DNA from: Halobium salinum
GTDB taxonomy: Archaea > Halobacteriota > Halobacteria > Halobacteriales > Haloferacaceae
Length of the DNA stretch: 64,000 bases
NCBI RefSeq assembly: GCF_026586625.1
Contig: NZ_JAODIW010000006.1
Location: 1,525,061 to 1,589,060, forward strand
Direction: 5' to 3'
Shown: positions 1 through 64,000 of the stretch, one piece after another
Position numbering within the stretch: position 1 is the first letter of the stretch
Layout of the letters: every line of letters starts with the position of its first letter
The notes under the pieces: generated by a model
Told to the model about the DNA's origin: nothing
The model's input: only the letters and a program-made list of their open reading frames with translations
The model's database searches: none
Program-made: the position numbers and the translations under genes

Positions 1-495
1 GAACGCCTCTACCTCCCCCCGGTCGATTTCGGGGTCCTCCATGTAGTTCGCGATGGCCTCGGCGTGGCGTTCGAGCATCGCCGCCGCGTCCGGGGAGGCG
101 GCGTCCTCGACGAACATGCCGAACCACTCGTTGTTCGCGAAGAAGTCCGCGTGAGCCTCGACGTGGGTGATGACCGCCTTCTGGTCGGCCAGCGAGTTCG
201 ACTCCTGGAGGAAGGCGTGCGAGGGGTTGTCGTTGTTGACGATTTCGAACGCCTTCCCCATCCCGAACTGGTCGGTCTTCTGCTGACGGTCGTACCCCAT
301 CCCCCAGCGCCAGTGCGGGTACCGGCGCTGGAACCCGCCGTAGGCGATGAGCTGGTTCATCTCGTCGTGGTCGACGATCCAGTAGTTGACCGGGTACGGT
401 TCGAGTCCGAGTTTGCGCGCGAGCGCGCCGGCCTCGCGGACCGGCTCCTCGAGGCTCGCCGCGACGCGTCTGGCTTCGACTCTCTTGTCTCTCAT
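1..495 (-). CDS. spoVR: SpoVR/YcgB family protein, N-terminal part (cut by window edge)
   Basis: The ATG lies at 495 and the frame stays open to base 1, so only the first 165 codons are visible. Typical SpoVR-family features appear: an opening helical segment, then a Trp/Tyr/Arg-rich core with RRYPHWRWGMGYDRQ at about residues 77-91 and NDNPSHAFLQESNSL shortly after. The family has no established biochemical activity. It is repeatedly found with PrkA kinase and YeaH, as in the E. coli yeaG-yeaH-ycgB stress genes, and the same order occurs here. It starts 2 nt before the yeaH stop end, so it is co-transcribed as the last visible gene of the operon. Confidence 0.9.
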   Translation of the reverse strand, partial: MRDKRVEARRVAASLEEPVREAGALARKLGLEPYPVNYWIVDHDEMNQLIAYGGFQRRYPHWRWGMGYDRQQKTDQFGMGKAFEIVNNDNPSHAFLQESNSLADQKAVITHVEAHADFFANNEWFGMFVEDAASPDAAAMLERHAEAIANYMEDPEIDRGEVEAF

Positions 496-496
496 G

Positions 497-1813
497 TCAG
501 TCCTCCCCGTCCTCCGTGCTGAGGATGCGGTAGATGGCGTCGGTCACGTCTTCGGGGCTCTTCACGTAGGCGACGACGACGTTGCCCGTATCCGACAGCG
601 CCGACTCCACCTCCTCGGCGTGGGTCGCGTTGATGGCGTTGCCGCCGGGTTGGGTCTCCACGTAGGCGTGGAGGTTCGCCGGAATCTCCTCCATCAGCGG
701 GATGACGCGCTCCTTGGTGTCGTTCGAGGAGTTCTCCGAGTCGCCGGCGGCGAACACGTAGCGGTTCCACTCCGCCCACGGGTACTCCTCCTCTAAGATG
801 GCCTTCGCGAGTTCGTACGCCGACGAGATTTTCGTCCCGCCACCCGAGCGGATGCCGAAGAACTCCTCGCGCTCGACGCGCCAGGCCTCGGCGTCGTGGG
901 CGATGTAGACGAACTCGGCGTTGTCGTACTTGCCCGTGAGATACCAGTCGAGCGGCGTGAACGTTCGTTCGACGAGTTCGCGCTTCTGCTCGCGCATCGA
1001 CCCGGACACGTCGCGGATGTTCACGACGACGACGTTCTTCTCCTTCTTCTCGACGACCTCCGGGTGGCGGTAGCGCTCGTCCTCCCGGCGGAACGGGACG
1101 CTCTGGAGTCCGTCCCGGCGGATGCGCTGGAGCGTCGTGGTGCGCTCGACGTTCTCCATCATCTCCTCGAAGCTCCCCCACGTTCCTCGTTCGTCCTCGG
1201 GGACGTCGGAGAACGCGTCCTCTATCCAGGCCTGCGAGACGAGGATTCGCTCGCCGCGGGCCCACTCGAACACCTCTCGGGGGGTGACGCCGGCGACCTT
1301 GCAGGCCTCGCGGACGTAGTCCTCGTCGAAGTCCATCGCGAGCTTGCGCTTCAGCCCCCGCTTGAACAGCTGTTCGAAGTCGAGGGTGGAGTTCGGCCCC
1401 GCCCTCGTCAGTTCGGTGAAGTCGCCCTCGACCTCCTCGACGACCTGCTTCCCCTTCGGTTCCAGGTCCAGTCCGAGTTCCTCGTCCAGCTCCTGGGCGA
1501 ACTCCTCGGGGTCCATCTCGTAGTACTCGTGCTCGCCACCTTCCTCGCCCGGCTTCCCCTCCTCGTCGCCGTCGCCGGGCTGTGGGCGGCCGACGGGCTG
1601 GCCCACGTCGGGCGTCCCGCCCTGCCCCTGGCCGACGCCGCCCTTGTCGAGCTGGTCGTAGGCGAACTCCGGCAGGTCGACGATCTTGATGGGAATCTGG
1701 ATGCTGTCGGGACCGGAGCCGCCGAGGTTGCCGTGGCGGATGAACTCCTTCAGGTCCTGTCGGCGTTCGTCGCCGACCTCCCTGAACCGCTCTAAGTCCT
1801 CTCTCAGTCCCAT
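497..1813 (-). CDS. yeaH: YeaH/DUF444 family protein with von Willebrand A domain
   Basis: This 438-residue protein belongs to DUF444 (YeaH/YhbH). I start it at the ATG at 1813 because it begins [10 protein letters not shown] and overlaps the upstream prkA-like stop by 10 nt; the frame's upstream extension is shadow. A low-complexity Gly/Glu stretch (about 60-95) precedes the vWA-like part. The metal-binding MIDAS motif DVSGS sits at 268-272 after a hydrophobic strand (NVVVVNIR), and [13 protein letters not shown] follows. The family works with PrkA kinase and SpoVR in stress or starvation responses; the molecular role is unknown. Third gene of the operon. Confidence 0.92.
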
Positions 1814-4071
1814 TTGTACGCCACCTCGCGCATCACGTGTCGCGAGGCCAACTCCGCGGAGGCCTCGCTGTAGCCGTGGTCGGTCATGTAGTCTATCGTG
1901 GCGCGCTTGACGCGCGCGGTTTCGGTGTTCGCCGGCGGGTCCTCCCACTGGCGCGGGTCGAAGTCCTCGAACAGCCGTTTCACGTCGGTCCAGGAGTGCG
2001 TCGACAACACTTCCTGGATGACGGGGATGCGCGCGAAGTCGACGTTCGCGACCGAGAACTCCTCGTCGCGGTTCTCCCACGCGTAGCGGTTGAGCGCGGT
2101 GATGACCTTCTCGTGGCGGAACTCCTCGACCGCCTCGCTGGGCTCGTTGCCCGCGTAGTCGGCCTCGCGGAACCGCCCGAGGTGTTCGGTCTCGAACAGC
2201 TTCATCAGGAGCGGGTCCGGGTCGACCGGCCCGTGTTCGGTCTCGATCTGCTCCTCGGCGTCCCAGGCGTACACGTGCTCGACGTACTCCGCGACGGTCT
2301 CCTCTTCGACGCCTTTCTCGGCGAGCAGGGCGTCGAGCACGTCCTCCTCCTGCAGCTCGAACAGGTGGCTCTTCACCGCCGCCAGCCGCCCCTCGTACTC
2401 CGTCGCCTCGGCGCGGGAGAACACCGGCGCCGCCGTCAGCTCCTGCGCCATGGCGTCGAGCACGTCCTCGGGCGTGACGACGGTCTCGACGGGTAGTTCG
2501 GGGTGGTGACGGTCACGCTCGACGTGGAGCAGGTCTGCGACCACGTCCCGCGTGAAGGTGACGGGGATGCCGTGCTGACCGTCGGTCTCGTGGTCGAAGT
2601 CGAACTCGTCTATGGAGCGGCGTTCGTCGCCCTCCTGCAGGTAGCCGCGGTCGAACAGCACGGCCTTGTCGACGAGGTCCAACCCGGCAGGCACGTCCTC
2701 GGCGTCGAGCCGGGTGACGACGGCGTACAGCGCCGCCGCCGCCAGCGCGTGCGGGGCGAGTTCGATGGTCCGAACCGCGCCCTCGCTGTCGCGGACGTCC
2801 AGTCTGAGCGGCGCGCGGATGCGCTCCGCGAGTTCGTCGTAGGACTCCGTCTCCCAGACGCTCGTCTCGTTCGTGAGCTCGCGTCTGACGAGTTCGGTCT
2901 CCAGCGAGTGGTTCGTCAGGTAGCGGAACTCGTGGCGGTCGAGCCTGCGCTTCAGGGCTTTGAGCGGGTCGCGGCCGTTGCGGTCGGCGAACTTGTCCAG
3001 TTCCACGTCGAGGTCGGGGTTCGAGATGATGAGGAGCTGGGTGTCGATGTCCATCCCGATTCCTTTATCGAGCTTGACGTGGCCTTCGTCGGGGACGTTC
3101 AGGAGCTTCTGGAGCAGGTCCGAGTGCTGGGTCGCGTCCTCGACGACCGTGAGGAGGCCGTTACCCTGCGACAGCACGCCGTCGTAGCTGAACGCCTGCG
3201 GGTTCTTCCGGCCCCGCGAGTCGAGTTCGCGGAGCATCCCCGGCATCCACGAGCCGACGAGCCGTTCCTTCGGCGAGCCGTCGTCCTCGGAGTGGAGGAC
3301 GCCGATGCCCTTCCCCACGTCGACGACGTAGTTCTTCACTCGCAGATGCTTGGCGTCGGCAATCTTCGAGAACAACTCGCTCTTGCCGGCGCGGCGGTAC
3401 TGCTCTTCGAGGTAGTTGTACGCCTCGCGGGAGAACGGGTCGAGCGCCTCCTCGGCGACGACCGGGATGTGGTCCCCCGACTCGGTGTTGAGGTCGCTGA
3501 CGATTGCCCGCCGGACCTCGGGGGGGAACACCGACAGCGGATGGGCCTGCACGGGGCTCTCGTACCAGTCGTCTTCGCTCTCCAACTCCGAGTCGGTGTA
3601 GGAGAGTCCCCTGGTGTCGGAGGCGTTGGCGACGTTCCACTCGACGGTGTAGCGCCGGCCCTCGGTCGTCTTCGAGTACTCCCGCAGTCCGTTGATGAGA
3701 CACCGCTTGAGTTCGGACTTGCCCGTCGCGGTCGGCCCGTCGAACCAGAGTATCTTCTCGCCCTTCCCGCGACGAGCGGCGATGGTCCGCAGGTCGTCGA
3801 CGAACCCGTTGAGCACCTGGGTGTTGCCGAGGATGGCGTGCTCGCCGTCGTTGTGCGGGTCGTCGAAGAACCGGTAGCGCTCTATCTCCTCGCCCTCCTC
3901 GACCACGGCCCGGGTACCCATCGACTCGATGGCCTCCAGCAGGTACTTCGAGGCGTGGGAGGCGATGGAGGGGCGCTCGAACGCGGCGTCGACGTACTCG
4001 GCGAGGGTCATCGGCTCCTCGTAGGCCCCGTCGAGTTCCTCGTCGGCCGCGTGGAGGTAGTCTCGGCGCAT
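1804..4071 (-). CDS. PrkA-type AAA+ serine protein kinase, second copy
   Basis: A 755-residue paralogue of the PrkA protein encoded just upstream. The ATG at 4071 was chosen because it lies 1 nt after the upstream prkA stop; the ORF can extend 12 codons further but that would overlap prkA. The Walker A motif GPTATGKS is at 112-119, within an AAA+ module, and the C-terminal half is the helical region typical of PrkA kinases. Its P-loop is less canonical than GPVGSGKS in the partner. Two adjacent prkA-like genes imply a hetero-oligomer or functional division, which is inference. Confidence 0.88.
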
Positions 4072-4072
4072 C

Positions 4073-6145
4073 TCAGTCCTCGAGCTCGGCTTTCGCCACC
4101 TCCGCACCGGCGAACTCGAGCACCTCGCGGGCGCCCTCGGTCGAGTACCCCTGCTCTTCGAGCGCCGTCACCCACGCGTTGCGCTCGTCGTCGTCGAGTT
4201 CGTTCGCCGACACCAGCGCCGAGAAGTTGATGTTGTGCTTCTTGTCCTCCCAGAGCTTGCGTTCGAGGGCGCGGCGCAGGCGGTCGTTGTCCTGCGGGTT
4301 GAACGTCGTCCCCTCGCGGGCGCGTCGGGAGACCCAGTTCGAGACCTCCTGGCGGAAGTCGTCCTTGCGGTCGCTCGGGATGTCGAGTTTCTCCTCGACG
4401 GAGCGCAGGAACTTCTCGTCCGGCTCCTGTTCGCGGCCCGTGAGTTCGTCCTCGACGGTGGCGTCGTCGATGTAGGCCATCACGTGGTCCATGTACTTCT
4501 CGCCCTGGCGCTGTATCTCGTCCAGGTCGTAGGCCAGCGCGTGGCGCACGTCCTCGATGGCGCGCTCCTTGTACTCCTCGCGGACGAGTTCGAGGTAGCG
4601 GTGGTAGCGCTCCAGGTTCTCCTCGGGGATGGAGCCGTGGTTCTCCAAGTTCTCCTCGAAGTGGTTGAAGATGGTGAGCGGGCTCAGGTAGTTCCGCCCC
4701 CGGTGGGTGGAGTCCATGATGGCCTCGGCGATCTCGTCGCCGATGAACCGCGCGGAGACGCCGGACATCCCCTCCGCGATGTCGGCTTTCGCCTCGCCCT
4801 CCTCGCGGAGCTTCTTCACGTCGACGTCGTCGCCGTCGTCGATTTCGCCGTTGTAGGCCTTGGCCTTCTGGACGAGCGTGACGCGCTCGCCGTCGGGCTC
4901 CTCGATGCGGGTGAGGACGCCGAACAACCCCGCCATCTCCAGGGCGTGGGGCTCGATGTGCATGTTCGGCACGTCCGCGTTGCGCAGCATCTTCCGGTAG
5001 ATGTCGGCCTCGTGGTCGTACTCGAGGACGTACGGGAAGTCGATGCGCTTGGTGCGGTCGTTGAACGCCTCCATCTTCTCGTCGCCCTTCTTGTCCCGGT
5101 ACTCGGGCATGTTCGTCCGGCCGACGATGACCTGGTCGATGTCGATACGCGGGTTGTTCTTCGGCTTGATGGTCTGTTCCTGCGTCGCGTGCAGGAAGTC
5201 GTAGAGGAACTCCCGCTGCAGTTTGAGGAGCTCCTCGCCCGAGAACAGCCCCCGATTGGCGTTACAGAACGCCCCCGCGTAGTCGAACGCGCGGGGGTCG
5301 GACTCGCCGTAGATGGCGAGCTTCGAGTAGTTGACGTCGCCCGTGAGTTCGGTCTCGTCCTGGTTCTTCTTGTCCTTCGGTTCGAACGTCTCGACGCACT
5401 GGCGCTTGTTCTCGCTCGCGACCAGCCGGATTATCTCGATGTGGTTCTCCAGCACCGCCTGGAGGTCGTCGTCGTACTCGGTGAGCAGGCGGTCCATGTA
5501 GAACTCGCTGGCGGGGTCCAGCGACTGCTCGTTGCGGATGGTGTACGGCGCGTCGAACGCCTCGTTGATGGAGTCGATGACGTGGTCGCGCTGGGCCTGC
5601 GGGAGCAGGACGAGCGGGTCCTGGTTCATCGGCGACCGGACCGTGTCGTCGGCGGGGTCCTGGTCGCGGATGACGTCGCCGAGGTTGGTCCACCGGAAGG
5701 TGTACATCCGGCCCTCGTCGCGCATCGTGTAGTCCTCGAAGTACCGCCGGACCATCCAGTCGAAGTGGGACTTCCCCGACCCCACCGGACCGAGGAGGAG
5801 TTTGATGCGTTTCTCGGGGCCGAGTCCGCGGGCACCGGACTTCACCTTGTTGACGAACTCGTGGATGGACTCGTGGACCTCGCGGCCGTAGAAGACGTTC
5901 TCCCCGTCGTGGAGCGGGTCCTCCGAGGCCATCTGGTACTCGACGATACCCGCTTCCTCGTCGTACTCCGTACCGTAGTGGTCGAACATGTCGGCAACGC
6001 GCTGGTGGGCGTTGCGGGCGATTCGCGGGTCCTCGTACACCTGTTCGAGGTACCAGTCGAAGGACTTGGCCTCCCGCAGGTCCGAGGGAACCGACTCTTT
6101 GTAGTTTCTACTGAGCTCTTCGAGGGTTTCTCTTTCACCGGTCAT
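4073..6145 (-). CDS. prkA: PrkA-type AAA+ serine protein kinase
   Basis: A 690-residue PrkA/YeaG-family protein. Visible features are FYGREV (85-90), the Walker A GPVGSGKS (119-126), a central AAA+ core with GRTNMPEYRDKK, and a long charged helical C-terminus resembling the family's kinase region. It heads the operon prkA, prkA-like, yeaH, spoVR with near-zero spacing. In bacteria PrkA/YeaG responds to nutrient and nitrogen stress. The ATG at 6145 is followed upstream after 15 nt by a 299-bp leader that is duplicated near-exactly upstream of a small membrane-peptide ORF, so its expression control may be shared. Confidence 0.93.
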   Translation of the reverse strand: MTGERETLEELSRNYKESVPSDLREAKSFDWYLEQVYEDPRIARNAHQRVADMFDHYGTEYDEEAGIVEYQMASEDPLHDGENVFYGREVHESIHEFVNKVKSGARGLGPEKRIKLLLGPVGSGKSHFDWMVRRYFEDYTMRDEGRMYTFRWTNLGDVIRDQDPADDTVRSPMNQDPLVLLPQAQRDHVIDSINEAFDAPYTIRNEQSLDPASEFYMDRLLTEYDDDLQAVLENHIEIIRLVASENKRQCVETFEPKDKKNQDETELTGDVNYSKLAIYGESDPRAFDYAGAFCNANRGLFSGEELLKLQREFLYDFLHATQEQTIKPKNNPRIDIDQVIVGRTNMPEYRDKKGDEKMEAFNDRTKRIDFPYVLEYDHEADIYRKMLRNADVPNMHIEPHALEMAGLFGVLTRIEEPDGERVTLVQKAKAYNGEIDDGDDVDVKKLREEGEAKADIAEGMSGVSARFIGDEIAEAIMDSTHRGRNYLSPLTIFNHFEENLENHGSIPEENLERYHRYLELVREEYKERAIEDVRHALAYDLDEIQRQGEKYMDHVMAYIDDATVEDELTGREQEPDEKFLRSVEEKLDIPSDRKDDFRQEVSNWVSRRAREGTTFNPQDNDRLRRALERKLWEDKKHNINFSALVSANELDDDERNAWVTALEEQGYSTEGAREVLEFAGAEVAKAELED

Positions 6146-6160
6146 TGTATCACTCGGGAA

Positions 6161-6459
6161 TCACTTCGTCGCGACCCCGGTCGTCGCGGCCGGACCGTGG
6201 CGGGCGCCGACGACCCGTCGGCGCTGGCCAAACACTGACTCGGAGCGACGGCACCGCTCACCCTACGGGCGAACGCCGCGGTCGGGTGACCGTTCCTTGC
6301 CATGTTTATTCATACCACATGCCCCGGCGTCAGCGACGGCGACACCGACGACTTCGACAGGAAGCGACGCGTTCGACGACGATACGCGGGGCGGTCGTCC
6401 GGTCCGGTCGACCGAGACTATTAATGTATTGGTGCTTGGTACCACATAACGTTTGTCCC
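6161..6459 (-). repeat. 299-bp duplicated leader, copy 1 (upstream of prkA)
   Basis: Copy 1 of a direct repeat whose second copy lies at a constant offset of 594 bp with no indels. I count about nine substitutions, roughly 97% identity. Read on the minus strand it ends 15 nt before the prkA ATG. It contains AT-rich candidate promoter elements at 6300-6312 (a GAATAAAC-like box on the minus strand) and 6416-6424 (ATTAATAG). No terminal inverted repeats are seen, so it looks like a duplicated promoter or leader, not a transposon. Confidence 0.9.
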
Positions 6460-6618
6460 AACTGCCGCCATAGTTGGTTCATACTAATAGAAAACCGCAG
6501 TACGGAACGGAGTGGAATCGTATAGGGTGTCAATCGAAGCCTACAAATATATATAGTAGCCCAAGCAGGGTTGATAACCAAAATCGGCAGTGATTGTCGC
6601 TGTCGGATGATTAGCCTA
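6460..6618. other. AT-rich spacer between duplicated leaders
   Basis: This stretch is clearly richer in A/T than its neighbours, with a run ATATATATAG near 6547-6556 and TAATAG near 6486. No convincing gene is seen; a short minus-strand frame (6330-6581) runs through it but enters the repeat and has no family character. It could contain a promoter for transcription into copy 1, or be foreign DNA brought in when the leader was duplicated. Confidence 0.5.
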
Positions 6619-6741
6619 CTATTCTGGGCCCTCCTTGTCTACACGGTGGAGCTGGTACCACAGTATGGCGATCGTAAGGGAGTGAACTACGATTGCCAGT
6701 ATTTTTACACCGATTTCGAGTCCCGTGAGTATCCCTTCCAT
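6619..6741 (-). CDS. Putative 40-residue membrane peptide
   Basis: A 40-codon ORF that I do not recognise. It has a short polar N-terminus, one hydrophobic segment of about 23 residues (GVKILAIVVHSLTIAILWY) and a charged tail ending KEGPE, so a single-pass membrane peptide is expected. Its ATG lies 13 nt downstream of the second copy of the prkA leader, nearly the same spacing as in front of prkA (15 nt). That placement is the main argument for it being a real gene. Codon use is less GC-rich than in neighbours. A chance ORF remains possible. Confidence 0.5.
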   Translation of the reverse strand: MEGILTGLEIGVKILAIVVHSLTIAILWYQLHRVDKEGPE

Positions 6742-6754
6742 GGTGGTGGATTTC

Positions 6755-7053
6755 TCACTTCGTCGCGCCCCCGGTCGTCGCGGCCGGACCGTGGCGGGCG
6801 CCGACGACCCGTCGGCGCTGGCCAAACACTGACTCGGAGCGACGGCACCGCTCACCCCACGGGCGAACGCCGCGGTCGGGTGACCGTTCCTTGCCATGTT
6901 TGTCCATACCACATGCCCCGGTGTCAGCGACGGCGACACCGACGACTTCGACAGGAAGCGACGCGTTCGACGACGATACGCGGGGCGGTCGTCCGGTCCG
7001 GTCGACCGAGACTATTAATTTGTTGGTGCTTGGTACCACATAACATTTGCCCC
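6755..7053 (-). repeat. 299-bp duplicated leader, copy 2 (upstream of the small membrane ORF)
   Basis: Second copy of the leader at 6161-6459. On the minus strand it ends 13 nt before the ATG of the 40-codon ORF. The ATTAATAG element (7010-7018) is kept, whereas the GAATAAAC-like box of copy 1 is changed to GGACAAAC here. If promoter activity is shared, the distal ATTAATAG element is therefore the better candidate. Similarity stops abruptly at both ends. Confidence 0.9.
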
Positions 7054-7238
7054 GATTTCGTTCGTAATCTCCCGTTGCCGGGGACGGAACCCGGAGACGG
7101 CGGCGGGTTCGGGTTCGCCGGCATGACACTGTCAGCGAAAGCCTTTACAAGGGTGTGCTAACCGGAGGCCAGTGAGGTTCGGTTACCGTGTTTCCTCGCC
7201 ACACTCGCGGTCGCCCGCCTCGTGGTCGAAAGCGGGAG

Positions 7239-7247
7239 TCCTATCCC
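7239..7247 (+). promoter_or_regulatory. TATA-like box for the 7269 gene
   Basis: GTCCTATCC lies about 25 nt before the GTG at 7269, the usual spacing for a leaderless haloarchaeal transcript. It supports the internal GTG over the upstream ATG at 7188. Confidence 0.45.
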
Positions 7248-7268
7248 CGACGGCGGGCAAGGGCGGGC

Positions 7269-7691
7269 GTGAGCTTCGACTCCCTCCCGGACGGGTGGAC
7301 CGTCTGGACCGACGAGACCGAGGGTCGGGCGATACTCGCCTACCGGCCCGACGTGTTCGACACCGACGCGTTCCCGGCTCCGTGTATGCCGACGCTGTTC
7401 GTCAGCAACCGCTCGCGGAAGAACCGGCCCGAGGCACGCTACGTCGCCACCGACACCTGGCACGTCACCCTGTATCTGGAGCCGGAGGTCGCAGGTGAGG
7501 TCGAGGAGTACGACAGCCGCGAGGCGGCGGTCGAGGGGGCTCGCGAGTACGCCCGCCGGTTCGCCGAGGGCGAAATCGACCACCGGGCGCTGTACCAGGT
7601 GCCCCGCGACGACTACCTCGCGAAGTTGGACGAGCTACTCGGTGGAGGTCGAAGCGGGGACGGGGACGACGGGAACGGGGAAGGCGCGTAG
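7269..7691 (+). CDS. Conserved haloarchaeal protein (DUF5820-like)
   Basis: A 140-residue soluble acidic protein. The GTG at 7269 is chosen because the preceding residues from the ATG at 7188 are Arg-rich and unlike coding sequence, and because a TATA-like box sits about 25 nt upstream. The segment GRAILAYRPDVFDTDAFPAPC is the recognisable conserved block, followed by a region ending in a Gly/Asp-rich tail. It resembles a widespread uncharacterised haloarchaeal family, which I believe is DUF5820 but cannot verify. No catalytic motif is evident. The next gene starts 38 nt downstream with its own promoter. Confidence 0.75.
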   Translation: MSFDSLPDGWTVWTDETEGRAILAYRPDVFDTDAFPAPCMPTLFVSNRSRKNRPEARYVATDTWHVTLYLEPEVAGEVEEYDSREAAVEGAREYARRFAEGEIDHRALYQVPRDDYLAKLDELLGGGRSGDGDDGNGEGA

Positions 7692-7697
7692 ACGGGA

Positions 7698-7706
7698 GCC
7701 TTATCC
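7698..7706 (+). promoter_or_regulatory. TATA-like box for UPF0179 gene
   Basis: AGCCTTATC lies about 25-30 nt before the ATG at 7730, fitting a leaderless transcript. Confidence 0.45.
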
Positions 7707-7729
7707 GGACCCCCCGCGAATCTCGCGTC

Positions 7730-8179
7730 ATGTCGAAGGTGACCCTCATCGGGACTCGGCTCGCGTCGGTCGGGACCGAGTTCGTCTACGAGGGGGAGTC
7801 GAGCGCGTGCGAGGGGTGTCCCTACCGGAACCAGTGTCTCAATCTGACGGTCGGGAACCGCTACCGCGTCACGGGCGTGCGCGAAGGCGGGCAGACGCTC
7901 GAGTGTGCGGTCCACGACACGGGCGTCCGGGCCGTGGAGGTCGAGCCTGCGAGCGTCCCGGCGAACGTCCCCGCCCGCGGTGCCTACGCCGGGAGCAAGG
8001 CGCAACTGGCCGGCCCCTGTCCGTACACGGAGTGTCCGAGCCACGAGTACTGTGTGCCGGAGGGCGCCGAGTTCGACACCGAGTACCGCATCGACGAGAT
8101 AATCGGGGAGCCACCCCACGAGTACTGTCATCTGGGCCGAGACCTGACGCTGGTGGAGTTGGCGGCGCGGGACGAGTAG
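7730..8179 (+). CDS. UPF0179 family protein
   Basis: A 149-residue protein with the cysteine layout of UPF0179: CEGCPYRNQC near 24-33, a Cys near 60, CPYTEC near 97-102, a further CVP and a C-terminal HEYCHLG. Eight or so cysteines in CxxC-type clusters suggest metal binding. The family is archaeal and its function is unknown. The gene stands alone, convergent with the helicase; a small GC hairpin at 8254-8269 separates them. Confidence 0.9.
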   Translation: MSKVTLIGTRLASVGTEFVYEGESSACEGCPYRNQCLNLTVGNRYRVTGVREGGQTLECAVHDTGVRAVEVEPASVPANVPARGAYAGSKAQLAGPCPYTECPSHEYCVPEGAEFDTEYRIDEIIGEPPHEYCHLGRDLTLVELAARDE

Positions 8180-8253
8180 TTCGAAGACCCCCGGTGTGTC
8201 AGGCGACGTTCCGTTCGGCGTCCCGAGCAGTCTGTCCTGGCCTTTCGGAGTCC

Positions 8254-8269
8254 GGCCCCTTCAGGGGCC
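8254..8269. terminator. GC hairpin between convergent genes
   Basis: GGCCCC-TTCA-GGGGCC forms a perfect 6-bp stem with a four-base loop between the UPF0179 stop (8179) and the helicase stop (8291). It has no T-tract, so a terminator role is a guess. Confidence 0.35.
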
Positions 8270-8290
8270 CCACCCTCGCACCACAGGCGT

Positions 8291-11050
8291 CTATCGCCGC
8301 GCCCAGTCCAGCATCCGCCCGTAGAACGGGTCGCTCTCCAGTGCGCTCGCGTCGCCGACGAGGACGAGCGCCTTCTTCGCTCGCGTCAGCGCCACGTTCA
8401 CGCGGCGGGTGTCCTCGAAGATGGGGCCGTCCATGTTGTCGGTGGCGACGAACGAGACGAGGACGACCTCCTTGCTCGACCCCTGAAAGCGGTCGACGGT
8501 GTCGACGGTCACGTCGACCCGTCGGGTGATTTCTGCCACCTGCGCCCGGAACGGGGCGATGACGCCGATGTCGTCGGGGTCGACGCCGGCGTCGACGTAG
8601 GCGCGAACGAGTTCGGCGACGCGGTCCGCCTCCCGGGGGTTGGTGTTGCCGGCCCGCGAGCCGTCGGGGTCGACGAACGCGACCGGGTCCCGAATCTCGG
8701 GCGGCAGGTCGTCGACGTCGACGCCCAATCCCGAGAGGTGCTGGCCGGCGACCTCGCCGGTGGCGGGTCGGAGCGCCCCGTCGTAGAACTCCGCGGAGGC
8801 GAACGCTTGGATGCGCTGGCTCATGCGGTACTGCCGGTCGAGCATCACCGACGCGTCGGGGTAGGCCTCGATGAGCCGCTCGAAGAGGGACTCCGTGAGG
8901 TCGTTCTCCGCACGGACGACCGGCGGTAGCTGCTGGTGGTCGCCGACGAGGACGAACCGGTCGGCGAGGTTGACCGCGGCGAGGGTGTTCGGCTCCGTCA
9001 ACTGGGACGCCTCGTCGACGAGCGCCACGTCGAAGGACTGCTCGCGCATCGGTCGCGACCCGCAGGAGGAGGTCGTCGCGGCGACGACCGAAGCCCCGTT
9101 CAACTCGGCGGCGCGGTCGTTCGGCTCGCCCTCCTTCACCAGCCGGAGGTCCTGCATGTCCTCGCGGACGCCGTTCTCGGTGCCGAATCGAACCACGTAA
9201 TCGGACTGCGTCCGGTTGCCAGCGGAGCTCTGCTCCGCGCTGTCCCCGTACCCCTGTTCGCGGAGGGCTTCGAGCGCGTTGTCGACCGCCCGATTCGTGA
9301 ACGCCGAGAGGAGGACGCGGTCGCCGCGGTCGACGAGCGCCCGAATCGTTCGGGCGATGGTGTAGGTCTTGCCGGTCCCCGGCGGGCCGTGAATGAGCGC
9401 ACAGTCCTCGGCCCGGGTGGCGAGGTTCACCGCCTCGTTCTGGGCCGCGTTGTTGTCGATGTACGTTCGCGTCTCGCCGGAGAACGCCGGCGCCCGCCGC
9501 CCGAACAGCACGTCCTTGCGCTCCTCGCTCCCCTTCAGCACCGCGTCGTGGAGCGCGGTGAGCATCCGGTCGACGGATATCTCGGAGGGGTACACGTCCA
9601 GCCGGCGCAGGGAGAGCGGTTCGTCGACGGTGACGACGACCTCGTCGCCTGCCGTTCCGCCTAGTTTGCGGATGCGACACAGCTCCGCGTGTCCCTCCAC
9701 CGGGTCGCCGTCGCTGGCGAGCGCCACGTCGCCCTCCCGGAGTTTGGAGACGGCGTCGCCGGGCTTCTTCGCGCGGAGTTCCCAGCGCCCGCCCTCGATT
9801 TGGCGGCGCCCCTGCGGGTCGAGGTTTACGAGCGCGCGGTCGGCGTCGGCGCGCTCCGCTGCGGTCTGTTCCCACAGTTTTCTGTACTCCGTGTGGGTCT
9901 CGCGACGTTCCTCCTCGAGGGCGCGGTAGAACCGGTCGAAGTACTCGCGTTCCTCCTCGGGGACCGCCTGGCCGATAGCGCCGGCCTTCGACTCCTGGCC
10001 GAGGCGGCCGGCGACGACCATGCAGGTGTCCTTCTCGAAGCAGTACTCGCACTTCGCGTCCGCTTCGTACCCCGTCGGCACCGACGAGTCGAACTCCATC
10101 GCCGCGATTTCGTTGCGCTGGCGGACGACGAAGTCGAGCAGGCCGGACCCGACCGAGAACTCCTTCGCCGGCGAGAGGTCGCCGGTCGCCTCGTTTCGGT
10201 CGAGCGCCGTGTTCTTTGTGTACAGGAGGGTGCCGGTGTCGGCCGGGACGCCGCGCTCTTCGAGCATCAGCGCGTAACAGGCGGCCTGAATCTTGTCCTG
10301 GAAGCGCGGGTCGCGCTTCGTGTTTTTCCCCGTCTTCAGTTCGACCGGGGCCCCCCGCCGCAGGGCGTCGGCACGGCCCTTGATGCCGAATGTCGGCGAG
10401 ATGAGCGTGTACTCCGAGCGCCAGTCGTCTTCCTCCGTCAGCGTCCCCTGCGAGAGCCACCCCTCGATGGCGGCGGCGTTTCTCCTCACTTCGTCTCTGA
10501 CCTCCTCGGCCTCCCTCCCGAGCAGGCCTAACTCGAGGCCGGCCTCGGCGACGCGCTCGTCGATGGACTCCTCCAGGTCCCGGCCCCGGAGCAGGTCGCC
10601 GAACACCTCGTGGACGATGGTCCCCTTCGCCACGGGGTAGTTGAGCGGGATGCCCGAGAGCTTGTTGAGGTAGTACATCCGGGGACACTGCACCCACGAG
10701 CGCACGTCGGTCACGTTGACGAGGAACCCCGGTTCGAGCACGACGTACGAGTTCTTTGAGGTCGTGTACCCGACGTTCCCCTGGTACTCGTTCTCCTCGG
10801 CGTCCGTGAGGAGCAACTCCATGCCCGCCTGCGCGTGCTCGGCGGTGTGGGTCCACTTCCCCCAGAGCGTCACCGTCGTCGGCTCGGGGGTGACCGCGGC
10901 GGTGCTTCGGTCGGAGTTCGCGGCACCCGACGGCGGCGAACTCCCGTTCGGGTCGGGACGAATCACCAGTTCCGCGAGGCTCCGCTCGCCGTACTGCGTC
11001 GACACCTCGCGGGGCTCCCGAACCTCGATAATCTCGCCGCGGACGTTCAA
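8291..11050 (-). CDS. Dna2-like nuclease-helicase (Cas4-type nuclease plus SF1B helicase)
   Basis: A 919-residue DNA repair/replication enzyme with three parts. An N-terminal OB-fold-like region ends near 110. A Cas4/AddB-type PD-(D/E)XK nuclease follows, with an Fe-S cluster set C122, C334, C337, C343 and nuclease residues D228 and E237-x-K239. The C-terminal half is a superfamily-1 helicase: Walker A GPPGTGKT (555-562), Walker B with D679-E680, GDHQQLPP (703-710), QYRMSQ and VALTRAKKALVLVGD. Short low-complexity inserts at 36-54 and 604-612 coincide with DNA palindromes. It resembles Dna2 of flap processing and end resection, inferred from architecture. Confidence 0.93.
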   Translation of the reverse strand: MNVRGEIIEVREPREVSTQYGERSLAELVIRPDPNGSSPPSGAANSDRSTAAVTPEPTTVTLWGKWTHTAEHAQAGMELLLTDAEENEYQGNVGYTTSKNSYVVLEPGFLVNVTDVRSWVQCPRMYYLNKLSGIPLNYPVAKGTIVHEVFGDLLRGRDLEESIDERVAEAGLELGLLGREAEEVRDEVRRNAAAIEGWLSQGTLTEEDDWRSEYTLISPTFGIKGRADALRRGAPVELKTGKNTKRDPRFQDKIQAACYALMLEERGVPADTGTLLYTKNTALDRNEATGDLSPAKEFSVGSGLLDFVVRQRNEIAAMEFDSSVPTGYEADAKCEYCFEKDTCMVVAGRLGQESKAGAIGQAVPEEEREYFDRFYRALEEERRETHTEYRKLWEQTAAERADADRALVNLDPQGRRQIEGGRWELRAKKPGDAVSKLREGDVALASDGDPVEGHAELCRIRKLGGTAGDEVVVTVDEPLSLRRLDVYPSEISVDRMLTALHDAVLKGSEERKDVLFGRRAPAFSGETRTYIDNNAAQNEAVNLATRAEDCALIHGPPGTGKTYTIARTIRALVDRGDRVLLSAFTNRAVDNALEALREQGYGDSAEQSSAGNRTQSDYVVRFGTENGVREDMQDLRLVKEGEPNDRAAELNGASVVAATTSSCGSRPMREQSFDVALVDEASQLTEPNTLAAVNLADRFVLVGDHQQLPPVVRAENDLTESLFERLIEAYPDASVMLDRQYRMSQRIQAFASAEFYDGALRPATGEVAGQHLSGLGVDVDDLPPEIRDPVAFVDPDGSRAGNTNPREADRVAELVRAYVDAGVDPDDIGVIAPFRAQVAEITRRVDVTVDTVDRFQGSSKEVVLVSFVATDNMDGPIFEDTRRVNVALTRAKKALVLVGDASALESDPFYGRMLDWARR

Positions 11051-11218
11051 TGTGGGTGACCAGCGCGGCGCGTGGGTAAACGCTGTCGGTCGTCGGAGGG
11101 AGGGGCGACGGGAGCCGGACCCCTCGGGTTACGGCTCGACGGACGAACGGATATCCGGCGCGACTCTCCTCCGGACTCCTCCCAATCCATATTATCACCT
11201 AATGGTGTACCGCCAGTC

Positions 11219-11228
11219 GAATTATATG
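11219..11228 (+). promoter_or_regulatory. TATA box for the small zinc-ribbon gene
   Basis: GAATTATATG lies about 25 nt before the ATG at 11250 in an AT-rich patch (11187-11228). It fixes the start at 11250 rather than the in-frame ATG at 11202 upstream of the box. Confidence 0.6.
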
Positions 11229-11249
11229 CCCGAACGGTCATCTCGAACC

Positions 11250-11507
11250 ATGAGCAGTGAACTGATGTCGAACAGGAGCGTGATGGTCGTCCGGTTCGGC
11301 ACCGACTCCGGGAGGGAAGCCACGCTCGACAGTATCGTCACCGACGGCGGCACACCGACGTTGACCTGCACGGACTGTGAGTCGAGCGGACGCGTCTCCA
11401 GTCGGCAGGCGGCGACGGCCAACGGCGACATCGACGGTATCAGGCGCGACGTGAAGTGCGACGATTGCGCCGGGGCCGCCGAGCGACGCGCCGACGTCAC
11501 CACCTGA
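11250..11507 (+). CDS. Small CxxC zinc-ribbon-like protein
   Basis: An 85-residue protein unknown to me by name. Two knuckles, CTDC near 48-51 and CDDC near 78-81, are separated by about 25 residues, a layout of small haloarchaeal zinc-finger proteins. The N-terminus begins MSSELMSNRS, so an alternative start at the second Met (11262) is possible. The TATA box at 11219-11228 supports a leaderless transcript. It lies between the divergent helicase and a membrane-protein gene; no partner is evident. A role in nucleic-acid binding or regulation is inference. Confidence 0.7.
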   Translation: MSSELMSNRSVMVVRFGTDSGREATLDSIVTDGGTPTLTCTDCESSGRVSSRQAATANGDIDGIRRDVKCDDCAGAAERRADVTT

Positions 11508-11580
11508 AGAGAGGCCCGGCTTCCGGGCTCTCCGATTCGGTTCCGGTGACGGCAAGTACCCGGCCCGCCTCCACGCGACC

Positions 11581-11970
11581 GTGACAGAGGACACAGCGGG
11601 TGCGGAGAGCGAGGAGAACGACGAGGCTGTGAAGACCACCGGGGGTAGGTTCGGGAACCTCGGGTGGGGCGCGAAGCTCGCTTTGGGGGCGCTGCTCGCG
11701 TTCGTGCTGCTCGGCGCGGCGGTGCAAGTCTCCATCGGGGGTGCGGCCGCGGTCCCCGAGGCGCTCGTCAGCGTCTACATCGTCGCCCTCGCCGCGTGGG
11801 GCGTGCTCGGTGACGCCGCCGGCACGAAGCGGTTCCGCATCGCTCTCTACGCGGGCGTGCTCGCGTGGGGCGTCGTCAACTACGTCGCCGGCCGACAGGG
11901 GTTCGTGACGTACGCGCTCCTGGTTCTCGGTGCGGTGCTCCTGACCCGCGAACTGGCGATACGAGACTGA
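11581..11970 (+). CDS. Small integral membrane protein, unknown function
   Basis: A 129-residue protein starting with GTG at 11581. After an acidic cytoplasmic tail of about 25 residues it has four hydrophobic segments (about 31-50, 57-76, 84-102, 107-123), typical of uncharacterised haloarchaeal membrane proteins. No motif gives a function. Confidence 0.7.
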   Translation: MTEDTAGAESEENDEAVKTTGGRFGNLGWGAKLALGALLAFVLLGAAVQVSIGGAAAVPEALVSVYIVALAAWGVLGDAAGTKRFRIALYAGVLAWGVVNYVAGRQGFVTYALLVLGAVLLTRELAIRD

Positions 11971-12046
11971 GGACGGGCGGCGAGGAGAACGGCGGCTCAC
12001 GGACCGGCATCCTCATCTCCGCCACACCCGAACCGTCGCACGAACG

Positions 12047-12598
12047 ATGCGTGTCAGGGAGTGGCAGGACATCCTCGACGACGTGACCGAGGGGCGCGTC
12101 GACCCCGACGGCTGGCGGGCCGTCGCCGGCGACCGACAGCGGGGGCTCGGGGAGGACCTCTGCCTCGGCCACCCCGCCCGGGGTCTCTTTCACCTCAAGA
12201 CGTACTCGAAGAACCCCTACGACGTGAAGGGCGTCGGCGCCCGCGTGGCCAGGAAGGTCGACGACGGCATCGACCCGCTGCTCCCCGACCGCGAGTCGGC
12301 GGGCCGGTTCGCGGTCAATCGCCCGCCGGAGGACGAGGACGAGGCGAAGTCGATGGCGACCCGACTGGAGGAGACGCTGCGAGTCCACGGCGAGGTGCCG
12401 ACGACGGGTGAGGACCTCTTCACCGACGTGATGGAGGCGCTCGACAGCCCCGCGTTCGGCCCGATGGAGTACGAGTTCGCCGACCGCCCGGACCGCCTCG
12501 ACGGCCTCGCCGACGAGTTCGAGGCGGCCGAAGAGCTGCTGAACGCCGAACTCGACGACCTCGTCGAGGACGACGGCGTCGACCGCGGGTTCCAGTAG
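12047..12598 (+). CDS. Conserved haloarchaeal hypothetical protein
   Basis: A 183-residue acidic soluble protein. The best conserved-looking block is LFHLKTYSKNPYDVKGVGARVARKVDDGIDPLL, cited here only by its features: a Tyr-Ser-Lys-Asn-Pro motif at about 53-57 and a basic ARVARK patch, followed by a long acidic C-terminal helix. I do not recognise an enzyme family. It is followed after 55 nt by the NTF2-like gene, on the same strand. Confidence 0.72.
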   Translation: MRVREWQDILDDVTEGRVDPDGWRAVAGDRQRGLGEDLCLGHPARGLFHLKTYSKNPYDVKGVGARVARKVDDGIDPLLPDRESAGRFAVNRPPEDEDEAKSMATRLEETLRVHGEVPTTGEDLFTDVMEALDSPAFGPMEYEFADRPDRLDGLADEFEAAEELLNAELDDLVEDDGVDRGFQ

Positions 12599-12653
12599 TC
12601 TCCGGACGGCCGTCTCGCACACGTTGAAAAGCCCTCGGCCCCTGGGATGAGAC

Positions 12654-13076
12654 ATGAGCGCCGAAGCGACGGTGAGAGACTACTACGAGGCCCTCCGACG
12701 CGGCGAGCCGCTGTATCCGTACTTCGCCGAGCGGCCGGACGTGGTGAAGTTCGGGGTCGGCGAGCGCCTGACGGGGTACGACGAGGTCGCGGAGGGGCTG
12801 CGCGAGCAGACTCGCACGACCGACGACTGGACGGTCAAGAGCCGAAACCTGGTCGTCGTCGCCCGCGAGGACTACGCTTGGTTCAGCGACGACGTGTTCA
12901 TGGGGTGGTACGACACGGAGACGGGTCGCGAACGCGAGTTCGACACCCGCTGGAGCGGGACGCTCGAACGGAGCGGCGAGGAGTGGCTGTTCGTCGGGAT
13001 GCACGTCAGTGTGCCGTACTCGGGGGACGGGAACGAGGGCGAGGACGGAGACGACGCGGGTCGCGGGGCGGCCTGA
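12654..13076 (+). CDS. SnoaL/NTF2-like fold protein
   Basis: A 140-residue protein of the NTF2/SnoaL-like superfamily: it opens with the helix EATVRDYYEALRRGE, followed by YFAERPDVVKFGVGERLTGYDEVAEGLRE, then alternating strands ending WLFVGMHVSVPY. Such folds serve as small-molecule binding or ketosteroid-isomerase-like domains; nothing shows the ligand. A TATA-like TTGAAAAG lies about 25 nt upstream (12624-12631). Its TGA overlaps the ATG of the following membrane protein, suggesting translational coupling. The C-terminus is an acidic tail. Confidence 0.78.
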   Translation: MSAEATVRDYYEALRRGEPLYPYFAERPDVVKFGVGERLTGYDEVAEGLREQTRTTDDWTVKSRNLVVVAREDYAWFSDDVFMGWYDTETGREREFDTRWSGTLERSGEEWLFVGMHVSVPYSGDGNEGEDGDDAGRGAA

Positions 13077-13291
13077 TGGTCGGACCCACCATGTCCGACG
13101 AGGAGCGTATCAGCGCGAACGCCCGGCTCCGAATCGGCTTCGTCGTGCTCGTCGGCATCTCGGCGGGCCTCGTCTCGCTGCAGGTCGACCCCACACCCCT
13201 CCAGGTCGCCGGGTCGGTCGCCGCCGGGCTCCTCGTCGGCTGGCTCCTCGTGCGTTGGCTCGTCAGGAGCTACCGCAAGAGCAATCTCTGA
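13076..13291 (+). CDS. Two-helix small membrane protein
   Basis: A 71-residue protein, or 66 residues if the ATG at 13091 is used. The 13076 ATG overlaps the preceding TGA (ATGA). Two transmembrane segments (about 20-37 and 43-62) are followed by a basic RSYRKSNL tail. Unknown function; co-transcribed with the NTF2-like gene. Confidence 0.7.
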   Translation: MVGPTMSDEERISANARLRIGFVVLVGISAGLVSLQVDPTPLQVAGSVAAGLLVGWLLVRWLVRSYRKSNL

Positions 13292-13449
13292 CCCGGGGTG
13301 GGCCACCGGACCCTCCCGGCGACCGGGAGCCGCCTGCCGGTGGCGTTCACTCCGACCGCACCTCCGTCACGTCGTAGACGTTCGACTCCCGGACGTGTGA
13401 GGTCACACGAGAGGGGGGCCGGGCTCTTCGCCGTCGACGGTCGCCGGCG

Positions 13450-14157
13450 TTACTCGTCGGTTTTCCACTCGCCGGGCTCCTCGCCGTGGAACTCGCCTTT
13501 CGCCTCCCGGGTGGTCGGCCACGCCGCCAGCACTACCGCGCCGAGGTAACCTACTCCGACGACGAGGACCACCACGGTTCCGGGGATACCTGGGACTGCC
13601 GCCGTCTCGAATACGGTCTCGTCCGGGACGAATATCGTGATTCGGAACAGCCACGCGAGCGACAGGACGGTGATCAGCGGGAAGTAGACGCGTTTGAGCC
13701 GCCGGGACAGCGCCTCCCGCGTCGAGACCTTCAGCGTGGGCTTTCGCAAGTCGTTGCCGAGCCCCTCCCGCCAGTTCGAGTGGGTCGTTCCTGCCGGGTC
13801 GAACGCGTTGGCGAAGACGTTCTCCTCGATGAGCCGCACCCGCGACCGGGTCGCGTCGTACGTCCGATAGCGCCGGAGGTCGAACAGGAGGAACATCATC
13901 AGCGCGAGCATCCCGAGGAGGATGAAGTACGGCGGGCTGTCGGCGCTGCCGAACGAGAGCGCGAGGACGGCGGTGAGGAGGGCGATAGCCCAGTCGGTCG
14001 TCAGGTCGAGTCGACCCAGGTGGGTCGACATCTGCCCGACCTCGCCGCGGTAGTAGTGCGGGAGCAACGAGAGGAACTCCTCCGTGTCGCGCCCTGCCTC
14101 CGCTGCCACTTCCCGAGCGTCGCGACTCTCGGTGTCGAACGAATCGTCGTCTGCCAT
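13450..14157 (-). CDS. DUF2270 integral membrane protein
   Basis: A 235-residue protein of the DUF2270 family. The start is set at ATG 14157 because a TATA box at 14181-14190 overlaps the alternative upstream ATG (14184) and lies about 25 nt before 14157. The motif LPHYYRGEVGQMSTHLGRLDLTTDWAIALL is typical and precedes two pairs of transmembrane helices; a central charged region contains NPAGTTHSNWR-like sequence (DPAGTTHSNWRE). Function unknown. Convergent neighbour region 13292-13449 holds no clear gene. Confidence 0.85.
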   Translation of the reverse strand: MADDDSFDTESRDAREVAAEAGRDTEEFLSLLPHYYRGEVGQMSTHLGRLDLTTDWAIALLTAVLALSFGSADSPPYFILLGMLALMMFLLFDLRRYRTYDATRSRVRLIEENVFANAFDPAGTTHSNWREGLGNDLRKPTLKVSTREALSRRLKRVYFPLITVLSLAWLFRITIFVPDETVFETAAVPGIPGTVVVLVVGVGYLGAVVLAAWPTTREAKGEFHGEEPGEWKTDE

Positions 14158-14180
14158 AGCGTACCGGTTCGTCGCGGCAG

Positions 14181-14190
14181 ACATATAGCC
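14181..14190 (-). promoter_or_regulatory. TATA box for DUF2270 gene
   Basis: On the minus strand GGCTATATGT precedes ATG 14157 by about 24-33 nt, matching leaderless initiation and deciding between two in-frame ATGs. Confidence 0.6.
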
Positions 14191-14244
14191 GCGTCTGCGA
14201 CGACACTATCGTTCGGGTCTGATTGGGGCGACGAGGTCCGTGTC

Positions 14245-14290
14245 GGGTCGGCCGACGACCGAACCGGTCGGATGCGACGACGGCCGACCC
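14245..14290 (-). terminator. 10-bp inverted repeat after the hydrolase gene
   Basis: GGGTCGGCCG (14245-14254) and CGGCCGACCC (14281-14290) are perfect complements, just beyond the hydrolase stop at 14295. A terminator or a processing hairpin is likely; no strong T-tract follows. Confidence 0.4.
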
Positions 14291-14294
14291 GTTG

Positions 14295-15104
14295 CTACAC
14301 TCGCTCCAGAAACGCTCGAACCTCGTCGAGGGCGGCGTCGAAGGCGTCGTTGAGCACGTAGTGGCCGGCGTCGTCGAATCGAGCCAGTCGTCCGTCGGCG
14401 AGCGATTCGACCGCCTCTCCGTCCTTCGTCCGCCGGTCGTCGTCCCCGTCGGAGCGGAGAATCAACGTCGGCGCCGTGATGTCGGGGAACACCGCCCGGA
14501 GGGGTTTCGGGTAGCCCTCGCGTGCGATCTCGGCGATTCGTGGGCAGAGTTGTGTCGTCGCCGTCGCGAGTCGGCGGGCCTGCGCTTCGTCCCACTCCTC
14601 GTAGTGTTCGGCGACGAGTTCGTCGACCGTCGCGTCGGCCACGGCGTCGAGACGCTCGCTGACGACACCGGCCATCTCGTCCGGGCTCACGTCCGGCGTG
14701 TCGTGCATCCCGATGGGGTCCTCCAGGACGAGGGCACGCGGGAGGCTGGGGTGCTCGGCGGCCGCCCACGCGACCGTCGCGGCGCCCATCGAGTGGCCGA
14801 CGAGCACCGGGTCCTCGATTTCGAGTCCCCGGACGAGACCGACGAGGTCGCCGACGCGGTCCTCGATGCCGTACCCGTCCTCGGGAGCGTCCGACTTCCC
14901 GTGGCCGCGGGCGTCGTAGGTCACCACGTCGTAGTCGTCCGCGAGCGCCTCGGCGAGGGGTACCCAGCGGAGGCCGCCGTCGTAGAAGCCGTGGGCCATG
15001 ACGACGGTGGGAGCGTCCTCTGTCGGGTCGCCGGTCCGGTAGTAGCGGAGGTCGATACCGTTCGTCCGGAGCGTACCCGTGCTCCAGCCGTCGGGGAGGG
15101 TCAT
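14295..15104 (-). CDS. Alpha/beta-fold hydrolase
   Basis: A 269-residue alpha/beta hydrolase. It shows the oxyanion-side HGF (VVMAHGFYDGG), the nucleophile elbow GHSMG at about 103-107, a late acidic residue near SDGDDD and the catalytic His in AGHYVLN near the C-terminus. It has no signal peptide, so it acts in the cytoplasm. The substrate cannot be told; relatives include esterases, haloperoxidases and C-C hydrolases. A TATA-like AGTAAAAGCG on the opposite strand (CTTTTACT, 15131-15140) lies about 30 nt upstream. Confidence 0.9.
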   Translation of the reverse strand: MTLPDGWSTGTLRTNGIDLRYYRTGDPTEDAPTVVMAHGFYDGGLRWVPLAEALADDYDVVTYDARGHGKSDAPEDGYGIEDRVGDLVGLVRGLEIEDPVLVGHSMGAATVAWAAAEHPSLPRALVLEDPIGMHDTPDVSPDEMAGVVSERLDAVADATVDELVAEHYEEWDEAQARRLATATTQLCPRIAEIAREGYPKPLRAVFPDITAPTLILRSDGDDDRRTKDGEAVESLADGRLARFDDAGHYVLNDAFDAALDEVRAFLERV

Positions 15105-15130
15105 GGGACTGCTCTGCTACCGATATCGGG

Positions 15131-15140
15131 AGTAAAAGCG
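15131..15140 (-). promoter_or_regulatory. TATA-like box for the alpha/beta hydrolase
   Basis: CGCTTTTACT on the minus strand ends about 27 nt before the ATG at 15104. Confidence 0.5.
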
Positions 15141-15181
15141 TTGTCATCTACGGAGCGGCCGTGGCGTCCCCCGTGAACGGC

Positions 15182-15505
15182 TCAGTCCGCGCGCTCGAAG
15201 CGGTAGGTCAGCACCTCGTCCGAGTCGTCCCACTCGAAGTTGCCGCCGTGGACGCGCACCATGCGCTCCTTGTAGGCTTCGAGCGACTCAGACCCCTCCC
15301 GTCGGGCGTCCTCGTCGGTGAACTCGCCGAGCGTCCGGTGCTCGACGCTCGTCACGCGGAAGGTGTCGTCGTCGAGCGTGAACGTGTCGCCCTCCTCGGC
15401 GTAGCGGTTGCTCGCGCCACGAGTCATCTGGGAGATGTCGCCGCTCTGCACGGCGCCTTTCACGCGGTCGTTCGGCAGTAGGGCGTCGGCGTCGATTTCG
15501 GACAT
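15182..15505 (-). CDS. ASCH-domain-like protein
   Basis: A 107-residue protein. The segment NRYAEEGDTFTLDDDTFRVTSVEHRTLGEFTDEDA fits the ASCH (PUA-like) fold with its strand-turn-strand and a following LGEFTDEDARREG helix, then EAYKERMVRVHG and a final strand. ASCH domains bind RNA or modified nucleotides. The start at 15505 follows a GTTTTGCC stretch about 25 nt upstream. Function is inferred from fold only. Confidence 0.75.
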   Translation of the reverse strand: MSEIDADALLPNDRVKGAVQSGDISQMTRGASNRYAEEGDTFTLDDDTFRVTSVEHRTLGEFTDEDARREGSESLEAYKERMVRVHGGNFEWDDSDEVLTYRFERAD

Positions 15506-15646
15506 ACCCGAGTTCTGGGTCTCTCGGGGCAAAACGCTGTGGCCCGCGGCACAGCTATCGGGTGCCCACCGACGCATCAACGCGCGAGAACGAGTCGCAC
15601 GAACAGTTATCCCCGCCTCCGCGGATTGGCGCCTACGGAGTTTCCC

Positions 15647-17143
15647 ATGTTCGACGTGACAGAGGCCACCATCGACGACGTGCACGCCGCCTACGAGTCG
15701 GGCGAGTTGACCTGCCGCGAACTCGTCGAGCGCTACCTCGACCGTATCGAGGCGTACGACGGGGACGGACCGGCGCTCAACGCGATAGTCACCGTCAACG
15801 ACCGCGCGACGGCCCGCGCAGACGAGTTGGACGCCGCGTTCGAGGCGGACGGGTTCGTCGGCCCGCTCCACGGCGTCCCGTTTCTCGTGAAGGACCAGGT
15901 CGAGACGGCCGACGTGCGGACCACGTTCGGGTCCGAGGCGTTCGCCGACTACCACCCCGCCGAGAACGCGACGCTGATAGACCGGCTGGAAGACGCCGGC
16001 GCGGTCGTCCTCGCCAAGACCAACCTGCCCGACTGGGCGACCTCCTGGTTCGGCTACTCCTCGATTACGGGGCGCACGAAGAACCCCTACGACCTCGCCC
16101 GCGACCCCGGCGGCTCCTCCAGCGGGACGGGCGCCGGGGTCGCCGCCAACCTCGGTCTCGTCGGCATCGGGGAGGACACCGGCGGCTCCATCCGCCTGCC
16201 CTCGGCGTACAACAACCTGTTCGGCATCCGGGTGACGCCCGGGCTCCTCAGTCGGACCGGGATGTCGCCGCTCGTCGTCTCCCAGGACACGCCGGGGCCG
16301 ATGGCGCGTACTGCGAAGGAGCTGGCGCAGGTGCTCGACGTGACGGTCGGCTACGACGCCGACGACGAGTACACGGCCGTCGCCGCACTCACCGAGGACG
16401 CCGGGCGCTACGTCGACTCGCTCGACCCCGACGCGCTGTCGGGTGCCCGCATCGGCGTCCTCCGCGACGCGTTCGGCGACGCCGACGACCCGGAGAGCGG
16501 GCCGGTCACGCGCCTGGTCGACGAGGCGATCGAGACGATGGCCGAGGCGGGCGCGGAGGTGGTCGACCCGGTGTCGATTCCGGACCTCGACGTCCACCTG
16601 GAGGCGACCTCGCTATACATCCTCCAGTCCAAACGCGACCTGAACGCGTTCTTCGCCGCCCGTGACGACGCCCCCGTCGACTCCGTCGAGGAGTTGTACG
16701 ACTCCGGGCAGTACCACGAGGTGCTCGACCTCCTCGTCGGCATCGCCGAAAACGGTCCCGAGGACCCGACGGACGACCCGGGGTACTGGGAGGCCGTCGC
16801 CGCTCAGCCCGCGTTCCAGCGGGCGGTGCTGAACGTCTACGCCGCGCACGACCTCGACGTCCTCCTCTGTCCGGACGCCCAGGTGGTGCCGCCGACCGCC
16901 GAGTCCATCGAAGCCGGCGAGTTGGACACGCTGACGTTCCCGACGAACACCGTCGTCGCCTCGCAGGCGGGCCTCTGTGCGGTGTCGGTTCCGGCGGGGC
17001 TGACGGACGACGGGCTTCCGGTCGGCGTCGAACTCCTCGGCAAGCCCTACCGCGAGTCGACCCTGCTGTCGCTCGCACACGCCTTCGAGCGGATGGCCGA
17101 CCCGCGCGTCCCGCCGGAGACGGCGCCGCCGCTCGACGAGTGA
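15647..17143 (+). CDS. Amidase signature family amidohydrolase
   Basis: A 498-residue amidase. The Ser-Ser-Lys triad is visible: Lys in FLVKDQ (about 84), and the Ser-rich loop GGSSSGTGAG (about 160-169) followed by GEDTGGSIRLPSAYNN (about 181-196). Enzymes of this family hydrolyse amide bonds of small molecules; GatA is a relative, but no gatB/gatC gene is adjacent and sequence such as DWATSWFGYSS is more like stand-alone amidases. The ATG at 15647 begins MFDVTEATIDDV; upstream codons are not gene-like. Single-gene unit. Confidence 0.9.
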   Translation: MFDVTEATIDDVHAAYESGELTCRELVERYLDRIEAYDGDGPALNAIVTVNDRATARADELDAAFEADGFVGPLHGVPFLVKDQVETADVRTTFGSEAFADYHPAENATLIDRLEDAGAVVLAKTNLPDWATSWFGYSSITGRTKNPYDLARDPGGSSSGTGAGVAANLGLVGIGEDTGGSIRLPSAYNNLFGIRVTPGLLSRTGMSPLVVSQDTPGPMARTAKELAQVLDVTVGYDADDEYTAVAALTEDAGRYVDSLDPDALSGARIGVLRDAFGDADDPESGPVTRLVDEAIETMAEAGAEVVDPVSIPDLDVHLEATSLYILQSKRDLNAFFAARDDAPVDSVEELYDSGQYHEVLDLLVGIAENGPEDPTDDPGYWEAVAAQPAFQRAVLNVYAAHDLDVLLCPDAQVVPPTAESIEAGELDTLTFPTNTVVASQAGLCAVSVPAGLTDDGLPVGVELLGKPYRESTLLSLAHAFERMADPRVPPETAPPLDE

Positions 17144-17183
17144 GGTGAGGTGAGGTAGAGGTCGGTTCCGACTCGTCTCCCGC

Positions 17184-18137
17184 TCAGACCACCCGGCGCA
17201 TCCACTGCTCGGGGTGGTCGAGTTCGTCGTCGGTCGGGAGGTTCTCCGGGCGCTCCCACACCTTCGAGGCGGCGGCCACCCCGCGGGCGTCGGCGACGGC
17301 CTCGAAGAAGGCGGCGCCGCGTTCGTACTGCCGGCGTTTCAGCCCGAGGCCCAGCGCGCGCCGGACGAGGCGGGCGAGCGGGCCGCCGCCTTGGCGGCGT
17401 TCGTCGAGCTTCCGGCGGAGGTCCTCGTAGTCGTCGTCGAAGGCGCGGTCCATCAGGAGTTCCGCGTACCCCTCGACGGCGGTCATGGCGGTGTCGAGTT
17501 CCTGGAACGAGTGGCGGTCGAATCCGCCCTCGGCGAGGGTGTCGACGCCCTCCTCCATGCGCTGTTCGAGGTAGCCGGAGAGCCACGGCGCGGCGCCGAA
17601 CTCGGCGGCGTGGGTCACCTCGTGGAAGGCGATCCAGCGCCGGAACCGCGGGTAGTCCACGTCGAGCATCGCCGCGACCTTCTGGATGTTCGGACGGACG
17701 AAGTACAGCGAGTGGTCGGGGTCGCCCTCGGCTAGGAGAAGCGGGTCGTACTGTCCGAGGACGTTCTTCCCGAGGAAGGAGAGCATGAACGCCATCGTCC
17801 CGGTGTTGACGACGCGGGCGACGCCGGGGAAGAAGGAGCCGCCCTTCTCCTCGATGGGGCGCATGACGCGCTCGAAGGTGGCGACGTTGGCGTCTATCCA
17901 GTGGTGACGGTTCTGCACCTCGACGGTGTCGGGGAGGTCGAACTCCACCTCGGCGACGCGGCGCACCTCGCGGCGGGCGTCGCGCACGTCTGTGGCGTAC
18001 CCCGTTCGCTCCTCCTGGGTGAGGGTGAGGTCGCCCGGCGGCGTCGAGGCTTTCGCGGCCTCCGCGACGGCGGCCCAGTCGACGAACCCCGTGCCGGAGG
18101 CGTTCGTCACCGCCCGGACGCTGCGATAGAGGTCCAT
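17184..18137 (-). CDS. Zincin-like metallopeptidase family protein (DUF2342, F420-associated)
   Basis: A 317-residue protein resembling the DUF2342 or 'coenzyme F420 biosynthesis-associated' family. The metal motif HEVTH is at 172-176 (FHEVTHAAEF), and downstream TAVEGYAELLMDRAFD could supply the third ligand. The opening RSVRAVTNASGTGFVDW and SFFPGVARVVNTGTMAFMLSFLGKNVLGQYDPLLL are family-like. Proteolytic activity is not established for the family. A TATA-like GTATAACGC box (18161-18170) on the opposite strand lies about 27 nt upstream of the ATG. Confidence 0.85.
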   Translation of the reverse strand: MDLYRSVRAVTNASGTGFVDWAAVAEAAKASTPPGDLTLTQEERTGYATDVRDARREVRRVAEVEFDLPDTVEVQNRHHWIDANVATFERVMRPIEEKGGSFFPGVARVVNTGTMAFMLSFLGKNVLGQYDPLLLAEGDPDHSLYFVRPNIQKVAAMLDVDYPRFRRWIAFHEVTHAAEFGAAPWLSGYLEQRMEEGVDTLAEGGFDRHSFQELDTAMTAVEGYAELLMDRAFDDDYEDLRRKLDERRQGGGPLARLVRRALGLGLKRRQYERGAAFFEAVADARGVAAASKVWERPENLPTDDELDHPEQWMRRVV

Positions 18138-18160
18138 TACCGATTCTGGGAGTCGGCGCC

Positions 18161-18170
18161 GTATAACGCT
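18161..18170 (-). promoter_or_regulatory. TATA box for the zincin-like gene
   Basis: AGCGTTATAC on the minus strand sits 24-33 nt before the ATG at 18137. Confidence 0.6.
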
Positions 18171-18731
18171 TGTTACGGGTGTGAGTTCGTTTGCTACGAG
18201 TTAGAGGAGCTAGTAGATGCCGAGGGTTATGTGAGGCAAGTATTATTGGGATGATGACCCAGCAAAGCCGTCGCTCCCTCGGGTCGTCTGACTCGCTGTG
18301 CTCCTCGTCGCTCCCTCCGGTCGCTCCTTCGGTGCTTGGCTGGCGAGAGCCTGCTGCTCTCGCTGCTTCCCGCTCGCTCCGCTCGCCGGGACCTCCGTCC
18401 GCGGCGGAGTCTTCCGGTGGATGAGAGAGGGAGCGTCAGCGACCGAGCGAATCGGCTGGGGAGGACGTGGCTGCGGTGCAGTCGGGTGGGGCTTCGAAAG
18501 GGGCCGGTGACTGGACGAAGCACGACGAAGCAAGCACCGCAACGAGCGGAGCGAGCGAGGAGCACAGCGAGGCGCGCGAGTCCAGCCACCGGGGGCTTTC
18601 GGAAGCCTCCGACACGGACCCTACACGAACTCCACCACCAACCACCGATACCACGGACCACAGACGAAACACCCATACGCCGACCCCACCCACCGACGAA
18701 CCAACTCGTACCCCGAGAGGCCCACAGAACG
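18171..18731. other. 561-bp intergenic region with nested inverted repeats
   Basis: No gene is supported here; all six frames are open only because of base composition. The region starts AT-richer (18171-18250) and then holds arrays of GCTC/GAGC-type words. Arms 18293-18314 and 18548-18570 are inverted with one extra base, and a nested pair CGGTGCTTG (18330-18338) with CAAGCACCG (18531-18539) lies inside. A perfect-loop hairpin follows at 18591-18610. The final 120 bp are C/A-rich and presumably contain the promoter of the HD gene at 18732. Confidence 0.6.
18591..18610 (+). terminator. 8-bp hairpin with TCGG loop
   Basis: GGGGGCTT-TCGG-AAGCCTCC forms an eight-pair stem with one G-T pair. It closes the inverted-repeat region upstream of the HD gene. 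It may stabilise or end a transcript; no T-tract is present. Confidence 0.4.
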
Positions 18732-19898
18732 ATGAAAGCGATCAAGGACAGCGTCCACGACCACATCACGCTCGACCCCGTCGCGGCCGACCTGCTCGAC
18801 ACCCCCGCGTTCCAGCGGCTGCGCCACATCAAACAGCTCTCCACGGTCCGGCTCGTCTACCCCTCCGCCTCCCACACGCGCTTCGAACACTCCCTCGGCG
18901 TCTACCACCTCGCCGACCGCGCGCTCTCACACCTCGCCGTCGACGACGACACGGCGGCTCACGTCCGCGCCGCCGCCCTGCTCCACGACGTGGGCCACGG
19001 CCCCTACGGCCACCAGACCGAGCGCGTCATCATGCGCCACACGGGCCGCCACCACGACGACATCGCCGACCTGCTCCCCGCCACCGAGGCGGGGACGGTC
19101 CTGGAGGACCACGGCCTCGACCCCGACCGCGTCGCCGCGCTGGTCCGCGGCGAGGGCGACCTCGGCGGCCTCGTCTCCGGCGAACTCGACGTGGACCGGA
19201 TGGACTACCTCGTCCGGGACGCCCACCACACCGGCGTCCCCTACGGCACCATCGACCACGAGCGCCTCATCCGCGAACTCCGCCTGCGGGACGGCCAACT
19301 CGCCCTCGCCGAGGGGAACGTCTGGACCGCCGAGGCGCTCCTGCTCGCCCGTGCGCTGATGAACGGCACCGTCTACCGTCACCACGTCTCCCGCATCGCC
19401 GGCGCGATGCTGGACCGGGCGTCCGAACGCCTGCTCGCCCACGAGTCGGGCCCCGAAGTCGACGAGTTCGCCCGGATGGCCGACCACGGCCTGCTCGTCG
19501 CCCTCCGCGAGCACGTCCCCGACCTCGGCGCGCGAATCGAGCGCCGCGACCTCTACAAGCGCGCCGTCTGGGCGGGGCTCGACGAGGTCGACGCCGCGCT
19601 CGCCGACCTCTCCTACGACGACCAGCGCGCCGCCGAGCGTGATATCGCCGAGGCGGCCGGCGTCGACGACCACGAGGTAATCGTCGACGCACCGTCTCGC
19701 CCGGGCATCAAGGAGTCGAACACCCACGTCGTCGTCGACGGCGTCGTCCGTCGGCTGGAGGACGCCTCCGAACTCGTCGGGGCGCTCCGGGCGACCGAAC
19801 GGGCGGGGTGGCGACTCGGCGTGTACGCGCCGGAGCCGGTCGTCGACGACGTGCGCGGGGCGGCACTCGACGTGCTGGGCGTGCGGGCGACTCCGTAG
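18732..19898 (+). CDS. SAMHD1-like HD-domain phosphohydrolase, copy 1
   Basis: A 388-residue HD-superfamily protein with the H..HD..D metal set: H53 (TRFEHSLGVYHL), H85-D86 (LLHDVGHGPYGH) and Asp residues in LDVDRMDYLVRDAHHTG (152-168). This layout matches the SAMHD1/dGTPase-like branch, which hydrolyses dNTPs to nucleosides; substrate here is inferred. It has no SAM domain. A paralogue at 25009 shares the start (IKDSVHDHI) and most motifs. Stop is 12 nt from the convergent regulator gene. Confidence 0.9.
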   Translation: MKAIKDSVHDHITLDPVAADLLDTPAFQRLRHIKQLSTVRLVYPSASHTRFEHSLGVYHLADRALSHLAVDDDTAAHVRAAALLHDVGHGPYGHQTERVIMRHTGRHHDDIADLLPATEAGTVLEDHGLDPDRVAALVRGEGDLGGLVSGELDVDRMDYLVRDAHHTGVPYGTIDHERLIRELRLRDGQLALAEGNVWTAEALLLARALMNGTVYRHHVSRIAGAMLDRASERLLAHESGPEVDEFARMADHGLLVALREHVPDLGARIERRDLYKRAVWAGLDEVDAALADLSYDDQRAAERDIAEAAGVDDHEVIVDAPSRPGIKESNTHVVVDGVVRRLEDASELVGALRATERAGWRLGVYAPEPVVDDVRGAALDVLGVRATP

Positions 19899-19910
19899 CA
19901 CGCCTCGGCG

Positions 19911-21026
19911 TCAACACTCGCGGTCGTCGACCGACCGACGCTCGACCGACGTCACCGTCGCGTCCGGTTCGATTACCGCCAGCACGGCCTCCCCCTCGTC
20001 GACGAACCGCACCTCGAGTCGCGGCGGCTCCTCGTCGAGAATCGCCGTGTCGAAGGCGTCCAACTCGGCCCAAATCTGCGAGGGGTGGCGGGCGGCCACG
20101 TCGAACCCGTGTTCGGCGAGGAACCCCCGCACGACCGGGTGTGTCGTCGCGAGCCCCGTCCCGCTCAGTCGAGCCTCGTTCCCGCAGCGGTCGCAGACGA
20201 ACGCCGCCTGTGACGGCTTCGGGTCGGCCTCCGTCCCCCCGGGGAGTCGGACGAGTTCCCCCTCGAGGCGGCCGGCGCAGAACGAACAGAACCCGTCGGC
20301 GATGCGCGTCGCGAGGCGGTGGTACCAGCGCGAGAAGGCCTCCGGAAGCTCCTCGCGGTCGAACTGGTCGACGGTTCCCGGCGGGAAGGAGAACTTGGCG
20401 CCGGCGTCACAGCCCGTACAGCGGAACGTCGCCCGTTCCTCGGCGTACTCGACGACCATCTCGCCGCCACAGAGCGTGCAGTCCCAGTCGACCGGGATGG
20501 GGTCGACCGACGCCGCCGCCGTGTACGACCCGGCGTACATCGCCCCGACGACCCGCTTGCCGGCCAGCGTCAGTTCGTAGTCGCCGCCGTCGTCCTTCCG
20601 GACGAACGTCCCGAGCAGCTTCCCGAGGTGGTAGTTGAAGTTCCCGCTGTCGGTGATGGCGACGCGGTCGAACAACGCCGAGAACGAGAGCGAGTCGTTC
20701 GGCTCCTCTCCGAGCGCGCGCAGCACGTCGATTCGGAGGTCGCTCGCGAGCAGCGAGAACGCCTCGTCGGGCGACCGTCGCTCGACGGTCGCGGACGGCT
20801 CTGTGTCGATGTCGGTGATGGTGTCGGCGTCGGTGATGGTGCCGGTGTCGGTGATGGTGTCGGCGTCGGTGATGGTGTCAGCACAGGAGTCACCGCCGCC
20901 GAAGTCGCTGTCGCCGTCGGCCCCGTCGCCGCCGTCGGCCCGGCCGTCGCCGTCGGCACTGGTATCGGACCCGTCGTCGTCGAGATCGCCGTCGCTCATG
21001 CGTCGTGGCTTGTCACGGCCCGGCAT
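19911..21026 (-). CDS. Winged-HTH regulator with two zinc ribbons
   Basis: A 371-residue, ArsR-like regulator. After an acidic low-complexity N-terminus of about 80 residues with TITDAD-type repeats, an HTH spans about 85-165 (SLLASDLRIDVLRALGE, FNYHLGKLLGTFV). Two CxxC pairs follow: CTLC with CTGC, and CSFC with CDRC. The family is common in haloarchaea and uncharacterised. The start at 21026 is favoured by a TATA box about 25 nt upstream; ATG 20999 is the alternative. It is divergent from the ABC exporter genes and probably controls them (inference). Confidence 0.82.
   Translation of the reverse strand: MPGRDKPRRMSDGDLDDDGSDTSADGDGRADGGDGADGDSDFGGGDSCADTITDADTITDTGTITDADTITDIDTEPSATVERRSPDEAFSLLASDLRIDVLRALGEEPNDSLSFSALFDRVAITDSGNFNYHLGKLLGTFVRKDDGGDYELTLAGKRVVGAMYAGSYTAAASVDPIPVDWDCTLCGGEMVVEYAEERATFRCTGCDAGAKFSFPPGTVDQFDREELPEAFSRWYHRLATRIADGFCSFCAGRLEGELVRLPGGTEADPKPSQAAFVCDRCGNEARLSGTGLATTHPVVRGFLAEHGFDVAARHPSQIWAELDAFDTAILDEEPPRLEVRFVDEGEAVLAVIEPDATVTSVERRSVDDREC
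20812..20883. repeat. Four tandem 18-bp units inside the regulator gene
   Basis: Units of TCGGTGATGGTGTCGGCG start at 20812, 20830, 20848 and 20866 (the last incomplete). The second unit differs at two bases. They encode acidic hexapeptide repeats in the regulator's linker and are expected to vary in number among strains. Confidence 0.85.
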
Positions 21027-21050
21027 GTCGGTTTCGGTGGACGCCGATGT

Positions 21051-21093
21051 TGTAACTTTGCCAACAGTAATCGACTGCGGATTACGCTTAACG
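21051..21093. promoter_or_regulatory. Divergent promoter region, regulator and ABC exporter
   Basis: On the minus strand CAAAGTTACA (21051-21060) lies about 25 nt before ATG 21026. On the plus strand GCTTAACG (21086-21093) lies about 36 nt before ATG 21129. The two start regions are 102 bp apart, so the regulator could bind between them. Confidence 0.45.
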
Positions 21094-21128
21094 GGCCAGC
21101 GACCGGCGAGTCGAACACGACAGTCACG

Positions 21129-23012
21129 ATGCAGGAGTCGACATCATCGGTCCGGTATCTCGTCCGTCGCTTCGTCGCTCGGCGCTCGGGAGCGTTCCTC
21201 GGCGGACTCGTCCTCCTCTTGCTCGGGCTCACCCTCCAGCGGGTGCCGGCGTTCGTCGTCGGCGTCGCGCTCGACGCCCTGCTCCTCGACGCCCGGCCGT
21301 TCGCCCTCCCGTTGCTCCCGGCCGATTTGACGCCGGAGACCACAGGTGGGCGGACGGCGCTGCTGCTCGCCGTTCTCGCGGTCGCGGTCGTCGGCGAGAG
21401 CGCGGCGAAGTGGTACGGCGGCCTCCGGTACGCCGAGGCGAGCCTGCGCGCACTCCACGAGATTCGCGTCGCCGCAGTCGACGCCGCGCTCTCTCTGTCG
21501 ACGGCCTTCCACGACGGGAGCGAGGACGCCGACGTGCTCGGCACGCTCGTCGACGACGCCTCGAACCTCCGGGCGCTGTTCGTCGGCACCCGCGACGGCG
21601 TCCGCTACGGGGGCGAAATCGTCACCGCGTTCGCCTTCATGCTCCTGCTACACCACGAACTCGCGCTCCTCCTCGCGGCGCTCCCCGCGCTCATCGCCGC
21701 GACCGGCCGAGTGTACGCGCGGCTGCTCGAACCGCGCTACGACGCCGTCCGAGGGAGCGTCGGCGCCGTGAACGTCCGCCTCGCCGGCGCCGTCGGGGGA
21801 ATCCGGACGGTGAAGGCGTTCACCCGTGAGGCTACCGAGCGCGAGCGCGTCGCCGCGGCGTCGGCCGACTACCGGGACGCGAAGTGGTCGGCCCTCCGCC
21901 TCCGGGCCGTCTACAACCGCGTCTCCTGGCCGCTCGCCGCCGTCGGCATCTGGGGACTCTTCGCGCTCGGGAGCTACTGGATTCTCGCCGGCCCGCCCCT
22001 GTGGTTCTCCGAGCCGCTCACGCCGGGGACGCTCCTGACGTTCATCCTCTTCAGCTTCGCCGTGCTCGACCCGACCCGCCGGCTCGCGGTCGACGTGATC
22101 GACCGCTACGAGAGCGCGGCGGCGTCGAGTCGGCGCGTCGTCTCCCTTCTCCGGAGCGACCAGCGCATCGACGAGCGGCCCGACGCCCCGGACCTCGCTG
22201 TCGAGGCGGGCGCCGTCGAGTACGACGGCGTCTCCTTCGCGTACTCGGGGGCCGACACCCCGGCAATCGACGACGTCTCCCTCTCGGTCGACGGCGGCGC
22301 GTTCGTCGGCGTCGTCGGCCCGACCGGCGCCGGGAAGTCGACGCTGCTGAAGCTGCTGTTCCGGCTGTACGACCCCGACGCGGGGACGGTCCGAATCGAC
22401 GGTCGGGACGTGTCCGCGGTGACGCTGTCGAGTCTCAGACGGGGGGTCGGCTACGTGAGTCAGGACCCGTTTCTCTTCCCGGGGACCGTCGCCGAGAACG
22501 TCGCGTACGCCGAGGCCGACCCCGACCGCGAGGCGGTCGTCGACGCCGCGCGGCTCGCGGGTGCGGACGAGTTCGTCCGCACCCTGCCCGACGGGTACGA
22601 CACAGAGGTCGGCGAGCGAGGTGCGTCGCTCTCGGGCGGCCAGCGCCAGCGACTCGCCCTCGCGCGGGCGCTGTTCGTCGACCCGCCGATTCTCGTCCTC
22701 GACGAGGCGACGAGCCACGTCGACAACGAGACCGGCGCCGAGATTCGCCGCTGCCTGCGGGCGATGGCCGGCGACCGAACCGTCTTCGCGGTCGCCCACC
22801 GGCTGTCGACCGTCCGCGACGCCGACCGGATTCTCGTCGTCGAGGACGGCCGACTGGTCGAAGACGGGTGCCACGAGGACCTCGTCGCGACCGGCGGCAC
22901 CTACGCTCGGCTCTGGCGGACCCAGATCGGCGCCGTCACCGCCGCGGACGGGGGCGGGGGCGAGAAAACGGCGCCGAGAGACACTGACGACGCCCGGGAG
23001 GCTGGCCGATGA
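21129..23012 (+). CDS. ABC exporter half-transporter, subunit 1
   Basis: A 627-residue half transporter: about six transmembrane helices (30-300) and a C-terminal ATPase. Visible are Walker A GPTGAGKST, the Q-loop (SQDPFLF), signature LSGGQRQRLALARALF, Walker B ILVLDEATS and the switch His in AHRLSTVRDADRILV. The partner gene overlaps by ATGA, and the pair forms a heterodimeric MsbA/MDR-like exporter of lipids or drugs. Substrate unknown. Both subunits have a Glu after Walker B, so neither site is obviously degenerate. Confidence 0.92.
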   Translation: MQESTSSVRYLVRRFVARRSGAFLGGLVLLLLGLTLQRVPAFVVGVALDALLLDARPFALPLLPADLTPETTGGRTALLLAVLAVAVVGESAAKWYGGLRYAEASLRALHEIRVAAVDAALSLSTAFHDGSEDADVLGTLVDDASNLRALFVGTRDGVRYGGEIVTAFAFMLLLHHELALLLAALPALIAATGRVYARLLEPRYDAVRGSVGAVNVRLAGAVGGIRTVKAFTREATERERVAAASADYRDAKWSALRLRAVYNRVSWPLAAVGIWGLFALGSYWILAGPPLWFSEPLTPGTLLTFILFSFAVLDPTRRLAVDVIDRYESAAASSRRVVSLLRSDQRIDERPDAPDLAVEAGAVEYDGVSFAYSGADTPAIDDVSLSVDGGAFVGVVGPTGAGKSTLLKLLFRLYDPDAGTVRIDGRDVSAVTLSSLRRGVGYVSQDPFLFPGTVAENVAYAEADPDREAVVDAARLAGADEFVRTLPDGYDTEVGERGASLSGGQRQRLALARALFVDPPILVLDEATSHVDNETGAEIRRCLRAMAGDRTVFAVAHRLSTVRDADRILVVEDGRLVEDGCHEDLVATGGTYARLWRTQIGAVTAADGGGGEKTAPRDTDDAREAGR

Positions 23013-24931
23013 GCGACGCCATGCTCGCCGAGCGGGCCGAGGCCGACCGGCCGCTCCTCGCGCTGTTTCGACGCTACGGCCGCGGCAACCGACGGTACTT
23101 CGTCGCCGCGTCCGTCGCCGGCGCCCTCTCGACGTTTCTGAGCTTCGCCGACGTGTACCTCATCGGGCTGGGCATCGACGCCCTGTTCAACGGCGAGCCG
23201 TTCGCGGTGCCGGGGCTGCCGGCGGCGTGGGTGCCGACGGAGCCGATTCCGTTGCTCCTGTTCGTCACCGGGCTGCTCGTCGCGCTCAACGTCCTCACGA
23301 ACCTCGGCGGGTTCGTCGACGAGTACGCCTCCGGACTGTTCACCCAGCGGTTCCTCCACGAGCTTCGAGTGTCCGTCTTCGACGACGTGCAGCGCCGGGA
23401 GCCGGCGTTCTTCGACCGGGCGCGCACCGGCGACGTAATCGGCGCCCTCAACGACGACGTGAACCGGCTGGACAGCTTCTTCAGCACCATCGCCGGCGCC
23501 GGCATCTGGATAGCCGTCACGCTCGGCAGCGCCGTCGCGTACATGGGTGCCCTGAACGCCCAACTCGCGCTGGTGGTGCTGCTCGCGGCGCCGCTCGTCG
23601 CCGGGTTCAACGTCTGGTTCTCGCGTCGGCTGGAGCCCCTGCAAGACGCCGTCCGGGAGCGCCGCGGGACGCTCAACGCTCGCCTCGAAACGACGCTCTC
23701 CGGGACCGACGTGGTCACGTCCTTCGGCGCCGAGGCGTTCGAGCGCGACCGCGCCGCCGACGCCTCCCGCGACCTCTTTCGCTCGCGGTACGAGAGCCGT
23801 CGGGCGGCGCTCCGACAGGAGCCGGTCAACCGACTCGTCGTCGGGGGGTGGCTCCTCCTGACGCTCGCGCTCGGGACGTACTGGGTCGTCGAGGGGCCGC
23901 CGCCCGGATTCTCAGGGACGCTGACCGCGGGCGAACTCGTCCCGTTCCTCTTCTACTTGGAACGGCTCACGCTCCCGCTGAGGAACCTGACCGGCGTCGT
24001 CGACGGGTACACCTCCGCGAAGGCGTCCGCGAAGCGCATCGACGGGCTGACCGCCGGCGTCGACCCGGAGCGGTCGTCCGACGAGGAAAGTGGGTCGTCA
24101 CGACGACCGGCCGTCGACGGCGGACGCGTCGCCTTCGAGGGCGCGACGTTCGCGTACCCGGGGAGCGACCGCCCGGCACTCGACGGAGTCGACCTCGTCG
24201 TCGAACTCGGGGAGACGGTCGGCGTCGTCGGCGCGACCGGTGCCGGGAAGTCCACGCTGGTCGACCTGCTCCTGCGGCTCCGCGAGGCAGACACCGGGCG
24301 GGTGACCGTCGACGGCCGCGACGTTCGGGACCTCCCGGTCCGACGGCTCCGGGCGGCCGTCGGCTACGTCGACCAGGAGTCGTTCCTGTTCGACGGGTCG
24401 GTCCGATACAACGTCGCGTACGGCGCCTCGGGGACGGCGCCCGGCGACGTGCCCGCAGACCGGGTCGAGGCCGCCGCACGGCTGGCCGGCGCCCACGAGT
24501 TCGTCCGCGACCTGCCCGACGGGTACGACACGCGCGTCGGCGAACGCGGCGTGAAACTCTCGGGCGGCCAGCGCCAGCGACTCGCCGTCGCCCGGGCGGT
24601 CGTCGACGAACCGCCGGTGCTCGTCCTCGACGAGGCGACGAGCCACGTCGACAGCGAGACCGAGCGCCTGCTCCAGGAGAACCTCGCCGACCTCGCGGCC
24701 GACCGGACGACACTCGTCGTCGCCCACCGACTCTCCACGGTGCGCGAGGCGGACCGTATCGTCGTGCTCGACGACGGGGCGGTCGCCGAGTGCGGTTCTC
24801 ACGGGGCCCTACTCGACCGGGGCGGGCGGTACGCGACGCTGTGGGAGTTGGCGGTCGGGGGCGAGGCGGAGACGGGGACGGAGGGAGGGGCGGTCGATTC
24901 GCACCCTGCCGGCGAGTCGGACGGGACGTAG
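23009..24931 (+). CDS. ABC exporter half-transporter, subunit 2
   Basis: A 640-residue partner of the preceding gene, starting by ATGA overlap at 23009. It has the same order: six-helix membrane domain with FTQRFLHELRVSVFDDVQRREPAFFDRARTGDVIGALNDDVNRL-type intracellular loops (here noted at about 112-155), then Walker A GATGAGKST, QESFLFDG, LSGGQRQRLAVARAVV, LVLDEATS and AHRLSTVREADR. A His/Ser/Gly-rich acidic tail ends the protein. Together the two subunits make one exporter. The HD2 gene follows after 77 nt with its own TATA box. Confidence 0.92.
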   Translation: MSDAMLAERAEADRPLLALFRRYGRGNRRYFVAASVAGALSTFLSFADVYLIGLGIDALFNGEPFAVPGLPAAWVPTEPIPLLLFVTGLLVALNVLTNLGGFVDEYASGLFTQRFLHELRVSVFDDVQRREPAFFDRARTGDVIGALNDDVNRLDSFFSTIAGAGIWIAVTLGSAVAYMGALNAQLALVVLLAAPLVAGFNVWFSRRLEPLQDAVRERRGTLNARLETTLSGTDVVTSFGAEAFERDRAADASRDLFRSRYESRRAALRQEPVNRLVVGGWLLLTLALGTYWVVEGPPPGFSGTLTAGELVPFLFYLERLTLPLRNLTGVVDGYTSAKASAKRIDGLTAGVDPERSSDEESGSSRRPAVDGGRVAFEGATFAYPGSDRPALDGVDLVVELGETVGVVGATGAGKSTLVDLLLRLREADTGRVTVDGRDVRDLPVRRLRAAVGYVDQESFLFDGSVRYNVAYGASGTAPGDVPADRVEAAARLAGAHEFVRDLPDGYDTRVGERGVKLSGGQRQRLAVARAVVDEPPVLVLDEATSHVDSETERLLQENLADLAADRTTLVVAHRLSTVREADRIVVLDDGAVAECGSHGALLDRGGRYATLWELAVGGEAETGTEGGAVDSHPAGESDGT

Positions 24932-24977
24932 GACGGAGCCGCTGGCTTCGAACCGCTCCTCGGAGCTACGTACGACC

Positions 24978-24985
24978 GTTTAAAC
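24978..24985 (+). promoter_or_regulatory. TATA box for the second HD gene
   Basis: GTTTAAAC lies about 24-31 nt before ATG 25009, so this gene can be transcribed independently of the exporter operon. Confidence 0.6.
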
Positions 24986-25008
24986 CGAATCGGGCCGAAC
25001 CCGGGGCC

Positions 25009-26247
25009 ATGAGCACCATCAAGGACAGCGTCCACGACCACATCGAGGTCGAGGGCGTCGCCGCGGCCCTCCTCGACACGCCGGAGGTGCAGCGGCTCCG
25101 CCACATCAAGCAGCTCGGGACGGTGCAGCTCGTCTACCCCTCCGCGAACCACACCCGTTTCGAGCACTCCCTCGGCGTCTACCACCTCGCGAACCGGGCG
25201 CTCTCTCACCTCGGCGTGGAGGGACCCCGCGCCGAGCGCGTCCGCGCCGCGACGGTCCTCCACGACGTGGGTCACGGCCCCTACAGCCACAACGTCGAGT
25301 CCCTCACCCATCGCCACACGGGGAAGTACCACGACGACGTCGAGGAGCTACTCGCGCGGGGCGCCGTCGGCGACGTGCTCCGCGACCACGACCTCGACCC
25401 GGCCGAAGTGGCCGGGCTCGTCGCCGGCGAGGGCCAGTACGGCCAGCTCGTCTCGGGCGAACTGGACGTCGACCGGATGGACTACCTCGTCCGCGACGCC
25501 CACCACACCGGCGTCCCCTACGGCACCATCGACCACGAGCGCCTGGTCCGCGAACTGCGGTTCGTCGAAGGCGAACTCGTCCTCGACGAGGGGAACGTCC
25601 AGACCGCCGAGTCGCTCCTCCTCGCCCGGGCGCTGATGAACCCGACCGTCTACCAGCACCACGTCGCCCGCATCAGCAAGGCGATGCTCCGGCGCGCCTC
25701 CGAACTCCTGCTCGACCAGCCGGACATCACCGCCGAACAGTTGCGAAGAATGGACGACGCGGACCTGCTCGTCGCGCTCCGGGCCACGCCCGACACCGCC
25801 GAACTCGCGCGCCGGCTCGACGAGCGCGACCTGTTCAAGCGCGGCGTCTGGGCCGAGTACGCCGACGTGCCCGACGGCGTGCGTGACCTCCCCCACGACG
25901 AACTCCGCGAGGTCGAACGCGAGGTCGCCGCCGAGGCCGGCGTCGACGAGGAGGCCGTCGTGGTCGACGTACCGCCGGAGCCGTCGATGACGGAGTCCAC
26001 CTCCCGGGTGATGGTCAACGGCGAGATTCGCCGGTTGGGCCGGCAGTCACCGCTCGTCGGCGCCCTGCGCACCGCTCAGGAGAACCAGTGGCGCCTCGGC
26101 GTGTACGCCCCGGCGGACGTGGCGGACAGGGTCGGAAAGGAAGCCGTCGACGCCCTCGGTCTCGACCTGAGCGGCGCGCTCGTCAGCGACGTTCGCACCG
26201 GAATGCGAACGACCCTCGACGAGTTCGAGACGGGGGTGCGAGAATGA
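25009..26247 (+). CDS. SAMHD1-like HD-domain phosphohydrolase, copy 2
   Basis: A 412-residue paralogue of the protein at 18732. It shares IKDSVHDHI, HIKQLGTVQLVYPSANHTRFEHSLG, LHDVGHGPYSHN and LDVDRMDYLVRDAHHTGVP with the HD set H, HD, D intact. It has an extra C-terminal tail of about 30 residues. Likely a dNTP or nucleotide phosphohydrolase. Its TGA overlaps the ATG of an amidohydrolase gene, indicating co-transcription. Confidence 0.9.
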   Translation: MSTIKDSVHDHIEVEGVAAALLDTPEVQRLRHIKQLGTVQLVYPSANHTRFEHSLGVYHLANRALSHLGVEGPRAERVRAATVLHDVGHGPYSHNVESLTHRHTGKYHDDVEELLARGAVGDVLRDHDLDPAEVAGLVAGEGQYGQLVSGELDVDRMDYLVRDAHHTGVPYGTIDHERLVRELRFVEGELVLDEGNVQTAESLLLARALMNPTVYQHHVARISKAMLRRASELLLDQPDITAEQLRRMDDADLLVALRATPDTAELARRLDERDLFKRGVWAEYADVPDGVRDLPHDELREVEREVAAEAGVDEEAVVVDVPPEPSMTESTSRVMVNGEIRRLGRQSPLVGALRTAQENQWRLGVYAPADVADRVGKEAVDALGLDLSGALVSDVRTGMRTTLDEFETGVRE

Positions 26248-27374
26248 ACGACGAACCCGCCGAGGCCGACCGACACACCGAGAGCGACGCCCGCGGGGCG
26301 ACCCGCGACGGCACCGATACCCCCGAGCACGTCGTCGCCGCCGCGGAGGCCGGAGCGGTCGAGGGGACGATACTCGTCGGTCCCGACTTCGAGCCGACGG
26401 TCGGACGCGTCGTCGTCGGCGACGAGGGCCGAATCGAGGCGGTCGAGGCGGACGACTCCGTCGACCCCACTTCGGTAGTGCTCCCGACGTTCGTCAACGC
26501 CCACACCCACCTCGGCGACTCCATCGCGAAGGAGGCCGGAAGTCGGGAGATGAGCCTCGACGAACTCGTCGCGCCGCCGGACGGGCTCAAGCACCGACTG
26601 CTCCGCGCCGCCGACCGCGAGGAGATGGTCGGGGCGATGCGGCGCTCCCTCCGATACATGCTCGCCGGCGGGACGACCGGCTTCGTCGAGTTCCGCGAGG
26701 GCGGCGTCGAGGGCGTCGACCGCATCGAGGAGGCGATGGCCGGTCTCGGTCTCGACGGCGTCGTGCTCGGCCGCGAGACGGAAGACGCGATGCACGCCGC
26801 GAACGGGTTCGGCGCCAGCGGCGCTCGAGACGGGGACTTCGACGCGGTACGCGAGGCGACGCGGGCGGCGAACAAGACGTTCGGCATCCACGCGGGCGAG
26901 CGCGACCCGGACGACCTGACCCCGGCGATGGACCTCGACCCCGAGTTCCTCGTCCACGTCGTCCACCCCGAGCCAGGCCATCTGGACCGCATCGAGTCGG
27001 AAGGGTTCCCGGTCGTCGTCTGCCCGCGGTCGAACCTCGTCACCGGCGTCGGCGTCCCGCCACTCCGCGACCTACTGGACCGCACGACCGTCGCGCTCGG
27101 CACGGACAACGTGATGCTCAACTCCCCGTCGATGTTCCGCGAGATGGAGTTCACGGCCAAGCTGACCGACACGAGCGCCGCCGAGGTGCTCCGGATGGCC
27201 ACCCTGAACGGCGCCGAACTGGCGGGGCTGAACTGCGGCTCCGTCGAACCGGGCCGCGACGCGAACCTGCTCGTCCTCGACGGCGACTCCGACAACCTCG
27301 CGGGCGCCCAGGACCTCGTCCGCGCGGTCGTCCGGCGGGCGGGCCACGCCGACGTGGAACGCGTGTACCGCTGA
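26244..27374 (+). CDS. Amidohydrolase-superfamily protein
   Basis: A 376-residue TIM-barrel amidohydrolase. The metal ligands are visible as HTHLGD (HxH after VLPTFVNA), FGIHAGE, VVHPEPGH and the Asp in ALGTDNVMLNSPS. An N-terminal acidic region (about 1-35) precedes the small beta domain. The family deaminates or hydrolyses ring C-N bonds (TRZ/ATZ, imidazolonepropionase, guanine deaminase relatives). Sequence such as GTTGFVEFREGG differs from known subfamilies, so the substrate is unknown. It overlaps the HD gene by ATGA, which suggests nucleotide or purine-related chemistry. Confidence 0.85.
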   Translation: MNDEPAEADRHTESDARGATRDGTDTPEHVVAAAEAGAVEGTILVGPDFEPTVGRVVVGDEGRIEAVEADDSVDPTSVVLPTFVNAHTHLGDSIAKEAGSREMSLDELVAPPDGLKHRLLRAADREEMVGAMRRSLRYMLAGGTTGFVEFREGGVEGVDRIEEAMAGLGLDGVVLGRETEDAMHAANGFGASGARDGDFDAVREATRAANKTFGIHAGERDPDDLTPAMDLDPEFLVHVVHPEPGHLDRIESEGFPVVVCPRSNLVTGVGVPPLRDLLDRTTVALGTDNVMLNSPSMFREMEFTAKLTDTSAAEVLRMATLNGAELAGLNCGSVEPGRDANLLVLDGDSDNLAGAQDLVRAVVRRAGHADVERVYR

Positions 27375-27575
27375 ATCCGGACTCGCGGCGTCCCCGTAAG
27401 ACGGCTGCTGTGAATCCCTGCCCTCCCTGAACGCCCCACCGGTCGTGGAGGTGACGACGACCGGCCGAACAACTACCCCGGGTGGGGCTTCCGTGGACTG
27501 GTAGCTCGATACCTTCGATGCCGGTACTGTGTACCCGGATACGGCTACCCGCTCCTCGAATCCTGCACGAAGAAC

Positions 27576-27586
27576 TATTATCTATC
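27576..27586 (+). promoter_or_regulatory. TATA box for UspA gene
   Basis: ACTATTATCTA lies about 28-38 nt before ATG 27614. The rest of 27375-27570 shows no gene. Confidence 0.55.
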
Positions 27587-27613
27587 GACGACAAGCGTGT
27601 GGGTAGATAGCAC

Positions 27614-28159
27614 ATGTACGACCGAATCCTGGTTCCGACGGACGGCTCGACGGGTGTCGGCCGCGCCGTCGACCACGCCATCGGGCTGGCGGCCGCCCAC
27701 GACGCGGTCGTCGAGGCGGTGTACGTCGTGAACAGCGGCGGGCTCGCCGGGCTCCCGATGGAGTCCTCGTGGGAGGGGGTCGACGAACTGCTCCGGTCGG
27801 ACGCCGAGGCCGCCGTCGAGGCGGTCGAGCGTCGCGCGCGCGACTGTGGCGTCGAGGCGTCGGGGCGCGTCCTCGAGGGCGCGCCGCACCGCGAAATCGT
27901 CCGCTTCGCCGAGAGCGAGGACTGCGACCTCGTCGTGATGGGAACCCACGGCCGCGGCGGCATCGACCGCCTGCTGTTGGGGAGCGTCGCCGAGAAGGTG
28001 GTCCGGGCGTCGCGCGTACCCGTGATGACCGTCCACGTCGACGGGGAAGACGGCGAGGGAGGTACGCCCGCCGAGGCGTCCGCGGAGGCCGGCGCCGACG
28101 CCGACTTCGAGGGTGACCTCGACCTCGCCGACGAGCATCCCGGCGAGAGCGTGGTCTGA
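27614..28159 (+). CDS. Universal stress protein (UspA family)
   Basis: A 181-residue UspA-fold protein. It opens with the first strand YDRILVPTDGS, and shows the ATP-binding type motif GTHGRGGIDRLLLGSVAEKVV (about 116-136), so ATP binding is expected. The C-terminus carries an acidic tail of about 35 residues beyond the fold. Single gene with its own TATA box; role in stress is inferred. Confidence 0.9.
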   Translation: MYDRILVPTDGSTGVGRAVDHAIGLAAAHDAVVEAVYVVNSGGLAGLPMESSWEGVDELLRSDAEAAVEAVERRARDCGVEASGRVLEGAPHREIVRFAESEDCDLVVMGTHGRGGIDRLLLGSVAEKVVRASRVPVMTVHVDGEDGEGGTPAEASAEAGADADFEGDLDLADEHPGESVV

Positions 28160-28219
28160 ACCCGCGCGCCCGGCGGGCCGCCACTGTCGAGAGCGACGGC
28201 TCCGGAGTCGCGGCCGGGT

Positions 28220-29164
28220 TCAGGCCGGCCGCAGATGTTCACAGTCCCCGGCGTGGACGACGACTTCGCCGTCGTCGGTGTCGACGACGAGCGCACCGGG
28301 GGAGCGCACGTCGACCGCCGTCCCTTCGACGACGCCGCCGGGGGTGTCGACCCGGACGCGCTGGCCGAGCGTCGCGGCGTGCTCGCGCCAGGCGTCGAGC
28401 ACCCGCTCACGGTCGGCGCTCACCTCGTGGAACGTCTCCAAGAGGCGCTGGACGAACGCGCGGCGGTCCACGTCGCGGCCGAGTTCGGCCCGGAGACTCG
28501 TCGCACCCTCGGGGAGGGCGTCGGCGTCGATGTTGGCGTTGACGCCGACGCCGACGACGAGCCACGAGACGCGGTCCGCCTCCCCCTCCATCTCGGTGAG
28601 GATGCCGGCGAGCTTGCGGCCGCCCCGGTCCTCGTCGGCGTCGGAAATCAGCACGTCGTTGGGCCACTTTATCGACGCGTCGACGCCGGCCTCCCGGCAG
28701 GCGCGGGTGGTCGCCACCGCCGCCGCCAGCGTGTACAACGGGGCGTGTGCCGCCGGGCAGTCCGGTCGGAGGACGAGCGACACCCAGACCCCGCCCGCCG
28801 GGGCGCTCCATGCGCGCCGCAACCGACCGCGTCCACCGGTCTGTTCGTCGGCGACGACGGCGACGTTCTCGGCGCCGTCGCCCGCCAGCTCCCGCGCCCG
28901 GTCGTTCGTGCTCCCGACCGAGCCGTGGTACTCCACGGTGTACGGCGCGTCGAGGCCGAACTCGACCGCGGGGGCGTTGTACGCCGGAACGTCGGTGACG
29001 ACGTAGCCGTCGGGGCCGGAGTCGATGCCGAATCCGGCCTCTCGGAGGGCGTCGACCTGCTTCCAGACGGCGGCCCGCGAGACGCCGAGGCGGTCGGCGA
29101 GAGACGGGCCGGCGACGGGGCCGGCGGCGAGTGCGTCGAGGAGGGCACGGCGTGTGTCGGTCAT
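28220..29164 (-). CDS. birA: Biotin-[acetyl-CoA-carboxylase] ligase with HTH
   Basis: A 314-residue BirA: an N-terminal winged helix-turn-helix (about 10-65, LADRLGVSRAAVWKQVDALREAGF), the catalytic domain with the biotinyl-AMP loop GGRGRLRRAW (about 111-120) and KWPNDV (about 165-170), and a C-terminal SH3-like cap (about 265-314). It ligates biotin to the biotin carboxyl carrier and may repress biotin genes. The loop reads GRGRLRR rather than GRGRRGR, a mild change. Divergent from the membrane protein at 29279. Confidence 0.92.
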   Translation of the reverse strand: MTDTRRALLDALAAGPVAGPSLADRLGVSRAAVWKQVDALREAGFGIDSGPDGYVVTDVPAYNAPAVEFGLDAPYTVEYHGSVGSTNDRARELAGDGAENVAVVADEQTGGRGRLRRAWSAPAGGVWVSLVLRPDCPAAHAPLYTLAAAVATTRACREAGVDASIKWPNDVLISDADEDRGGRKLAGILTEMEGEADRVSWLVVGVGVNANIDADALPEGATSLRAELGRDVDRRAFVQRLLETFHEVSADRERVLDAWREHAATLGQRVRVDTPGGVVEGTAVDVRSPGALVVDTDDGEVVVHAGDCEHLRPA

Positions 29165-29241
29165 CGTGGTGCGTATCGACTATCGGTAGGTCGGTGACGG
29201 GTGATAGCTTCGGCGGTCGGCCGTCGGGACGTCAAATCCGC

Positions 29242-29254
29242 TAAAAGCCTTTTA
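29242..29254. promoter_or_regulatory. Palindromic TATA element (TAAAAG-C-CTTTTA)
   Basis: A 13-bp palindrome lies about 24-37 nt before ATG 29279, so CTTTTA probably is the TATA box of that gene. Because it is symmetrical it could also fire toward birA, whose ATG is 78 nt away on the other side. Confidence 0.5.
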
Positions 29255-29278
29255 CCCCGGTCGGGAGAACGCGACGGT

Positions 29279-29791
29279 ATGCAATCACCGGGCCACATCG
29301 GGCTGGCGCTCCTGTTCGCCGCTCCGGCGTGGTTGGTCTTCCACGGACTGAAGACCAACTTCGCGTTCGCCGGACTGGCGGCCTCGATGGGAATGTACCC
29401 CGACGTCGACCTCGTACTGGTGAAGTACCTGTTCATCGAACACCACGGGCTGACACACGGCGTGTTCTTCCTCCTCGCGTCCGCGCTGGTCATCGGCGCG
29501 GTCGTGACGGGCGCGTACCTCGCGGTCCGCGACGGGACGACCCCCTCGTCGCTGCGGGTGTACGCCTTCGTGGCGGTGGCGCTGTTCGTCGGCATGATGG
29601 CCCACCTCGTCGGCGACGTGCTGACGAGTCCGGACATCGCCCCGCCGGTCAAGCCGCTGTGGCCGGTCGTCAAGGAGCCGATCGTCCTCGACGCGGCGTT
29701 CGTCAAGTCCAACCTCTGGAACCTCGGGCCGCTGGCGCTCGGTATCGCCGTACAGACCGGGTTCGGAATCAGGGAGTACCTGGACCGATGA
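29279..29791 (+). CDS. DUF457-like membrane metal-dependent hydrolase
   Basis: A 170-residue membrane protein of the YdjM/DUF457 type (LexA-binding inner-membrane hydrolase-like). It starts at ATG 29279 after a leaderless-type TATA. The hallmarks are GHIGLALLFAAP (HxGxA-type), MGMYPDVDL and the HHGLTHGVFF motif near residues 55-64, then MAHLVGDVLTSPDIAPP, with about four hydrophobic segments. Function is unproven. It overlaps the lipoprotein gene by ATGATG, and the two are likely co-translated. Confidence 0.82.
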   Translation: MQSPGHIGLALLFAAPAWLVFHGLKTNFAFAGLAASMGMYPDVDLVLVKYLFIEHHGLTHGVFFLLASALVIGAVVTGAYLAVRDGTTPSSLRVYAFVAVALFVGMMAHLVGDVLTSPDIAPPVKPLWPVVKEPIVLDAAFVKSNLWNLGPLALGIAVQTGFGIREYLDR

Positions 29792-30363
29792 TGGACAGAC
29801 GGAGCTACCTCGCGACCGCGGCACTCGCGGCGACCGGTCTCGCTGGCTGTGCGGGGACCAACCCGGAGGACAGCGGCGACGCGAAGCTCGGGGGCCAGCC
29901 GACGAAGACACTCGGCACCACGCCGTCGGGGGCCCAGCGCCTCTCGTTCGGCGAGACGCTCTCGCTCCCCCGGGTGGACGTGACGCTGTCCGAACCGGAG
30001 GCCATTCAGGAGTACCGCTGGGAACAGGACGGCGCGGAGCAGACCGTCGAGGCCGGCGAGGGCAAGCAGTGGATGGTCGTCCACACCCGGGCCAGCAACA
30101 CGGCCGACCGGACGGTACGACTCCCGCTGACGTCGAACTTCGGGGGCGTCGTCGGCGATATCGTCTACCACCCGGGACGCAACAAGAGCCCGACGGCGAA
30201 GTACGTCGGCGGCAAGGTCGACGCCGGCGAGAGCCACGAGGGCGACATGATGTTCCTCCTCCCCGAGGACGTCACCGTCGAGCAGTTCCGCGTCCTCTAC
30301 GGGGAAGCACGGCCGGACGGGAAACGCCACGCGTGGTGGGCGTCGTCGACGGGCGGGAACTGA
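29788..30363 (+). CDS. Tat-exported lipoprotein, function unknown
   Basis: A 191-residue secreted protein. The N-terminus carries twin Arg (MDRRSYLATAALAATGLAGC) with a lipobox LAGC, so Tat export and lipid anchoring are expected. The mature part is beta-rich (VDVTLSEPEAIQEY, QWMVVHTRASNTADRTVRLPL) and resembles DUF4352-like immunoglobulin folds. Starts at ATG 29788 or 29791, overlapping the upstream stop. Binding partner unknown. Confidence 0.8.
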   Translation: MMDRRSYLATAALAATGLAGCAGTNPEDSGDAKLGGQPTKTLGTTPSGAQRLSFGETLSLPRVDVTLSEPEAIQEYRWEQDGAEQTVEAGEGKQWMVVHTRASNTADRTVRLPLTSNFGGVVGDIVYHPGRNKSPTAKYVGGKVDAGESHEGDMMFLLPEDVTVEQFRVLYGEARPDGKRHAWWASSTGGN

Positions 30364-30461
30364 CCGACCGGACACGACGCGCCGTTCTCGTCTCTCGTTT
30401 TCCATGTCGTCGACGGCTGGCGCTCGCCGAGTACGGAGCGAGTCGTCGACAGTTGGGGACT

Positions 30462-30482
30462 GCGAAAACGAAAATCCGAAAC
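30462..30482 (-). terminator. T-rich terminator of the r-protein/enolase operon
   Basis: Read on the minus strand, GGATTTTCGTTTTCGC lies about 30-50 nt beyond the rpsB stop (30512). T-rich tracts are typical archaeal terminators. Confidence 0.5.
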
Positions 30483-30511
30483 CGTTCTTCGACCGGAAGT
30501 CGACGGTCGCC

Positions 30512-31348
30512 TCAGATGCCCTCTTCGAAGTCTTCGAGGGCGTAGCCGGGCTCGGCGCCGCGGCGGTCGAGCGTCTCGTTGGCGAGCAGCCAGTAGACGA
30601 CCGACAGGGCACGTCGACCCTTGTTGTTCGTCGGGACGACGAGGTCGACGTTGCTCGTCTGGTTGTTGGAGTCACACATCGCGATGACCGGGATGCCGAC
30701 CGTGATGGCTTCCTTGACGGCCTGGGCGTCGCCGATGGGGTCGGTGACGACTACGACGTCCGGCTCGATGTAGCCGGCGTACTGCGGGTTCGTCAGCGTC
30801 CCCGGGATGAAGCGCCCGGTGCGGGCGCGCGCGCCGATGGCGTCGGCGAACTTCTTCGCCGGGAACCGACCGTACTGGCGCGAGGAGGTGACGAGCACCT
30901 GCTCGGGATCGTAGTTCCCGAGGAAGTCCGCGGCCGTGCGGATGCGCTGGTCGGTCTGGCTCACGTCGAGGACGTACAGACCGTCGTCACGGACGCGGTG
31001 GATGAACCGCTCCATGTCCTTGGTCTTCTGCTGGGTGCCGATGTGGGCACCGGCCTGCAGGTAGTCCTCGACGGGGATGAGGAGGTCGGCCTCGTCGTCG
31101 GGCATGACGTCCTCGTCGAACATCGGCCCAGTGGCCTCCTCGGCTTCTTCGTCCTCGGCGGCCTCCGCGGCGGCCGAGTCGGTCGCTTCTACGTCGCCGT
31201 CTGCGTCGGCGTCGACCTCGCCCTCCTCGGGCAGGTCCGCGTCCGACACGTCGGGGTCGACGCTCGGGTCCGCCCCGGCCTGTTCGTCGGCCTCGGCGTC
31301 GACCTCCTCTTCGGCGGTCTCCAGTGTCTCGTTGTCGTTGTTGCTCAT
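30512..31348 (-). CDS. rpsB: 30S ribosomal protein S2
   Basis: A 278-residue S2 with an acidic N-terminal extension of about 85 residues (Glu/Asp/Ala-rich), as in haloarchaea. The core begins [19 protein letters not shown] and continues with [30 protein letters not shown] and [28 protein letters not shown]. Its ATG overlaps the enolase TGA (ATGA). Last gene of the long ribosomal operon. Confidence 0.97.
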
Positions 31349-32550
31349 ACAGCGTCCTCCGCGATGCGGATGAGTTCGTTCAGCTTGGCGGTTCGCTCGC
31401 CGGCGACCGCGCCGGTCTTGATGAACGGCGCGTCGGTCGCGACAGCGAGGTGTGCGATGGTCGTGTCCTCGGTCTCGCCCGAGCGGTGGGAGATGACGGC
31501 GTCGTAGCCGTGTTTCGTCGCGAGTTCCACCGCGTCGAAGGCGTCGCTGAGGGTGCCGATCTGGTTCGGCTTGATGAGGATGCTGTTCCCAGCACCCTCG
31601 TCGATACCCGTCTGCAGGCGCTCGACGTTGGTGACGAACAGGTCGTCCCCGCAGATCAGCGTGCGGTCGCCGACCTTCTCGGTGAGGTCGGCGGTGCCCG
31701 CGTAGTCGTTCTCGTCGAGGGGGTCCTCGACGTACGCGAGGTCGTACTCGTCGACCAGTTCGGCCATGTACTCGACCTGCTCCTCGGGCGTGCGCTCCTC
31801 GTCGCCGTAGCGGTACACCTCGTCGTCGGCGTCGTACAGCTCCGTCGCGGCGACGTCGAGACCGAACTTGATGTCGAAGCCGCGGTCGTCCGCGACGCGG
31901 GAGACGGCCTCCTCGACGACCTCGAACGCCTCGCTGTCGTCGATGGCGGGCGCCCACGCGCCCTCGTCACCCTTCGCCGCGGGGACGCCGCGCTCGTCGA
32001 GCACGTCGCCGACCGCGGCGTGGACCTGCGCGTTGGCGAAGACGGCCTCCTCGACGCTCGGGGCGCCGACGGGGGCCGAGAGGAACTCCTGGATGTACGT
32101 CGCCTCCTTCGCGTGCTCGCCGCCGCCGACGACGTTCCCGAGCGGTACCGGGAAGTTGTCGCCGCGGAAGGCGCCGCCGAGATGCTGGTACAGCGGCGCG
32201 CCGAGCACGTCTGCGCCGGCCTTCGCGGCCGCCATCGAGATGGCGACGGCGGAGTTGGCGCCGATGTCGGAGAAGTCGTCGGTGCCGTCGGCCGCGTGGA
32301 GCGCGGCGTCGACCGCGCGCTGGTCGCCGGCGTACACCTCGTCGACGAGGCGCGGCACCGCGCGCTTCCGGGCGTTGGCGATGGCCTCGCCCGGCGGCAG
32401 TTCGATGGCCTCGTACTCGCCGGTCGACGCCCCGGAGGGCGCCGCCGCGCGGCCGAAGCCGCCCGACTCGGTGAGGACGTCGGCCTCGACCGTCGGGTTC
32501 CCGCGCGAGTCGAGCACGCGACGCAGCCGAACCGACGTAATCAGCGTCAC
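31345..32550 (-). CDS. eno: Enolase
   Basis: A 401-residue phosphopyruvate hydratase: 2-phosphoglycerate to phosphoenolpyruvate. [10 protein letters not shown], the catalytic-lid region, GDEGAWAP, the metal ligands ([16 protein letters not shown]) and [26 protein letters not shown] are all present. The start is a GTG at 32550 whose TG overlaps the rpoK TGA (GTGA), a strong sign of translational coupling. Enolase embedded among r-protein and RNA-polymerase genes is the normal archaeal arrangement. Confidence 0.97.
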
Positions 32551-32726
32551 GCTTCACCCCGCCTGACCGTGAAGGGGAGGACGCCGGCGTCGTACTCCTC
32601 CGCGGCGATGAGTATCGGCTCGGACTGCTCGGTGTCGACGAGCACGGGTGCCCCGTAGGACACCTGCAGCGCTCGTGCACCGAGGATGCGGGCCTTCTCG
32701 TATCGGTTGTAGCGTTGGGCGCTCAT
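32547..32726 (-). CDS. rpoK: DNA-directed RNA polymerase subunit K (Rpb6-like)
   Basis: A 59-residue subunit, complete between ATG 32726 and TGA 32547. It opens [20 protein letters not shown] and contains the conserved [18 protein letters not shown] and PILIAAEEY blocks, then LPFTVRR at the end. It assembles into archaeal RNA polymerase. It is shorter than the six-frame listing minimum but the frame is intact. Confidence 0.96.
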
Positions 32727-32728
32727 GG

Positions 32729-32923
32729 TTACTGGTAGGGGGAGACGACGTCCACGAGGTCGGTGTGACTCACCATCATCCGCCGGCAGCAGTGGCGGTT
32801 CACGCCGAGCTCGTCGAGCACTTCGGCAGGGTCCTCGTCACCCTCCTTGGCGCGAGCCTTGAACTCCTCCCAGTGCTCGCCGACGACGGTTCCACACGTG
32901 AAACACCGGACGGGTATCATCAT
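32729..32923 (-). CDS. rpoN: DNA-directed RNA polymerase subunit N (Rpb10-like)
   Basis: A 64-residue zinc-bundle subunit: [10 protein letters not shown] near the start with CxxC (7-10) and RHCCRRMM (about 43-50) supplying the second Cys pair. It initiates assembly of the RNA polymerase core together with subunits D and L. 2 nt separate it from rpoK. Confidence 0.97.
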
Positions 32924-32935
32924 GGCGTGGTCACC

Positions 32936-33334
32936 TCAGCGGTAGGACTTCTGGTAGCGGGCGCGCGCGCCGGGTCCGCCCCACTTCTTCGGTTCGGACT
33001 GACGCACGTCGTTGACCAGCAGCGACCGGTCGAACTCCATGAACGCGTCGCGGAGTTCGGCGTCGTTGAGATGCTGCACCAGCCCGCGGGCGAGGGCCGT
33101 TCGGGCGGCGTCTGCCTGCCCGGCGAACCCGCCGCCGTTGGTGGTGACTTCGATGTCGACCTGGCCGCGGAGGTCCTCACCGGCGATGCGGAACGGCTCC
33201 AGCATCTTCAGGCGGGACAGCTCCGGCTCGACCAGCTCGACGGGCTGGGAGTTGACTCGAATCTTGCCGCTCCCGTCGCGCACGGTGGCGCGGGCGACGG
33301 CGGTCTTCTTCTTACCGGACGTGTTCGTTACCAT
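32936..33334 (-). CDS. rpsI: 30S ribosomal protein S9
   Basis: A 132-residue S9. It has the opening [14 protein letters not shown], the [19 protein letters not shown] block and the basic C-terminus ending ARYQKSYR that reaches the P-site tRNA. Overlaps the L13 gene by 7 nt. Confidence 0.97.
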
Positions 33335-33783
33335 GTGACGTTAGCACCCAGGTTCTCGCTGATCTCCCCGAGGGAGACGAACTTGATGGTCGACAGTCGG
33401 TCGATGGAGGTCTCCTCGAGCACCTCCGCCTCCGCGTCGTCGGCACCCTCGTAGGGGTTGCCGAGGTAGACGCGGACGTTCTCGAAGGCCTCGCGGCCCT
33501 CGTCGGTCTTGTACGGCACCATCCCGCGGATGGCGCGCTTGAAGATGCCGTCGGGGCGCTTCGGGTAGTACGGACCGGAGTCCGACCCGAGGTCGCGGCG
33601 CTTGCGGTAGACGCCCATGATGTCCTCTTCGGAGCCGGTGATGACGGCGCGCTCGGCGTTGACCACGGCGACCGTCTCGCCGGCGAGGGCGCGCTGGGCG
33701 ACCTCGCTGGCGACGCGGCCCATGATGCAGTCGCGGGCGTCGACGACGACGTCCGCGTCGAACTCGGCGGCGTTCGCGCTCAT
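33328..33783 (-). CDS. rplM: 50S ribosomal protein L13
   Basis: A 151-residue archaeal L13. It shows [32 protein letters not shown] and [24 protein letters not shown] typical of the family. It overlaps both the L18e stop (ATGA) and rpsI. Confidence 0.97.
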
Positions 33784-34136
33784 CGAATCACCCGCACGTT
33801 CGACCCTTCGGGGTTCTGTTCGAGTGCCTGTTCGAGCTCCACGGCGTCACCGACCTGGTCGATTTTCTTCTTGGCGGTGGACGAGAAGTCCACGGCCGCG
33901 ACGGTGACGTTCTTCTGCAGCACACCGCTGCCCAGCACCTTGCCGGGGACGACCACGGTCTCGTCCTCCTGGGCGTACCGCTCGATGCGGCCCAGGTTGA
34001 CCTCCGCGTGGGTGCGCCGGGGCTTTTCGAGTCGCGTCGCGATGTCGGACCAGACGTTCACGTCGGACCCGCGCGACGCCGACTTCAGCTCGGCGATGAG
34101 ACTCTGGAGTCTCGGGTTCGTCTTGTTGCTACTCAT
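33780..34136 (-). CDS. rpl18e: 50S ribosomal protein L18e
   Basis: A 118-residue L18e: [15 protein letters not shown] at the start, [13 protein letters not shown] and [23 protein letters not shown] in the middle. The gene is the first behind the embedded tRNA-Leu and sits 152 nt from it, leaving room for a separate promoter or processing site. Confidence 0.96.
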
Positions 34137-34288
34137 GAATTTGCCTCCTAGTTCCGAAGCCCGCCGGAAAGCGGGCGCTCCGCTGTCGGGGTGGGGTTCG
34201 GAAGGTGATGCGTTCGGTCGTATCCTCCACGGACCGTCGCCGACAGGCGACGTGTCCGTCGTATCGGTTACGACTGAACGTAGTAGAG

Positions 34289-34373
34289 TGCAGGGAGCAG
34301 GATTTGAACCTGCGGACTCCTACGAGACAGCGCCCTGAACGCTGCGCCGTTGGCCTGACTTGGCTATCCCTGC
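34289..34373 (-). tRNA. tRNA-Leu (CAG)
   Basis: An 85-nt class-II tRNA. The acceptor GCAGGGA pairs with TCCCTGC and discriminator A at 34289; the T arm has GGTTCAAATCC. The anticodon loop is TTCAGGG flanked by CAGCG/CGCTG, giving CAG. A long variable arm (TCTCGTAGGAG region) confirms Leu. It lies between rpoD and rpl18e in the operon, so it is probably cut from the same transcript. No CCA is encoded. Confidence 0.93.
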
Positions 34374-34591
34374 TCGCGTTTCGCCATACCGCACGCCCCT
34401 TCAAACCAGTTTCGATACGACCGCCGCGAGCGACCTCGTCCCGCCGCGTCGTCGCGGCGGAGGGGGCCGTCCCGAGCGCCCCGACGCCGGGCGCGCGAGG
34501 CGTCGAAGCCTCGTCGCCGGGCGCCGCGGCTCGCGCGGGGGCGAGCGGTCGTGTCGTGGTGGTTCGCGTGGGAGCGTGCATGGTGAATCAG
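34374..34591 (-). other. 218-bp spacer between tRNA-Leu and rpoD
   Basis: No gene is seen. The stretch is GC-rich with Arg-type frames on all strands and no T-tract. It may hold a processing site between the rpoD message and the tRNA. Confidence 0.4.
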
Positions 34592-35341
34592 TCAGACCGA
34601 GACCTTCTCTTCCAGTTCCGCCGCGCGCGCGTCGATGGACTCGATGGCGCGCAGCACCAGTTCGTCGACGGTGAACGACCCGTCCGTCTCCACGTCGAAG
34701 ACGAACGTGTCGGGCACGTCGACGACCTCGACCTCCTTCCCGGGGTATCGCTGGGTGAGGTCGTTGTCGAACTCGTCGGTCACGACGAGTTCGCCGTCCT
34801 CCGTCTCGATGACGCCACGGAGGATGTTCGGTTCCTGCTCGTCGAACTCGGGGGCGTCGCCGACGACCTCGATTCGCTGGAGGTGTCGGTAGCCGACGGC
34901 CACGCCGCCCTGCTGTTTAGCGTGGACCTTGCCCGACTCGAGAACCGCGTCCGCCTCGAACTCGAGGCGCTGGTTCTCTTTGAGTTCGATGATGGGGATG
35001 TTCTCGTCGGCGGGGACGACCTCCGGCACCGACGTCTCGATGTCGCCGGAGTAGGCGGTGGCCGGCCCCTCGACGTCGAGTGCCAGCGTCACCGTCTCGC
35101 CGACCTCGAAGTCGTCGAGCGGCGTCGTCAGCGGCACGAGACCGAGCCGCAGCCCGATCATCTCGTCGAACATCACCGAGGAGTTCTCGACGAACCGGAC
35201 GGTGTCAATCGAGAACGTCGGCACGTCGGCGACCATCGCCCGCCGGATACCGTTCGCGAACGCGGGGGTGAGCCCGCGCACGACGAACAGGGCGGAGCGG
35301 TCGTCGCGTTCGATGATCTCGACGTCGAATTCGTTGGTCAT
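34592..35341 (-). CDS. rpoD: DNA-directed RNA polymerase subunit D
   Basis: A 249-residue archaeal subunit D (Rpb3/alpha-like). It opens [31 protein letters not shown] and shows [32 protein letters not shown]. In place of the Fe-S cysteines seen in some archaea there is no CxxC cluster, as expected for haloarchaea. It nucleates polymerase assembly with L, N and P. Starts 1 nt from the S11 stop. Confidence 0.96.
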
Positions 35342-35342
35342 A

Positions 35343-35741
35343 TCAGACTCGCTTGTTCTTGGGCGCTCGCGTCCCGTCGTGCGGGATCGGCGTCACGTCC
35401 TCGATGCGCCCGATTTCGAGGCCCGCTCGGGCCAGCGCGCGGATAGTCGCCTGCGCGCCGGGGCCGGGGGACTTCGTGAGGTTGCCGCCGGGGCCGCGCA
35501 CGCGGACGTGCAGCCCCTCGATGCCGGCGGCCTTGACCTCCTCCGCCACCGTCTCCGCCATCTGCATGGCGGCGTACGGCGACGCCTCGTCGCGGTTCTG
35601 CTTGACGACCGTCCCGCCGGAGGACTTCGCGATGGTCTCCGCGCCGGTCTGGTCGGTGACCGTGATGAGGGTGTTGTTGAACGATGCGTGGACGTGGGCG
35701 ATGCCCCACTTGTCGCCGCCTTCCTGTTCGGATTCGCTCAT
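35343..35741 (-). CDS. rps11: 30S ribosomal protein S11
   Basis: A 132-residue S11. [22 protein letters not shown] and [45 protein letters not shown] are hallmark segments, with the basic end PKNKRV. Sits on the ribosome platform. Confidence 0.97.
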
Positions 35742-35747
35742 GGTGAG

Positions 35748-36275
35748 TTACTCCTGCCCCTCCGCCCGCTCGGGGTGGAGGTCGTCGGCCAGCGGGCTGT
35801 TCTCGTCGAAGGACACCGAGCCCTCGTCGTCCACCTCGACCTTCTGCGAGGGGACGGTGACGCGCGCGCCGTCGACGGTGACGTGACCGTGGACGATGAA
35901 CTGTCGCGCCTGCTTCGGCGTGTGGCCGAGGCCCTTGCGGTAGGCGACCGTCTGGAGCCGACGCTCCAGGAGGTCGGTGACGTCCAGCGAGAGGACCTGC
36001 GAGATGTCGTCGTTCTCGCTGAGGATGCCCAGTCGGCGGAGCCGACCGAGGAACTCGCTGCCCTGCTGCTCGGCGACGTCGATGTCGCCCTGTGCGTTGC
36101 CGAGGAGGCGTCGCGCCTCGCGGCGGAACTCACGCAGCTGGGACTGTGCGCGCCACAGTTCCTGTTTGTTCTTCAGGCCGTAGCGCCCGAGGAGGTCGCC
36201 CTCCTGGGCGATGCGTTCGCCCTGGAAGGGGTGGTTCGGCGTCTCGTAGAACTTGGTGTTGTTCCCGGTTGCCAT
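35748..36275 (-). CDS. rps4: 30S ribosomal protein S4
   Basis: A 175-residue S4. [33 protein letters not shown] and an S4 RNA-binding domain with [34 protein letters not shown] are visible. Primary 16S rRNA binder and candidate autogenous regulator of this operon. Its ATG abuts the rps13 stop. Confidence 0.97.
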
Positions 36276-36806
36276 TTACTCGTCCTCCTCGTCGCCGCCG
36301 GCGGCCTCTTCTTCCATCTCCTCCCGGATCTCCTCGACGTTGACACCGATGGTGCCCTCCGTCCGGCCAGTGGACTTCGTGCGCTGGCCGCGGACCTTCT
36401 GGCCACGCTTGTGGCGCTGGCCCTTGTAGGAGCTGATCATCTTCATCCGGTTGATGTCGTGGCGACGCTTCTCCTGTAGGTCGGAGCCGATCACGTGGCT
36501 GGTCTCGCCGGTGAAGAAGTCGTTCCGGCGGTTGGCCATCCACTCCGGGACGTGGTCGTGGAGGTTCTCCACGACGTCGACGACCGAGTCGATCTCGTCT
36601 TCGTCGAGTCGACCGAACGTCGCCGTTCGGTCCACGCCCGCGGTGTCGGCGACGATGCGCGCCATGCGCTTGCCGATACCTTTCATCTCTGTGAGGGACC
36701 GCTCGACCGCCTTCGTCCCATCGAGGTCTGTCTGCCCGATGCGGACGAAGTATCGGAGGTTCTCGTCGTCCTCCGGCGAGCCGTCCTCTGGTTCTTCTGC
36801 ACTCAT
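36276..36806 (-). CDS. rps13: 30S ribosomal protein S13
   Basis: A 176-residue S13 with a haloarchaeal acidic N-terminus and C-terminus. LRYFVRIGQTDLDGTKAVERSLTEMKGIGKRMA and SYKGQRHKRGQKVRGQRTKSTGRTEGTIGV are diagnostic. The ATG at 36806 is used; a longer frame upstream runs into the tRNA-Ser. First protein gene of the operon. Confidence 0.97.
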   Translation of the reverse strand: MSAEEPEDGSPEDDENLRYFVRIGQTDLDGTKAVERSLTEMKGIGKRMARIVADTAGVDRTATFGRLDEDEIDSVVDVVENLHDHVPEWMANRRNDFFTGETSHVIGSDLQEKRRHDINRMKMISSYKGQRHKRGQKVRGQRTKSTGRTEGTIGVNVEEIREEMEEEAAGGDEEDE

Positions 36807-36829
36807 AGCTTGGTGGTTCTGCGTTCGAG

Positions 36830-36914
36830 CGTTGCGGCGGGGATTCGAACCCCGGAGGCTTGACGCCACTGAGTTAGCAACCCAGCGCCTTGGGCCAGGC
36901 TTGGCTACCGCAAC
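36830..36914 (-). tRNA. tRNA-Ser (GCT)
   Basis: An 85-nt class-II tRNA. Acceptor GTTGCGG pairs with CCGCAAC and discriminator G at 36830; T arm GGGGTTCGAATCCCC; anticodon loop TTGCTAA in stem CTGGG/CTCAG (one G-T pair), giving GCT (AGY codons). A long variable arm is present. It precedes rps13 by 24 nt and likely shares its transcript. Confidence 0.93.
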
Positions 36915-37007
36915 ACCGTGTGTTCATTGCCGCCCTCCGAACCCGCGTTCGGTCGGACTCGGGACCCGACGCCCCTACAGTGACTGCGTTCCCCGATTCA
37001 CGGTTAC

Positions 37008-37020
37008 TGCACTTAAGGGT
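37008..37020 (-). promoter_or_regulatory. Candidate promoter of the tRNA-Ser/r-protein operon
   Basis: On the minus strand ACCCTTAAGTGC lies about 95-105 nt upstream of the tRNA-Ser 5' end. It is the only TATA-like sequence in 36915-37080. Confidence 0.4.
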
Positions 37021-37084
37021 CACGGAACGCCCGCTGTCCGCGTGTGAAGACGTATCACCTCCGGATACGGTCCATCGGCGAGAA

Positions 37085-37092
37085 CGGTTATG
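37085..37092 (+). promoter_or_regulatory. TATA-like box for the EamA remnant
   Basis: CGGTTATG lies 25-32 nt before GTG 37117, supporting that GTG over the ATG at 37090 which is part of the box itself. Confidence 0.4.
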
Positions 37093-37116
37093 CGCGTCCG
37101 GCGTCCAGGCGGGGAC

Positions 37117-38032
37117 GTGTCCCTCCTGGCTGGAGCCCTCACGACGAGCGACCGTGCCGGTGACGGCGCCGGTCGGACCGAGTCGCTCCTCCTCGCGACG
37201 GTGCTCGCTTGGGGTTACCAACTTCGCGTTCCTGAAAGTCGCTCTCGACGCCCTCCCGCCGACCGTGGTCAACGCGCTCCGTTTCACCGTCTCGGCGGCG
37301 GTGCTGGGGGCCCTCTACGTGACCCGGCCCGAGACGGGCGGACTCACTGCCCCGCTCCGCGCCGCGCCGAAGCGCCTCGTCACGCTCGGCCTCCTCGGGT
37401 CGTTCGTCTACCCGGCCGCGTTCATCGTCGGCGTTGACGCGACCACCGCCGGCGACGCCGCACTCATCGCCGCCAGCGCGCCCATCTGGACCGCCGTCTT
37501 CGGCCGACTCGCGGGCATCGACCGACTCGGGACTCGCGGCTGGGTCGGCCTCGCCGTCGCACTCGCCGGCACGCTCGTCGTCGCCGTGGTCGGGGCCGGC
37601 GGAGTCGGGGGCGACAGTTCCGCCACCGGGTCGCTCGTCGGGAACGCTCCCGTGCTCCTCGCCGCCGTCGTCTGGGGGGCCTACACCGTCTTCAGCAGAC
37701 CAGTGCTCGACTCGGTGTCGTCGCTCGCGCTCACCCTGTTCGGCCTGCTCGCCGCGCTTCCCGCGTTACACCTCCTCGCGCTCCCGGCCTACGGCGACGT
37801 CGCGTGGACGACGGTCCCCGCGTCGGCTTGGGGAGCGCTCCTCCTCGGGGAGCCGGTCGGCCCCGTCCAGGTCGGCGGCGCCGCGCTCGTCCTCTGCGGC
37901 GTCCTGCTCGTCCGGTCCTCGAAGCCCGAACCGGTCGTCGCCGGCCTCGGCGGGGGCGCCGGCCTCGCCGGCGCGGCCAGCAACGTCGGTGTCGGTGAGG
38001 AGGGGAACACGGACGAGGACGCCGGGGAGTGA
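37117..38032 (+). pseudogene. EamA/DMT-family transporter, decayed
   Basis: A broken drug/metabolite transporter. The first frame reads LLLATVLAWG and then breaks; the continuation TNFAFLKVALDALPP is in another frame. Removing one T in the GGGGTT run at 37211-37216 restores the expected AWGTNFAFL. Downstream, ASAWGALL runs directly into LGEPVGPVQ, so about 50 residues (two helices) expected before the LGEP motif are missing, as comparison with the intact EamA at 61988 shows. Recent decay is inferred because the rest of the sequence is well preserved. Confidence 0.82.
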
Positions 38033-38065
38033 CCCGTCGGGACGCGGAAGCAACGCCCCTGGAAG

Positions 38066-38902
38066 TTACACCCCCAGAATCTCCCGTGCCTCGTCGGTCG
38101 TCGCCAGCGGTCGCCCGAACTCCTCGACGATTCGCACCGCCCGCTCGACCAACTGGGCGTTGCTCTCTGCGAGTTCTCCCCGTCGGTAGTAGACGTTGTC
38201 CTCCAGTCCGACGCGGACGTGCCCGCCGAGCAGCACCGAAAGGGTCGTCAGCGGCAACTGGTGGCGGCCGAACCCGAGCGTCGTGAACTCAGCACCCTCC
38301 GGGAGGTGGTCGACGAGGTGGAGCAGGCTCCGCGGGGAGGGGACGGAGAGCGTGCCCGGCCCGAGGATGAGCGTGATGGAGGGCGGCGCCGCGAGGTCGT
38401 CTGCGACGGCCAGCACCTCGTTGAGGTGGCCGTCGTTGAACACCTCCACTTCGGGTTTGATTCCCCGCTCGCGCATCTCCTCGTGGAGCGCCGCCACCGT
38501 CGCCCGCGTGTTCTCGCTCGTCAGGTGCTGCCCGCGGTTCATCGGCCCCATGTCGAGCGAGGCCATGTCGGGCGCCGGGTCGGTGCGGAGCGGTTCGGCT
38601 CGGAGTTCGGTTGGGGCGCCAGTCCCGCCCGTCGAATGCTGGACGATGACGTCGTCGGTAGCCGCCCGGACGGCGTCGGTCACCGTCTGGAACCGCTCGG
38701 TCGAGAACGCCCGCTCGCCGTTCGCCTCCCTCGCGTGCAGGTGGAGGACGCTCGCGCCCGCCGCCTCACAGGCGGCCGCCGCCTCCGCTATCTCCTCCGG
38801 TGTCTCGGGCAGATTCGGGTTCGCCTCCTTCCCGTGGATACCGCCGGTGAGCGCCGCCGTGACGACCACCGGCTTCCCGTCGAGGTAGTCGTCGTAGGTC
38901 AC
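38066..38902 (-). CDS. BKACE family (beta-keto acid cleavage, DUF849) enzyme
   Basis: A 278-residue TIM-barrel enzyme of the DUF849/BKACE family, which condenses beta-keto acids with acetyl-CoA using zinc. Motifs: VTAALTGGIHG, VLHLHARE (HxH), MNRGQH, FNDGHL, GFGRHQ and VRVGLEDN at about 244-251. The start is GTG 38902, which overlaps the upstream stop by GTGA. Substrate not predictable from sequence; relatives act on 3-keto-5-aminohexanoate or dehydrocarnitine. Confidence 0.9.
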   Translation of the reverse strand: MTYDDYLDGKPVVVTAALTGGIHGKEANPNLPETPEEIAEAAAACEAAGASVLHLHAREANGERAFSTERFQTVTDAVRAATDDVIVQHSTGGTGAPTELRAEPLRTDPAPDMASLDMGPMNRGQHLTSENTRATVAALHEEMRERGIKPEVEVFNDGHLNEVLAVADDLAAPPSITLILGPGTLSVPSPRSLLHLVDHLPEGAEFTTLGFGRHQLPLTTLSVLLGGHVRVGLEDNVYYRRGELAESNAQLVERAVRIVEEFGRPLATTDEAREILGV

Positions 38903-39168
38903 GGGTCGCTCCCCTTTCGCCCGTCCTCGCCGTCGCCGACACTGTCGCTGTCACTGGTCCCCCCGGCCGACTCCTCGCCGTCCACCCCGTGGTGGTCGAG
39001 GTAGATTTCGCAGTGCTCGGTCGGGTCGAGGTCGTACCGCGCGTTGCAGATGTCCGCCGTGACCGGCTGGACGAACCGGTCGGCGACCGTGCAGTACGCG
39101 CGAGCGACCTCGAACGCCTTCCCGTCGCCCTCGCGTCGGTAGTCGAGATGTTGACAGCGTTCGGCCAT
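38899..39168 (-). CDS. Small four-cysteine haloarchaeal protein
   Basis: An 89-residue protein. The ATG at 39168 gives MAERCQHLDYRREGDGKAF, followed by YCTVADRF, ICNARYDLDPTEHCEIYLDHH, so four Cys at about 5, 26, 43 and 54 could bind a metal. An acidic Ser/Asp tail ends the protein. Unknown function; it precedes the BKACE gene with GTGA overlap, so the two are co-expressed. Confidence 0.72.
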   Translation of the reverse strand: MAERCQHLDYRREGDGKAFEVARAYCTVADRFVQPVTADICNARYDLDPTEHCEIYLDHHGVDGEESAGGTSDSDSVGDGEDGRKGSDP

Positions 39169-39265
39169 GGCCGAGGCTGGGCCGGAGCGGGCATCAACCC
39201 CCGGTAACGGCGGTGTCACCCGGCCGGTGTCGTCGCGGGTCGGCGGTCGTTTCGGCGCGGCCCGC

Positions 39266-40132
39266 TCACCGCTCCCAGGCGTCGCGGTGGTCTTCCGCGA
39301 ACTCCCGGAGCGTCCGGGGCGGCCGGCCGAGCGCCCGTTCGACGCCGTCGCCGGTTCGTGCGCCGAGTCCGAACCGCGCCGAGGTGTACAGCGTGAGCAT
39401 CACGCCGACCATTCCCCACGCCAGCCCCCGGTCTCGCATCCGGCGGACGAACGCCACGGGGGAGGGGTCGGCGTACTCGATTCGGCGACCGAGCACGTCC
39501 GTGAGCGTCCGGGCGACCTCGTGGTGGTCGAGCGCGGCGGCGCCAGTCACCTCGTAGGCCGCGGGCACCGGGGAGTCGACGACCAGCGCCGCCGCACCGA
39601 CCGCGCCCACGTCGCGGGCGTCGACGTAGCTCATCCGCCCGTCGCCGGCGGGGACGAACAACTCGTCGCGCTCCCGAATCTCGGGTGCGTGCACGTCGGC
39701 GAGGTTCTGCATGAACTGCCCCGCCCGGAGGAAAGTGTGGTCCGCCCCGAGGGACTCGAGTCGGCGCTCGACTCGGTAGTGCGGAATCAGGCGGTTGCGG
39801 TCGGCGCCCAACACGGAGAGGTAGACGATTCGGTCGACGCCGACCCGGTCGGCCGCCTCGGCGAACCCGACCACCTCGTCGGCGCCGGTCGACGGTGGGC
39901 GCATCAGAAAGAGCGCGTCGACGCCGTCCAGCGCCGGCCCCCACGTCTCGGGCCGGGCGAAGTCGAACGCGACCGTGTCGACGCCCTCGGGGAGGGATGC
40001 GTACTCCGGGTCGCGGACGGCCGCGCGGACCTGAACGTCGGCGGCGTCTTCGCCCGTGCCGCCTACGAGCGCGTCGACGACCGCGCCGCCGACGCGCCCG
40101 GTCGCGCCGGTGACGAGGACGGTCCGCGACAT
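39266..40132 (-). CDS. NmrA-like NAD(P)-binding protein
   Basis: A 288-residue atypical SDR. The Rossmann motif GATGRVGGAVVD is at about 7-18; AAVRDPE, YLSVLGADRN and YRVERRLESLGADHTFLRAGQFMQN are NmrA/azoreductase-like features. The canonical YxxxK is not clear. It starts at ATG 40132 and overlaps the stop of the next gene (ATGA). Could act as NAD(P)-dependent sensor or quinone oxidoreductase. Confidence 0.85.
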   Translation of the reverse strand: MSRTVLVTGATGRVGGAVVDALVGGTGEDAADVQVRAAVRDPEYASLPEGVDTVAFDFARPETWGPALDGVDALFLMRPPSTGADEVVGFAEAADRVGVDRIVYLSVLGADRNRLIPHYRVERRLESLGADHTFLRAGQFMQNLADVHAPEIRERDELFVPAGDGRMSYVDARDVGAVGAAALVVDSPVPAAYEVTGAAALDHHEVARTLTDVLGRRIEYADPSPVAFVRRMRDRGLAWGMVGVMLTLYTSARFGLGARTGDGVERALGRPPRTLREFAEDHRDAWER

Positions 40133-40773
40133 CAGTAACTCGCCATCGGCGCCTCGTTCGTCCACTCGCCCTCGACGGCACAGCGGAGCAGGAAGTCGGC
40201 CGCGTCGGCGCGCGACAGGGAGTCGCGTGGCCCCAGTTGGAGGTAGCCGGTCCGGTACTCGCCGCGGCGTTCCCCGTCGGTGAGCCGCGGCGCGCGGACG
40301 ACCGTCCACTCGGTGTCGCTGTCGACGATTCGCTCGACGGCGCGCTTCGAGTCCGCGAGGAGGTCACCGCCGACGAGTTTCAGCGCACCCGTCATCAGTC
40401 GCCCGCCGAGCGTCCGCTCGGGGTCCTTCCCCGTCCGGACGCCGGCCCCCGAGAGCCACAGGAGCCGGGAGACGCCGGCCCGCTCCATCCCCCTGAGGAC
40501 GTGGTCGGCGGCGAGCGTCAGTACGTCGTCGGGCGACCCCTCGGCGTGACCGAGCACCGAGACCACGGCGTCGGCGCCCTCGATGGCCTCCGCGACCGCT
40601 TCCGCGTCACAAACGTCGCCTTCGACGACGGTCACGCGGTCGTGGTCCCGGACGTCGCCGTCGAGTTTCTCGGCGTCGCGGACGAACGCCGTCGCCTCGT
40701 GGCCCGCGCCGAGCGCCTGTCTGACGAACGGCCGGCCGGTTCGACCACTGGCTCCGAACACTGCGAGTTTCAC
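40132..40773 (-). CDS. NAD(P)H-binding SDR5-like protein
   Basis: A 213-residue Rossmann protein with GASGRTGRPFV (7-17), VVEGDVCD and SVLGHAEG, LLWLSGAG and WTVVRAPRLTDG. This matches atypical SDR5/flavin-reductase-like epimerase relatives. Start GTG 40773 with a CTTATCCC box about 24-31 nt upstream. Probably co-transcribed with the NmrA-like gene. Confidence 0.85.
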   Translation of the reverse strand: MKLAVFGASGRTGRPFVRQALGAGHEATAFVRDAEKLDGDVRDHDRVTVVEGDVCDAEAVAEAIEGADAVVSVLGHAEGSPDDVLTLAADHVLRGMERAGVSRLLWLSGAGVRTGKDPERTLGGRLMTGALKLVGGDLLADSKRAVERIVDSDTEWTVVRAPRLTDGERRGEYRTGYLQLGPRDSLSRADAADFLLRCAVEGEWTNEAPMASY

Positions 40774-40795
40774 GGGAACCTGTAGCCCTGCCGAG

Positions 40796-40803
40796 GGGAT
40801 AAG
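40796..40803 (-). promoter_or_regulatory. TATA-like box for the SDR5-like gene
   Basis: CTTATCCC on the minus strand lies about 24-30 nt upstream of GTG 40773. Confidence 0.5.
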
Positions 40804-40918
40804 TCGTCGACTTCGAGGGGTGGAAGTGACTCGTCGGGCGCGAAGCGAAAGGCGGAGTGGGAGGCGCAGGTGCTCGCTCGTCCGGCGGACGTCGGGCGGC
40901 CGTCACCCGCCTCGCCGG

Positions 40919-41347
40919 TCAGTCGTCGCTCGCCGACTCGTCGCCCACGACGACGCCGAGGGCCGGTTCGCCGTGGTCGTCCATCCAGTCGTGGAGGGCG
41001 CGAAACACGGGGTCGAGGTCGCGCGCCCGGTCGGTCGCCTGGTACTCGACGCGGGGCGGAATCTCGTCGTAGGAGCGGCGCTCGACGAGGCCGGCCTCGG
41101 CGAACTCCTGGAGTCTCGTCGTCAGCGTGTTGGGCGCCACGTCGAGCGCGGATTCGAGTTCGCTGAAGCGCCACGCTCCCGACCCCCCGTGGACGAGGTG
41201 CGCGAGAATCGGCACGGCGTGTGCCCGGCCGAGGAGGGTGAACAAATCGGTCGCGGGGTGTCCGTCCCGACCCTCGTCGTTCCCGCCGGCGGGACACCCC
41301 TCGACAGCCCTCTCGACCGCGTCCGCGTCGGTGTCGGCATCGCTCAT
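40919..41347 (-). CDS. HxlR-family transcriptional regulator
   Basis: A 142-residue winged-HTH protein of the HxlR/DUF24 type. An N-terminal Cys in VEGCPAGG (about 18) fits the redox-sensing Cys of the family. The HTH has LLGRAHAVPILAHLVHGG and RFSELESALDVAPNTLTTRLQEFAEAGLVERRSYDEIPPRVEY. The start at ATG 41347 is preferred; a frame extension exists. Its target is probably a neighbouring gene (SDRs or the ABC-2 exporter), an inference. Confidence 0.85.
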   Translation of the reverse strand: MSDADTDADAVERAVEGCPAGGNDEGRDGHPATDLFTLLGRAHAVPILAHLVHGGSGAWRFSELESALDVAPNTLTTRLQEFAEAGLVERRSYDEIPPRVEYQATDRARDLDPVFRALHDWMDDHGEPALGVVVGDESASDD

Positions 41348-41532
41348 GGGCGTCCCAGGGGACACCGCCACTTCGCTCTTCGGGAGACCGTGGCGCGGGA
41401 CGCTCCGTTGAGAGCGGCACCGTGCGGACGCGGCGACGAAGGACTGGAGAGGAACGAACTCGTCGCTCGGAGAAAGACGAACCCCTCACTTCGACCGCTC
41501 GAAGCGACTACGACCGGACGAGGCGGACCGTT

Positions 41533-42621
41533 ATGTCCGTCGGGTCCTACCCGACGCACGTGCACGCCGTCGAGACGACCGACCTCGAACTGACGTACGC
41601 CGACGGGACGGAGGCGGTCCGTGGCGTCGACCTCCGGGTCCCGGAGGGGGAGTTTTTCGGCTTCCTCGGTGCCAACGGAGTGGGGAAGACGACGACTATC
41701 AAGGTGCTCGCGACCCTCCTCTCACCGACCGCCGGGCGGGTCGAGGTCAACGGGTTCGACGCGACCGCGGACCCCCGGAAGGTTCGGGAGTCCATCGGCT
41801 ACATGGCCCAGGAGACGAGCGTCGACCCCGAACTCACGGCGCGGGAGAACATCAAGTTCGCTTGCGAGGCGTACGGCGTCCCCCGCGGCGAGCGCGAGAG
41901 CCGAATCGACGAACTGCTCGACCTCGTCGACCTCGTCGACGCCGCCGACAAGGAGGCCGAGGAGTTCTCCGGCGGGATGAAGAAGCGCCTCGACGCCGCG
42001 ACGGCGCTCGTCCACCGCCCGCCGCTGGTCTTCCTCGACGAGCCGACGACCGGGCTGGACCCGAAGGCCCGCAACCGGCTGTGGGACTACTTCGAGCGCA
42101 TCAACGACCGCGGGACGACCATCTTCCTCACCACGCAGTACCTGGAGGAGGCCGACCAGCTCTGTGACCGCCTCGCGGTCATCCTGGAGGGGGAAATCGT
42201 CGCCACCGGCTCGCCCGACGAACTCAAACGGCGCGTCGGCGGGGAAATCCTCGACGTCGACCTCGGCGACTCCGAGTCCGCCGAGCGCGCCGTCGCGGTC
42301 GCGCGCGACTCCGACCTCTTCGAGGACGAGGCGACCGTCGAACCGACGGAGAAGGGTCTCAGCGTCACCTCGAGGGCGGCCCGGACGAAGGGGACGGACC
42401 TCCTCGTCGCGCTCCGCGACGCCGGCGTCACGGTCACCGGGTTCAACGTCCGCGCGCCGACGCTCGACGACGTGTTCCTCGCGATTACCGACGGCGACGA
42501 CACCGCGGGGGCGGGCGGTGTGGTCGACACCGAGACCGACGGAGCTACCGCGAGCGAGGCCGACGGACGGGGTGAGACGAGCGGGGCGACCGAGACGACG
42601 GAGTCGGAGGCGTCGCGATGA
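41533..42621 (+). CDS. ABC-2 type exporter, ATPase subunit
   Basis: A 362-residue ATPase: Walker A GANGVGKTTT (about 48-57), signature FSGGMKKRLDAATAL, Walker B LVFLDEPTTGLDP, and the His-equivalent region FLTTQYLEEADQLCD where the switch His is replaced by Gln (LTTQ). The DrrA-like C-terminal regulatory domain (about 235-325) is present, then an acidic Thr/Ser/Glu tail. Start at ATG 41533 or GTG 41560 is uncertain. Overlaps the permease by ATGA. Confidence 0.9.
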   Translation: MSVGSYPTHVHAVETTDLELTYADGTEAVRGVDLRVPEGEFFGFLGANGVGKTTTIKVLATLLSPTAGRVEVNGFDATADPRKVRESIGYMAQETSVDPELTARENIKFACEAYGVPRGERESRIDELLDLVDLVDAADKEAEEFSGGMKKRLDAATALVHRPPLVFLDEPTTGLDPKARNRLWDYFERINDRGTTIFLTTQYLEEADQLCDRLAVILEGEIVATGSPDELKRRVGGEILDVDLGDSESAERAVAVARDSDLFEDEATVEPTEKGLSVTSRAARTKGTDLLVALRDAGVTVTGFNVRAPTLDDVFLAITDGDDTAGAGGVVDTETDGATASEADGRGETSGATETTESEASR

Positions 42622-43550
42622 GTACCCCCACCGAGAAGACGCGAGCCGACGGCGGTACGGCGGACGCCGCTTCGGTCGACACCGGGAGCGATACCGACTC
42701 CGAACCGGTCCGACGGTCGAGCAACTCCTTTCTCGGCGACGTCTGGGTCAACTTCAAACGCTGGAACCTCAAAGCGGTGCGGAACCCGTTCGTCCTGGTG
42801 GTCTCGCTCGTCCAGCCCATCATCTTCCTCGTGCTCTTCACGCAGGTGTTCGGCAACGTCGCCACGAGCGCTATCAACCGCGGCGGAGGCGCCGCCATCA
42901 GCTACGAGACCTACCTCGTCCCCGCCATCGCGATACAGGTGGCGCTGGCCGCGGCGGCCACCTCGGGCGTGGGACTCGTCAACGACATCGAGAACGGGAT
43001 GTTCGAGAAGGTGTTGGTCAGCCCGATGAACCGCGCCGCCGTTTTCGTCGGGAAGACCGCCGCCGAGGTGCTCCGAATCGCCCTCCAAATCGGCATCATC
43101 CTCGGCCTCGGCGTCCTGCTCGGCGCCGACATCGCCACCGGCGTTCCGGGCGCGCTCGGCATCGTGGCCATCGGCGTGCTGTTCTCGTTCTGGTTCGTCT
43201 CGCTGTCGAACTCGCTGGCCGTGCTCACGAAGGACCAGGAGTCGACCATCGTCGGCGTCAACCTCCTCCAGTTCCCGCTGCTGTTCGTCTCGACCGCGTT
43301 CCTCCCCCTGTCGGCGCTTCCCGACTGGATTCGGGTCGTCGCGACGTACAACCCCATCACCTACGGCGTCGACGCCGCTCGCGCGGTCATGCTCGACGCC
43401 GACGTGATGACCGTAATCGAGGTATCGGCCTTCGGCGGCCTCTGGAACACGCTCGTCCCCGCGCTCGCCGTCCTGGTCGCGCTCGACCTCGTCCTCGGCT
43501 CGGTCGCCGTCTACCTCCTCGGCCGGGCGTCGAGTTCGAACGTACAGTAG
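42618..43550 (+). CDS. ABC-2 type exporter, permease subunit
   Basis: A 310-residue ABC-2 permease. After an acidic cytoplasmic N-terminus it carries about six transmembrane helices, with the ABC-2 signature region FLPLSALPDWIRVVATYNPITYGVDAAR near 232-259. It pairs with the ATPase before it to form a DrrAB-like exporter. Substrate unknown. Confidence 0.9.
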   Translation: MSTPTEKTRADGGTADAASVDTGSDTDSEPVRRSSNSFLGDVWVNFKRWNLKAVRNPFVLVVSLVQPIIFLVLFTQVFGNVATSAINRGGGAAISYETYLVPAIAIQVALAAAATSGVGLVNDIENGMFEKVLVSPMNRAAVFVGKTAAEVLRIALQIGIILGLGVLLGADIATGVPGALGIVAIGVLFSFWFVSLSNSLAVLTKDQESTIVGVNLLQFPLLFVSTAFLPLSALPDWIRVVATYNPITYGVDAARAVMLDADVMTVIEVSAFGGLWNTLVPALAVLVALDLVLGSVAVYLLGRASSSNVQ

Positions 43551-43569
43551 GAGCGGACGAGCCTCCGTC

Positions 43570-44646
43570 TCAGCCGCTCAGACGCAGGCGTCGCGCCCGC
43601 TCCAGCGACTCCGCGTCGTACACCGTCTCGGCCTGTGTCGGCGCGCGCTCGGCGATGGCGAGCGCCGTCCGCACCGTGTTCGCGAACGTCTTGAACGTCG
43701 CCTCGTCGACCATCTGGCCGTCGACCGTGACGGCGCCCGTCCCCTCGGCCTTCGCGGCGTGGAACCGCTCGATTCGGTCCACGTCGCGGGCGAGTTCCGC
43801 CTCGGAGGGCATGTGGAGGCGGTTCGCCTGCGCGGTCTGATTTGGGTGGAGCGACCACGAGCCGTCGAGGCCGACCTGCGCTTCGCGCTCGACCTGGTCG
43901 GCGTAGGCGTCGCCGTTGTAGAACCGGACCCCGGCGCGCTCGCCGAACAGCCGGTCGAACGGGCCGCCGACCGCGACGAGTTCGGTCGCGCTCGCCTCGT
44001 TCGAGAGCCGTTCGAGTAGCCCGTCCCAGCGGGGACGCTCGCCGTCGAACTCGCGTCCGCCGAGTTCCGCGGTGTAGTCGACGGGACCGAACACGAGCGC
44101 GTCGAGTCGGTCGTCGGCTCCGGCCTCGGCGTCCTTCGAGCCGAGTCGGGCAATCTCCCGCAGGTCCGAGACGGCCCGGCCGGATTCGACGATGACCGCG
44201 AGTCGGACCGACCCGTCGGGCCGACCTGCGTCGGCCTCGGCGTCGGCGACGACTCGGACCGCGCGTTCCACGTCCTCGACCCGGCCGACCTTCGGGACGA
44301 CCACCCCCGAAACGTGCTCGCCGACCTCCCGGACGAGCGTCCGAATCTGCTCGGCCCCCCGCTGCCGGAGCCGCTCGTCGGCGTAGCTCCACTCCACGCG
44401 GGGCCACACCTCGCCGGCGAAGTCGGCCCCCGGGAGCCGGTCGACGACGTTGTCGAGGGCCTCCGCTTTCATGTCGGGCGCCGTGCCGTCTTCGAGGTCC
44501 GGGACGAGCCAGTCGGGGCGCTCGAACCCCTCGGCCCGGAGGCCGGAGTCGAGGTACTTCGCCGTGTTCTCGCGGGGCACGGCGGCCGGTGCGGTCTGGA
44601 ACGTTCGCGTGAGTCTGGTCGTGGTAGTGTCGTCGAATCGGGTCAT
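43570..44646 (-). CDS. Beta-methylmalyl-CoA lyase / CitE-like lyase
   Basis: A 358-residue HpcH/HpaI-CitE superfamily lyase. Motifs WLVPDLEDG (about 46-54), VVVPKVGRVEDV, IVESGRAV, LVFGPVDYTAELGG and SWSLHPNQTAQANR are in order. By context it splits beta-methylmalyl-CoA into glyoxylate and propionyl-CoA, the last specific step of the methylaspartate cycle. Its ATG overlaps the hydratase TGA. Confidence 0.9.
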   Translation of the reverse strand: MTRFDDTTTTRLTRTFQTAPAAVPRENTAKYLDSGLRAEGFERPDWLVPDLEDGTAPDMKAEALDNVVDRLPGADFAGEVWPRVEWSYADERLRQRGAEQIRTLVREVGEHVSGVVVPKVGRVEDVERAVRVVADAEADAGRPDGSVRLAVIVESGRAVSDLREIARLGSKDAEAGADDRLDALVFGPVDYTAELGGREFDGERPRWDGLLERLSNEASATELVAVGGPFDRLFGERAGVRFYNGDAYADQVEREAQVGLDGSWSLHPNQTAQANRLHMPSEAELARDVDRIERFHAAKAEGTGAVTVDGQMVDEATFKTFANTVRTALAIAERAPTQAETVYDAESLERARRLRLSG

Positions 44647-45734
44647 GGTCTCCTCCGAATCAGCGCCGTCCGCGTCCCCGAGTAGACGGGCTCATCGCGC
44701 TGGTTCACGGCGTAGTGTCTGAACGTGACGCGGCCGGCCGCGTCGCTGCCCGTGTCGGGGTCGGCGTCGAGCACGCGCGTGACCGCCGAGACGGTGTCGC
44801 CGGCGACGATGAAGTCGTGGAAGCGCTCGTCCTCGCATCGCTCCTCGCGCCACGTCGCCTCGTCGGAGCGGGCGTGGCCGAGCGCGACCGACCGGGTCAC
44901 GTCGCCGTAGACGACCGGTTCCCCCGAGGGCGAGTCGGCCATCGCGTGCGCGTCGTGGTGTTGCTTCGCGGTGTTGAGCGTGCGCAGCGGGAGCACCGAC
45001 AGCAGGTAGTCGTCGACGGTGCGCCCGCGCTCGTGGCGGTAGGCGACCGCGGCGTCCCGTCCGTCCGTCCGGTCGAGGGCGGTCCGGAAGTCCTCGAAGT
45101 ACGGCCCCTCGGGGGCGACGAGGTCGGCCGGGAGCGACGGCTCCGAGCGTTCCTCGGGGGTGGTTTCCCCGCCGTCGGTGGCCGCCCGACGGTCGTCGTC
45201 GGTCGACGGCGGCTCGGTCGGCTCCCGTCGCGGCACCATGTTCGTCCGCTCGTAAGCGCAGACGACCTCGCCGGTGTCGGCGTCGAGTCCCCGAGTCTCC
45301 CACGTGACGATGCCGTAGTCGGGGCGGGACGATGAGGGCCGCGTGACGACCGTCTCGGACTCGACGACGAGGTCGGTGCCGGGGGCGACCGCGCCCGAAG
45401 GGTACCGCACGTCGGTCCGACCGAGGAAGTAGCCGCCCTTCTCGCTGAGGTCCTCGACGCTCGGCCCCATCGTGCAGGCGAGCAGGTAGTCCGGGTGCGT
45501 CGGCGGGGCATCGTACCCCCGCTCCCGGGCGGCGTCGAGGCGCCAGTACGCCGGGTCGTGGTTCAGCGTCTGGCTCGCCCAGCAGTCGCTCCCCGCCCGC
45601 GTGAGGCGAATCCCGCGCTCGTGGTCGATGGTCTCCCCCTCGGTGAACGTCTCGAAGTACCGGCCCTTCTCGCGAACTGGGGCGCGGGCGAGCGCGTCAG
45701 CCGTCCGTGCGAGAAACGGGTCGTCGCCGTTCAT
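44643..45734 (-). CDS. mch: Mesaconyl-CoA hydratase (MaoC-like)
   Basis: A 363-residue double hot-dog hydratase. Motifs: YFETFTEGETIDHERGIRLT, HPDYLLACTMGPSVEDLSEKGGYFLGRTDVRYPSGAVAPGTDLVVESE-type N-domain (about 78-118), and VYGDVTRSVALGHARSDEA with the C-terminal hot-dog. It hydrates mesaconyl-CoA to beta-methylmalyl-CoA. A low-complexity acidic linker of about 45 residues (170-215) joins the two domains. Start at ATG 45734 overlaps the MAL stop (ATGA). Confidence 0.9.
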   Translation of the reverse strand: MNGDDPFLARTADALARAPVREKGRYFETFTEGETIDHERGIRLTRAGSDCWASQTLNHDPAYWRLDAARERGYDAPPTHPDYLLACTMGPSVEDLSEKGGYFLGRTDVRYPSGAVAPGTDLVVESETVVTRPSSSRPDYGIVTWETRGLDADTGEVVCAYERTNMVPRREPTEPPSTDDDRRAATDGGETTPEERSEPSLPADLVAPEGPYFEDFRTALDRTDGRDAAVAYRHERGRTVDDYLLSVLPLRTLNTAKQHHDAHAMADSPSGEPVVYGDVTRSVALGHARSDEATWREERCEDERFHDFIVAGDTVSAVTRVLDADPDTGSDAAGRVTFRHYAVNQRDEPVYSGTRTALIRRRP

Positions 45735-47071
45735 CGGTCGACACCCCCGTCGGCGGCGGTCGGCGTGCGCCCCGGCCTCCGCTCCGAACCCGGCTTCCGC
45801 CGGTCCGCCCGCCGTGTGACCGTCCGGCGCATCTCGTTCTCGACGACCATGTACCCCTCGTCGAACCCCATCCCGGGTTTCGCGAGGGTCTGCGCGGCGT
45901 CGGTCGCGAGCGCGACGTGGGCACAGACCCGCGCCGAGCGGTCGGTCTCGTTGCACGTCCCGCCGAGGTACGCACGGGTGTCGGTGCCCTCGCAGGCCAG
46001 CACGGCGGCGACGCTGCGGTCGACGCCGCCGAGGTCCGGCGTCTTCACCTGCACGAGGTCGGCGGCGCCGGCGTCGACGAACGCCCGCACGTCCTCAAGG
46101 GTGTCACACCACTCGTCGGCGACGACGTCGACGGCGACGCCGGCGTCGGCAAGCCCCTCTCGGAGTTCGCACATCGCGTGAATCTGCTCGGCCCGTCCGC
46201 CCTCGTCCATCGGCCCCTCGACCTGCAGAGGGTACGGCGCGGCCGCCGCCCGCAGGTCGGCGAGATAGTCGACCACCTCGGCGCGGTCGTACGGCGGGCC
46301 GAACAGGTCCCCGAGGGTACCGTACACGTCGACGTGGAAGCGGGGCTCGTACGCCTCACCCGCCGCGGCCGCGTCGGCGACCGCCTCGTCGGCCCGGTCC
46401 GCGAGCCACGCGAGGTACTCGCGGAGTCGGCTCCCGTCCTCGCCCACCGCCTCGGCGCTGTTGAACAGCCCGTGGGGGAGGACGGGGGTCCGCTTCAGCA
46501 GCATCTTCTCGGCGGTGCGCCGGCGTTCGTCGCCGGACTGCCCGAACACCGGAATCGGCTCGGTCGCCGGGTCGAGGTCGAACTCGTCGGCGAGCACGTC
46601 GGTCATCGTCGTCCCGCGGGCCAGCGCCGCCGCGTGTAACAGCGCCTGCGAGACACCGTACCTGACGGCGGTGTGGAGTCGGTCGCCGCCGGGGCGCATC
46701 GCCTCCAGCAGGGCCGCGTTCTCGCGGAACGCCGCCGCGTCGCGCCCGCGGAGGTTGTCGGCGACGGGACCCTCGACCGTCGAGCGGTGGTCGCCGGCGA
46801 AGAAGGGCGGGTCGCGCCCGCCGGCACCCGAGTACTGGACGGCACAGCAGTCGCCGTGGGCGACGAGGCTCCTGTCCGGTCCGGCGGGGGAGCCGAGGTC
46901 GAGTTCGACCGACAGCGCCTCGCCGGCCTGCCTGACGCGGGTGAACCCCGCCGTTCGCGGTTCGCCGCGGTAGTCGAACCCGTCGCGTTCGGCGCCGGCC
47001 TTGATGGCCGCCTGGTCGTCGGTGTAGAACCCCGAGACGGTCGGCGTCGCTCGAATCGTTCGAATCCTCAT
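45731..47071 (-). CDS. mal: Methylaspartate ammonia-lyase
   Basis: A 446-residue enolase-superfamily lyase. The catalytic residues of MAL are recognisable: H200 in LPHGLFN, metal ligands D248 (VDVYG), E285 (VEGPMDEGG) and D319 (ADEWCD), and Q341-K343 in VQVKTPD. It removes ammonia from (2S,3S)-3-methylaspartate to give mesaconate. The C-terminus has an Arg-rich extension of about 40 residues beyond the fold. Overlaps its neighbours by ATGA. Confidence 0.95.
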   Translation of the reverse strand: MRIRTIRATPTVSGFYTDDQAAIKAGAERDGFDYRGEPRTAGFTRVRQAGEALSVELDLGSPAGPDRSLVAHGDCCAVQYSGAGGRDPPFFAGDHRSTVEGPVADNLRGRDAAAFRENAALLEAMRPGGDRLHTAVRYGVSQALLHAAALARGTTMTDVLADEFDLDPATEPIPVFGQSGDERRRTAEKMLLKRTPVLPHGLFNSAEAVGEDGSRLREYLAWLADRADEAVADAAAAGEAYEPRFHVDVYGTLGDLFGPPYDRAEVVDYLADLRAAAAPYPLQVEGPMDEGGRAEQIHAMCELREGLADAGVAVDVVADEWCDTLEDVRAFVDAGAADLVQVKTPDLGGVDRSVAAVLACEGTDTRAYLGGTCNETDRSARVCAHVALATDAAQTLAKPGMGFDEGYMVVENEMRRTVTRRADRRKPGSERRPGRTPTAADGGVDR

Positions 47072-48585
47072 GTCGAGTCGTCACCCCCTGTGGCGACCGT
47101 CGCCTCCTCCGATGGTGCGTCCTCCGGGTCACCATCCGTCCTCGGTCGACCGATGAGTCGCCCTTCGCCGATGGCGTCGACGTCGTCGGCGACCATCCGG
47201 AACGACCGCGGACGGTTCTCGGTACGGGCGCGCTCGTCGAGGCGGTTCTCGTGGACCTCCCTGATATCGGCCGGGAGCGCCAGGTCGCCGAACGCCAGAA
47301 TCCGGACCCGACCGTCGTCGTCGCGTGCCGGGAGCACGGCCCCCTTGGCGCTCTCGCTCGGGGCGAACGGCACGTCGAGCCTCCCCGTCTCGAAGGCGCG
47401 GACGACGCCGCGGGCGACGTCCCCGTCGCCAGCGTCGAGGACCGCCTCGACGAGCGGCCGTGTCGAACGCTCGATGAACGCCTGTTCGTCGTCGATGCCG
47501 TCGATGTCGACTCGCTGGTCGAGGAGCATGTCGATGAGCTGTCTGGTGGTCCGGAGGCCGGCGGCGTTCGCCTCGCGGGTGGGGACGCCCCGGAACTCCT
47601 GTGGTGACTTCGTGATGACCTTGTCCGGCCGGGCGATAGCCGCCGTCGCGCCGCCGAGACCGATGACGCCGCTGGCGCGAGCCTCGTCGGGCGGGAACCC
47701 GCCCATCCACTCGTGGAAGACGGTGGTGACGGTCACGTCGTCCGGGAGGTACGCCTCGCCCAAGGAGCGCAGGGCGCGGAGGGCGGCCACGTCCTGGACG
47801 AGGTTGCCGACCTGTCCGTACCCCAGCGTGAGGCTCTTCACGCCCTGGGTGGCCGCGAGCAGGCCCTCGACGACCATCACCGCGATGGCGATGCAGGGCG
47901 GGACGAGCGTCCCCGTGAGCGGCCCGAACGGCTCGCGGTTGATGCGGACGCCGAACTCGGTGTAGAGACCGGCGAGGCGGTCGACGAACTGCCAGTGGGC
48001 GATGGTCTCGGCGAGGTCGCGACGCTTGCAGTACGGGATGTTGTACGAGACGGGGCCCCCCTCGAAGGACTGGAACCCGCCGGCGAAGGTGACCATCGCG
48101 AGCAGGCGGGCGTCGGGGGTGCCGTGGCGCACTTCGACCGGCGCGTCGACGCGCTCGATAAGCTCCCGACAGCCGTCGACGCCGTGGTTCACGGCTGGAA
48201 AGCCGTTGAGCGTGTCTTCGCCGGTCTCTCGGGCCTCGTCTAACCCCTGCTGGGCCTTCCCGTACTCGTTGTCGCGGGTGTACGAGTCGATGGTCGTTGG
48301 CAACAGGTCGGCGCCGCCCTCTCGGCGGAGGTAGTCGAGCAGAGCGCACTGGTCGTCGAGGCGAGGGACGCCCGCTCTCGGCTGGAGCAGGGGTGTGTCG
48401 GCCGATTCGAGCACCGGGGCGAACCGCTTGCGCTCGGGGAGGGACTCGTGGTAGGCCACCGCCTCCGCGAAGTCGACCGCGTCGGCGGTGGGCCAGTCCC
48501 CGCGGAGGGAGTCGGCGACGGCGCGGAGTTCGGACTCGGGGAGGCGCTCGTCGCGAAGCCCCTCGAGAGACGTATCGTCGGACAC
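47068..48585 (-). CDS. glmE: Glutamate mutase subunit E (catalytic)
   Basis: A 505-residue TIM-barrel subunit of B12-dependent glutamate mutase, converting L-glutamate to methylaspartate. The opening RDERLPESELRAVADSLRGDWPTADAVDFAEAVAYHESLPERKRF is near the N-terminus, FPAVNHGVDGCRELIERVDAPVEVRHGTPDARLLA around 142-177, and SFEGGPVSYNIPYCKRRDL binds substrate. Start GTG 48585, 1 nt after the glmS stop. An acidic Asp/Glu tail closes it. Confidence 0.93.
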   Translation of the reverse strand: MSDDTSLEGLRDERLPESELRAVADSLRGDWPTADAVDFAEAVAYHESLPERKRFAPVLESADTPLLQPRAGVPRLDDQCALLDYLRREGGADLLPTTIDSYTRDNEYGKAQQGLDEARETGEDTLNGFPAVNHGVDGCRELIERVDAPVEVRHGTPDARLLAMVTFAGGFQSFEGGPVSYNIPYCKRRDLAETIAHWQFVDRLAGLYTEFGVRINREPFGPLTGTLVPPCIAIAVMVVEGLLAATQGVKSLTLGYGQVGNLVQDVAALRALRSLGEAYLPDDVTVTTVFHEWMGGFPPDEARASGVIGLGGATAAIARPDKVITKSPQEFRGVPTREANAAGLRTTRQLIDMLLDQRVDIDGIDDEQAFIERSTRPLVEAVLDAGDGDVARGVVRAFETGRLDVPFAPSESAKGAVLPARDDDGRVRILAFGDLALPADIREVHENRLDERARTENRPRSFRMVADDVDAIGEGRLIGRPRTDGDPEDAPSEEATVATGGDDST

Positions 48586-48586
48586 G

Positions 48587-49027
48587 TCAGCCCTCGACCC
48601 GTATCGGTTCGCGCTCGGTGACCCGAACGTCGAGGTCCGCCCGAAGGGCGTCGACGGCCTCGTGGGGTTCGGTCTCGGCGTCGAAGACGCGGTCGAACCC
48701 CATCGCCTCGAAGCGCTCGCGGGTGGCCTCGGGGTCGTCCTGACCGACGGCGAGGTTGCCGCCGACGTAGGTGACCGGGTCGAGGTCGGCTCCGGCGAGG
48801 CGCTCGTGGAAGCCGGCGCAGTCCTGCGCCGCGTGGCCGTACAGCGAGGAGACGAGCACCGCGTCGGCGTCGTGTTCGCGGGCCGCGTCGACGAACTCCG
48901 CCTGACTCGTCTGGACGCCGAGGTTCACCACGTCGAACCCGGCCGCCGACAGCGCGTGTTCGAGGATGGTGATGCCGACCACGTGGGCGTCGGAACCGAC
49001 GACGCCCAGTATGAGAGTTCGAGGCAT
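48587..49027 (-). CDS. glmS: Glutamate mutase subunit S (cobalamin-binding)
   Basis: A 146-residue B12-binding subunit with the DxHxxG motif D13-A-H15-V-V-G18 that supplies the cobalt-ligating His, then VLVSSLYGHA and VGGNLAVGQ. It hands the adenosyl-B12 radical to subunit E. First gene of the operon; it faces an AT-rich divergent promoter region. Not to be confused with glucosamine synthase glmS; mamA is another name in use. Confidence 0.93.
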   Translation of the reverse strand: MPRTLILGVVGSDAHVVGITILEHALSAAGFDVVNLGVQTSQAEFVDAAREHDADAVLVSSLYGHAAQDCAGFHERLAGADLDPVTYVGGNLAVGQDDPEATRERFEAMGFDRVFDAETEPHEAVDALRADLDVRVTEREPIRVEG

Positions 49028-49186
49028 TCATCATGAACGACCGTGATAGATTTGATAAACGTAATGGTTTATCGTGTTAATATACCTATGACACCTTCGC
49101 CGGCCCGGGAGGTATGGGTACAGTGGAAGGCGATATTAACATGATTATTCGTTATGTTTTTGAGTCGCCTCGTCGACGCCGGAGCC
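49028..49186. promoter_or_regulatory. Divergent AT-rich promoter region with inverted repeats
   Basis: The 159-bp gap between glmS (minus) and the CoA-transferase gene (plus) is far richer in A/T than the genes. It holds GATAAAC-GTAATG-GTTTATC (perfect 7-bp arms, 49054-49073) and TGTTAATAT (49075-49083) with ATATTAACA (49133-49141), 9-bp arms. TATA-like sequences lie at about 49050-49060 (minus) and 49152-49161 (plus). These are good operator candidates for shared regulation. Confidence 0.75.
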
Positions 49187-50392
49187 ATGGGAGCGCTCTC
49201 GGACCTCCGCGTCGTCGACCTGACGCAGGTGCTCGCCGGCCCGTACTGTACCATGCTCTTGGCGGACCTCGGGGCCGACGTGGTGAAGGTCGAACGACCC
49301 GGCGGCGACCTCATCCGGCCGAACCCGCCGTTCCTCGACGACGGGGACACCGACCCCGCGGACCAGCCCTACGGCGGCTACTTCCAGAGCGTCAACCGGG
49401 GGAAGCGCTCCGTCGAACTGGACCTCGGGGACCGGCGGGACAGGACGGACTTCCTCTCGCTGGTCGAGACCGCCGACGTGGTCGTCGAGAACTACCGCGC
49501 GGGGACGATGGAGCGCTTCGACCTCGGCTACGAGACGCTCCGCGAGCACAATCCCGAGCTGATCTACGCGGCCATCCGCGGCTTCGGCGACCCGCGGACG
49601 GGCGAGACCGACCGGCAGGGTCGGCCCTGTTTCGACCTCGTCGCGCAGGCGCTCGGCGGCGTGATGGAGATTACGGGCCAGGCGGACGGCCCGCCCACGA
49701 AGGTCGGTCCCGGCGTCGGCGACCTCTTCACCGCGACGCTCAACGCGGTGGGCATCCTCGCCGCCGTCCACCACCGCGAGCGCACGGGTGAGGGCCAGTT
49801 CGTCGACACCGCGATGTACGACAGCATGGTGAGCATGTGCGAGCGGACGGCGTACCAGCGCTCCTACACCGGCGAGGCGCCGACCCGACAGGGGAACTCC
49901 CACCCGACGCTCTTTCCCTACGACGCCTTCGAGACGACCGACGGCCACGTCGTGATAGCCGCCTTCGGCGACGGCCACTGGCGCGCGCTCTGTGCCGCGA
50001 TGGACCGCCCCGACCTCGTCGCCGACTACCCGGACGCCGCCGCTCGCCTCGACGCGCGCGACCACCTTCGCGGGGTGCTCGCCGACTGGGCCGCCGGGCG
50101 GTCGAGCGACGCCGTCGTGGACGCTCTCGACGGCGACGTCCCCTGTGCCCCGGTGCAGGACGCGGACGACGTGGCCGCCGACCCGCACGTCCGCGCCCGC
50201 GAGATGCTGGTCGAGGTCGACCAGCCCGGCACGGGGGAGCGCGTTGAGGTCGCCGGCCAGCCCATCAAGCTGAGCGCGACACCGACCCGGCCAGGCCAGC
50301 GGGCGCCGCTCCTCGACGAACACCGCGAGGAGCTACTGGGTGAGCGGACGGAGCTTCGACGGGCCCGACGAAGCTCGAACGGGAGCCGGTAG
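49187..50392 (+). CDS. mct: Succinyl-CoA:mesaconate CoA-transferase
   Basis: A 401-residue class III CoA-transferase (CaiB/BaiF type). Motifs: LRVVDLTQVLAGPYCTMLLADLGADVVKVERPGGD (6-39), SVNRGKRSVELDL, VVVENYRAGTMERFDLGYE and VDTAMYDSMVSMCE. The catalytic Asp is expected in the GFGDPRTGETDRQGRPCFDLVAQALGGVM region, not verified. The start at ATG 49187 is chosen over 49154 because the upstream ATG is in the TATA-like zone. It activates mesaconate with succinyl-CoA. The 3' end overlaps the DUF389 gene by 60 bp. Confidence 0.9.
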   Translation: MGALSDLRVVDLTQVLAGPYCTMLLADLGADVVKVERPGGDLIRPNPPFLDDGDTDPADQPYGGYFQSVNRGKRSVELDLGDRRDRTDFLSLVETADVVVENYRAGTMERFDLGYETLREHNPELIYAAIRGFGDPRTGETDRQGRPCFDLVAQALGGVMEITGQADGPPTKVGPGVGDLFTATLNAVGILAAVHHRERTGEGQFVDTAMYDSMVSMCERTAYQRSYTGEAPTRQGNSHPTLFPYDAFETTDGHVVIAAFGDGHWRALCAAMDRPDLVADYPDAAARLDARDHLRGVLADWAAGRSSDAVVDALDGDVPCAPVQDADDVAADPHVRAREMLVEVDQPGTGERVEVAGQPIKLSATPTRPGQRAPLLDEHREELLGERTELRRARRSSNGSR

Positions 50393-51703
50393 TCGCGCCC
50401 GTCGCTCGTTCACGCTCGCGTTCGACTCCCGGACCTCGGTGTACTGCACCTGGACGCGGACGTCCCGCCCCGTCCGTTCTTCGATGCGCCGCTCGACAGT
50501 CGGCGGGAGCGACGGGTGAGACCTCTCGACGGTCCGGCTCGCGGTGACGGTGACGTTCGGCGTCGTCCCGGGGACGCCACCGTACTGTGACGAGACCGAT
50601 ACCAGCGTCACCCCCGCGTACCGTGCGTCGTCGAACGTCTCGTCGACCGCACCGTTCACCGACCGCTCGTAGCCGACGTGGAGGCCGCCGAGTGTCGCCG
50701 CGACGACCACCGAGAGGGTGAAGAGAAGGGCGACCACGCCGACGGTCCCGCGGTTCCGCTTCGGGAGGCTGTACGCGAGCCGGGTCTCGTCGACCCAGAC
50801 GGGCCGATACCCGAGCGCGAGGAGCGTTCCCATCGCGCCGAGGTTGATGGCGAGGACGTTCACCGCGAGCAGGGCGAGCGCACCGAGCGCGACGAGAGGG
50901 ACGCCCCACGCGAGCGCGATGCCGCCGGCCGCCGCGGCCGGGACGATGGCCGCGGCTATCATCACGCCGACGAGCGACATCGTCTGGTCGGTCATGTAGC
51001 CGAAGGCACCGACCGCACCTGCGGCGAGGGCCGCCACCGAGGAGAGGAACGTCGGCGCGAACCGGAACCCCATCAGTTCGAGCGACGTGATGGACGCCGT
51101 CGTCGGGACGAATCCGGTCCACCTGACGACCAGCGTGAACGCGGCCGCTGCGAGGACGGCGACGGCCAGCCCCACCACCTGTCGCTTCGCGCTCCCGACG
51201 TACATCTCCCAGTCGCCGTGGATGATGCCGGCTGTCGTCGACAGCGCCGAACTCACCTGCGGCGCGATGACCATCGACCCGACGACGACGGCCGGCGAGT
51301 CGATGAGGAGTCCGACCGTCGCGACGACGACGCTGAGAATCGTCCCGAGATAGTAGGTGGTCTCGGGCCACTGCATCTCCAGAATCTTCGAGTGGAGTTC
51401 CCGGCGAGAGAGCCCCCGGAGTTCGGTGGAGTACTCCGACCGGATTTCCTCGTACCGGGGTGTCTCCGCGTGAGAGGCCTCGGCGAGGACGTTGTACGCG
51501 TCGTCGGAGACGCCGGCGTCAGTGAGGTCGTGGAACACGTCGGAGACGGCCTCGCTGGGCAGGGGGAACAGGAACAGCCTGCCGGGGTCTTCGTCCTCGT
51601 CGCCGTCGTCCCGTATCGAGACGTAGTCCAGGCCGTGGGCCTCCAGCACCCCTTCGACGTCGTCGGCGACCTTCTCGTACACGCGGAGGTTGACCTGTCG
51701 CAT
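50333..51703 (-). CDS. DUF389 family membrane protein
   Basis: A 456-residue protein of the DUF389 (TIGR00341-type) family. It has a cytoplasmic N-domain of about 115 residues, about six membrane helices in 115-325 with DSPAVVVGSMVIAPQVSSAL and GAVGAFGYMTDQTMSLVGVMIAAAIVPAAAA, and a C-terminal periplasmic-like domain. Function unknown, sometimes linked to ion channels. Its stop lies 60 bp inside the convergent mct gene. Confidence 0.88.
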   Translation of the reverse strand: MRQVNLRVYEKVADDVEGVLEAHGLDYVSIRDDGDEDEDPGRLFLFPLPSEAVSDVFHDLTDAGVSDDAYNVLAEASHAETPRYEEIRSEYSTELRGLSRRELHSKILEMQWPETTYYLGTILSVVVATVGLLIDSPAVVVGSMVIAPQVSSALSTTAGIIHGDWEMYVGSAKRQVVGLAVAVLAAAAFTLVVRWTGFVPTTASITSLELMGFRFAPTFLSSVAALAAGAVGAFGYMTDQTMSLVGVMIAAAIVPAAAAGGIALAWGVPLVALGALALLAVNVLAINLGAMGTLLALGYRPVWVDETRLAYSLPKRNRGTVGVVALLFTLSVVVAATLGGLHVGYERSVNGAVDETFDDARYAGVTLVSVSSQYGGVPGTTPNVTVTASRTVERSHPSLPPTVERRIEERTGRDVRVQVQYTEVRESNASVNERRARLPAPVRASSGPSKLRPLTQ

Positions 51704-51779
51704 CGACGCGGTCTACACCCCCTCCGGGGATGAACAGCGTGGCTGTGATGACCGTGTGAGAGGCTCTCCCGAGCGACGA

Positions 51780-52169
51780 CTACTTCCGGATGATGCCGTC
51801 GAACGACCCGGTCATCACGGTCTCGCCCGCTTCGTTCTCACACTCGACGAGCGAGGCGCCGACGTACCGGTCCTCACGCTCCTCGAGGCGGTCGATGGTG
51901 ACGCGGCAGGTGATCTTCTCGCCGGTGTAGACGGGGCGACGGAAGTCGAACTCCATCGTCCGCGCGAGGAAGTCCATCTCGCCGCCGACCTTCGTCGGGA
52001 GCGTCGCGGTGAGCAGTCCGTGGACGAGCAGTCGCCCCTCGTCGTCGGGTTCGAGGTGGTGGTCGCCGCGGTCGTTCGACAGTTCGGTGAACGTCCGGAC
52101 GTCCGCCTCGGTGAACGTGCGCGAGTAGCTGACGACGTCACCCTCCGCCGGGGGCGTCTCGTCTGTCAT
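51780..52169 (-). CDS. MaoC-like (R)-specific enoyl-CoA hydratase
   Basis: A 129-residue hot-dog protein. FTEADVRTFTELSNDRGDHHLEPDDEGRLLVHGLLTATL carries the hydratase-2-type Asp and His (D..xxH) and the HGLLTA helix; YTGEKITCRVTI follows. It may hydrate (R)-enoyl-CoA or be a related thioester enzyme. It starts 60 nt before the MATE leader promoter region. Substrate unknown. Confidence 0.88.
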   Translation of the reverse strand: MTDETPPAEGDVVSYSRTFTEADVRTFTELSNDRGDHHLEPDDEGRLLVHGLLTATLPTKVGGEMDFLARTMEFDFRRPVYTGEKITCRVTIDRLEEREDRYVGASLVECENEAGETVMTGSFDGIIRK

Positions 52170-52248
52170 GCGCGTCGAGTGGGTAGGCGACCTGAAATAC
52201 TTCCGGGCGAAGAGGCGGCAGTCCGGCCGTCGTTCCGAACGCTTTAGC

Positions 52249-52264
52249 CTGACCAGCCGGTCAG
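52249..52264. promoter_or_regulatory. Operator-like palindrome CTGACC-AGCC-GGTCAG
   Basis: Perfect 6-bp arms with a 4-bp spacer lie immediately downstream of a TATA-like GCTTTAG (52241-52247) and about 12 nt before ATG 52277. A repressor bound here would block transcription of the leader ORF and the MATE gene. Which regulator is unknown. Confidence 0.55.
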
Positions 52265-52276
52265 TGCGAGTAAGGG

Positions 52277-52402
52277 ATGTTCGCTACCAACCGGTCCGTC
52301 GATGCGGCTCTCGGTCGGGATTCGTCCGGTCGAGACGCGTCCAGCGGGGACTGCGTCGCGGCGGCCGGTGCGTTCGGCCGCGCCGGGGTGTCCGCTCAGT
52401 GA
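52277..52402 (+). CDS. 41-residue leader ORF upstream of MATE gene
   Basis: A short ORF from ATG 52277 that is in leaderless spacing to the TATA-like element. Its TGA overlaps the MATE GTG start (GTGA), the style of coupling seen elsewhere in this genome. The peptide is Gly/Ser/Arg-rich with no motif. It may be a translational leader only; alternatively the transcription start is elsewhere and it is untranslated. Confidence 0.4.
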   Translation: MFATNRSVDAALGRDSSGRDASSGDCVAAAGAFGRAGVSAQ

Positions 52403-53901
52403 GCCTCTTCAAGGACCGAGAGGAGTTCGACCTCACCTCCGGCGGCATCGCGAAGCCGCTGTTCTTCCTCTCTCTCCCCATCGTCGTCACGAACCTGATG
52501 CAGACGGCGTACAACCTCGCCGACACCTTCTGGCTCGGGCAGTACTCCACGGAGGCGCTGGCGGCCATCAGCTTCGCGTTCCCGATGGTGTTCCTGCTCA
52601 TCTCCTTCGGGATGGGTATCTCGGTGGCGGGAAGCGTGCTCGTCGCCCAGCACACCGGCGCCGACGAGCCGCGGAAGGCCGAGTACGCCGCCTCCCAGAC
52701 GGTGACGTTCGCCGTCCTGTTCTCGCTCGTCTTCGGGGCCGTCGGCTACGTCGTCGTCGGGCCGTTCCTCTCCGTCCTCGGCGCCTCGCCGGAGGTGCTC
52801 CCGCTGGCGACGGGGTACATGCGTATCATCTCGCTCGGGCTCGTCTCCATGTTCGGCTTCTGGGTGTTCGTCTCGCTGATGCGCGGGTACGGCGACACCA
52901 TCACCCCGATGCTCGTGATGTTCGGCTCGGTCGTGGTCAACATCGCCATCGACCCGTTCCTCATCTTCGGCTTCGAGTCGAACCCGCTGTTCGGGATGCT
53001 CAGCCTCCGGGGGCTGGAGGCGTCCCTCTTCGCCGCGACGGGGTACGGGGGCTCGGGCGTCGCGGGCGCCGCCATCGCCACCGTGTTCGCACGCTCGCTC
53101 GCGATGGTCGTCGGCCTCCTTATCATGTTCCGCGGGAACCGCGGCGTCGAGATTCACCTCTCGGACATGGCGCCGGACTTCGGCTACGTCGAGCGCCTCG
53201 TCAGAATCGGCGCCCCCGCCTCCGTCGAGGTCGGCGGGCGCGCGCTGTCGGTGAACCTCATGCTGTTCGTCATCGGCCTCTTTCCCACCACCGTCGTCGC
53301 CGGCTACGGTATCGGCGTCCGCGTGTTCTCCGTGGTGTTCCTCCCCGCCATCGCCGTCGCCCGCGGCGTCGAGACCATGAGCGGGCAGAACCTCGGCGCG
53401 GAGAAACCCGACCGGGCGGCCGCCGCCAACCACTTCGCCGCGAAGGCGATGTTCCTCGTCCTCGCCGGCGTCGGCGTCGTCACGTGGGTCGCCGCCGGCC
53501 CCGTCGTCGCGGTGTTCACCGACGACCCCGAAGTGCTCGAGGTCGGCACCACCTTCCTCCGGTACGTCGCCCCGACCTTCGGGTTCATCGGGGTGATGCG
53601 CGCCTACACCGGCGGCTTCCGCGGCGCCGGGAAGACGATGGTCGCCGCCGCGGTGTCCATCTTCATGCTCGGCGTCGTCCGCCTGCCGCTCGCGTGGGTG
53701 CTCGCGCGGCTGGACCCGGCGAATCTCGCGTGGCTCCCGGTCGAGGCGGCCGCGGTCGTCGGCGCCAACGGCATCTGGCTCTCCTTCGCCGTCTCGAACG
53801 TCGTCGGCGCCACCGTCGCGTACCTGTGGTTCAAGACGGGGTCGTGGCGGGAGGCCGACCTGACGGAGCGAGGAGCGAGCGCCGCCGGGAGCGACGACTG
53901 A
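52399..53901 (+). CDS. MATE-family multidrug/cation antiporter
   Basis: A 500-residue MATE protein with twelve predicted helices. The start is GTG 52399, giving MSLFKDREEFDLTSGGIAKPL (cytoplasmic) then FFLSLPIVVTNLMQTAYNLADTFWLG; internal repeat at RLVRIGAPASVEVGGRALSVNLML supports the two-bundle fold. It likely exports organic cations using Na+ or H+. An in-frame upstream ORF would add an Arg-rich, unlike sequence and is rejected. Confidence 0.92.
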   Translation: MSLFKDREEFDLTSGGIAKPLFFLSLPIVVTNLMQTAYNLADTFWLGQYSTEALAAISFAFPMVFLLISFGMGISVAGSVLVAQHTGADEPRKAEYAASQTVTFAVLFSLVFGAVGYVVVGPFLSVLGASPEVLPLATGYMRIISLGLVSMFGFWVFVSLMRGYGDTITPMLVMFGSVVVNIAIDPFLIFGFESNPLFGMLSLRGLEASLFAATGYGGSGVAGAAIATVFARSLAMVVGLLIMFRGNRGVEIHLSDMAPDFGYVERLVRIGAPASVEVGGRALSVNLMLFVIGLFPTTVVAGYGIGVRVFSVVFLPAIAVARGVETMSGQNLGAEKPDRAAAANHFAAKAMFLVLAGVGVVTWVAAGPVVAVFTDDPEVLEVGTTFLRYVAPTFGFIGVMRAYTGGFRGAGKTMVAAAVSIFMLGVVRLPLAWVLARLDPANLAWLPVEAAAVVGANGIWLSFAVSNVVGATVAYLWFKTGSWREADLTERGASAAGSDD

Positions 53902-54000
53902 GGGGGACGAGGCTGTCCAAGACGACGCGCTCTGACGCACGTCTCCCCGAGAATCGTGGTAGTGAGCGTAGTAGTGCGGGTCGATTCGGATACGGCCGTA

Positions 54001-54363
54001 TCAGCGGCCGTCGGTAACGTCGCCGTCGTTCGCAGCGCCGACGTACTCGGTCAGTCGGCCGACTGCCCGTCGAACGACCGAATCGGTTAGCTCACCGACG
54101 GTGTACTCGATGTCCTCGGTGTCGACGACGGCGACCGCCCAAGGCATCACCGAGCTCTCGTCGGGCGCACTACCACGCTGCCACCCGTCGACCCCGATGC
54201 GAATCGATTCCTCGTGCCACGTCTTCGAGGTGAGACCGAGGCAGATGACCTGTTCGTCCCCGAACGGCACGTCGTCCGTCCCGACGACGAGCCACGGCCG
54301 CCCGCCGCCCCCACTCCTGAACGGGTCGGCGCTCCAGACGACGTCCCCTCTGGCGGGCCCCAT
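54001..54363 (-). CDS. PemK/MazF-like toxin-type protein
   Basis: A 120-residue protein of the PemK-like fold: RGDVVWSADPFRSGGGGRPWLVVGTDDVPFGDEQVICLGLTSKTWHEE is close to PemK/MazF strands. No clear antitoxin by sequence other than the HTH gene 3 nt upstream. RNase activity is plausible, not shown. Start ATG 54363 follows the HTH stop closely. Confidence 0.75.
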   Translation of the reverse strand: MGPARGDVVWSADPFRSGGGGRPWLVVGTDDVPFGDEQVICLGLTSKTWHEESIRIGVDGWQRGSAPDESSVMPWAVAVVDTEDIEYTVGELTDSVVRRAVGRLTEYVGAANDGDVTDGR

Positions 54364-54366
54364 CGG

Positions 54367-54726
54367 CTACTCGTCGGTACCGCGGTCCAGGGGACGCCAG
54401 TCCGCGGAGTCCTCCTCGCCGTAGCGTTCGTCGTACCGTTCCGTCGCCTCGTGCAGTCGGTACGCGTTCGCGACCCGGTCCCTGTCGTCGGTGATCGCCC
54501 AGTACGGCTCCTTGTGACGAACGAGACCACGATTCCGGAGCCGCGTGAGGAGCGTGCTCACCGAGTCGGGGTCGACGTCGGCGTGTTCGGCGATGGCCGT
54601 CGCCTTCCACGCCCGTCGGTCGTTCTCGGCGAGGAACCTGACGACCCGCTCGGTGGCCCCCCGGCCGGAGAACTCCCCCTCCTCTGCCTCCTCGAACGTA
54701 GCGATGTCTATCGACTCGGTCCCCAT
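54367..54726 (-). CDS. Winged-HTH protein, possible antitoxin partner
   Basis: A 119-residue MarR-like winged helix: RVVRFLAENDRRAWKATAIAEHADVDPDSVSTLLTRLRNRGLVRHKEPYWAI spans the HTH at about 27-80, followed by an acidic tail. It is co-transcribed with the PemK-like gene. Such pairs are often annotated as regulator-toxin modules in haloarchaea; antitoxin role is inferred. Confidence 0.78.
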   Translation of the reverse strand: MGTESIDIATFEEAEEGEFSGRGATERVVRFLAENDRRAWKATAIAEHADVDPDSVSTLLTRLRNRGLVRHKEPYWAITDDRDRVANAYRLHEATERYDERYGEEDSADWRPLDRGTDE

Positions 54727-54948
54727 ACCTGTTCTCGTCGTTCCTTCGTATTGGTGTTTGTGCTGTTCCCTACTCCGGCTGTTCCTGCTGTTCTATGCGT
54801 TCCCCTCGGCGCAGCTGTCGGTGGTGGAGACCGATGGGAGAGACTGCCGAGAGCAGGAACTGGGAGAGGTGGAGACGAAGAAGGGTGGAGACGGTCGACG
54901 ATGAGGGCTGCCGGTGGCGGTGACGACCGGCGAGCGAGGGCGGAGTCG
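54727..54948. other. 222-bp intergenic region, no gene seen
   Basis: The region has T-rich and A/G-rich parts (54733-54790, 54860-54900) but no gene-like frame. It probably holds the promoter of the HTH gene and the terminator of moaA. Confidence 0.45.
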
Positions 54949-55923
54949 CTATGCGCCGATGTACTTCTCGTTGAACTCGTACTCGCCCTGGTCGTTCTTG
55001 ACGAGGTACTCGCCGTAGTACGGCACGCGGTTCGCGACGACGGCCTCGAACGCCTCGCGAATCTCGGGTTTCGTCATCTCGCCCATCGACTTGAGGTCGT
55101 CGTTGCGGTTGAGACACCCCTTGAGGTACCCCTCGTGGGTGACACGGACCCGGCCGCAGTTCGCACAGAAGTCGGCGTTCTCCACGGGGTCGACGATTTC
55201 GACCATGCCCCCTTCGTCGGAGTCCCCACCGACCCAGTACCGCTTCCGGTCGTGCATCTCGCGGTGTTCGACCCTGTCCGAGATGTCGGCGAGCCAGTCG
55301 TGTACCCGTCCGATATCGATGTTCCACTCGGGTTTGCCCGTCAGCTCGGGCATGTACTCGATGAGCTGGAGCTGGAGTCCGTCCTCGTCGGCGACGTGCT
55401 CGACCATCCGCTCGACGTAGCCGGCGGTGTGCTCGAACACGACCATGTTGAGCTTCACCGGGGCGAGGTCGGCGTCGAGGGCGGCTTCGACGCCCTCCAT
55501 GACCTTGTCGTAGGCGCCCGATTTCGTGATTTCGGCGAACGCCTCCGGGTCGAGCGCGTCCTGCGAGACGTTCACGCGGTCGAGTCCGGCGTCCTTCAGC
55601 CCCTCCGCGCGGCCCGGGAGGAAGGTGCCGTTCGTCGTCATCGAGACCTCCATCGAGTCGGGCGTGCGGCGGATAATCTCCTCCAAGTCCTCGCGGAGCA
55701 TCGGCTCCCCACCCGTGAACTTCACCGAGTCCACGTCGTACTCGGCGGCGACCTCCAGAAAGCGCACGACGTCGTCGGTCGACATCTCGTTCTCGCCCGG
55801 TTCCATCGGTCCCCGCGTGTCCCCGAGCCCCTCGTTGTGACAGTAGACGCAGTCGAAGTTACAACGGTCGGTCAGAGAGACCCGAACCCCGGAGACGGCG
55901 CGCCCGAACTCGTCCTCGAGCAT
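54949..55923 (-). CDS. moaA: GTP 3',8-cyclase
   Basis: A 324-residue radical-SAM enzyme for molybdenum cofactor synthesis. The SAM cluster C21-x3-C25-x2-C28 is in [32 protein letters not shown] and the C-terminal cluster [18 protein letters not shown] (CxxC-x13-C) are present. The end reads KYIGA rather than the Gly-Gly tail usual for MoaA. A TATA-like CATTTAAG lies about 25-30 nt before ATG 55923. Confidence 0.92.
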
Positions 55924-55947
55924 TATGCCCGTTCTTTCGCCCGGTCG

Positions 55948-55957
55948 TGCTTAAATG
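55948..55957 (-). promoter_or_regulatory. TATA box for moaA
   Basis: CATTTAAGCA on the minus strand lies about 24-33 nt before the ATG at 55923. Confidence 0.6.
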
Positions 55958-56185
55958 GCCGGGGGAGCCGACCCGATTCGTAACTGGATGTGGTTACGTC
56001 GCGGACGACACACAACAGCGGGCGGGTTCGGCGCCGGCACCCCGCAACTGCTTCCGGCCGGGCGGGTGATTCGAGCGTCGACCCGACCGACACCTCACAT
56101 CGCCGTCGTCGCCGTACGTCAGGCGTCACCGCGGCGGTCGTCCCGCAGGTCGGCCCAAACCTACTTGAAATCCGTCAGAGAAAAC

Positions 56186-56190
56186 GGAGG
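56186..56190 (+). promoter_or_regulatory. Shine-Dalgarno-like GGAGG
   Basis: GGAGG lies only 1 nt before the ATG at 56192, tighter than a working ribosome site usually is, but it supports translation of this 54-codon gene. Confidence 0.35.
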
Positions 56191-56191
56191 T

Positions 56192-56356
56192 ATGGCACGA
56201 ACCCGAAACGTCGCCGGACTCAGCCTCGGACTGGTCGGACTGCTCCTGCTCGTCGGCATCATCCTGTTCCTGTTCCCGGAGCCGGCCACGTCCGGAATCG
56301 GCATCACGCTCATCGTCGTCGCGCTCGTGCTCTGGGTCGTCCAGCAGGTCCTCTGA
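56192..56356 (+). CDS. Two-helix 54-residue membrane protein
   Basis: A small protein, MARTRNVAGLSLGLVGLLLLVG at the start, with two transmembrane segments (about 8-27 and 36-53) and a PEPATSGIG turn. Haloarchaeal genomes carry many such DUF-like small membrane proteins. Its role is unknown. Too short for most gene finders, but the hydrophobic design is clear. Confidence 0.65.
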   Translation: MARTRNVAGLSLGLVGLLLLVGIILFLFPEPATSGIGITLIVVALVLWVVQQVL

Positions 56357-56445
56357 GCGGAGACCGGTAGCCGCCGTCCCGGGGCGACACCCCCGACGGA
56401 GACACCCGCCCGTCGTTTTATGTCGGCTCCGACCCACGTAGAGGC

Positions 56446-57162
56446 ATGTCCGTCTCGTTCGACTTCACGGACCGTGTAGCCCTCGTCACCGGCGCAAGCG
56501 GCGCCCTCGGCAGCGCCGTCGTGGCCGCCTTCCGGGACGCCGGCGCGACCGTCGCCGCCGTCGACGTGGTCGAGCCGAGCGAGGAGGACGCCCACCTCGA
56601 CGCCACCGAGGACGGGGGCGTCCAGTTCTACCAGGCCGACCTCACCGACGAGGACGACGTGGAGCGGGTCGTCGACGACGTGGTCGACGACCACGGCGGC
56701 ATCGACTGCCTCCTCAACGTCGCCGGCACGTGGAAGGGCGGGACCGCGCTCCACGAGACCGACGAGGGGACGTTCGACATGCTGTTCGACGTGAACCTCC
56801 GGACGATGTTCCTCACCTCGAAGCACGCCCTCCCCCACCTCCACGAGCGCGAGGGCGCGGTCGTCTCGGTGTCGGCCCGGTCGTCGCTGGAGGGCGGCGA
56901 GGGCGACGGCCCCTACCGCGCGGCGAAGGCCGGCGTCCGCCTCCTGACCGAGACGCTCGCCGAGGAGAACGAAGGGGTCGTCCGCGTCAACGCCGTGATG
57001 CCGAGCGTCATCGACACGCCGGCGAACCGGGAAGCGATGCCCGACAGCAACCACGACAAGTGGGTCGACCCGGCCGACATCGCCCGGACGATGCTCACGC
57101 TCTGTAGCGACGCGACCCCCGTGACGAGCGGGGCGGCGGTGCCGGTGTACGGCGAGGCCTGA
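56446..57162 (+). CDS. SDR-family oxidoreductase
   Basis: A 238-residue classical short-chain dehydrogenase/reductase: NAD(P) motif VTGASGALG (about 15-23), NVAGT (90-94), the catalytic Ser in SVSARSS, and YRAAK (about 157-161) as YxxxK. The substrate is unknown. A TATA-like TTTTATG lies about 24-30 nt upstream (56416-56422). Confidence 0.88.
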   Translation: MSVSFDFTDRVALVTGASGALGSAVVAAFRDAGATVAAVDVVEPSEEDAHLDATEDGGVQFYQADLTDEDDVERVVDDVVDDHGGIDCLLNVAGTWKGGTALHETDEGTFDMLFDVNLRTMFLTSKHALPHLHEREGAVVSVSARSSLEGGEGDGPYRAAKAGVRLLTETLAEENEGVVRVNAVMPSVIDTPANREAMPDSNHDKWVDPADIARTMLTLCSDATPVTSGAAVPVYGEA

Positions 57163-57336
57163 GCGAGGACGACTCGTCGACGGCGGCCGGACCGTCGCTC
57201 CGACGAGCGAGGTACGGCGCCGTCCGAGACCCACGGTACCACCCAGCATTTTCACCCAAAAAGAGGACGCGTGTCCATTTCAGCACCGCCGATTCGGCGC
57301 TTTTATGAACGAATTTCACGAACCAGTCGGCTACAC

Positions 57337-58680
57337 ATGAGTGAACGAGAGACGTGGACGTCCCGACTCGGGTTCATCCTCGCCGCAGTGGGTAGCGCGG
57401 TGGGGCTCGGCAACATCTGGCAGTTCCCGTTCCAGACCGCGACGAACGGTGGGGCGGCGTTCCTCGTCGTCTACCTGCTCGCCGTACTCGCCATCGGCTT
57501 CCCGGCCATGCTGGCGGAGTTCGTCGTCGGGCGGCGGGCCGAGCGCAACCCCATCGACGCGTTCGGCAGGCTGGGTCACGGAAACTGGAAGTTCGCGGGT
57601 GCCATCGCGGCGTTCACCGCCTTCTGGATTCTCTCCTTCTACAGCGTCGTCGGCGGCTGGGTCATCCGGTACATCTTCGGCAGCGCGACGGGCGCGTACT
57701 TCGGCGCCCCCTCAGAGTACTTCGGGGCCATCGCCGCGGGCCCCGACGCGCTCGCGCTCCACGCCGTCTTCATGGCGCTGACGGTCGGCATCGTCGCCGC
57801 CGGCGTCGACGACGGCATCGAGCGCGCGACCAAGTTGATGGTTCCGAGCATCATCGTCCTCCTCGTCGGGCTCGGCGCCTGGGCCGCGACCCTGCCGGGC
57901 TCCGGCCCCGGCTACGCCTACTACCTCGCGCCCGACCTCGGCGCGCTGACCACGAACTTCTGGAGCATCCTGCCGAACGCGGTGGGGCAGGCGTTCTTCA
58001 CGCTCTCGCTCGGGATGGGCGCGATGATAACCTACGCCTCCTACCTCGGCGAGGACGACAGCCTCGCGGGCGACGGCGTCACCATCGTCGCGCTCAACAC
58101 GCTCGTCGGCCTCCTCGCCGGTCTCGTCGCCTTCCCGGTTCTCTTCGCCATCGGTATCGAGCCGAGCCAGAGCGGCCTCGGCGCCGCCTTCGAGATGCTC
58201 GCCGGCGCGTTCGGCCAACTCCCGAGCCCGACCGGCGCCATCCTCGGCGTCGTCTTCTTCTTCACCCTCCTGCTGGCGGCGCTGTCCAGCGCCATCAGCC
58301 TCCTCGAGGTCGTCACCTCCTACGTCGTCGACAACTACGACTACGGTCGGCCGACTGTGGCCGTCGCCCTCGGCACGGGCATCTTCCTGCTCGGCGTCCC
58401 GTCGGCGTTCGGCGTCTCCAACCTCGGCTGGTACAACGCAATCGCGTACAACCTCCTGCTTCCGCTCTCGGTGCTCCTCCTGCTCCTGTTCGTCGGCTGG
58501 GTGTACGCCGACGGCGCCATCGGCGAACTGCGACAGGGCTCCACGCTCGGCGAGGGGTTCAACCGCGGCTGGCTCTGGTGGATTCGCGTCGTCGTCCCGG
58601 TCGGCGTCCTCGTGACGCTCCTGCTCGGCCTCCAGTCGCTCGCGTTGCGGGCGGGCGTGCTGGCGAACCCCGTCGTCTGA
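57337..58680 (+). CDS. SNF-family Na+-dependent transporter 1
   Basis: A 447-residue neurotransmitter:sodium symporter-like protein (LeuT fold). The opening TSRLGFILAAVGSAVGLGNIWQFPFQTATNGGAAF carries the unwound TM1 NxGxGN-type Na+ site; about eleven helices are predicted. It starts at ATG 57337 behind a CTTTTATG box about 28-36 nt upstream. Substrate, perhaps an amino acid, is unknown. A second, related gene follows. Confidence 0.9.
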   Translation: MSERETWTSRLGFILAAVGSAVGLGNIWQFPFQTATNGGAAFLVVYLLAVLAIGFPAMLAEFVVGRRAERNPIDAFGRLGHGNWKFAGAIAAFTAFWILSFYSVVGGWVIRYIFGSATGAYFGAPSEYFGAIAAGPDALALHAVFMALTVGIVAAGVDDGIERATKLMVPSIIVLLVGLGAWAATLPGSGPGYAYYLAPDLGALTTNFWSILPNAVGQAFFTLSLGMGAMITYASYLGEDDSLAGDGVTIVALNTLVGLLAGLVAFPVLFAIGIEPSQSGLGAAFEMLAGAFGQLPSPTGAILGVVFFFTLLLAALSSAISLLEVVTSYVVDNYDYGRPTVAVALGTGIFLLGVPSAFGVSNLGWYNAIAYNLLLPLSVLLLLLFVGWVYADGAIGELRQGSTLGEGFNRGWLWWIRVVVPVGVLVTLLLGLQSLALRAGVLANPVV

Positions 58681-58796
58681 GACGGTCGGCCGAGACGGCC
58701 GGCGGAGGGGCTCTCCCCCGCCGGTTACGAATCGTCGGCGCCGACGGCTTCTCGCCGTCCCTCTGCGTCTCGAACGGGCGGCTGACCGACGAGAAA

Positions 58797-58821
58797 CCGT
58801 CATATTTGACGGCTGACGGTT
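58797..58821. promoter_or_regulatory. CCGTCA/TGACGG inverted repeats, possible operator
   Basis: CCGTCA-TATT-TGACGG (58797-58812) is a perfect 6-bp inverted repeat, and AACCGTCA (58795-58802) also pairs with TGACGGTT (58814-58821). It lies upstream of the TATA-like GCCTTTTTGT (58836-58845) for the second transporter, 46-71 bp before its ATG. Confidence 0.5.
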
Positions 58822-58867
58822 CGTCGCTTCGAAACGCCTTTTTGTGGGACCCCGCCAACGTGTGGCA

Positions 58868-60316
58868 ATGACACGTGAGACCTGGGCGACACGCGCGGGG
58901 TTCATCCTCGCCGCGGTCGGCAGCGCCGTCGGACTGGGGAACATCTGGCGGTTCCCGTGGGTGACCGCCGAGAACGGCGGCAGCGCCTTTCTCGCCGTCT
59001 ACCTCGGCGTCGTCCTCCTCGTCGGCGTCCCCGGCCTGCTCGGCGAGTTCGTCATCGGTCGGCGCTCCGGCCGTAACCCCGTCGGCGCGCTCCGGGACCT
59101 CGGCGGCTCCCGGTCGTGGGGGTACGTCGGCCTCTTCTCCGCGGTTACCGCCCTCGTCCTGCTCTCGTTCTACAGCGTCGTCGGCGGCTGGATACTCCGA
59201 TACGCCGTCGAGACCGGACTCGGCCTCCTCACCGGCGGCCCCGCGCCGTACTTCGCTGAACCGGGCGCGTACTTCGGCGGCGTCGAGTCGGGCCTCGACG
59301 CGGTCGCCTACCACGTTCTGTTTCTCGCGCTGACCGCCGGCATCGTCGTCGGCGGCGTCCGCAAGGGCATCGAGCGCGCGACGACCGTGATGATGCCCGC
59401 CATCGCCGTCTTCCTCGTCGGCCTCGCCCTCTGGGCGTCGACGCGGGCCGGCGCAGGCGAAGGGTACGCCTTCCTGCTGGCGTTCGACCTCGACACCCTG
59501 CGGGCGAACTTCTTCGACGTGCTCGGCCCCGCGGCGGGGCAGGCGCTGTTTACCCTCTCGCTCGGCGCCGGCACGATGGTCACCTACGCCTCCTACCTCG
59601 GCGAGGACCGCTCGCTCCCCTTCGACGCGACGACCATCGCCGTGCTCAACACCGCCGTCGGGGTGCTCGCCGGCCTCGTCGTCTTCCCGCTGATGTTCGC
59701 GCAGGGCATCGACCCGTCCGCGACCGGCCCCGGCCCCGGCGCGCTGTTCGTCGGCCTCGCGGAGGCGTTCGCGACGCTCCCGGCCGGGACGCTCATCGCG
59801 ACCGTCTTCTTCCTCGTCGTGACGCTCGCGGCGCTCTCCTCCTCCATCTCGATGTTGGAAATTCCGGTGTCCATCCTCGTCGACGAGGCCGGCGTCTCCC
59901 GGCCCGTCGCCGTCGGCGGGTCGGTCGTCGTTCTCGTCGTCACGGGCTCCGTCCTCGCGCTCCGCCCGCCGCTGTTCGGTGTCGTCGCCGGCCCCGTCGT
60001 CGACTTCCTCCTCACCGCGGGCCTGACCGTGTTCCTCCTCTTCGTCGGCTGGGTGCTCGGTCGGGAGGCGACCGCGGAGTTCCGCAACGGCGCCGGCGAC
60101 CTCGCGGCCTCTCTGGCGGACCCGTGGCGTCTCGCCGTCGGGGTGGCGCTGCCGCTGTTCCTCCTCTTTACGCTGCTCACCTCCCTCGGCTTCTCCGCGT
60201 GGCTCACCGGCCTCGGCCTCCCCGCCTCCGCCGGGTTCTGGGCGACCGTCGCCGCCGCCGCCGCCGTCGTCGCGCTCGCGGCCGCCGGCTTCCGCCGGGG
60301 CCGTGCGGCGTCCTGA
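58868..60316 (+). CDS. SNF-family Na+-dependent transporter 2
   Basis: A 482-residue paralogue of the preceding transporter; the same TM1 block ATRAGFILAAVGSAVGLGNIWRFPWVTAENGGSAF starts it, and ITYASYLGED-type loop (MVTYASYLGEDRS) is shared. About twelve helices. ATG 58868 lies about 22 nt after its TATA-like box. The pair shows gene duplication and divergence in substrate. Confidence 0.9.
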   Translation: MTRETWATRAGFILAAVGSAVGLGNIWRFPWVTAENGGSAFLAVYLGVVLLVGVPGLLGEFVIGRRSGRNPVGALRDLGGSRSWGYVGLFSAVTALVLLSFYSVVGGWILRYAVETGLGLLTGGPAPYFAEPGAYFGGVESGLDAVAYHVLFLALTAGIVVGGVRKGIERATTVMMPAIAVFLVGLALWASTRAGAGEGYAFLLAFDLDTLRANFFDVLGPAAGQALFTLSLGAGTMVTYASYLGEDRSLPFDATTIAVLNTAVGVLAGLVVFPLMFAQGIDPSATGPGPGALFVGLAEAFATLPAGTLIATVFFLVVTLAALSSSISMLEIPVSILVDEAGVSRPVAVGGSVVVLVVTGSVLALRPPLFGVVAGPVVDFLLTAGLTVFLLFVGWVLGREATAEFRNGAGDLAASLADPWRLAVGVALPLFLLFTLLTSLGFSAWLTGLGLPASAGFWATVAAAAAVVALAAAGFRRGRAAS

Positions 60317-60318
60317 GC

Positions 60319-61251
60319 CTACTCCGCACCGGACCGCTCCACCACTTCCACGTCGTACTTCGACCGCCAGCGGTAGCGCCGCCCGCCCCAGACGAACGTC
60401 CGGCGTGCCAGCCCGTAGGCCGTGAGCGGCACCTGAGCGAGACCGGCCGGATACGCGAGGAGGAACGTCGGCCGGCGGACGTCGAACGCCGCGTACAGGA
60501 GGGCGTGCAGGAGCGTCGCCAGGACCACGACGGGGACTGGAAAGAGGAGCGCAAGCGCCGTGACGACGAGGGCGACGACGGTCGAGAAGGCCGATATCAG
60601 CGGCTCGTGTCGAAACACGATCTGCGTGAAGCGGACGTGACGTTCGAGGGACTTCCGAACCGTCCCCCCGATTTCGACCGTCCGGGCGCGACGCAGGGGC
60701 GTCACGTCGAGGTACTCGGAGAGCAGTCCGTCGTCGCTGACGGTGCGTTCGAGGTCGCGGAGGAAGGCAGCCTCGTCGAGGTCGTCGCGTTCGAACAGCA
60801 CCGCGCCGCCCCACACTTTGTCGTTCGCGTAGACGCCGAGTGTCCCCCCACCGGCGTACAACGGTTCTAGGAGCACGGAGAGGGCGTCGCGGCCGACGAA
60901 GAAGGGGAGTTCGGTGACGGGTCCGTGGCGTCCGTAGTCGGCCTGGAGGGTCGCGAGCCACTCCGGCGGGTGGTGGAAGTCGTCGTCGGTCCAGACGAGT
61001 CGGTCGTGCTCGGCGGCGCGCATTCCGGCCGCGATGGCGTTCGCCTTCCCGGAACAGCCCACAGGCTCGCCGGCGAGGACGAGTCGCACGTCCGGGGGCA
61101 ACTCGTCTCGTCGCGCGGCCACGGGGTCGGTCTCGTCGTCGCACAACACGAGCAGTTCGTCGTCGGGGTCGAGTTGGTCCGCGACCTCCCGACAGGCGTC
61201 TGTCCACCTGACGGTGGGGAGGAGGACGCTCGCCGGCGGGGAGTCGGACAC
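60319..61251 (-). CDS. Family 2-like glycosyltransferase
   Basis: A 310-residue GT2-type protein. The nucleotide-sugar part has SVLLPTVRW, LLVLCDDETDP and the WTDDDFHHP (DxD-type) motif at about 87-95; NDKVWGGAVLFERDDL follows. The C-terminal part has two hydrophobic segments with RRTFVWGGRRYRWRSKYDVEVV. Acts on surface sugars or lipids. Acceptor unknown. Its stop abuts that of the transporter gene. Confidence 0.85.
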   Translation of the reverse strand: MSDSPPASVLLPTVRWTDACREVADQLDPDDELLVLCDDETDPVAARRDELPPDVRLVLAGEPVGCSGKANAIAAGMRAAEHDRLVWTDDDFHHPPEWLATLQADYGRHGPVTELPFFVGRDALSVLLEPLYAGGGTLGVYANDKVWGGAVLFERDDLDEAAFLRDLERTVSDDGLLSEYLDVTPLRRARTVEIGGTVRKSLERHVRFTQIVFRHEPLISAFSTVVALVVTALALLFPVPVVVLATLLHALLYAAFDVRRPTFLLAYPAGLAQVPLTAYGLARRTFVWGGRRYRWRSKYDVEVVERSGAE

Positions 61252-61261
61252 GGTCGTCCAG

Positions 61262-61846
61262 TTACGACCCGGTCGTCTCGTCGACGACGGTCACGTCGTA
61301 GTACTCGACCGACTCCGGGACGAGCACCTCGACCTCGACCTCGCGCTTCTCGTCGGCCTCGACCTCGCGTTCGGGCACCTCGACGACCCGCACCGTCCGG
61401 TCGTCGTGACCGTAGAAGCTGAGCCTGACGCGCGCGTGGCCCATGTCGCCGGCGTTGGTGAGGGTGCCGGCGAAGGTCAGCGGCTCGCCGCGGTGGTCCG
61501 CGAAGTCGACCTCCCGACCGCCCTGCTCGAAGCGCGCGTCGGCGACGCTCAGCGTCTCGCTCCGCTCCGCCTGTGAGTCCTCGTAGATTTCGAGGCGGTT
61601 CAGGATGGCCTCCGCCTGGCGGTCGGCGTCGCCCGAGAGGCGCTCGCGGAGGGCGTAGAGGTCGGTCTCGGCGTCGCTGACCAGCGAGCCGACCTCCTCC
61701 CCGTTCGCGGCCCGCTCGGCCATCTCGTCGAGCCGGGTTCTGAGTTCGTCGAGGTCGTCGCTCACGTCCGCGTCGGCCTCGCGTTCGAGACGGTCCAGCT
61801 CGTCGTCGAAGTCCAGAATCGGCGGCAGGTCGCGCTGTTCGGGCAT
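61262..61846 (-). CDS. Coiled-coil plus beta-sandwich protein, unknown
   Basis: A 194-residue acidic soluble protein. The first 90 residues are a charged coiled coil (DDELDRLEREADADVSDDLDEL), and the rest (GGREVDFADHRGEPLTFAGTLTNAGDMGHARVRLSFYGHDD) looks like a CARDB-type beta sandwich. No signal sequence. It lies 10 nt from the glycosyltransferase start and is probably expressed with it. Function unknown. Confidence 0.7.
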   Translation of the reverse strand: MPEQRDLPPILDFDDELDRLEREADADVSDDLDELRTRLDEMAERAANGEEVGSLVSDAETDLYALRERLSGDADRQAEAILNRLEIYEDSQAERSETLSVADARFEQGGREVDFADHRGEPLTFAGTLTNAGDMGHARVRLSFYGHDDRTVRVVEVPEREVEADEKREVEVEVLVPESVEYYDVTVVDETTGS

Positions 61847-61987
61847 GCGCGGGGATTGGGCCAGCGGCCCGATAATCGATACGGCCGCCGGGGCACCTCC
61901 GACCGGACCCGACCTGCACCCGACCCGGTCCGCACCCTCCCTCGCCGCAATCGGGTCGCCTTTTCCGGGGCCGCCCGTCCGGCCCGC

Positions 61988-62944
61988 ATGGACGGACTCC
62001 TCGCGGGCCCGCCGGTCGTCTACCTGCTCGCCCTCCTCCCCGCCCTCCTGTGGGGGTTCTCCCCGGTGTTCTCGAAGCGCGGGATGGCCGCCGGTGGCGA
62101 CGCGGTCGAAGCGGCGCTCGTCGTCGTCGTGGTCGACTCGGCCCTGTACTGGGCCGCGCTCGCGGTACGCGGCGGCGGACTCCCCTTCTCCGGGCTCACA
62201 CCCGTCGCCGTCGGCATCTTCGCCCTCGCCGGCGTTTTCGGCACGGCGCTGGGTCGCATCGCCGTGTTCAACGGGGTCGACCGGGTCGGCGCCAGCGTCA
62301 ACTCGGCGGTCATCAGCGCCCGGCCGCTGTTCGCGACGCTCCTCGCCGCCGGCTTCCTCGGCGAGGCCGTCGGTCCGGCGACGCTGCTCGGCGTCCTCGT
62401 ACTCGTCGTCGGCCTCGCGGCGCTCACGCTGTCGAAGGGCGGCGACGTGGAGGGGTGGCGCCCGCGCGACCTGCTCTTTCCCGTCGCGGCCGCGGTCGTC
62501 TTCGCGGTCGGCAACGTGCTCCGACGGTACGGCCTCCAGGCGTTCGACACCACGCCGCTGGAGGCCGTCGCGCTCAACGAGACGGCCGCGTTGGTCGTCC
62601 TGTCGGCGTACCTCCTCGCGCGGGACCCCGACCGCGTTCGGGGATGGTTCGGACGGGACTCTATCGGCCTTCCGGACCGGTCGACGCGCTACTTCGCCGC
62701 CTCGGGGACGCTGACGGCGGTCGCCCTGCTGTCGCTGTTCGCGGCGCTCAACCACCCGCAGGGGACGGTCGCGGTCGTCGACCCGCTGGCGGCGACCGCG
62801 CCGCTGTTCACCGCCGTCTTCGCGTACTTCCTGCTCGGTGACCTGGAGTCGGTGACGCGGGGGGTCGTCGTCGGCGCCGCCCTCGTCGTGGTCGGCGTCG
62901 CGCTGGTGACGGTACAGCCCGACCTCGGGGCGCTGGTCGTCTGA
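61988..62944 (+). CDS. EamA/DMT-family transporter, intact
   Basis: A 318-residue DMT protein with ten predicted helices in two EamA repeats: LLALLPALLWGFSPVFSKRG, ALGRIAVFNGVDRVGASVNSAVISARPLFATLLAAGFLGEAVG, and LSLFAALNHPQGTVAVVDPLAATAPLFTAVFAYFLLGDLESVTRG. It starts at ATG 61988; the longer ORF start is Arg-rich and rejected. It likely exports metabolites or amino acids. Confidence 0.9.
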   Translation: MDGLLAGPPVVYLLALLPALLWGFSPVFSKRGMAAGGDAVEAALVVVVVDSALYWAALAVRGGGLPFSGLTPVAVGIFALAGVFGTALGRIAVFNGVDRVGASVNSAVISARPLFATLLAAGFLGEAVGPATLLGVLVLVVGLAALTLSKGGDVEGWRPRDLLFPVAAAVVFAVGNVLRRYGLQAFDTTPLEAVALNETAALVVLSAYLLARDPDRVRGWFGRDSIGLPDRSTRYFAASGTLTAVALLSLFAALNHPQGTVAVVDPLAATAPLFTAVFAYFLLGDLESVTRGVVVGAALVVVGVALVTVQPDLGALVV

Positions 62945-62978
62945 ACCGAAGACGCCGTCGTGTGCCGTCGTGGAGGAT

Positions 62979-63386
62979 TCAGTCGTCCGCTCGCACCGTG
63001 ATAACCGTACAGTCGAGCTTCCCCTTGAGGAACGACTCGATGTCGGGGTCGTCGAGGAACTTCCGGATGGTGCGGCGCCAGCGCCCGGCCTGTTTCGAGC
63101 CGATGACGACCACGTCGGCCCCCTCGGCGGCGACCTCCTCGAGGATGGTCTCCTCGACGAGGAACCCCCGGCGGACGACGTATCGAGTGCGTTCGAGCGG
63201 GCCGAACTCCCTCTCGACGGCGCGTTTCAGCTCCGAACGGGTCACGTCGTGGCTGTTCTGATAGAGGTCGACGTGGAGGACGGTGAGCTCTGCGTCGCGC
63301 TTCCGGGCGGCGTCTATCGCCTCCGAGAGCGTGGCCAGCGAGTGGCGCGTGAGCGGATACCGGACGGGGACCACGACCAGCGTCAT
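62979..63386 (-). CDS. Universal stress protein, short
   Basis: A 135-residue UspA-fold protein: VVVPVRYPLTRHSLATLSEAIDAA then LTVLHVDLYQ, ADVVVIGSKQAGRWRRTIRKF and TVITVRADD. The G-2x-G-9x-G ATP motif is altered (GSKQAGRWRRT), so ATP binding is doubtful. Confidence 0.82.
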   Translation of the reverse strand: MTLVVVPVRYPLTRHSLATLSEAIDAARKRDAELTVLHVDLYQNSHDVTRSELKRAVEREFGPLERTRYVVRRGFLVEETILEEVAAEGADVVVIGSKQAGRWRRTIRKFLDDPDIESFLKGKLDCTVITVRADD

Positions 63387-63419
63387 CGTCTCCCTCTCCT
63401 CGCCTCGGCTCCCTGAAGC

Positions 63420-64000
63420 TTACTCTTCGGTGCCCGCTTCGCCGGGGACCGGGTCCGGGCTGGGGCCCTCCCCGGCGCCGGCGTCTCCCGGCCCGTCGCC
63501 GTCGGCGCCAGTATCGGAATCGGCGGCACCGGTGTCAGCGTCGGAATCGGTGGCATCGACGCCGGTGCTGGCGTCGTCGGCGTCGCCTCTCGCGTTCACC
63601 CGCCGCATCCGCCCCTCGACGTCGACCGCCGCGCCGGTCTCGCGGACGTACGCGGCGAGCACCTCGTGCTGGATGCCGTACTCCCCGGCGCGGTGGCGCG
63701 CGCCGAGCGTCGGGAGTTCGTGGTCGGTGTGGAGCAGATACTCGCTCGTGGCGACCCGGTAGGTCGCCTCGGGGTCGACCGGGTCGCCGCCGACGCGGGC
63801 CGCGACGAGTTCTCCCGCCGTGTCGTCCCACACCAGTTCGGCGCCGCTCACGTGGCCGTGCCACCAGTCGGGCTCGCCGAAGTCGAGCCTGGCGCCCGCG
63901 AACTCGCGGAAGACAGCCTCCAGTTCCCGGCCCGTCAGTTCGGCGACGACGACGTGCTCCTCGAAGGGGAGGACCGAGACGAGGTCGCCGGTCGTCACCT
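63420..64000 (-). CDS. 5'-nucleotidase (UshA-type), C-terminal part
   Basis: Only the C-terminal 192 residues are in the window; the gene continues beyond base 64000. Features are TTGDLVSVLPFEEHVVVAELTGRELEAVFREFAG and RVATSEYLLHTDHELPTLGARH, typical of the substrate-binding C-domain of bifunctional 2',3'-cyclic phosphodiesterase/5'-nucleotidases. A Glu/Asp/Ala tail of about 40 residues follows. Usually secreted. Confidence 0.85.
   Translation of the reverse strand, partial: VTTGDLVSVLPFEEHVVVAELTGRELEAVFREFAGARLDFGEPDWWHGHVSGAELVWDDTAGELVAARVGGDPVDPEATYRVATSEYLLHTDHELPTLGARHRAGEYGIQHEVLAAYVRETGAAVDVEGRMRRVNARGDADDASTGVDATDSDADTGAADSDTGADGDGPGDAGAGEGPSPDPVPGEAGTEE

Follow-up and report, generated by a model that had tools for sequence, protein, structure and literature searches.

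Why do two unrelated reading frames of Halobium salinum, the gene of the kinase PrkA and an ORF of 40 codons, carry the same leader? The question arises from a stretch of 64,000 nucleotides (the window), in which a direct repeat of 299 nt occurs at 6161-6459 (copy 1) and 6755-7053 (copy 2), with a spacing of 594 nt and 97% identity. A sequence-only reading of this DNA had described near-identical 299-bp copies with an offset of 594, about nine substitutions and no indels, and alignment confirmed this description: the copies differ by nine substitutions (leader positions 4, 9, 32, 34, 132, 150, 152, 196 and 286) and zero indels, and their identity breaks off sharply at either end. The positions given for the two start codons, 13-15 nt past the copies, also hold. 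On the minus strand, the ATG of prkA (6145) follows the end of copy 1 by 15 nt, and the ATG of the small ORF (6741) follows the end of copy 2 by 13 nt.

The locus and its repeat

Read along the minus strand, the window contains the divergent DUF5820 gene (7272-7691, plus strand; PF19137, 8e-52), leader copy 2, the ORF for the 40-amino acid peptide, an AT-rich spacer of 159 nt, leader copy 1 and prkA (4073-6145; AAA_PrkA and PrkA C-terminal domains, PF08298 8e-64 and PF06798 2e-73). Most of the haloarchaeal loci examined have a DUF5820 gene as the divergent neighbour of prkA on its upstream side. The downstream part of the operon, consisting of prkA, a second PrkA-like gene and a DUF444 gene, resembles the stress operon PrkA/YeaG - YeaH(DUF444) known from E. 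coli YeaG (PMC4664914); different from that operon is the presence of a small membrane peptide and a promoter duplication, neither of which was found described for it in the literature searched.

The similarity between the copies is far above chance (E about 1e-142). The whole genome contains these two copies only, the next-best matches being 35-40 nt long at 86% identity, and this rules out a multi-copy mobile repeat. In a sample of 1.01 Mb, made up of the window and 80 prkA-centred haloarchaeal loci, only the window repeat and the prkA promoter of Candidatus Halobonum tyrrellensis showed direct repeats that were 100 nt or longer and had both copies within 1 kb, once short-period repeats such as a 111-nt tandem were excluded. 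No comparable promoter duplication was seen away from prkA in this sample.

The leader is the predicted promoter and 5' untranslated region of prkA

prkA loci were collected from 80 named haloarchaeal genomes and from a Haloferacaceae family set, and were then aligned. Across the Haloferacaceae, the repeat aligns to the predicted core promoter (BRE/TATA) of prkA itself and to a predicted 5' UTR of approx. 270 nt. Its 5' end corresponds to a conserved core promoter with an A/G-rich BRE-like stretch, the hexamer TTATRT and, where transcription is expected to start, AGTCTCGGTC. Because the alignment places it on a promoter and UTR that are conserved in relatives, the term leader is correct, and the control region that had been proposed as the duplicated unit can be specified as the predicted prkA core promoter plus a long 5' UTR, with TATA box and UTR retained in copy 2. 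The predicted TATA boxes, both TTATGT on the minus strand and both aligned with the prkA promoters of relatives, are located at 6444-6449 in copy 1 and at 7038-7043 in copy 2, where they correspond to the conserved TTATRT. For copy 2, we infer a transcription start about 25 nt downstream of the predicted box.

The 5' UTR also contains an inverted element, GTGGTATG-N6-CATRCCAC, which is present in 45 of 156 prkA loci. Both window leaders carry it together with the TTATRT box and the start region AGTCTCGG, with a degenerate right half, CATGGCAA. In copy 1 it reads GTGGTATG-N6-CATGGCA (6298-6318, minus strand) and is conserved in relatives; a motif search of the genome located its counterpart in copy 2 (6892-6912, minus strand). 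This search returned three matches, i.e., the two leaders and one variant elsewhere, and the element was rejected as a regulon-wide motif. An Rfam search with the leader gave no match. The element could act as an RNA hairpin or as the binding site of a dimer. In the prkA UTRs it often contains a T/G mismatch, which is tolerable to RNA but not to DNA symmetry.

An insertion of 594 bp with foreign DNA

The distance between DUF5820 and prkA is 1127 bp in the window and 243-762 bp in 123 of an initial set of 129 loci, with a few longer distances in a later set; subtracting 594 bp leaves 533 bp. The arrangement of DUF5820, a single leader and prkA is standard among relatives. Upstream of copy 2, the sequence CGAAATCGGGGCAAA is similar to the native promoter flank of prkA in these relatives, which places copy 2 (6755-7053, minus strand) at the native promoter position, whereas copy 1 (6161-6459, minus strand) abuts the conserved prkA start GTGATACAATG. 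Because a native-like flank precedes copy 2 and copy 1 joins GTGATACAATG, the gained piece is a 594-bp insertion, in which a second leader accompanies 295 bp of unrelated DNA. The insertion is lineage-specific. What the sequence-only reading had called a duplication is right for the second leader copy; the foreign DNA between the copies had been missed. A plain tandem duplication was rejected, since neither flank matches the sequence that separates the copies, and copy 2 is the one preceded by the native promoter flank.

The inserted 295-bp segment (6460-6754, minus strand) is AT-rich, with 47% GC against about 65% in the leaders. It has no relatives at the DNA level, and blastn against plasmid records gave no match, leaving a plasmid origin unsupported. 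A close parallel is provided by genome G080 and its sister G083, the comparison of which reveals a 438-bp foreign segment between two copies of a 155-bp stretch in G080, the end of which coincides exactly with the TATA box of prkA. This parallel fixes the class of mechanism for the window insertion. Compared with the genus, the duplication is young, in line with the recent origin proposed earlier. The promoter duplication is probably the reason why such an insertion can be tolerated, as it leaves prkA its promoter.

A small membrane peptide with relatives at the same place

The insert contains the 40-codon ORF (6619-6741, minus strand), which is predicted to encode a single-pass membrane peptide, MEGILTGLEIGVKILAIVVHSLTIAILWYQLHRVDKEGPE, with a mean hydropathy of 2.19 over its best 17 residues. 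The peptide matches no Pfam, NCBIfam or PHROG family. Its best non-self tblastn match among 170 family genomes has an E-value of 0.036 and is a 38-codon ORF of G169, which lies on the same strand about 0.6 kb upstream of prkA. The two peptides share 13 of 28 aligned residues, a score that was reached in 0 of 2000 composition-preserving block shuffles. The occurrence of a homologue at the same place in G169 argues that the peptide is not a chance ORF. The combination that was to refute the earlier reading, a small ORF absent from all relatives beside a decaying leader copy, is therefore not what the related genomes show.

The second-best similarity was obtained with a 42-amino acid peptide of Halobonum (p 0.0045), which is probably a homologue judged by its sequence. 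When 240 short hydrophobic ORFs at the examined loci were compared with the window peptide, those of G169 and Halobonum came first and second. The similarity of the 33-amino acid peptide of G080 to the others is not significant (p 0.15), and no DNA similarity exists among the inserts. Between the window and G169, second codon positions are conserved in 21 of 28 cases and third positions in 12 of 28; the alignment is short and was chosen on the protein level, so that the pattern is supportive only, and as such it would fit a protein under constraint. A profile of the three members retrieved no further convincing member in 392 genomes, where weak matches (from E 0.002) fall mostly into long frames. 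One such match (locus L206) was inspected and found unrelated to the peptide.

No leader duplication was detected in G169, where the match to a decayed leader copy was not significant. As the peptide occurs there all the same, the shared promoter is not obligatory, and prkA can do without the peptide, which is missing from most species.

Promoter duplication recurs at prkA

Among 231 distinct prkA upstream regions (156 plus 75), five, each from a different species, have a small insert enclosed by two copies of the prkA promoter. The duplicated stretch comprises 299 bp at 97% identity in the window, 155 bp at 92% in G080, 239 bp at 82% in Candidatus Halobonum tyrrellensis and 34 nt around the TATA box at 94% in G150; in G139, which like G150 belongs to genus g21, the insert is likewise enclosed by a duplicated prkA promoter. 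Every leader copy in these carriers includes the TATA region. The promoter copies within one genome are far closer to each other than to those of other species, and the stretch that is duplicated differs each time, so that they represent independent events or copies maintained by conversion. On the PrkA tree the carriers are scattered and do not cluster. The sequence-only reading had not noticed that prkA was affected in this way in other genera, too.

These data bear on one alternative, a neutral insertion in which a foreign fragment with a chance ORF was gained along with a duplicated leader that is now decaying. The AT-rich composition, the lack of DNA relatives, the gain in one lineage and its absence from most relatives would all fit such an event, but the homologue of the peptide at the same locus in G169, the recurrence at prkA in five genomes and the 97% identity with intact TATA and UTR in both copies argue against it, and we regard it as quite improbable.

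As a separate observation, the offset between the promoter copies is near-constant (594 in the window, 593 in G080 and 610 in Halobonum) despite differing lengths of the foreign and duplicated parts. The inserts of G139 (L177) and G150 (L296), located between duplicated prkA promoters 0.4-1.1 kb upstream of prkA, are homologous to each other and strongly structured (z -3.8 in G139), with conserved terminal repeats CGCGRSTAGGMAGCG and apparently compensatory hairpins. The hydrophobic frame that they share has only 10-12 codons, and they gave no Rfam match.

Possible antisense-type anatomy in relatives and in the window

In bacterial par/Fst type I loci, convergent RNAs cross direct repeats (PMC7472228, PMC4147584). 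A comparable layout is present in two of the carriers. In G080 and Halobonum, exact 16-nt direct repeats bracket the small ORF (0 of 200 shuffles). The upstream repeat lies in the 5' UTR, the downstream repeat begins 32-35 nt past the stop codon, and an antisense TATA-like hexamer lies 23-24 nt beyond the latter. The chance of this hexamer spacing is approx. 0.003 per 5-nt slot, for a hexamer set that was picked after the fact. The same TATA spacing occurs in G139 with a 10-nt exact repeat and is absent from G150. A blind scan for this anatomy over all sequence sampled returned only the loci of G080 and Halobonum and a CRISPR array. By their sequence, these two loci look like antisense-regulated type I toxin cassettes.

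The window may be read in the same way: the peptide would be a toxin, a convergent antisense RNA would keep its mRNA silent, and the prkA promoter would be a favoured landing place, duplicated as a by-product of insertion that spares prkA. Besides the repeats and TATA-like hexamers of G080 and Halobonum, the similar arrangement of G139 and the agreement with the par/Fst layout, this reading can draw on two features of the window itself, an opposite-strand TATATATA (6548-6555, plus strand), which is a putative antisense promoter, and a strong predicted hairpin just past the stop codon (6585-6606), followed by TTTT on the minus strand and thus terminator-like. Yet direct repeats flanking the ORF were not found in the window, the predicted duplex between a putative antisense RNA and the UTR is of marginal significance, G150 lacks the TATA spacing, and a cell without an antitoxin could hardly tolerate a free toxin driven by the prkA UTR. 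Antisense-controlled toxicity is the leading rival explanation of the window, a real possibility to which we give clearly less credence than to co-expression. The small membrane factor of the sequence-only reading stands as a predicted single-pass peptide ORF with a G169 homologue. Two relatives point to something that it had not considered, an antisense-controlled, type I toxin-like cassette and not simply a membrane factor.

Comparison with known modules leads to a similar position. With par/Fst and other bacterial type I loci (PMC7472228, PMC8309996, PMC4147584), the present loci share a single-pass membrane peptide of less than 60 amino acids with a charged C-terminal tail; G080 and Halobonum also have direct repeats that enclose the ORF, as well as a promoter-like site in convergent orientation. 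In contrast to par/Fst, they are archaeal, have no detectable sequence family match and are tied to the prkA promoter by duplication, and the window member is without a direct repeat. The window peptide agrees with the type I description in being hydrophobic, shorter than 60 amino acids and equipped with one predicted membrane helix; it gave no match to a described toxin family in searches of Pfam, NCBIfam and PHROG and lacks par-type repeats, and we have therefore not filed it as a type I system. Type I-like working of the peptide is possible, mainly through its relatives.

The CreTA modules of haloarchaea (PMC8501985) are likewise small and have short upstream and downstream matches, and the window could in principle contain such a CRISPR-guided toxin RNA module, in view of the haloarchaeal setting, the codons rare in haloarchaea in the small ORF and the partial repeats upstream and downstream in relatives. 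Different from CreTA, the present loci have a membrane-peptide ORF and no CRISPR-like repeats: CRISPR-repeat similarity was found in 0 of the 5 inserts, and the haloarchaeal repeat is missing from four of the five carrier genomes. Membership in CreTA was rejected because guide flanks derived from CRISPR repeats were not found in the five inserts, and this explanation appears very improbable.

Proposed co-expression with the kinase

With no repeats in the window and a duplex of marginal significance, we prefer the explanation that a fast-evolving small membrane peptide is co-expressed with prkA from a copied prkA promoter, and judging from the sequence features we assign it a probability of roughly 0.55. 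The gene for this single-pass peptide would have arrived with the foreign piece, and the leader duplication that went with it would have left a prkA core promoter and 5' UTR in front of the peptide and of prkA alike. With its own copy of the prkA stress promoter, each gene would be transcribed separately but in step with the other. The peptide may enter the membrane and, during expression of the operon of PrkA, PrkA-like and DUF444 proteins, act as a modulator induced along with it or as a peptide that limits growth. The common regulation proposed in the sequence-only reading is to this extent partly supported. Weighing against co-expression are the peptide of G169, which has no detected leader duplication beside it, the absence of the peptide from most species, the non-significant similarity of the G080 peptide, and the inserts of G139 and G150 with their structured RNA and very short frames. 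Similar insertions at the same spot in related species suggest that the peptide is meant for induction with the kinase.

Separate transcription has its own alternative. Since the small ORF and prkA are on the same strand, copy 2 could drive a long transcript with the small ORF as the first cistron of the prkA operon, and copy 1 would then be an internal promoter or an RNA element. The hairpin and TTTT past the stop of the small ORF speak against such read-through, as does the TATA box retained by copy 1, and we consider it rather unlikely.

A broader and more tentative proposal, doubtful enough to be taken as a working idea, is that the haloarchaeal prkA promoter is a recurrent landing site for compact membrane-peptide cassettes under antisense-RNA control, archaeal systems of a type I toxin-antitoxin-like kind, each of which would duplicate the host promoter so that toxin and kinase are co-induced. 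The recurrent, independent duplication of a promoter around small membrane-peptide cassettes is a natural experiment of an unusual kind, in which prkA, a stress kinase gene with a little known role in archaea, stands out as the gene that such peptides need co-expression with. The locus is a testable candidate for an archaeal module of the membrane-peptide or antisense-RNA (type I-like) kind, of which the papers searched contained none.

Other insertions near prkA

Several further loci contain additional DNA close to prkA. A 52-codon membrane ORF is present upstream of prkA in G279 (L248), and G256 (L243) has a matching stretch without such an ORF that looks decayed. Insertions without promoter duplication were seen upstream of prkA in Haloarcula salina (L120), where the inserted gene appears by eye to encode an HTH regulator, and in G027 (L147), where it appears by eye to encode a methyltransferase. 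Finally, Natronobiforma cellulositropha (L094) carries a CRISPR array with the repeat GTTTCAGACGAACCCTTGTGGGGTTGAAGC within a few kb of prkA, at about 1.2-2.9 kb from one end of the locus.
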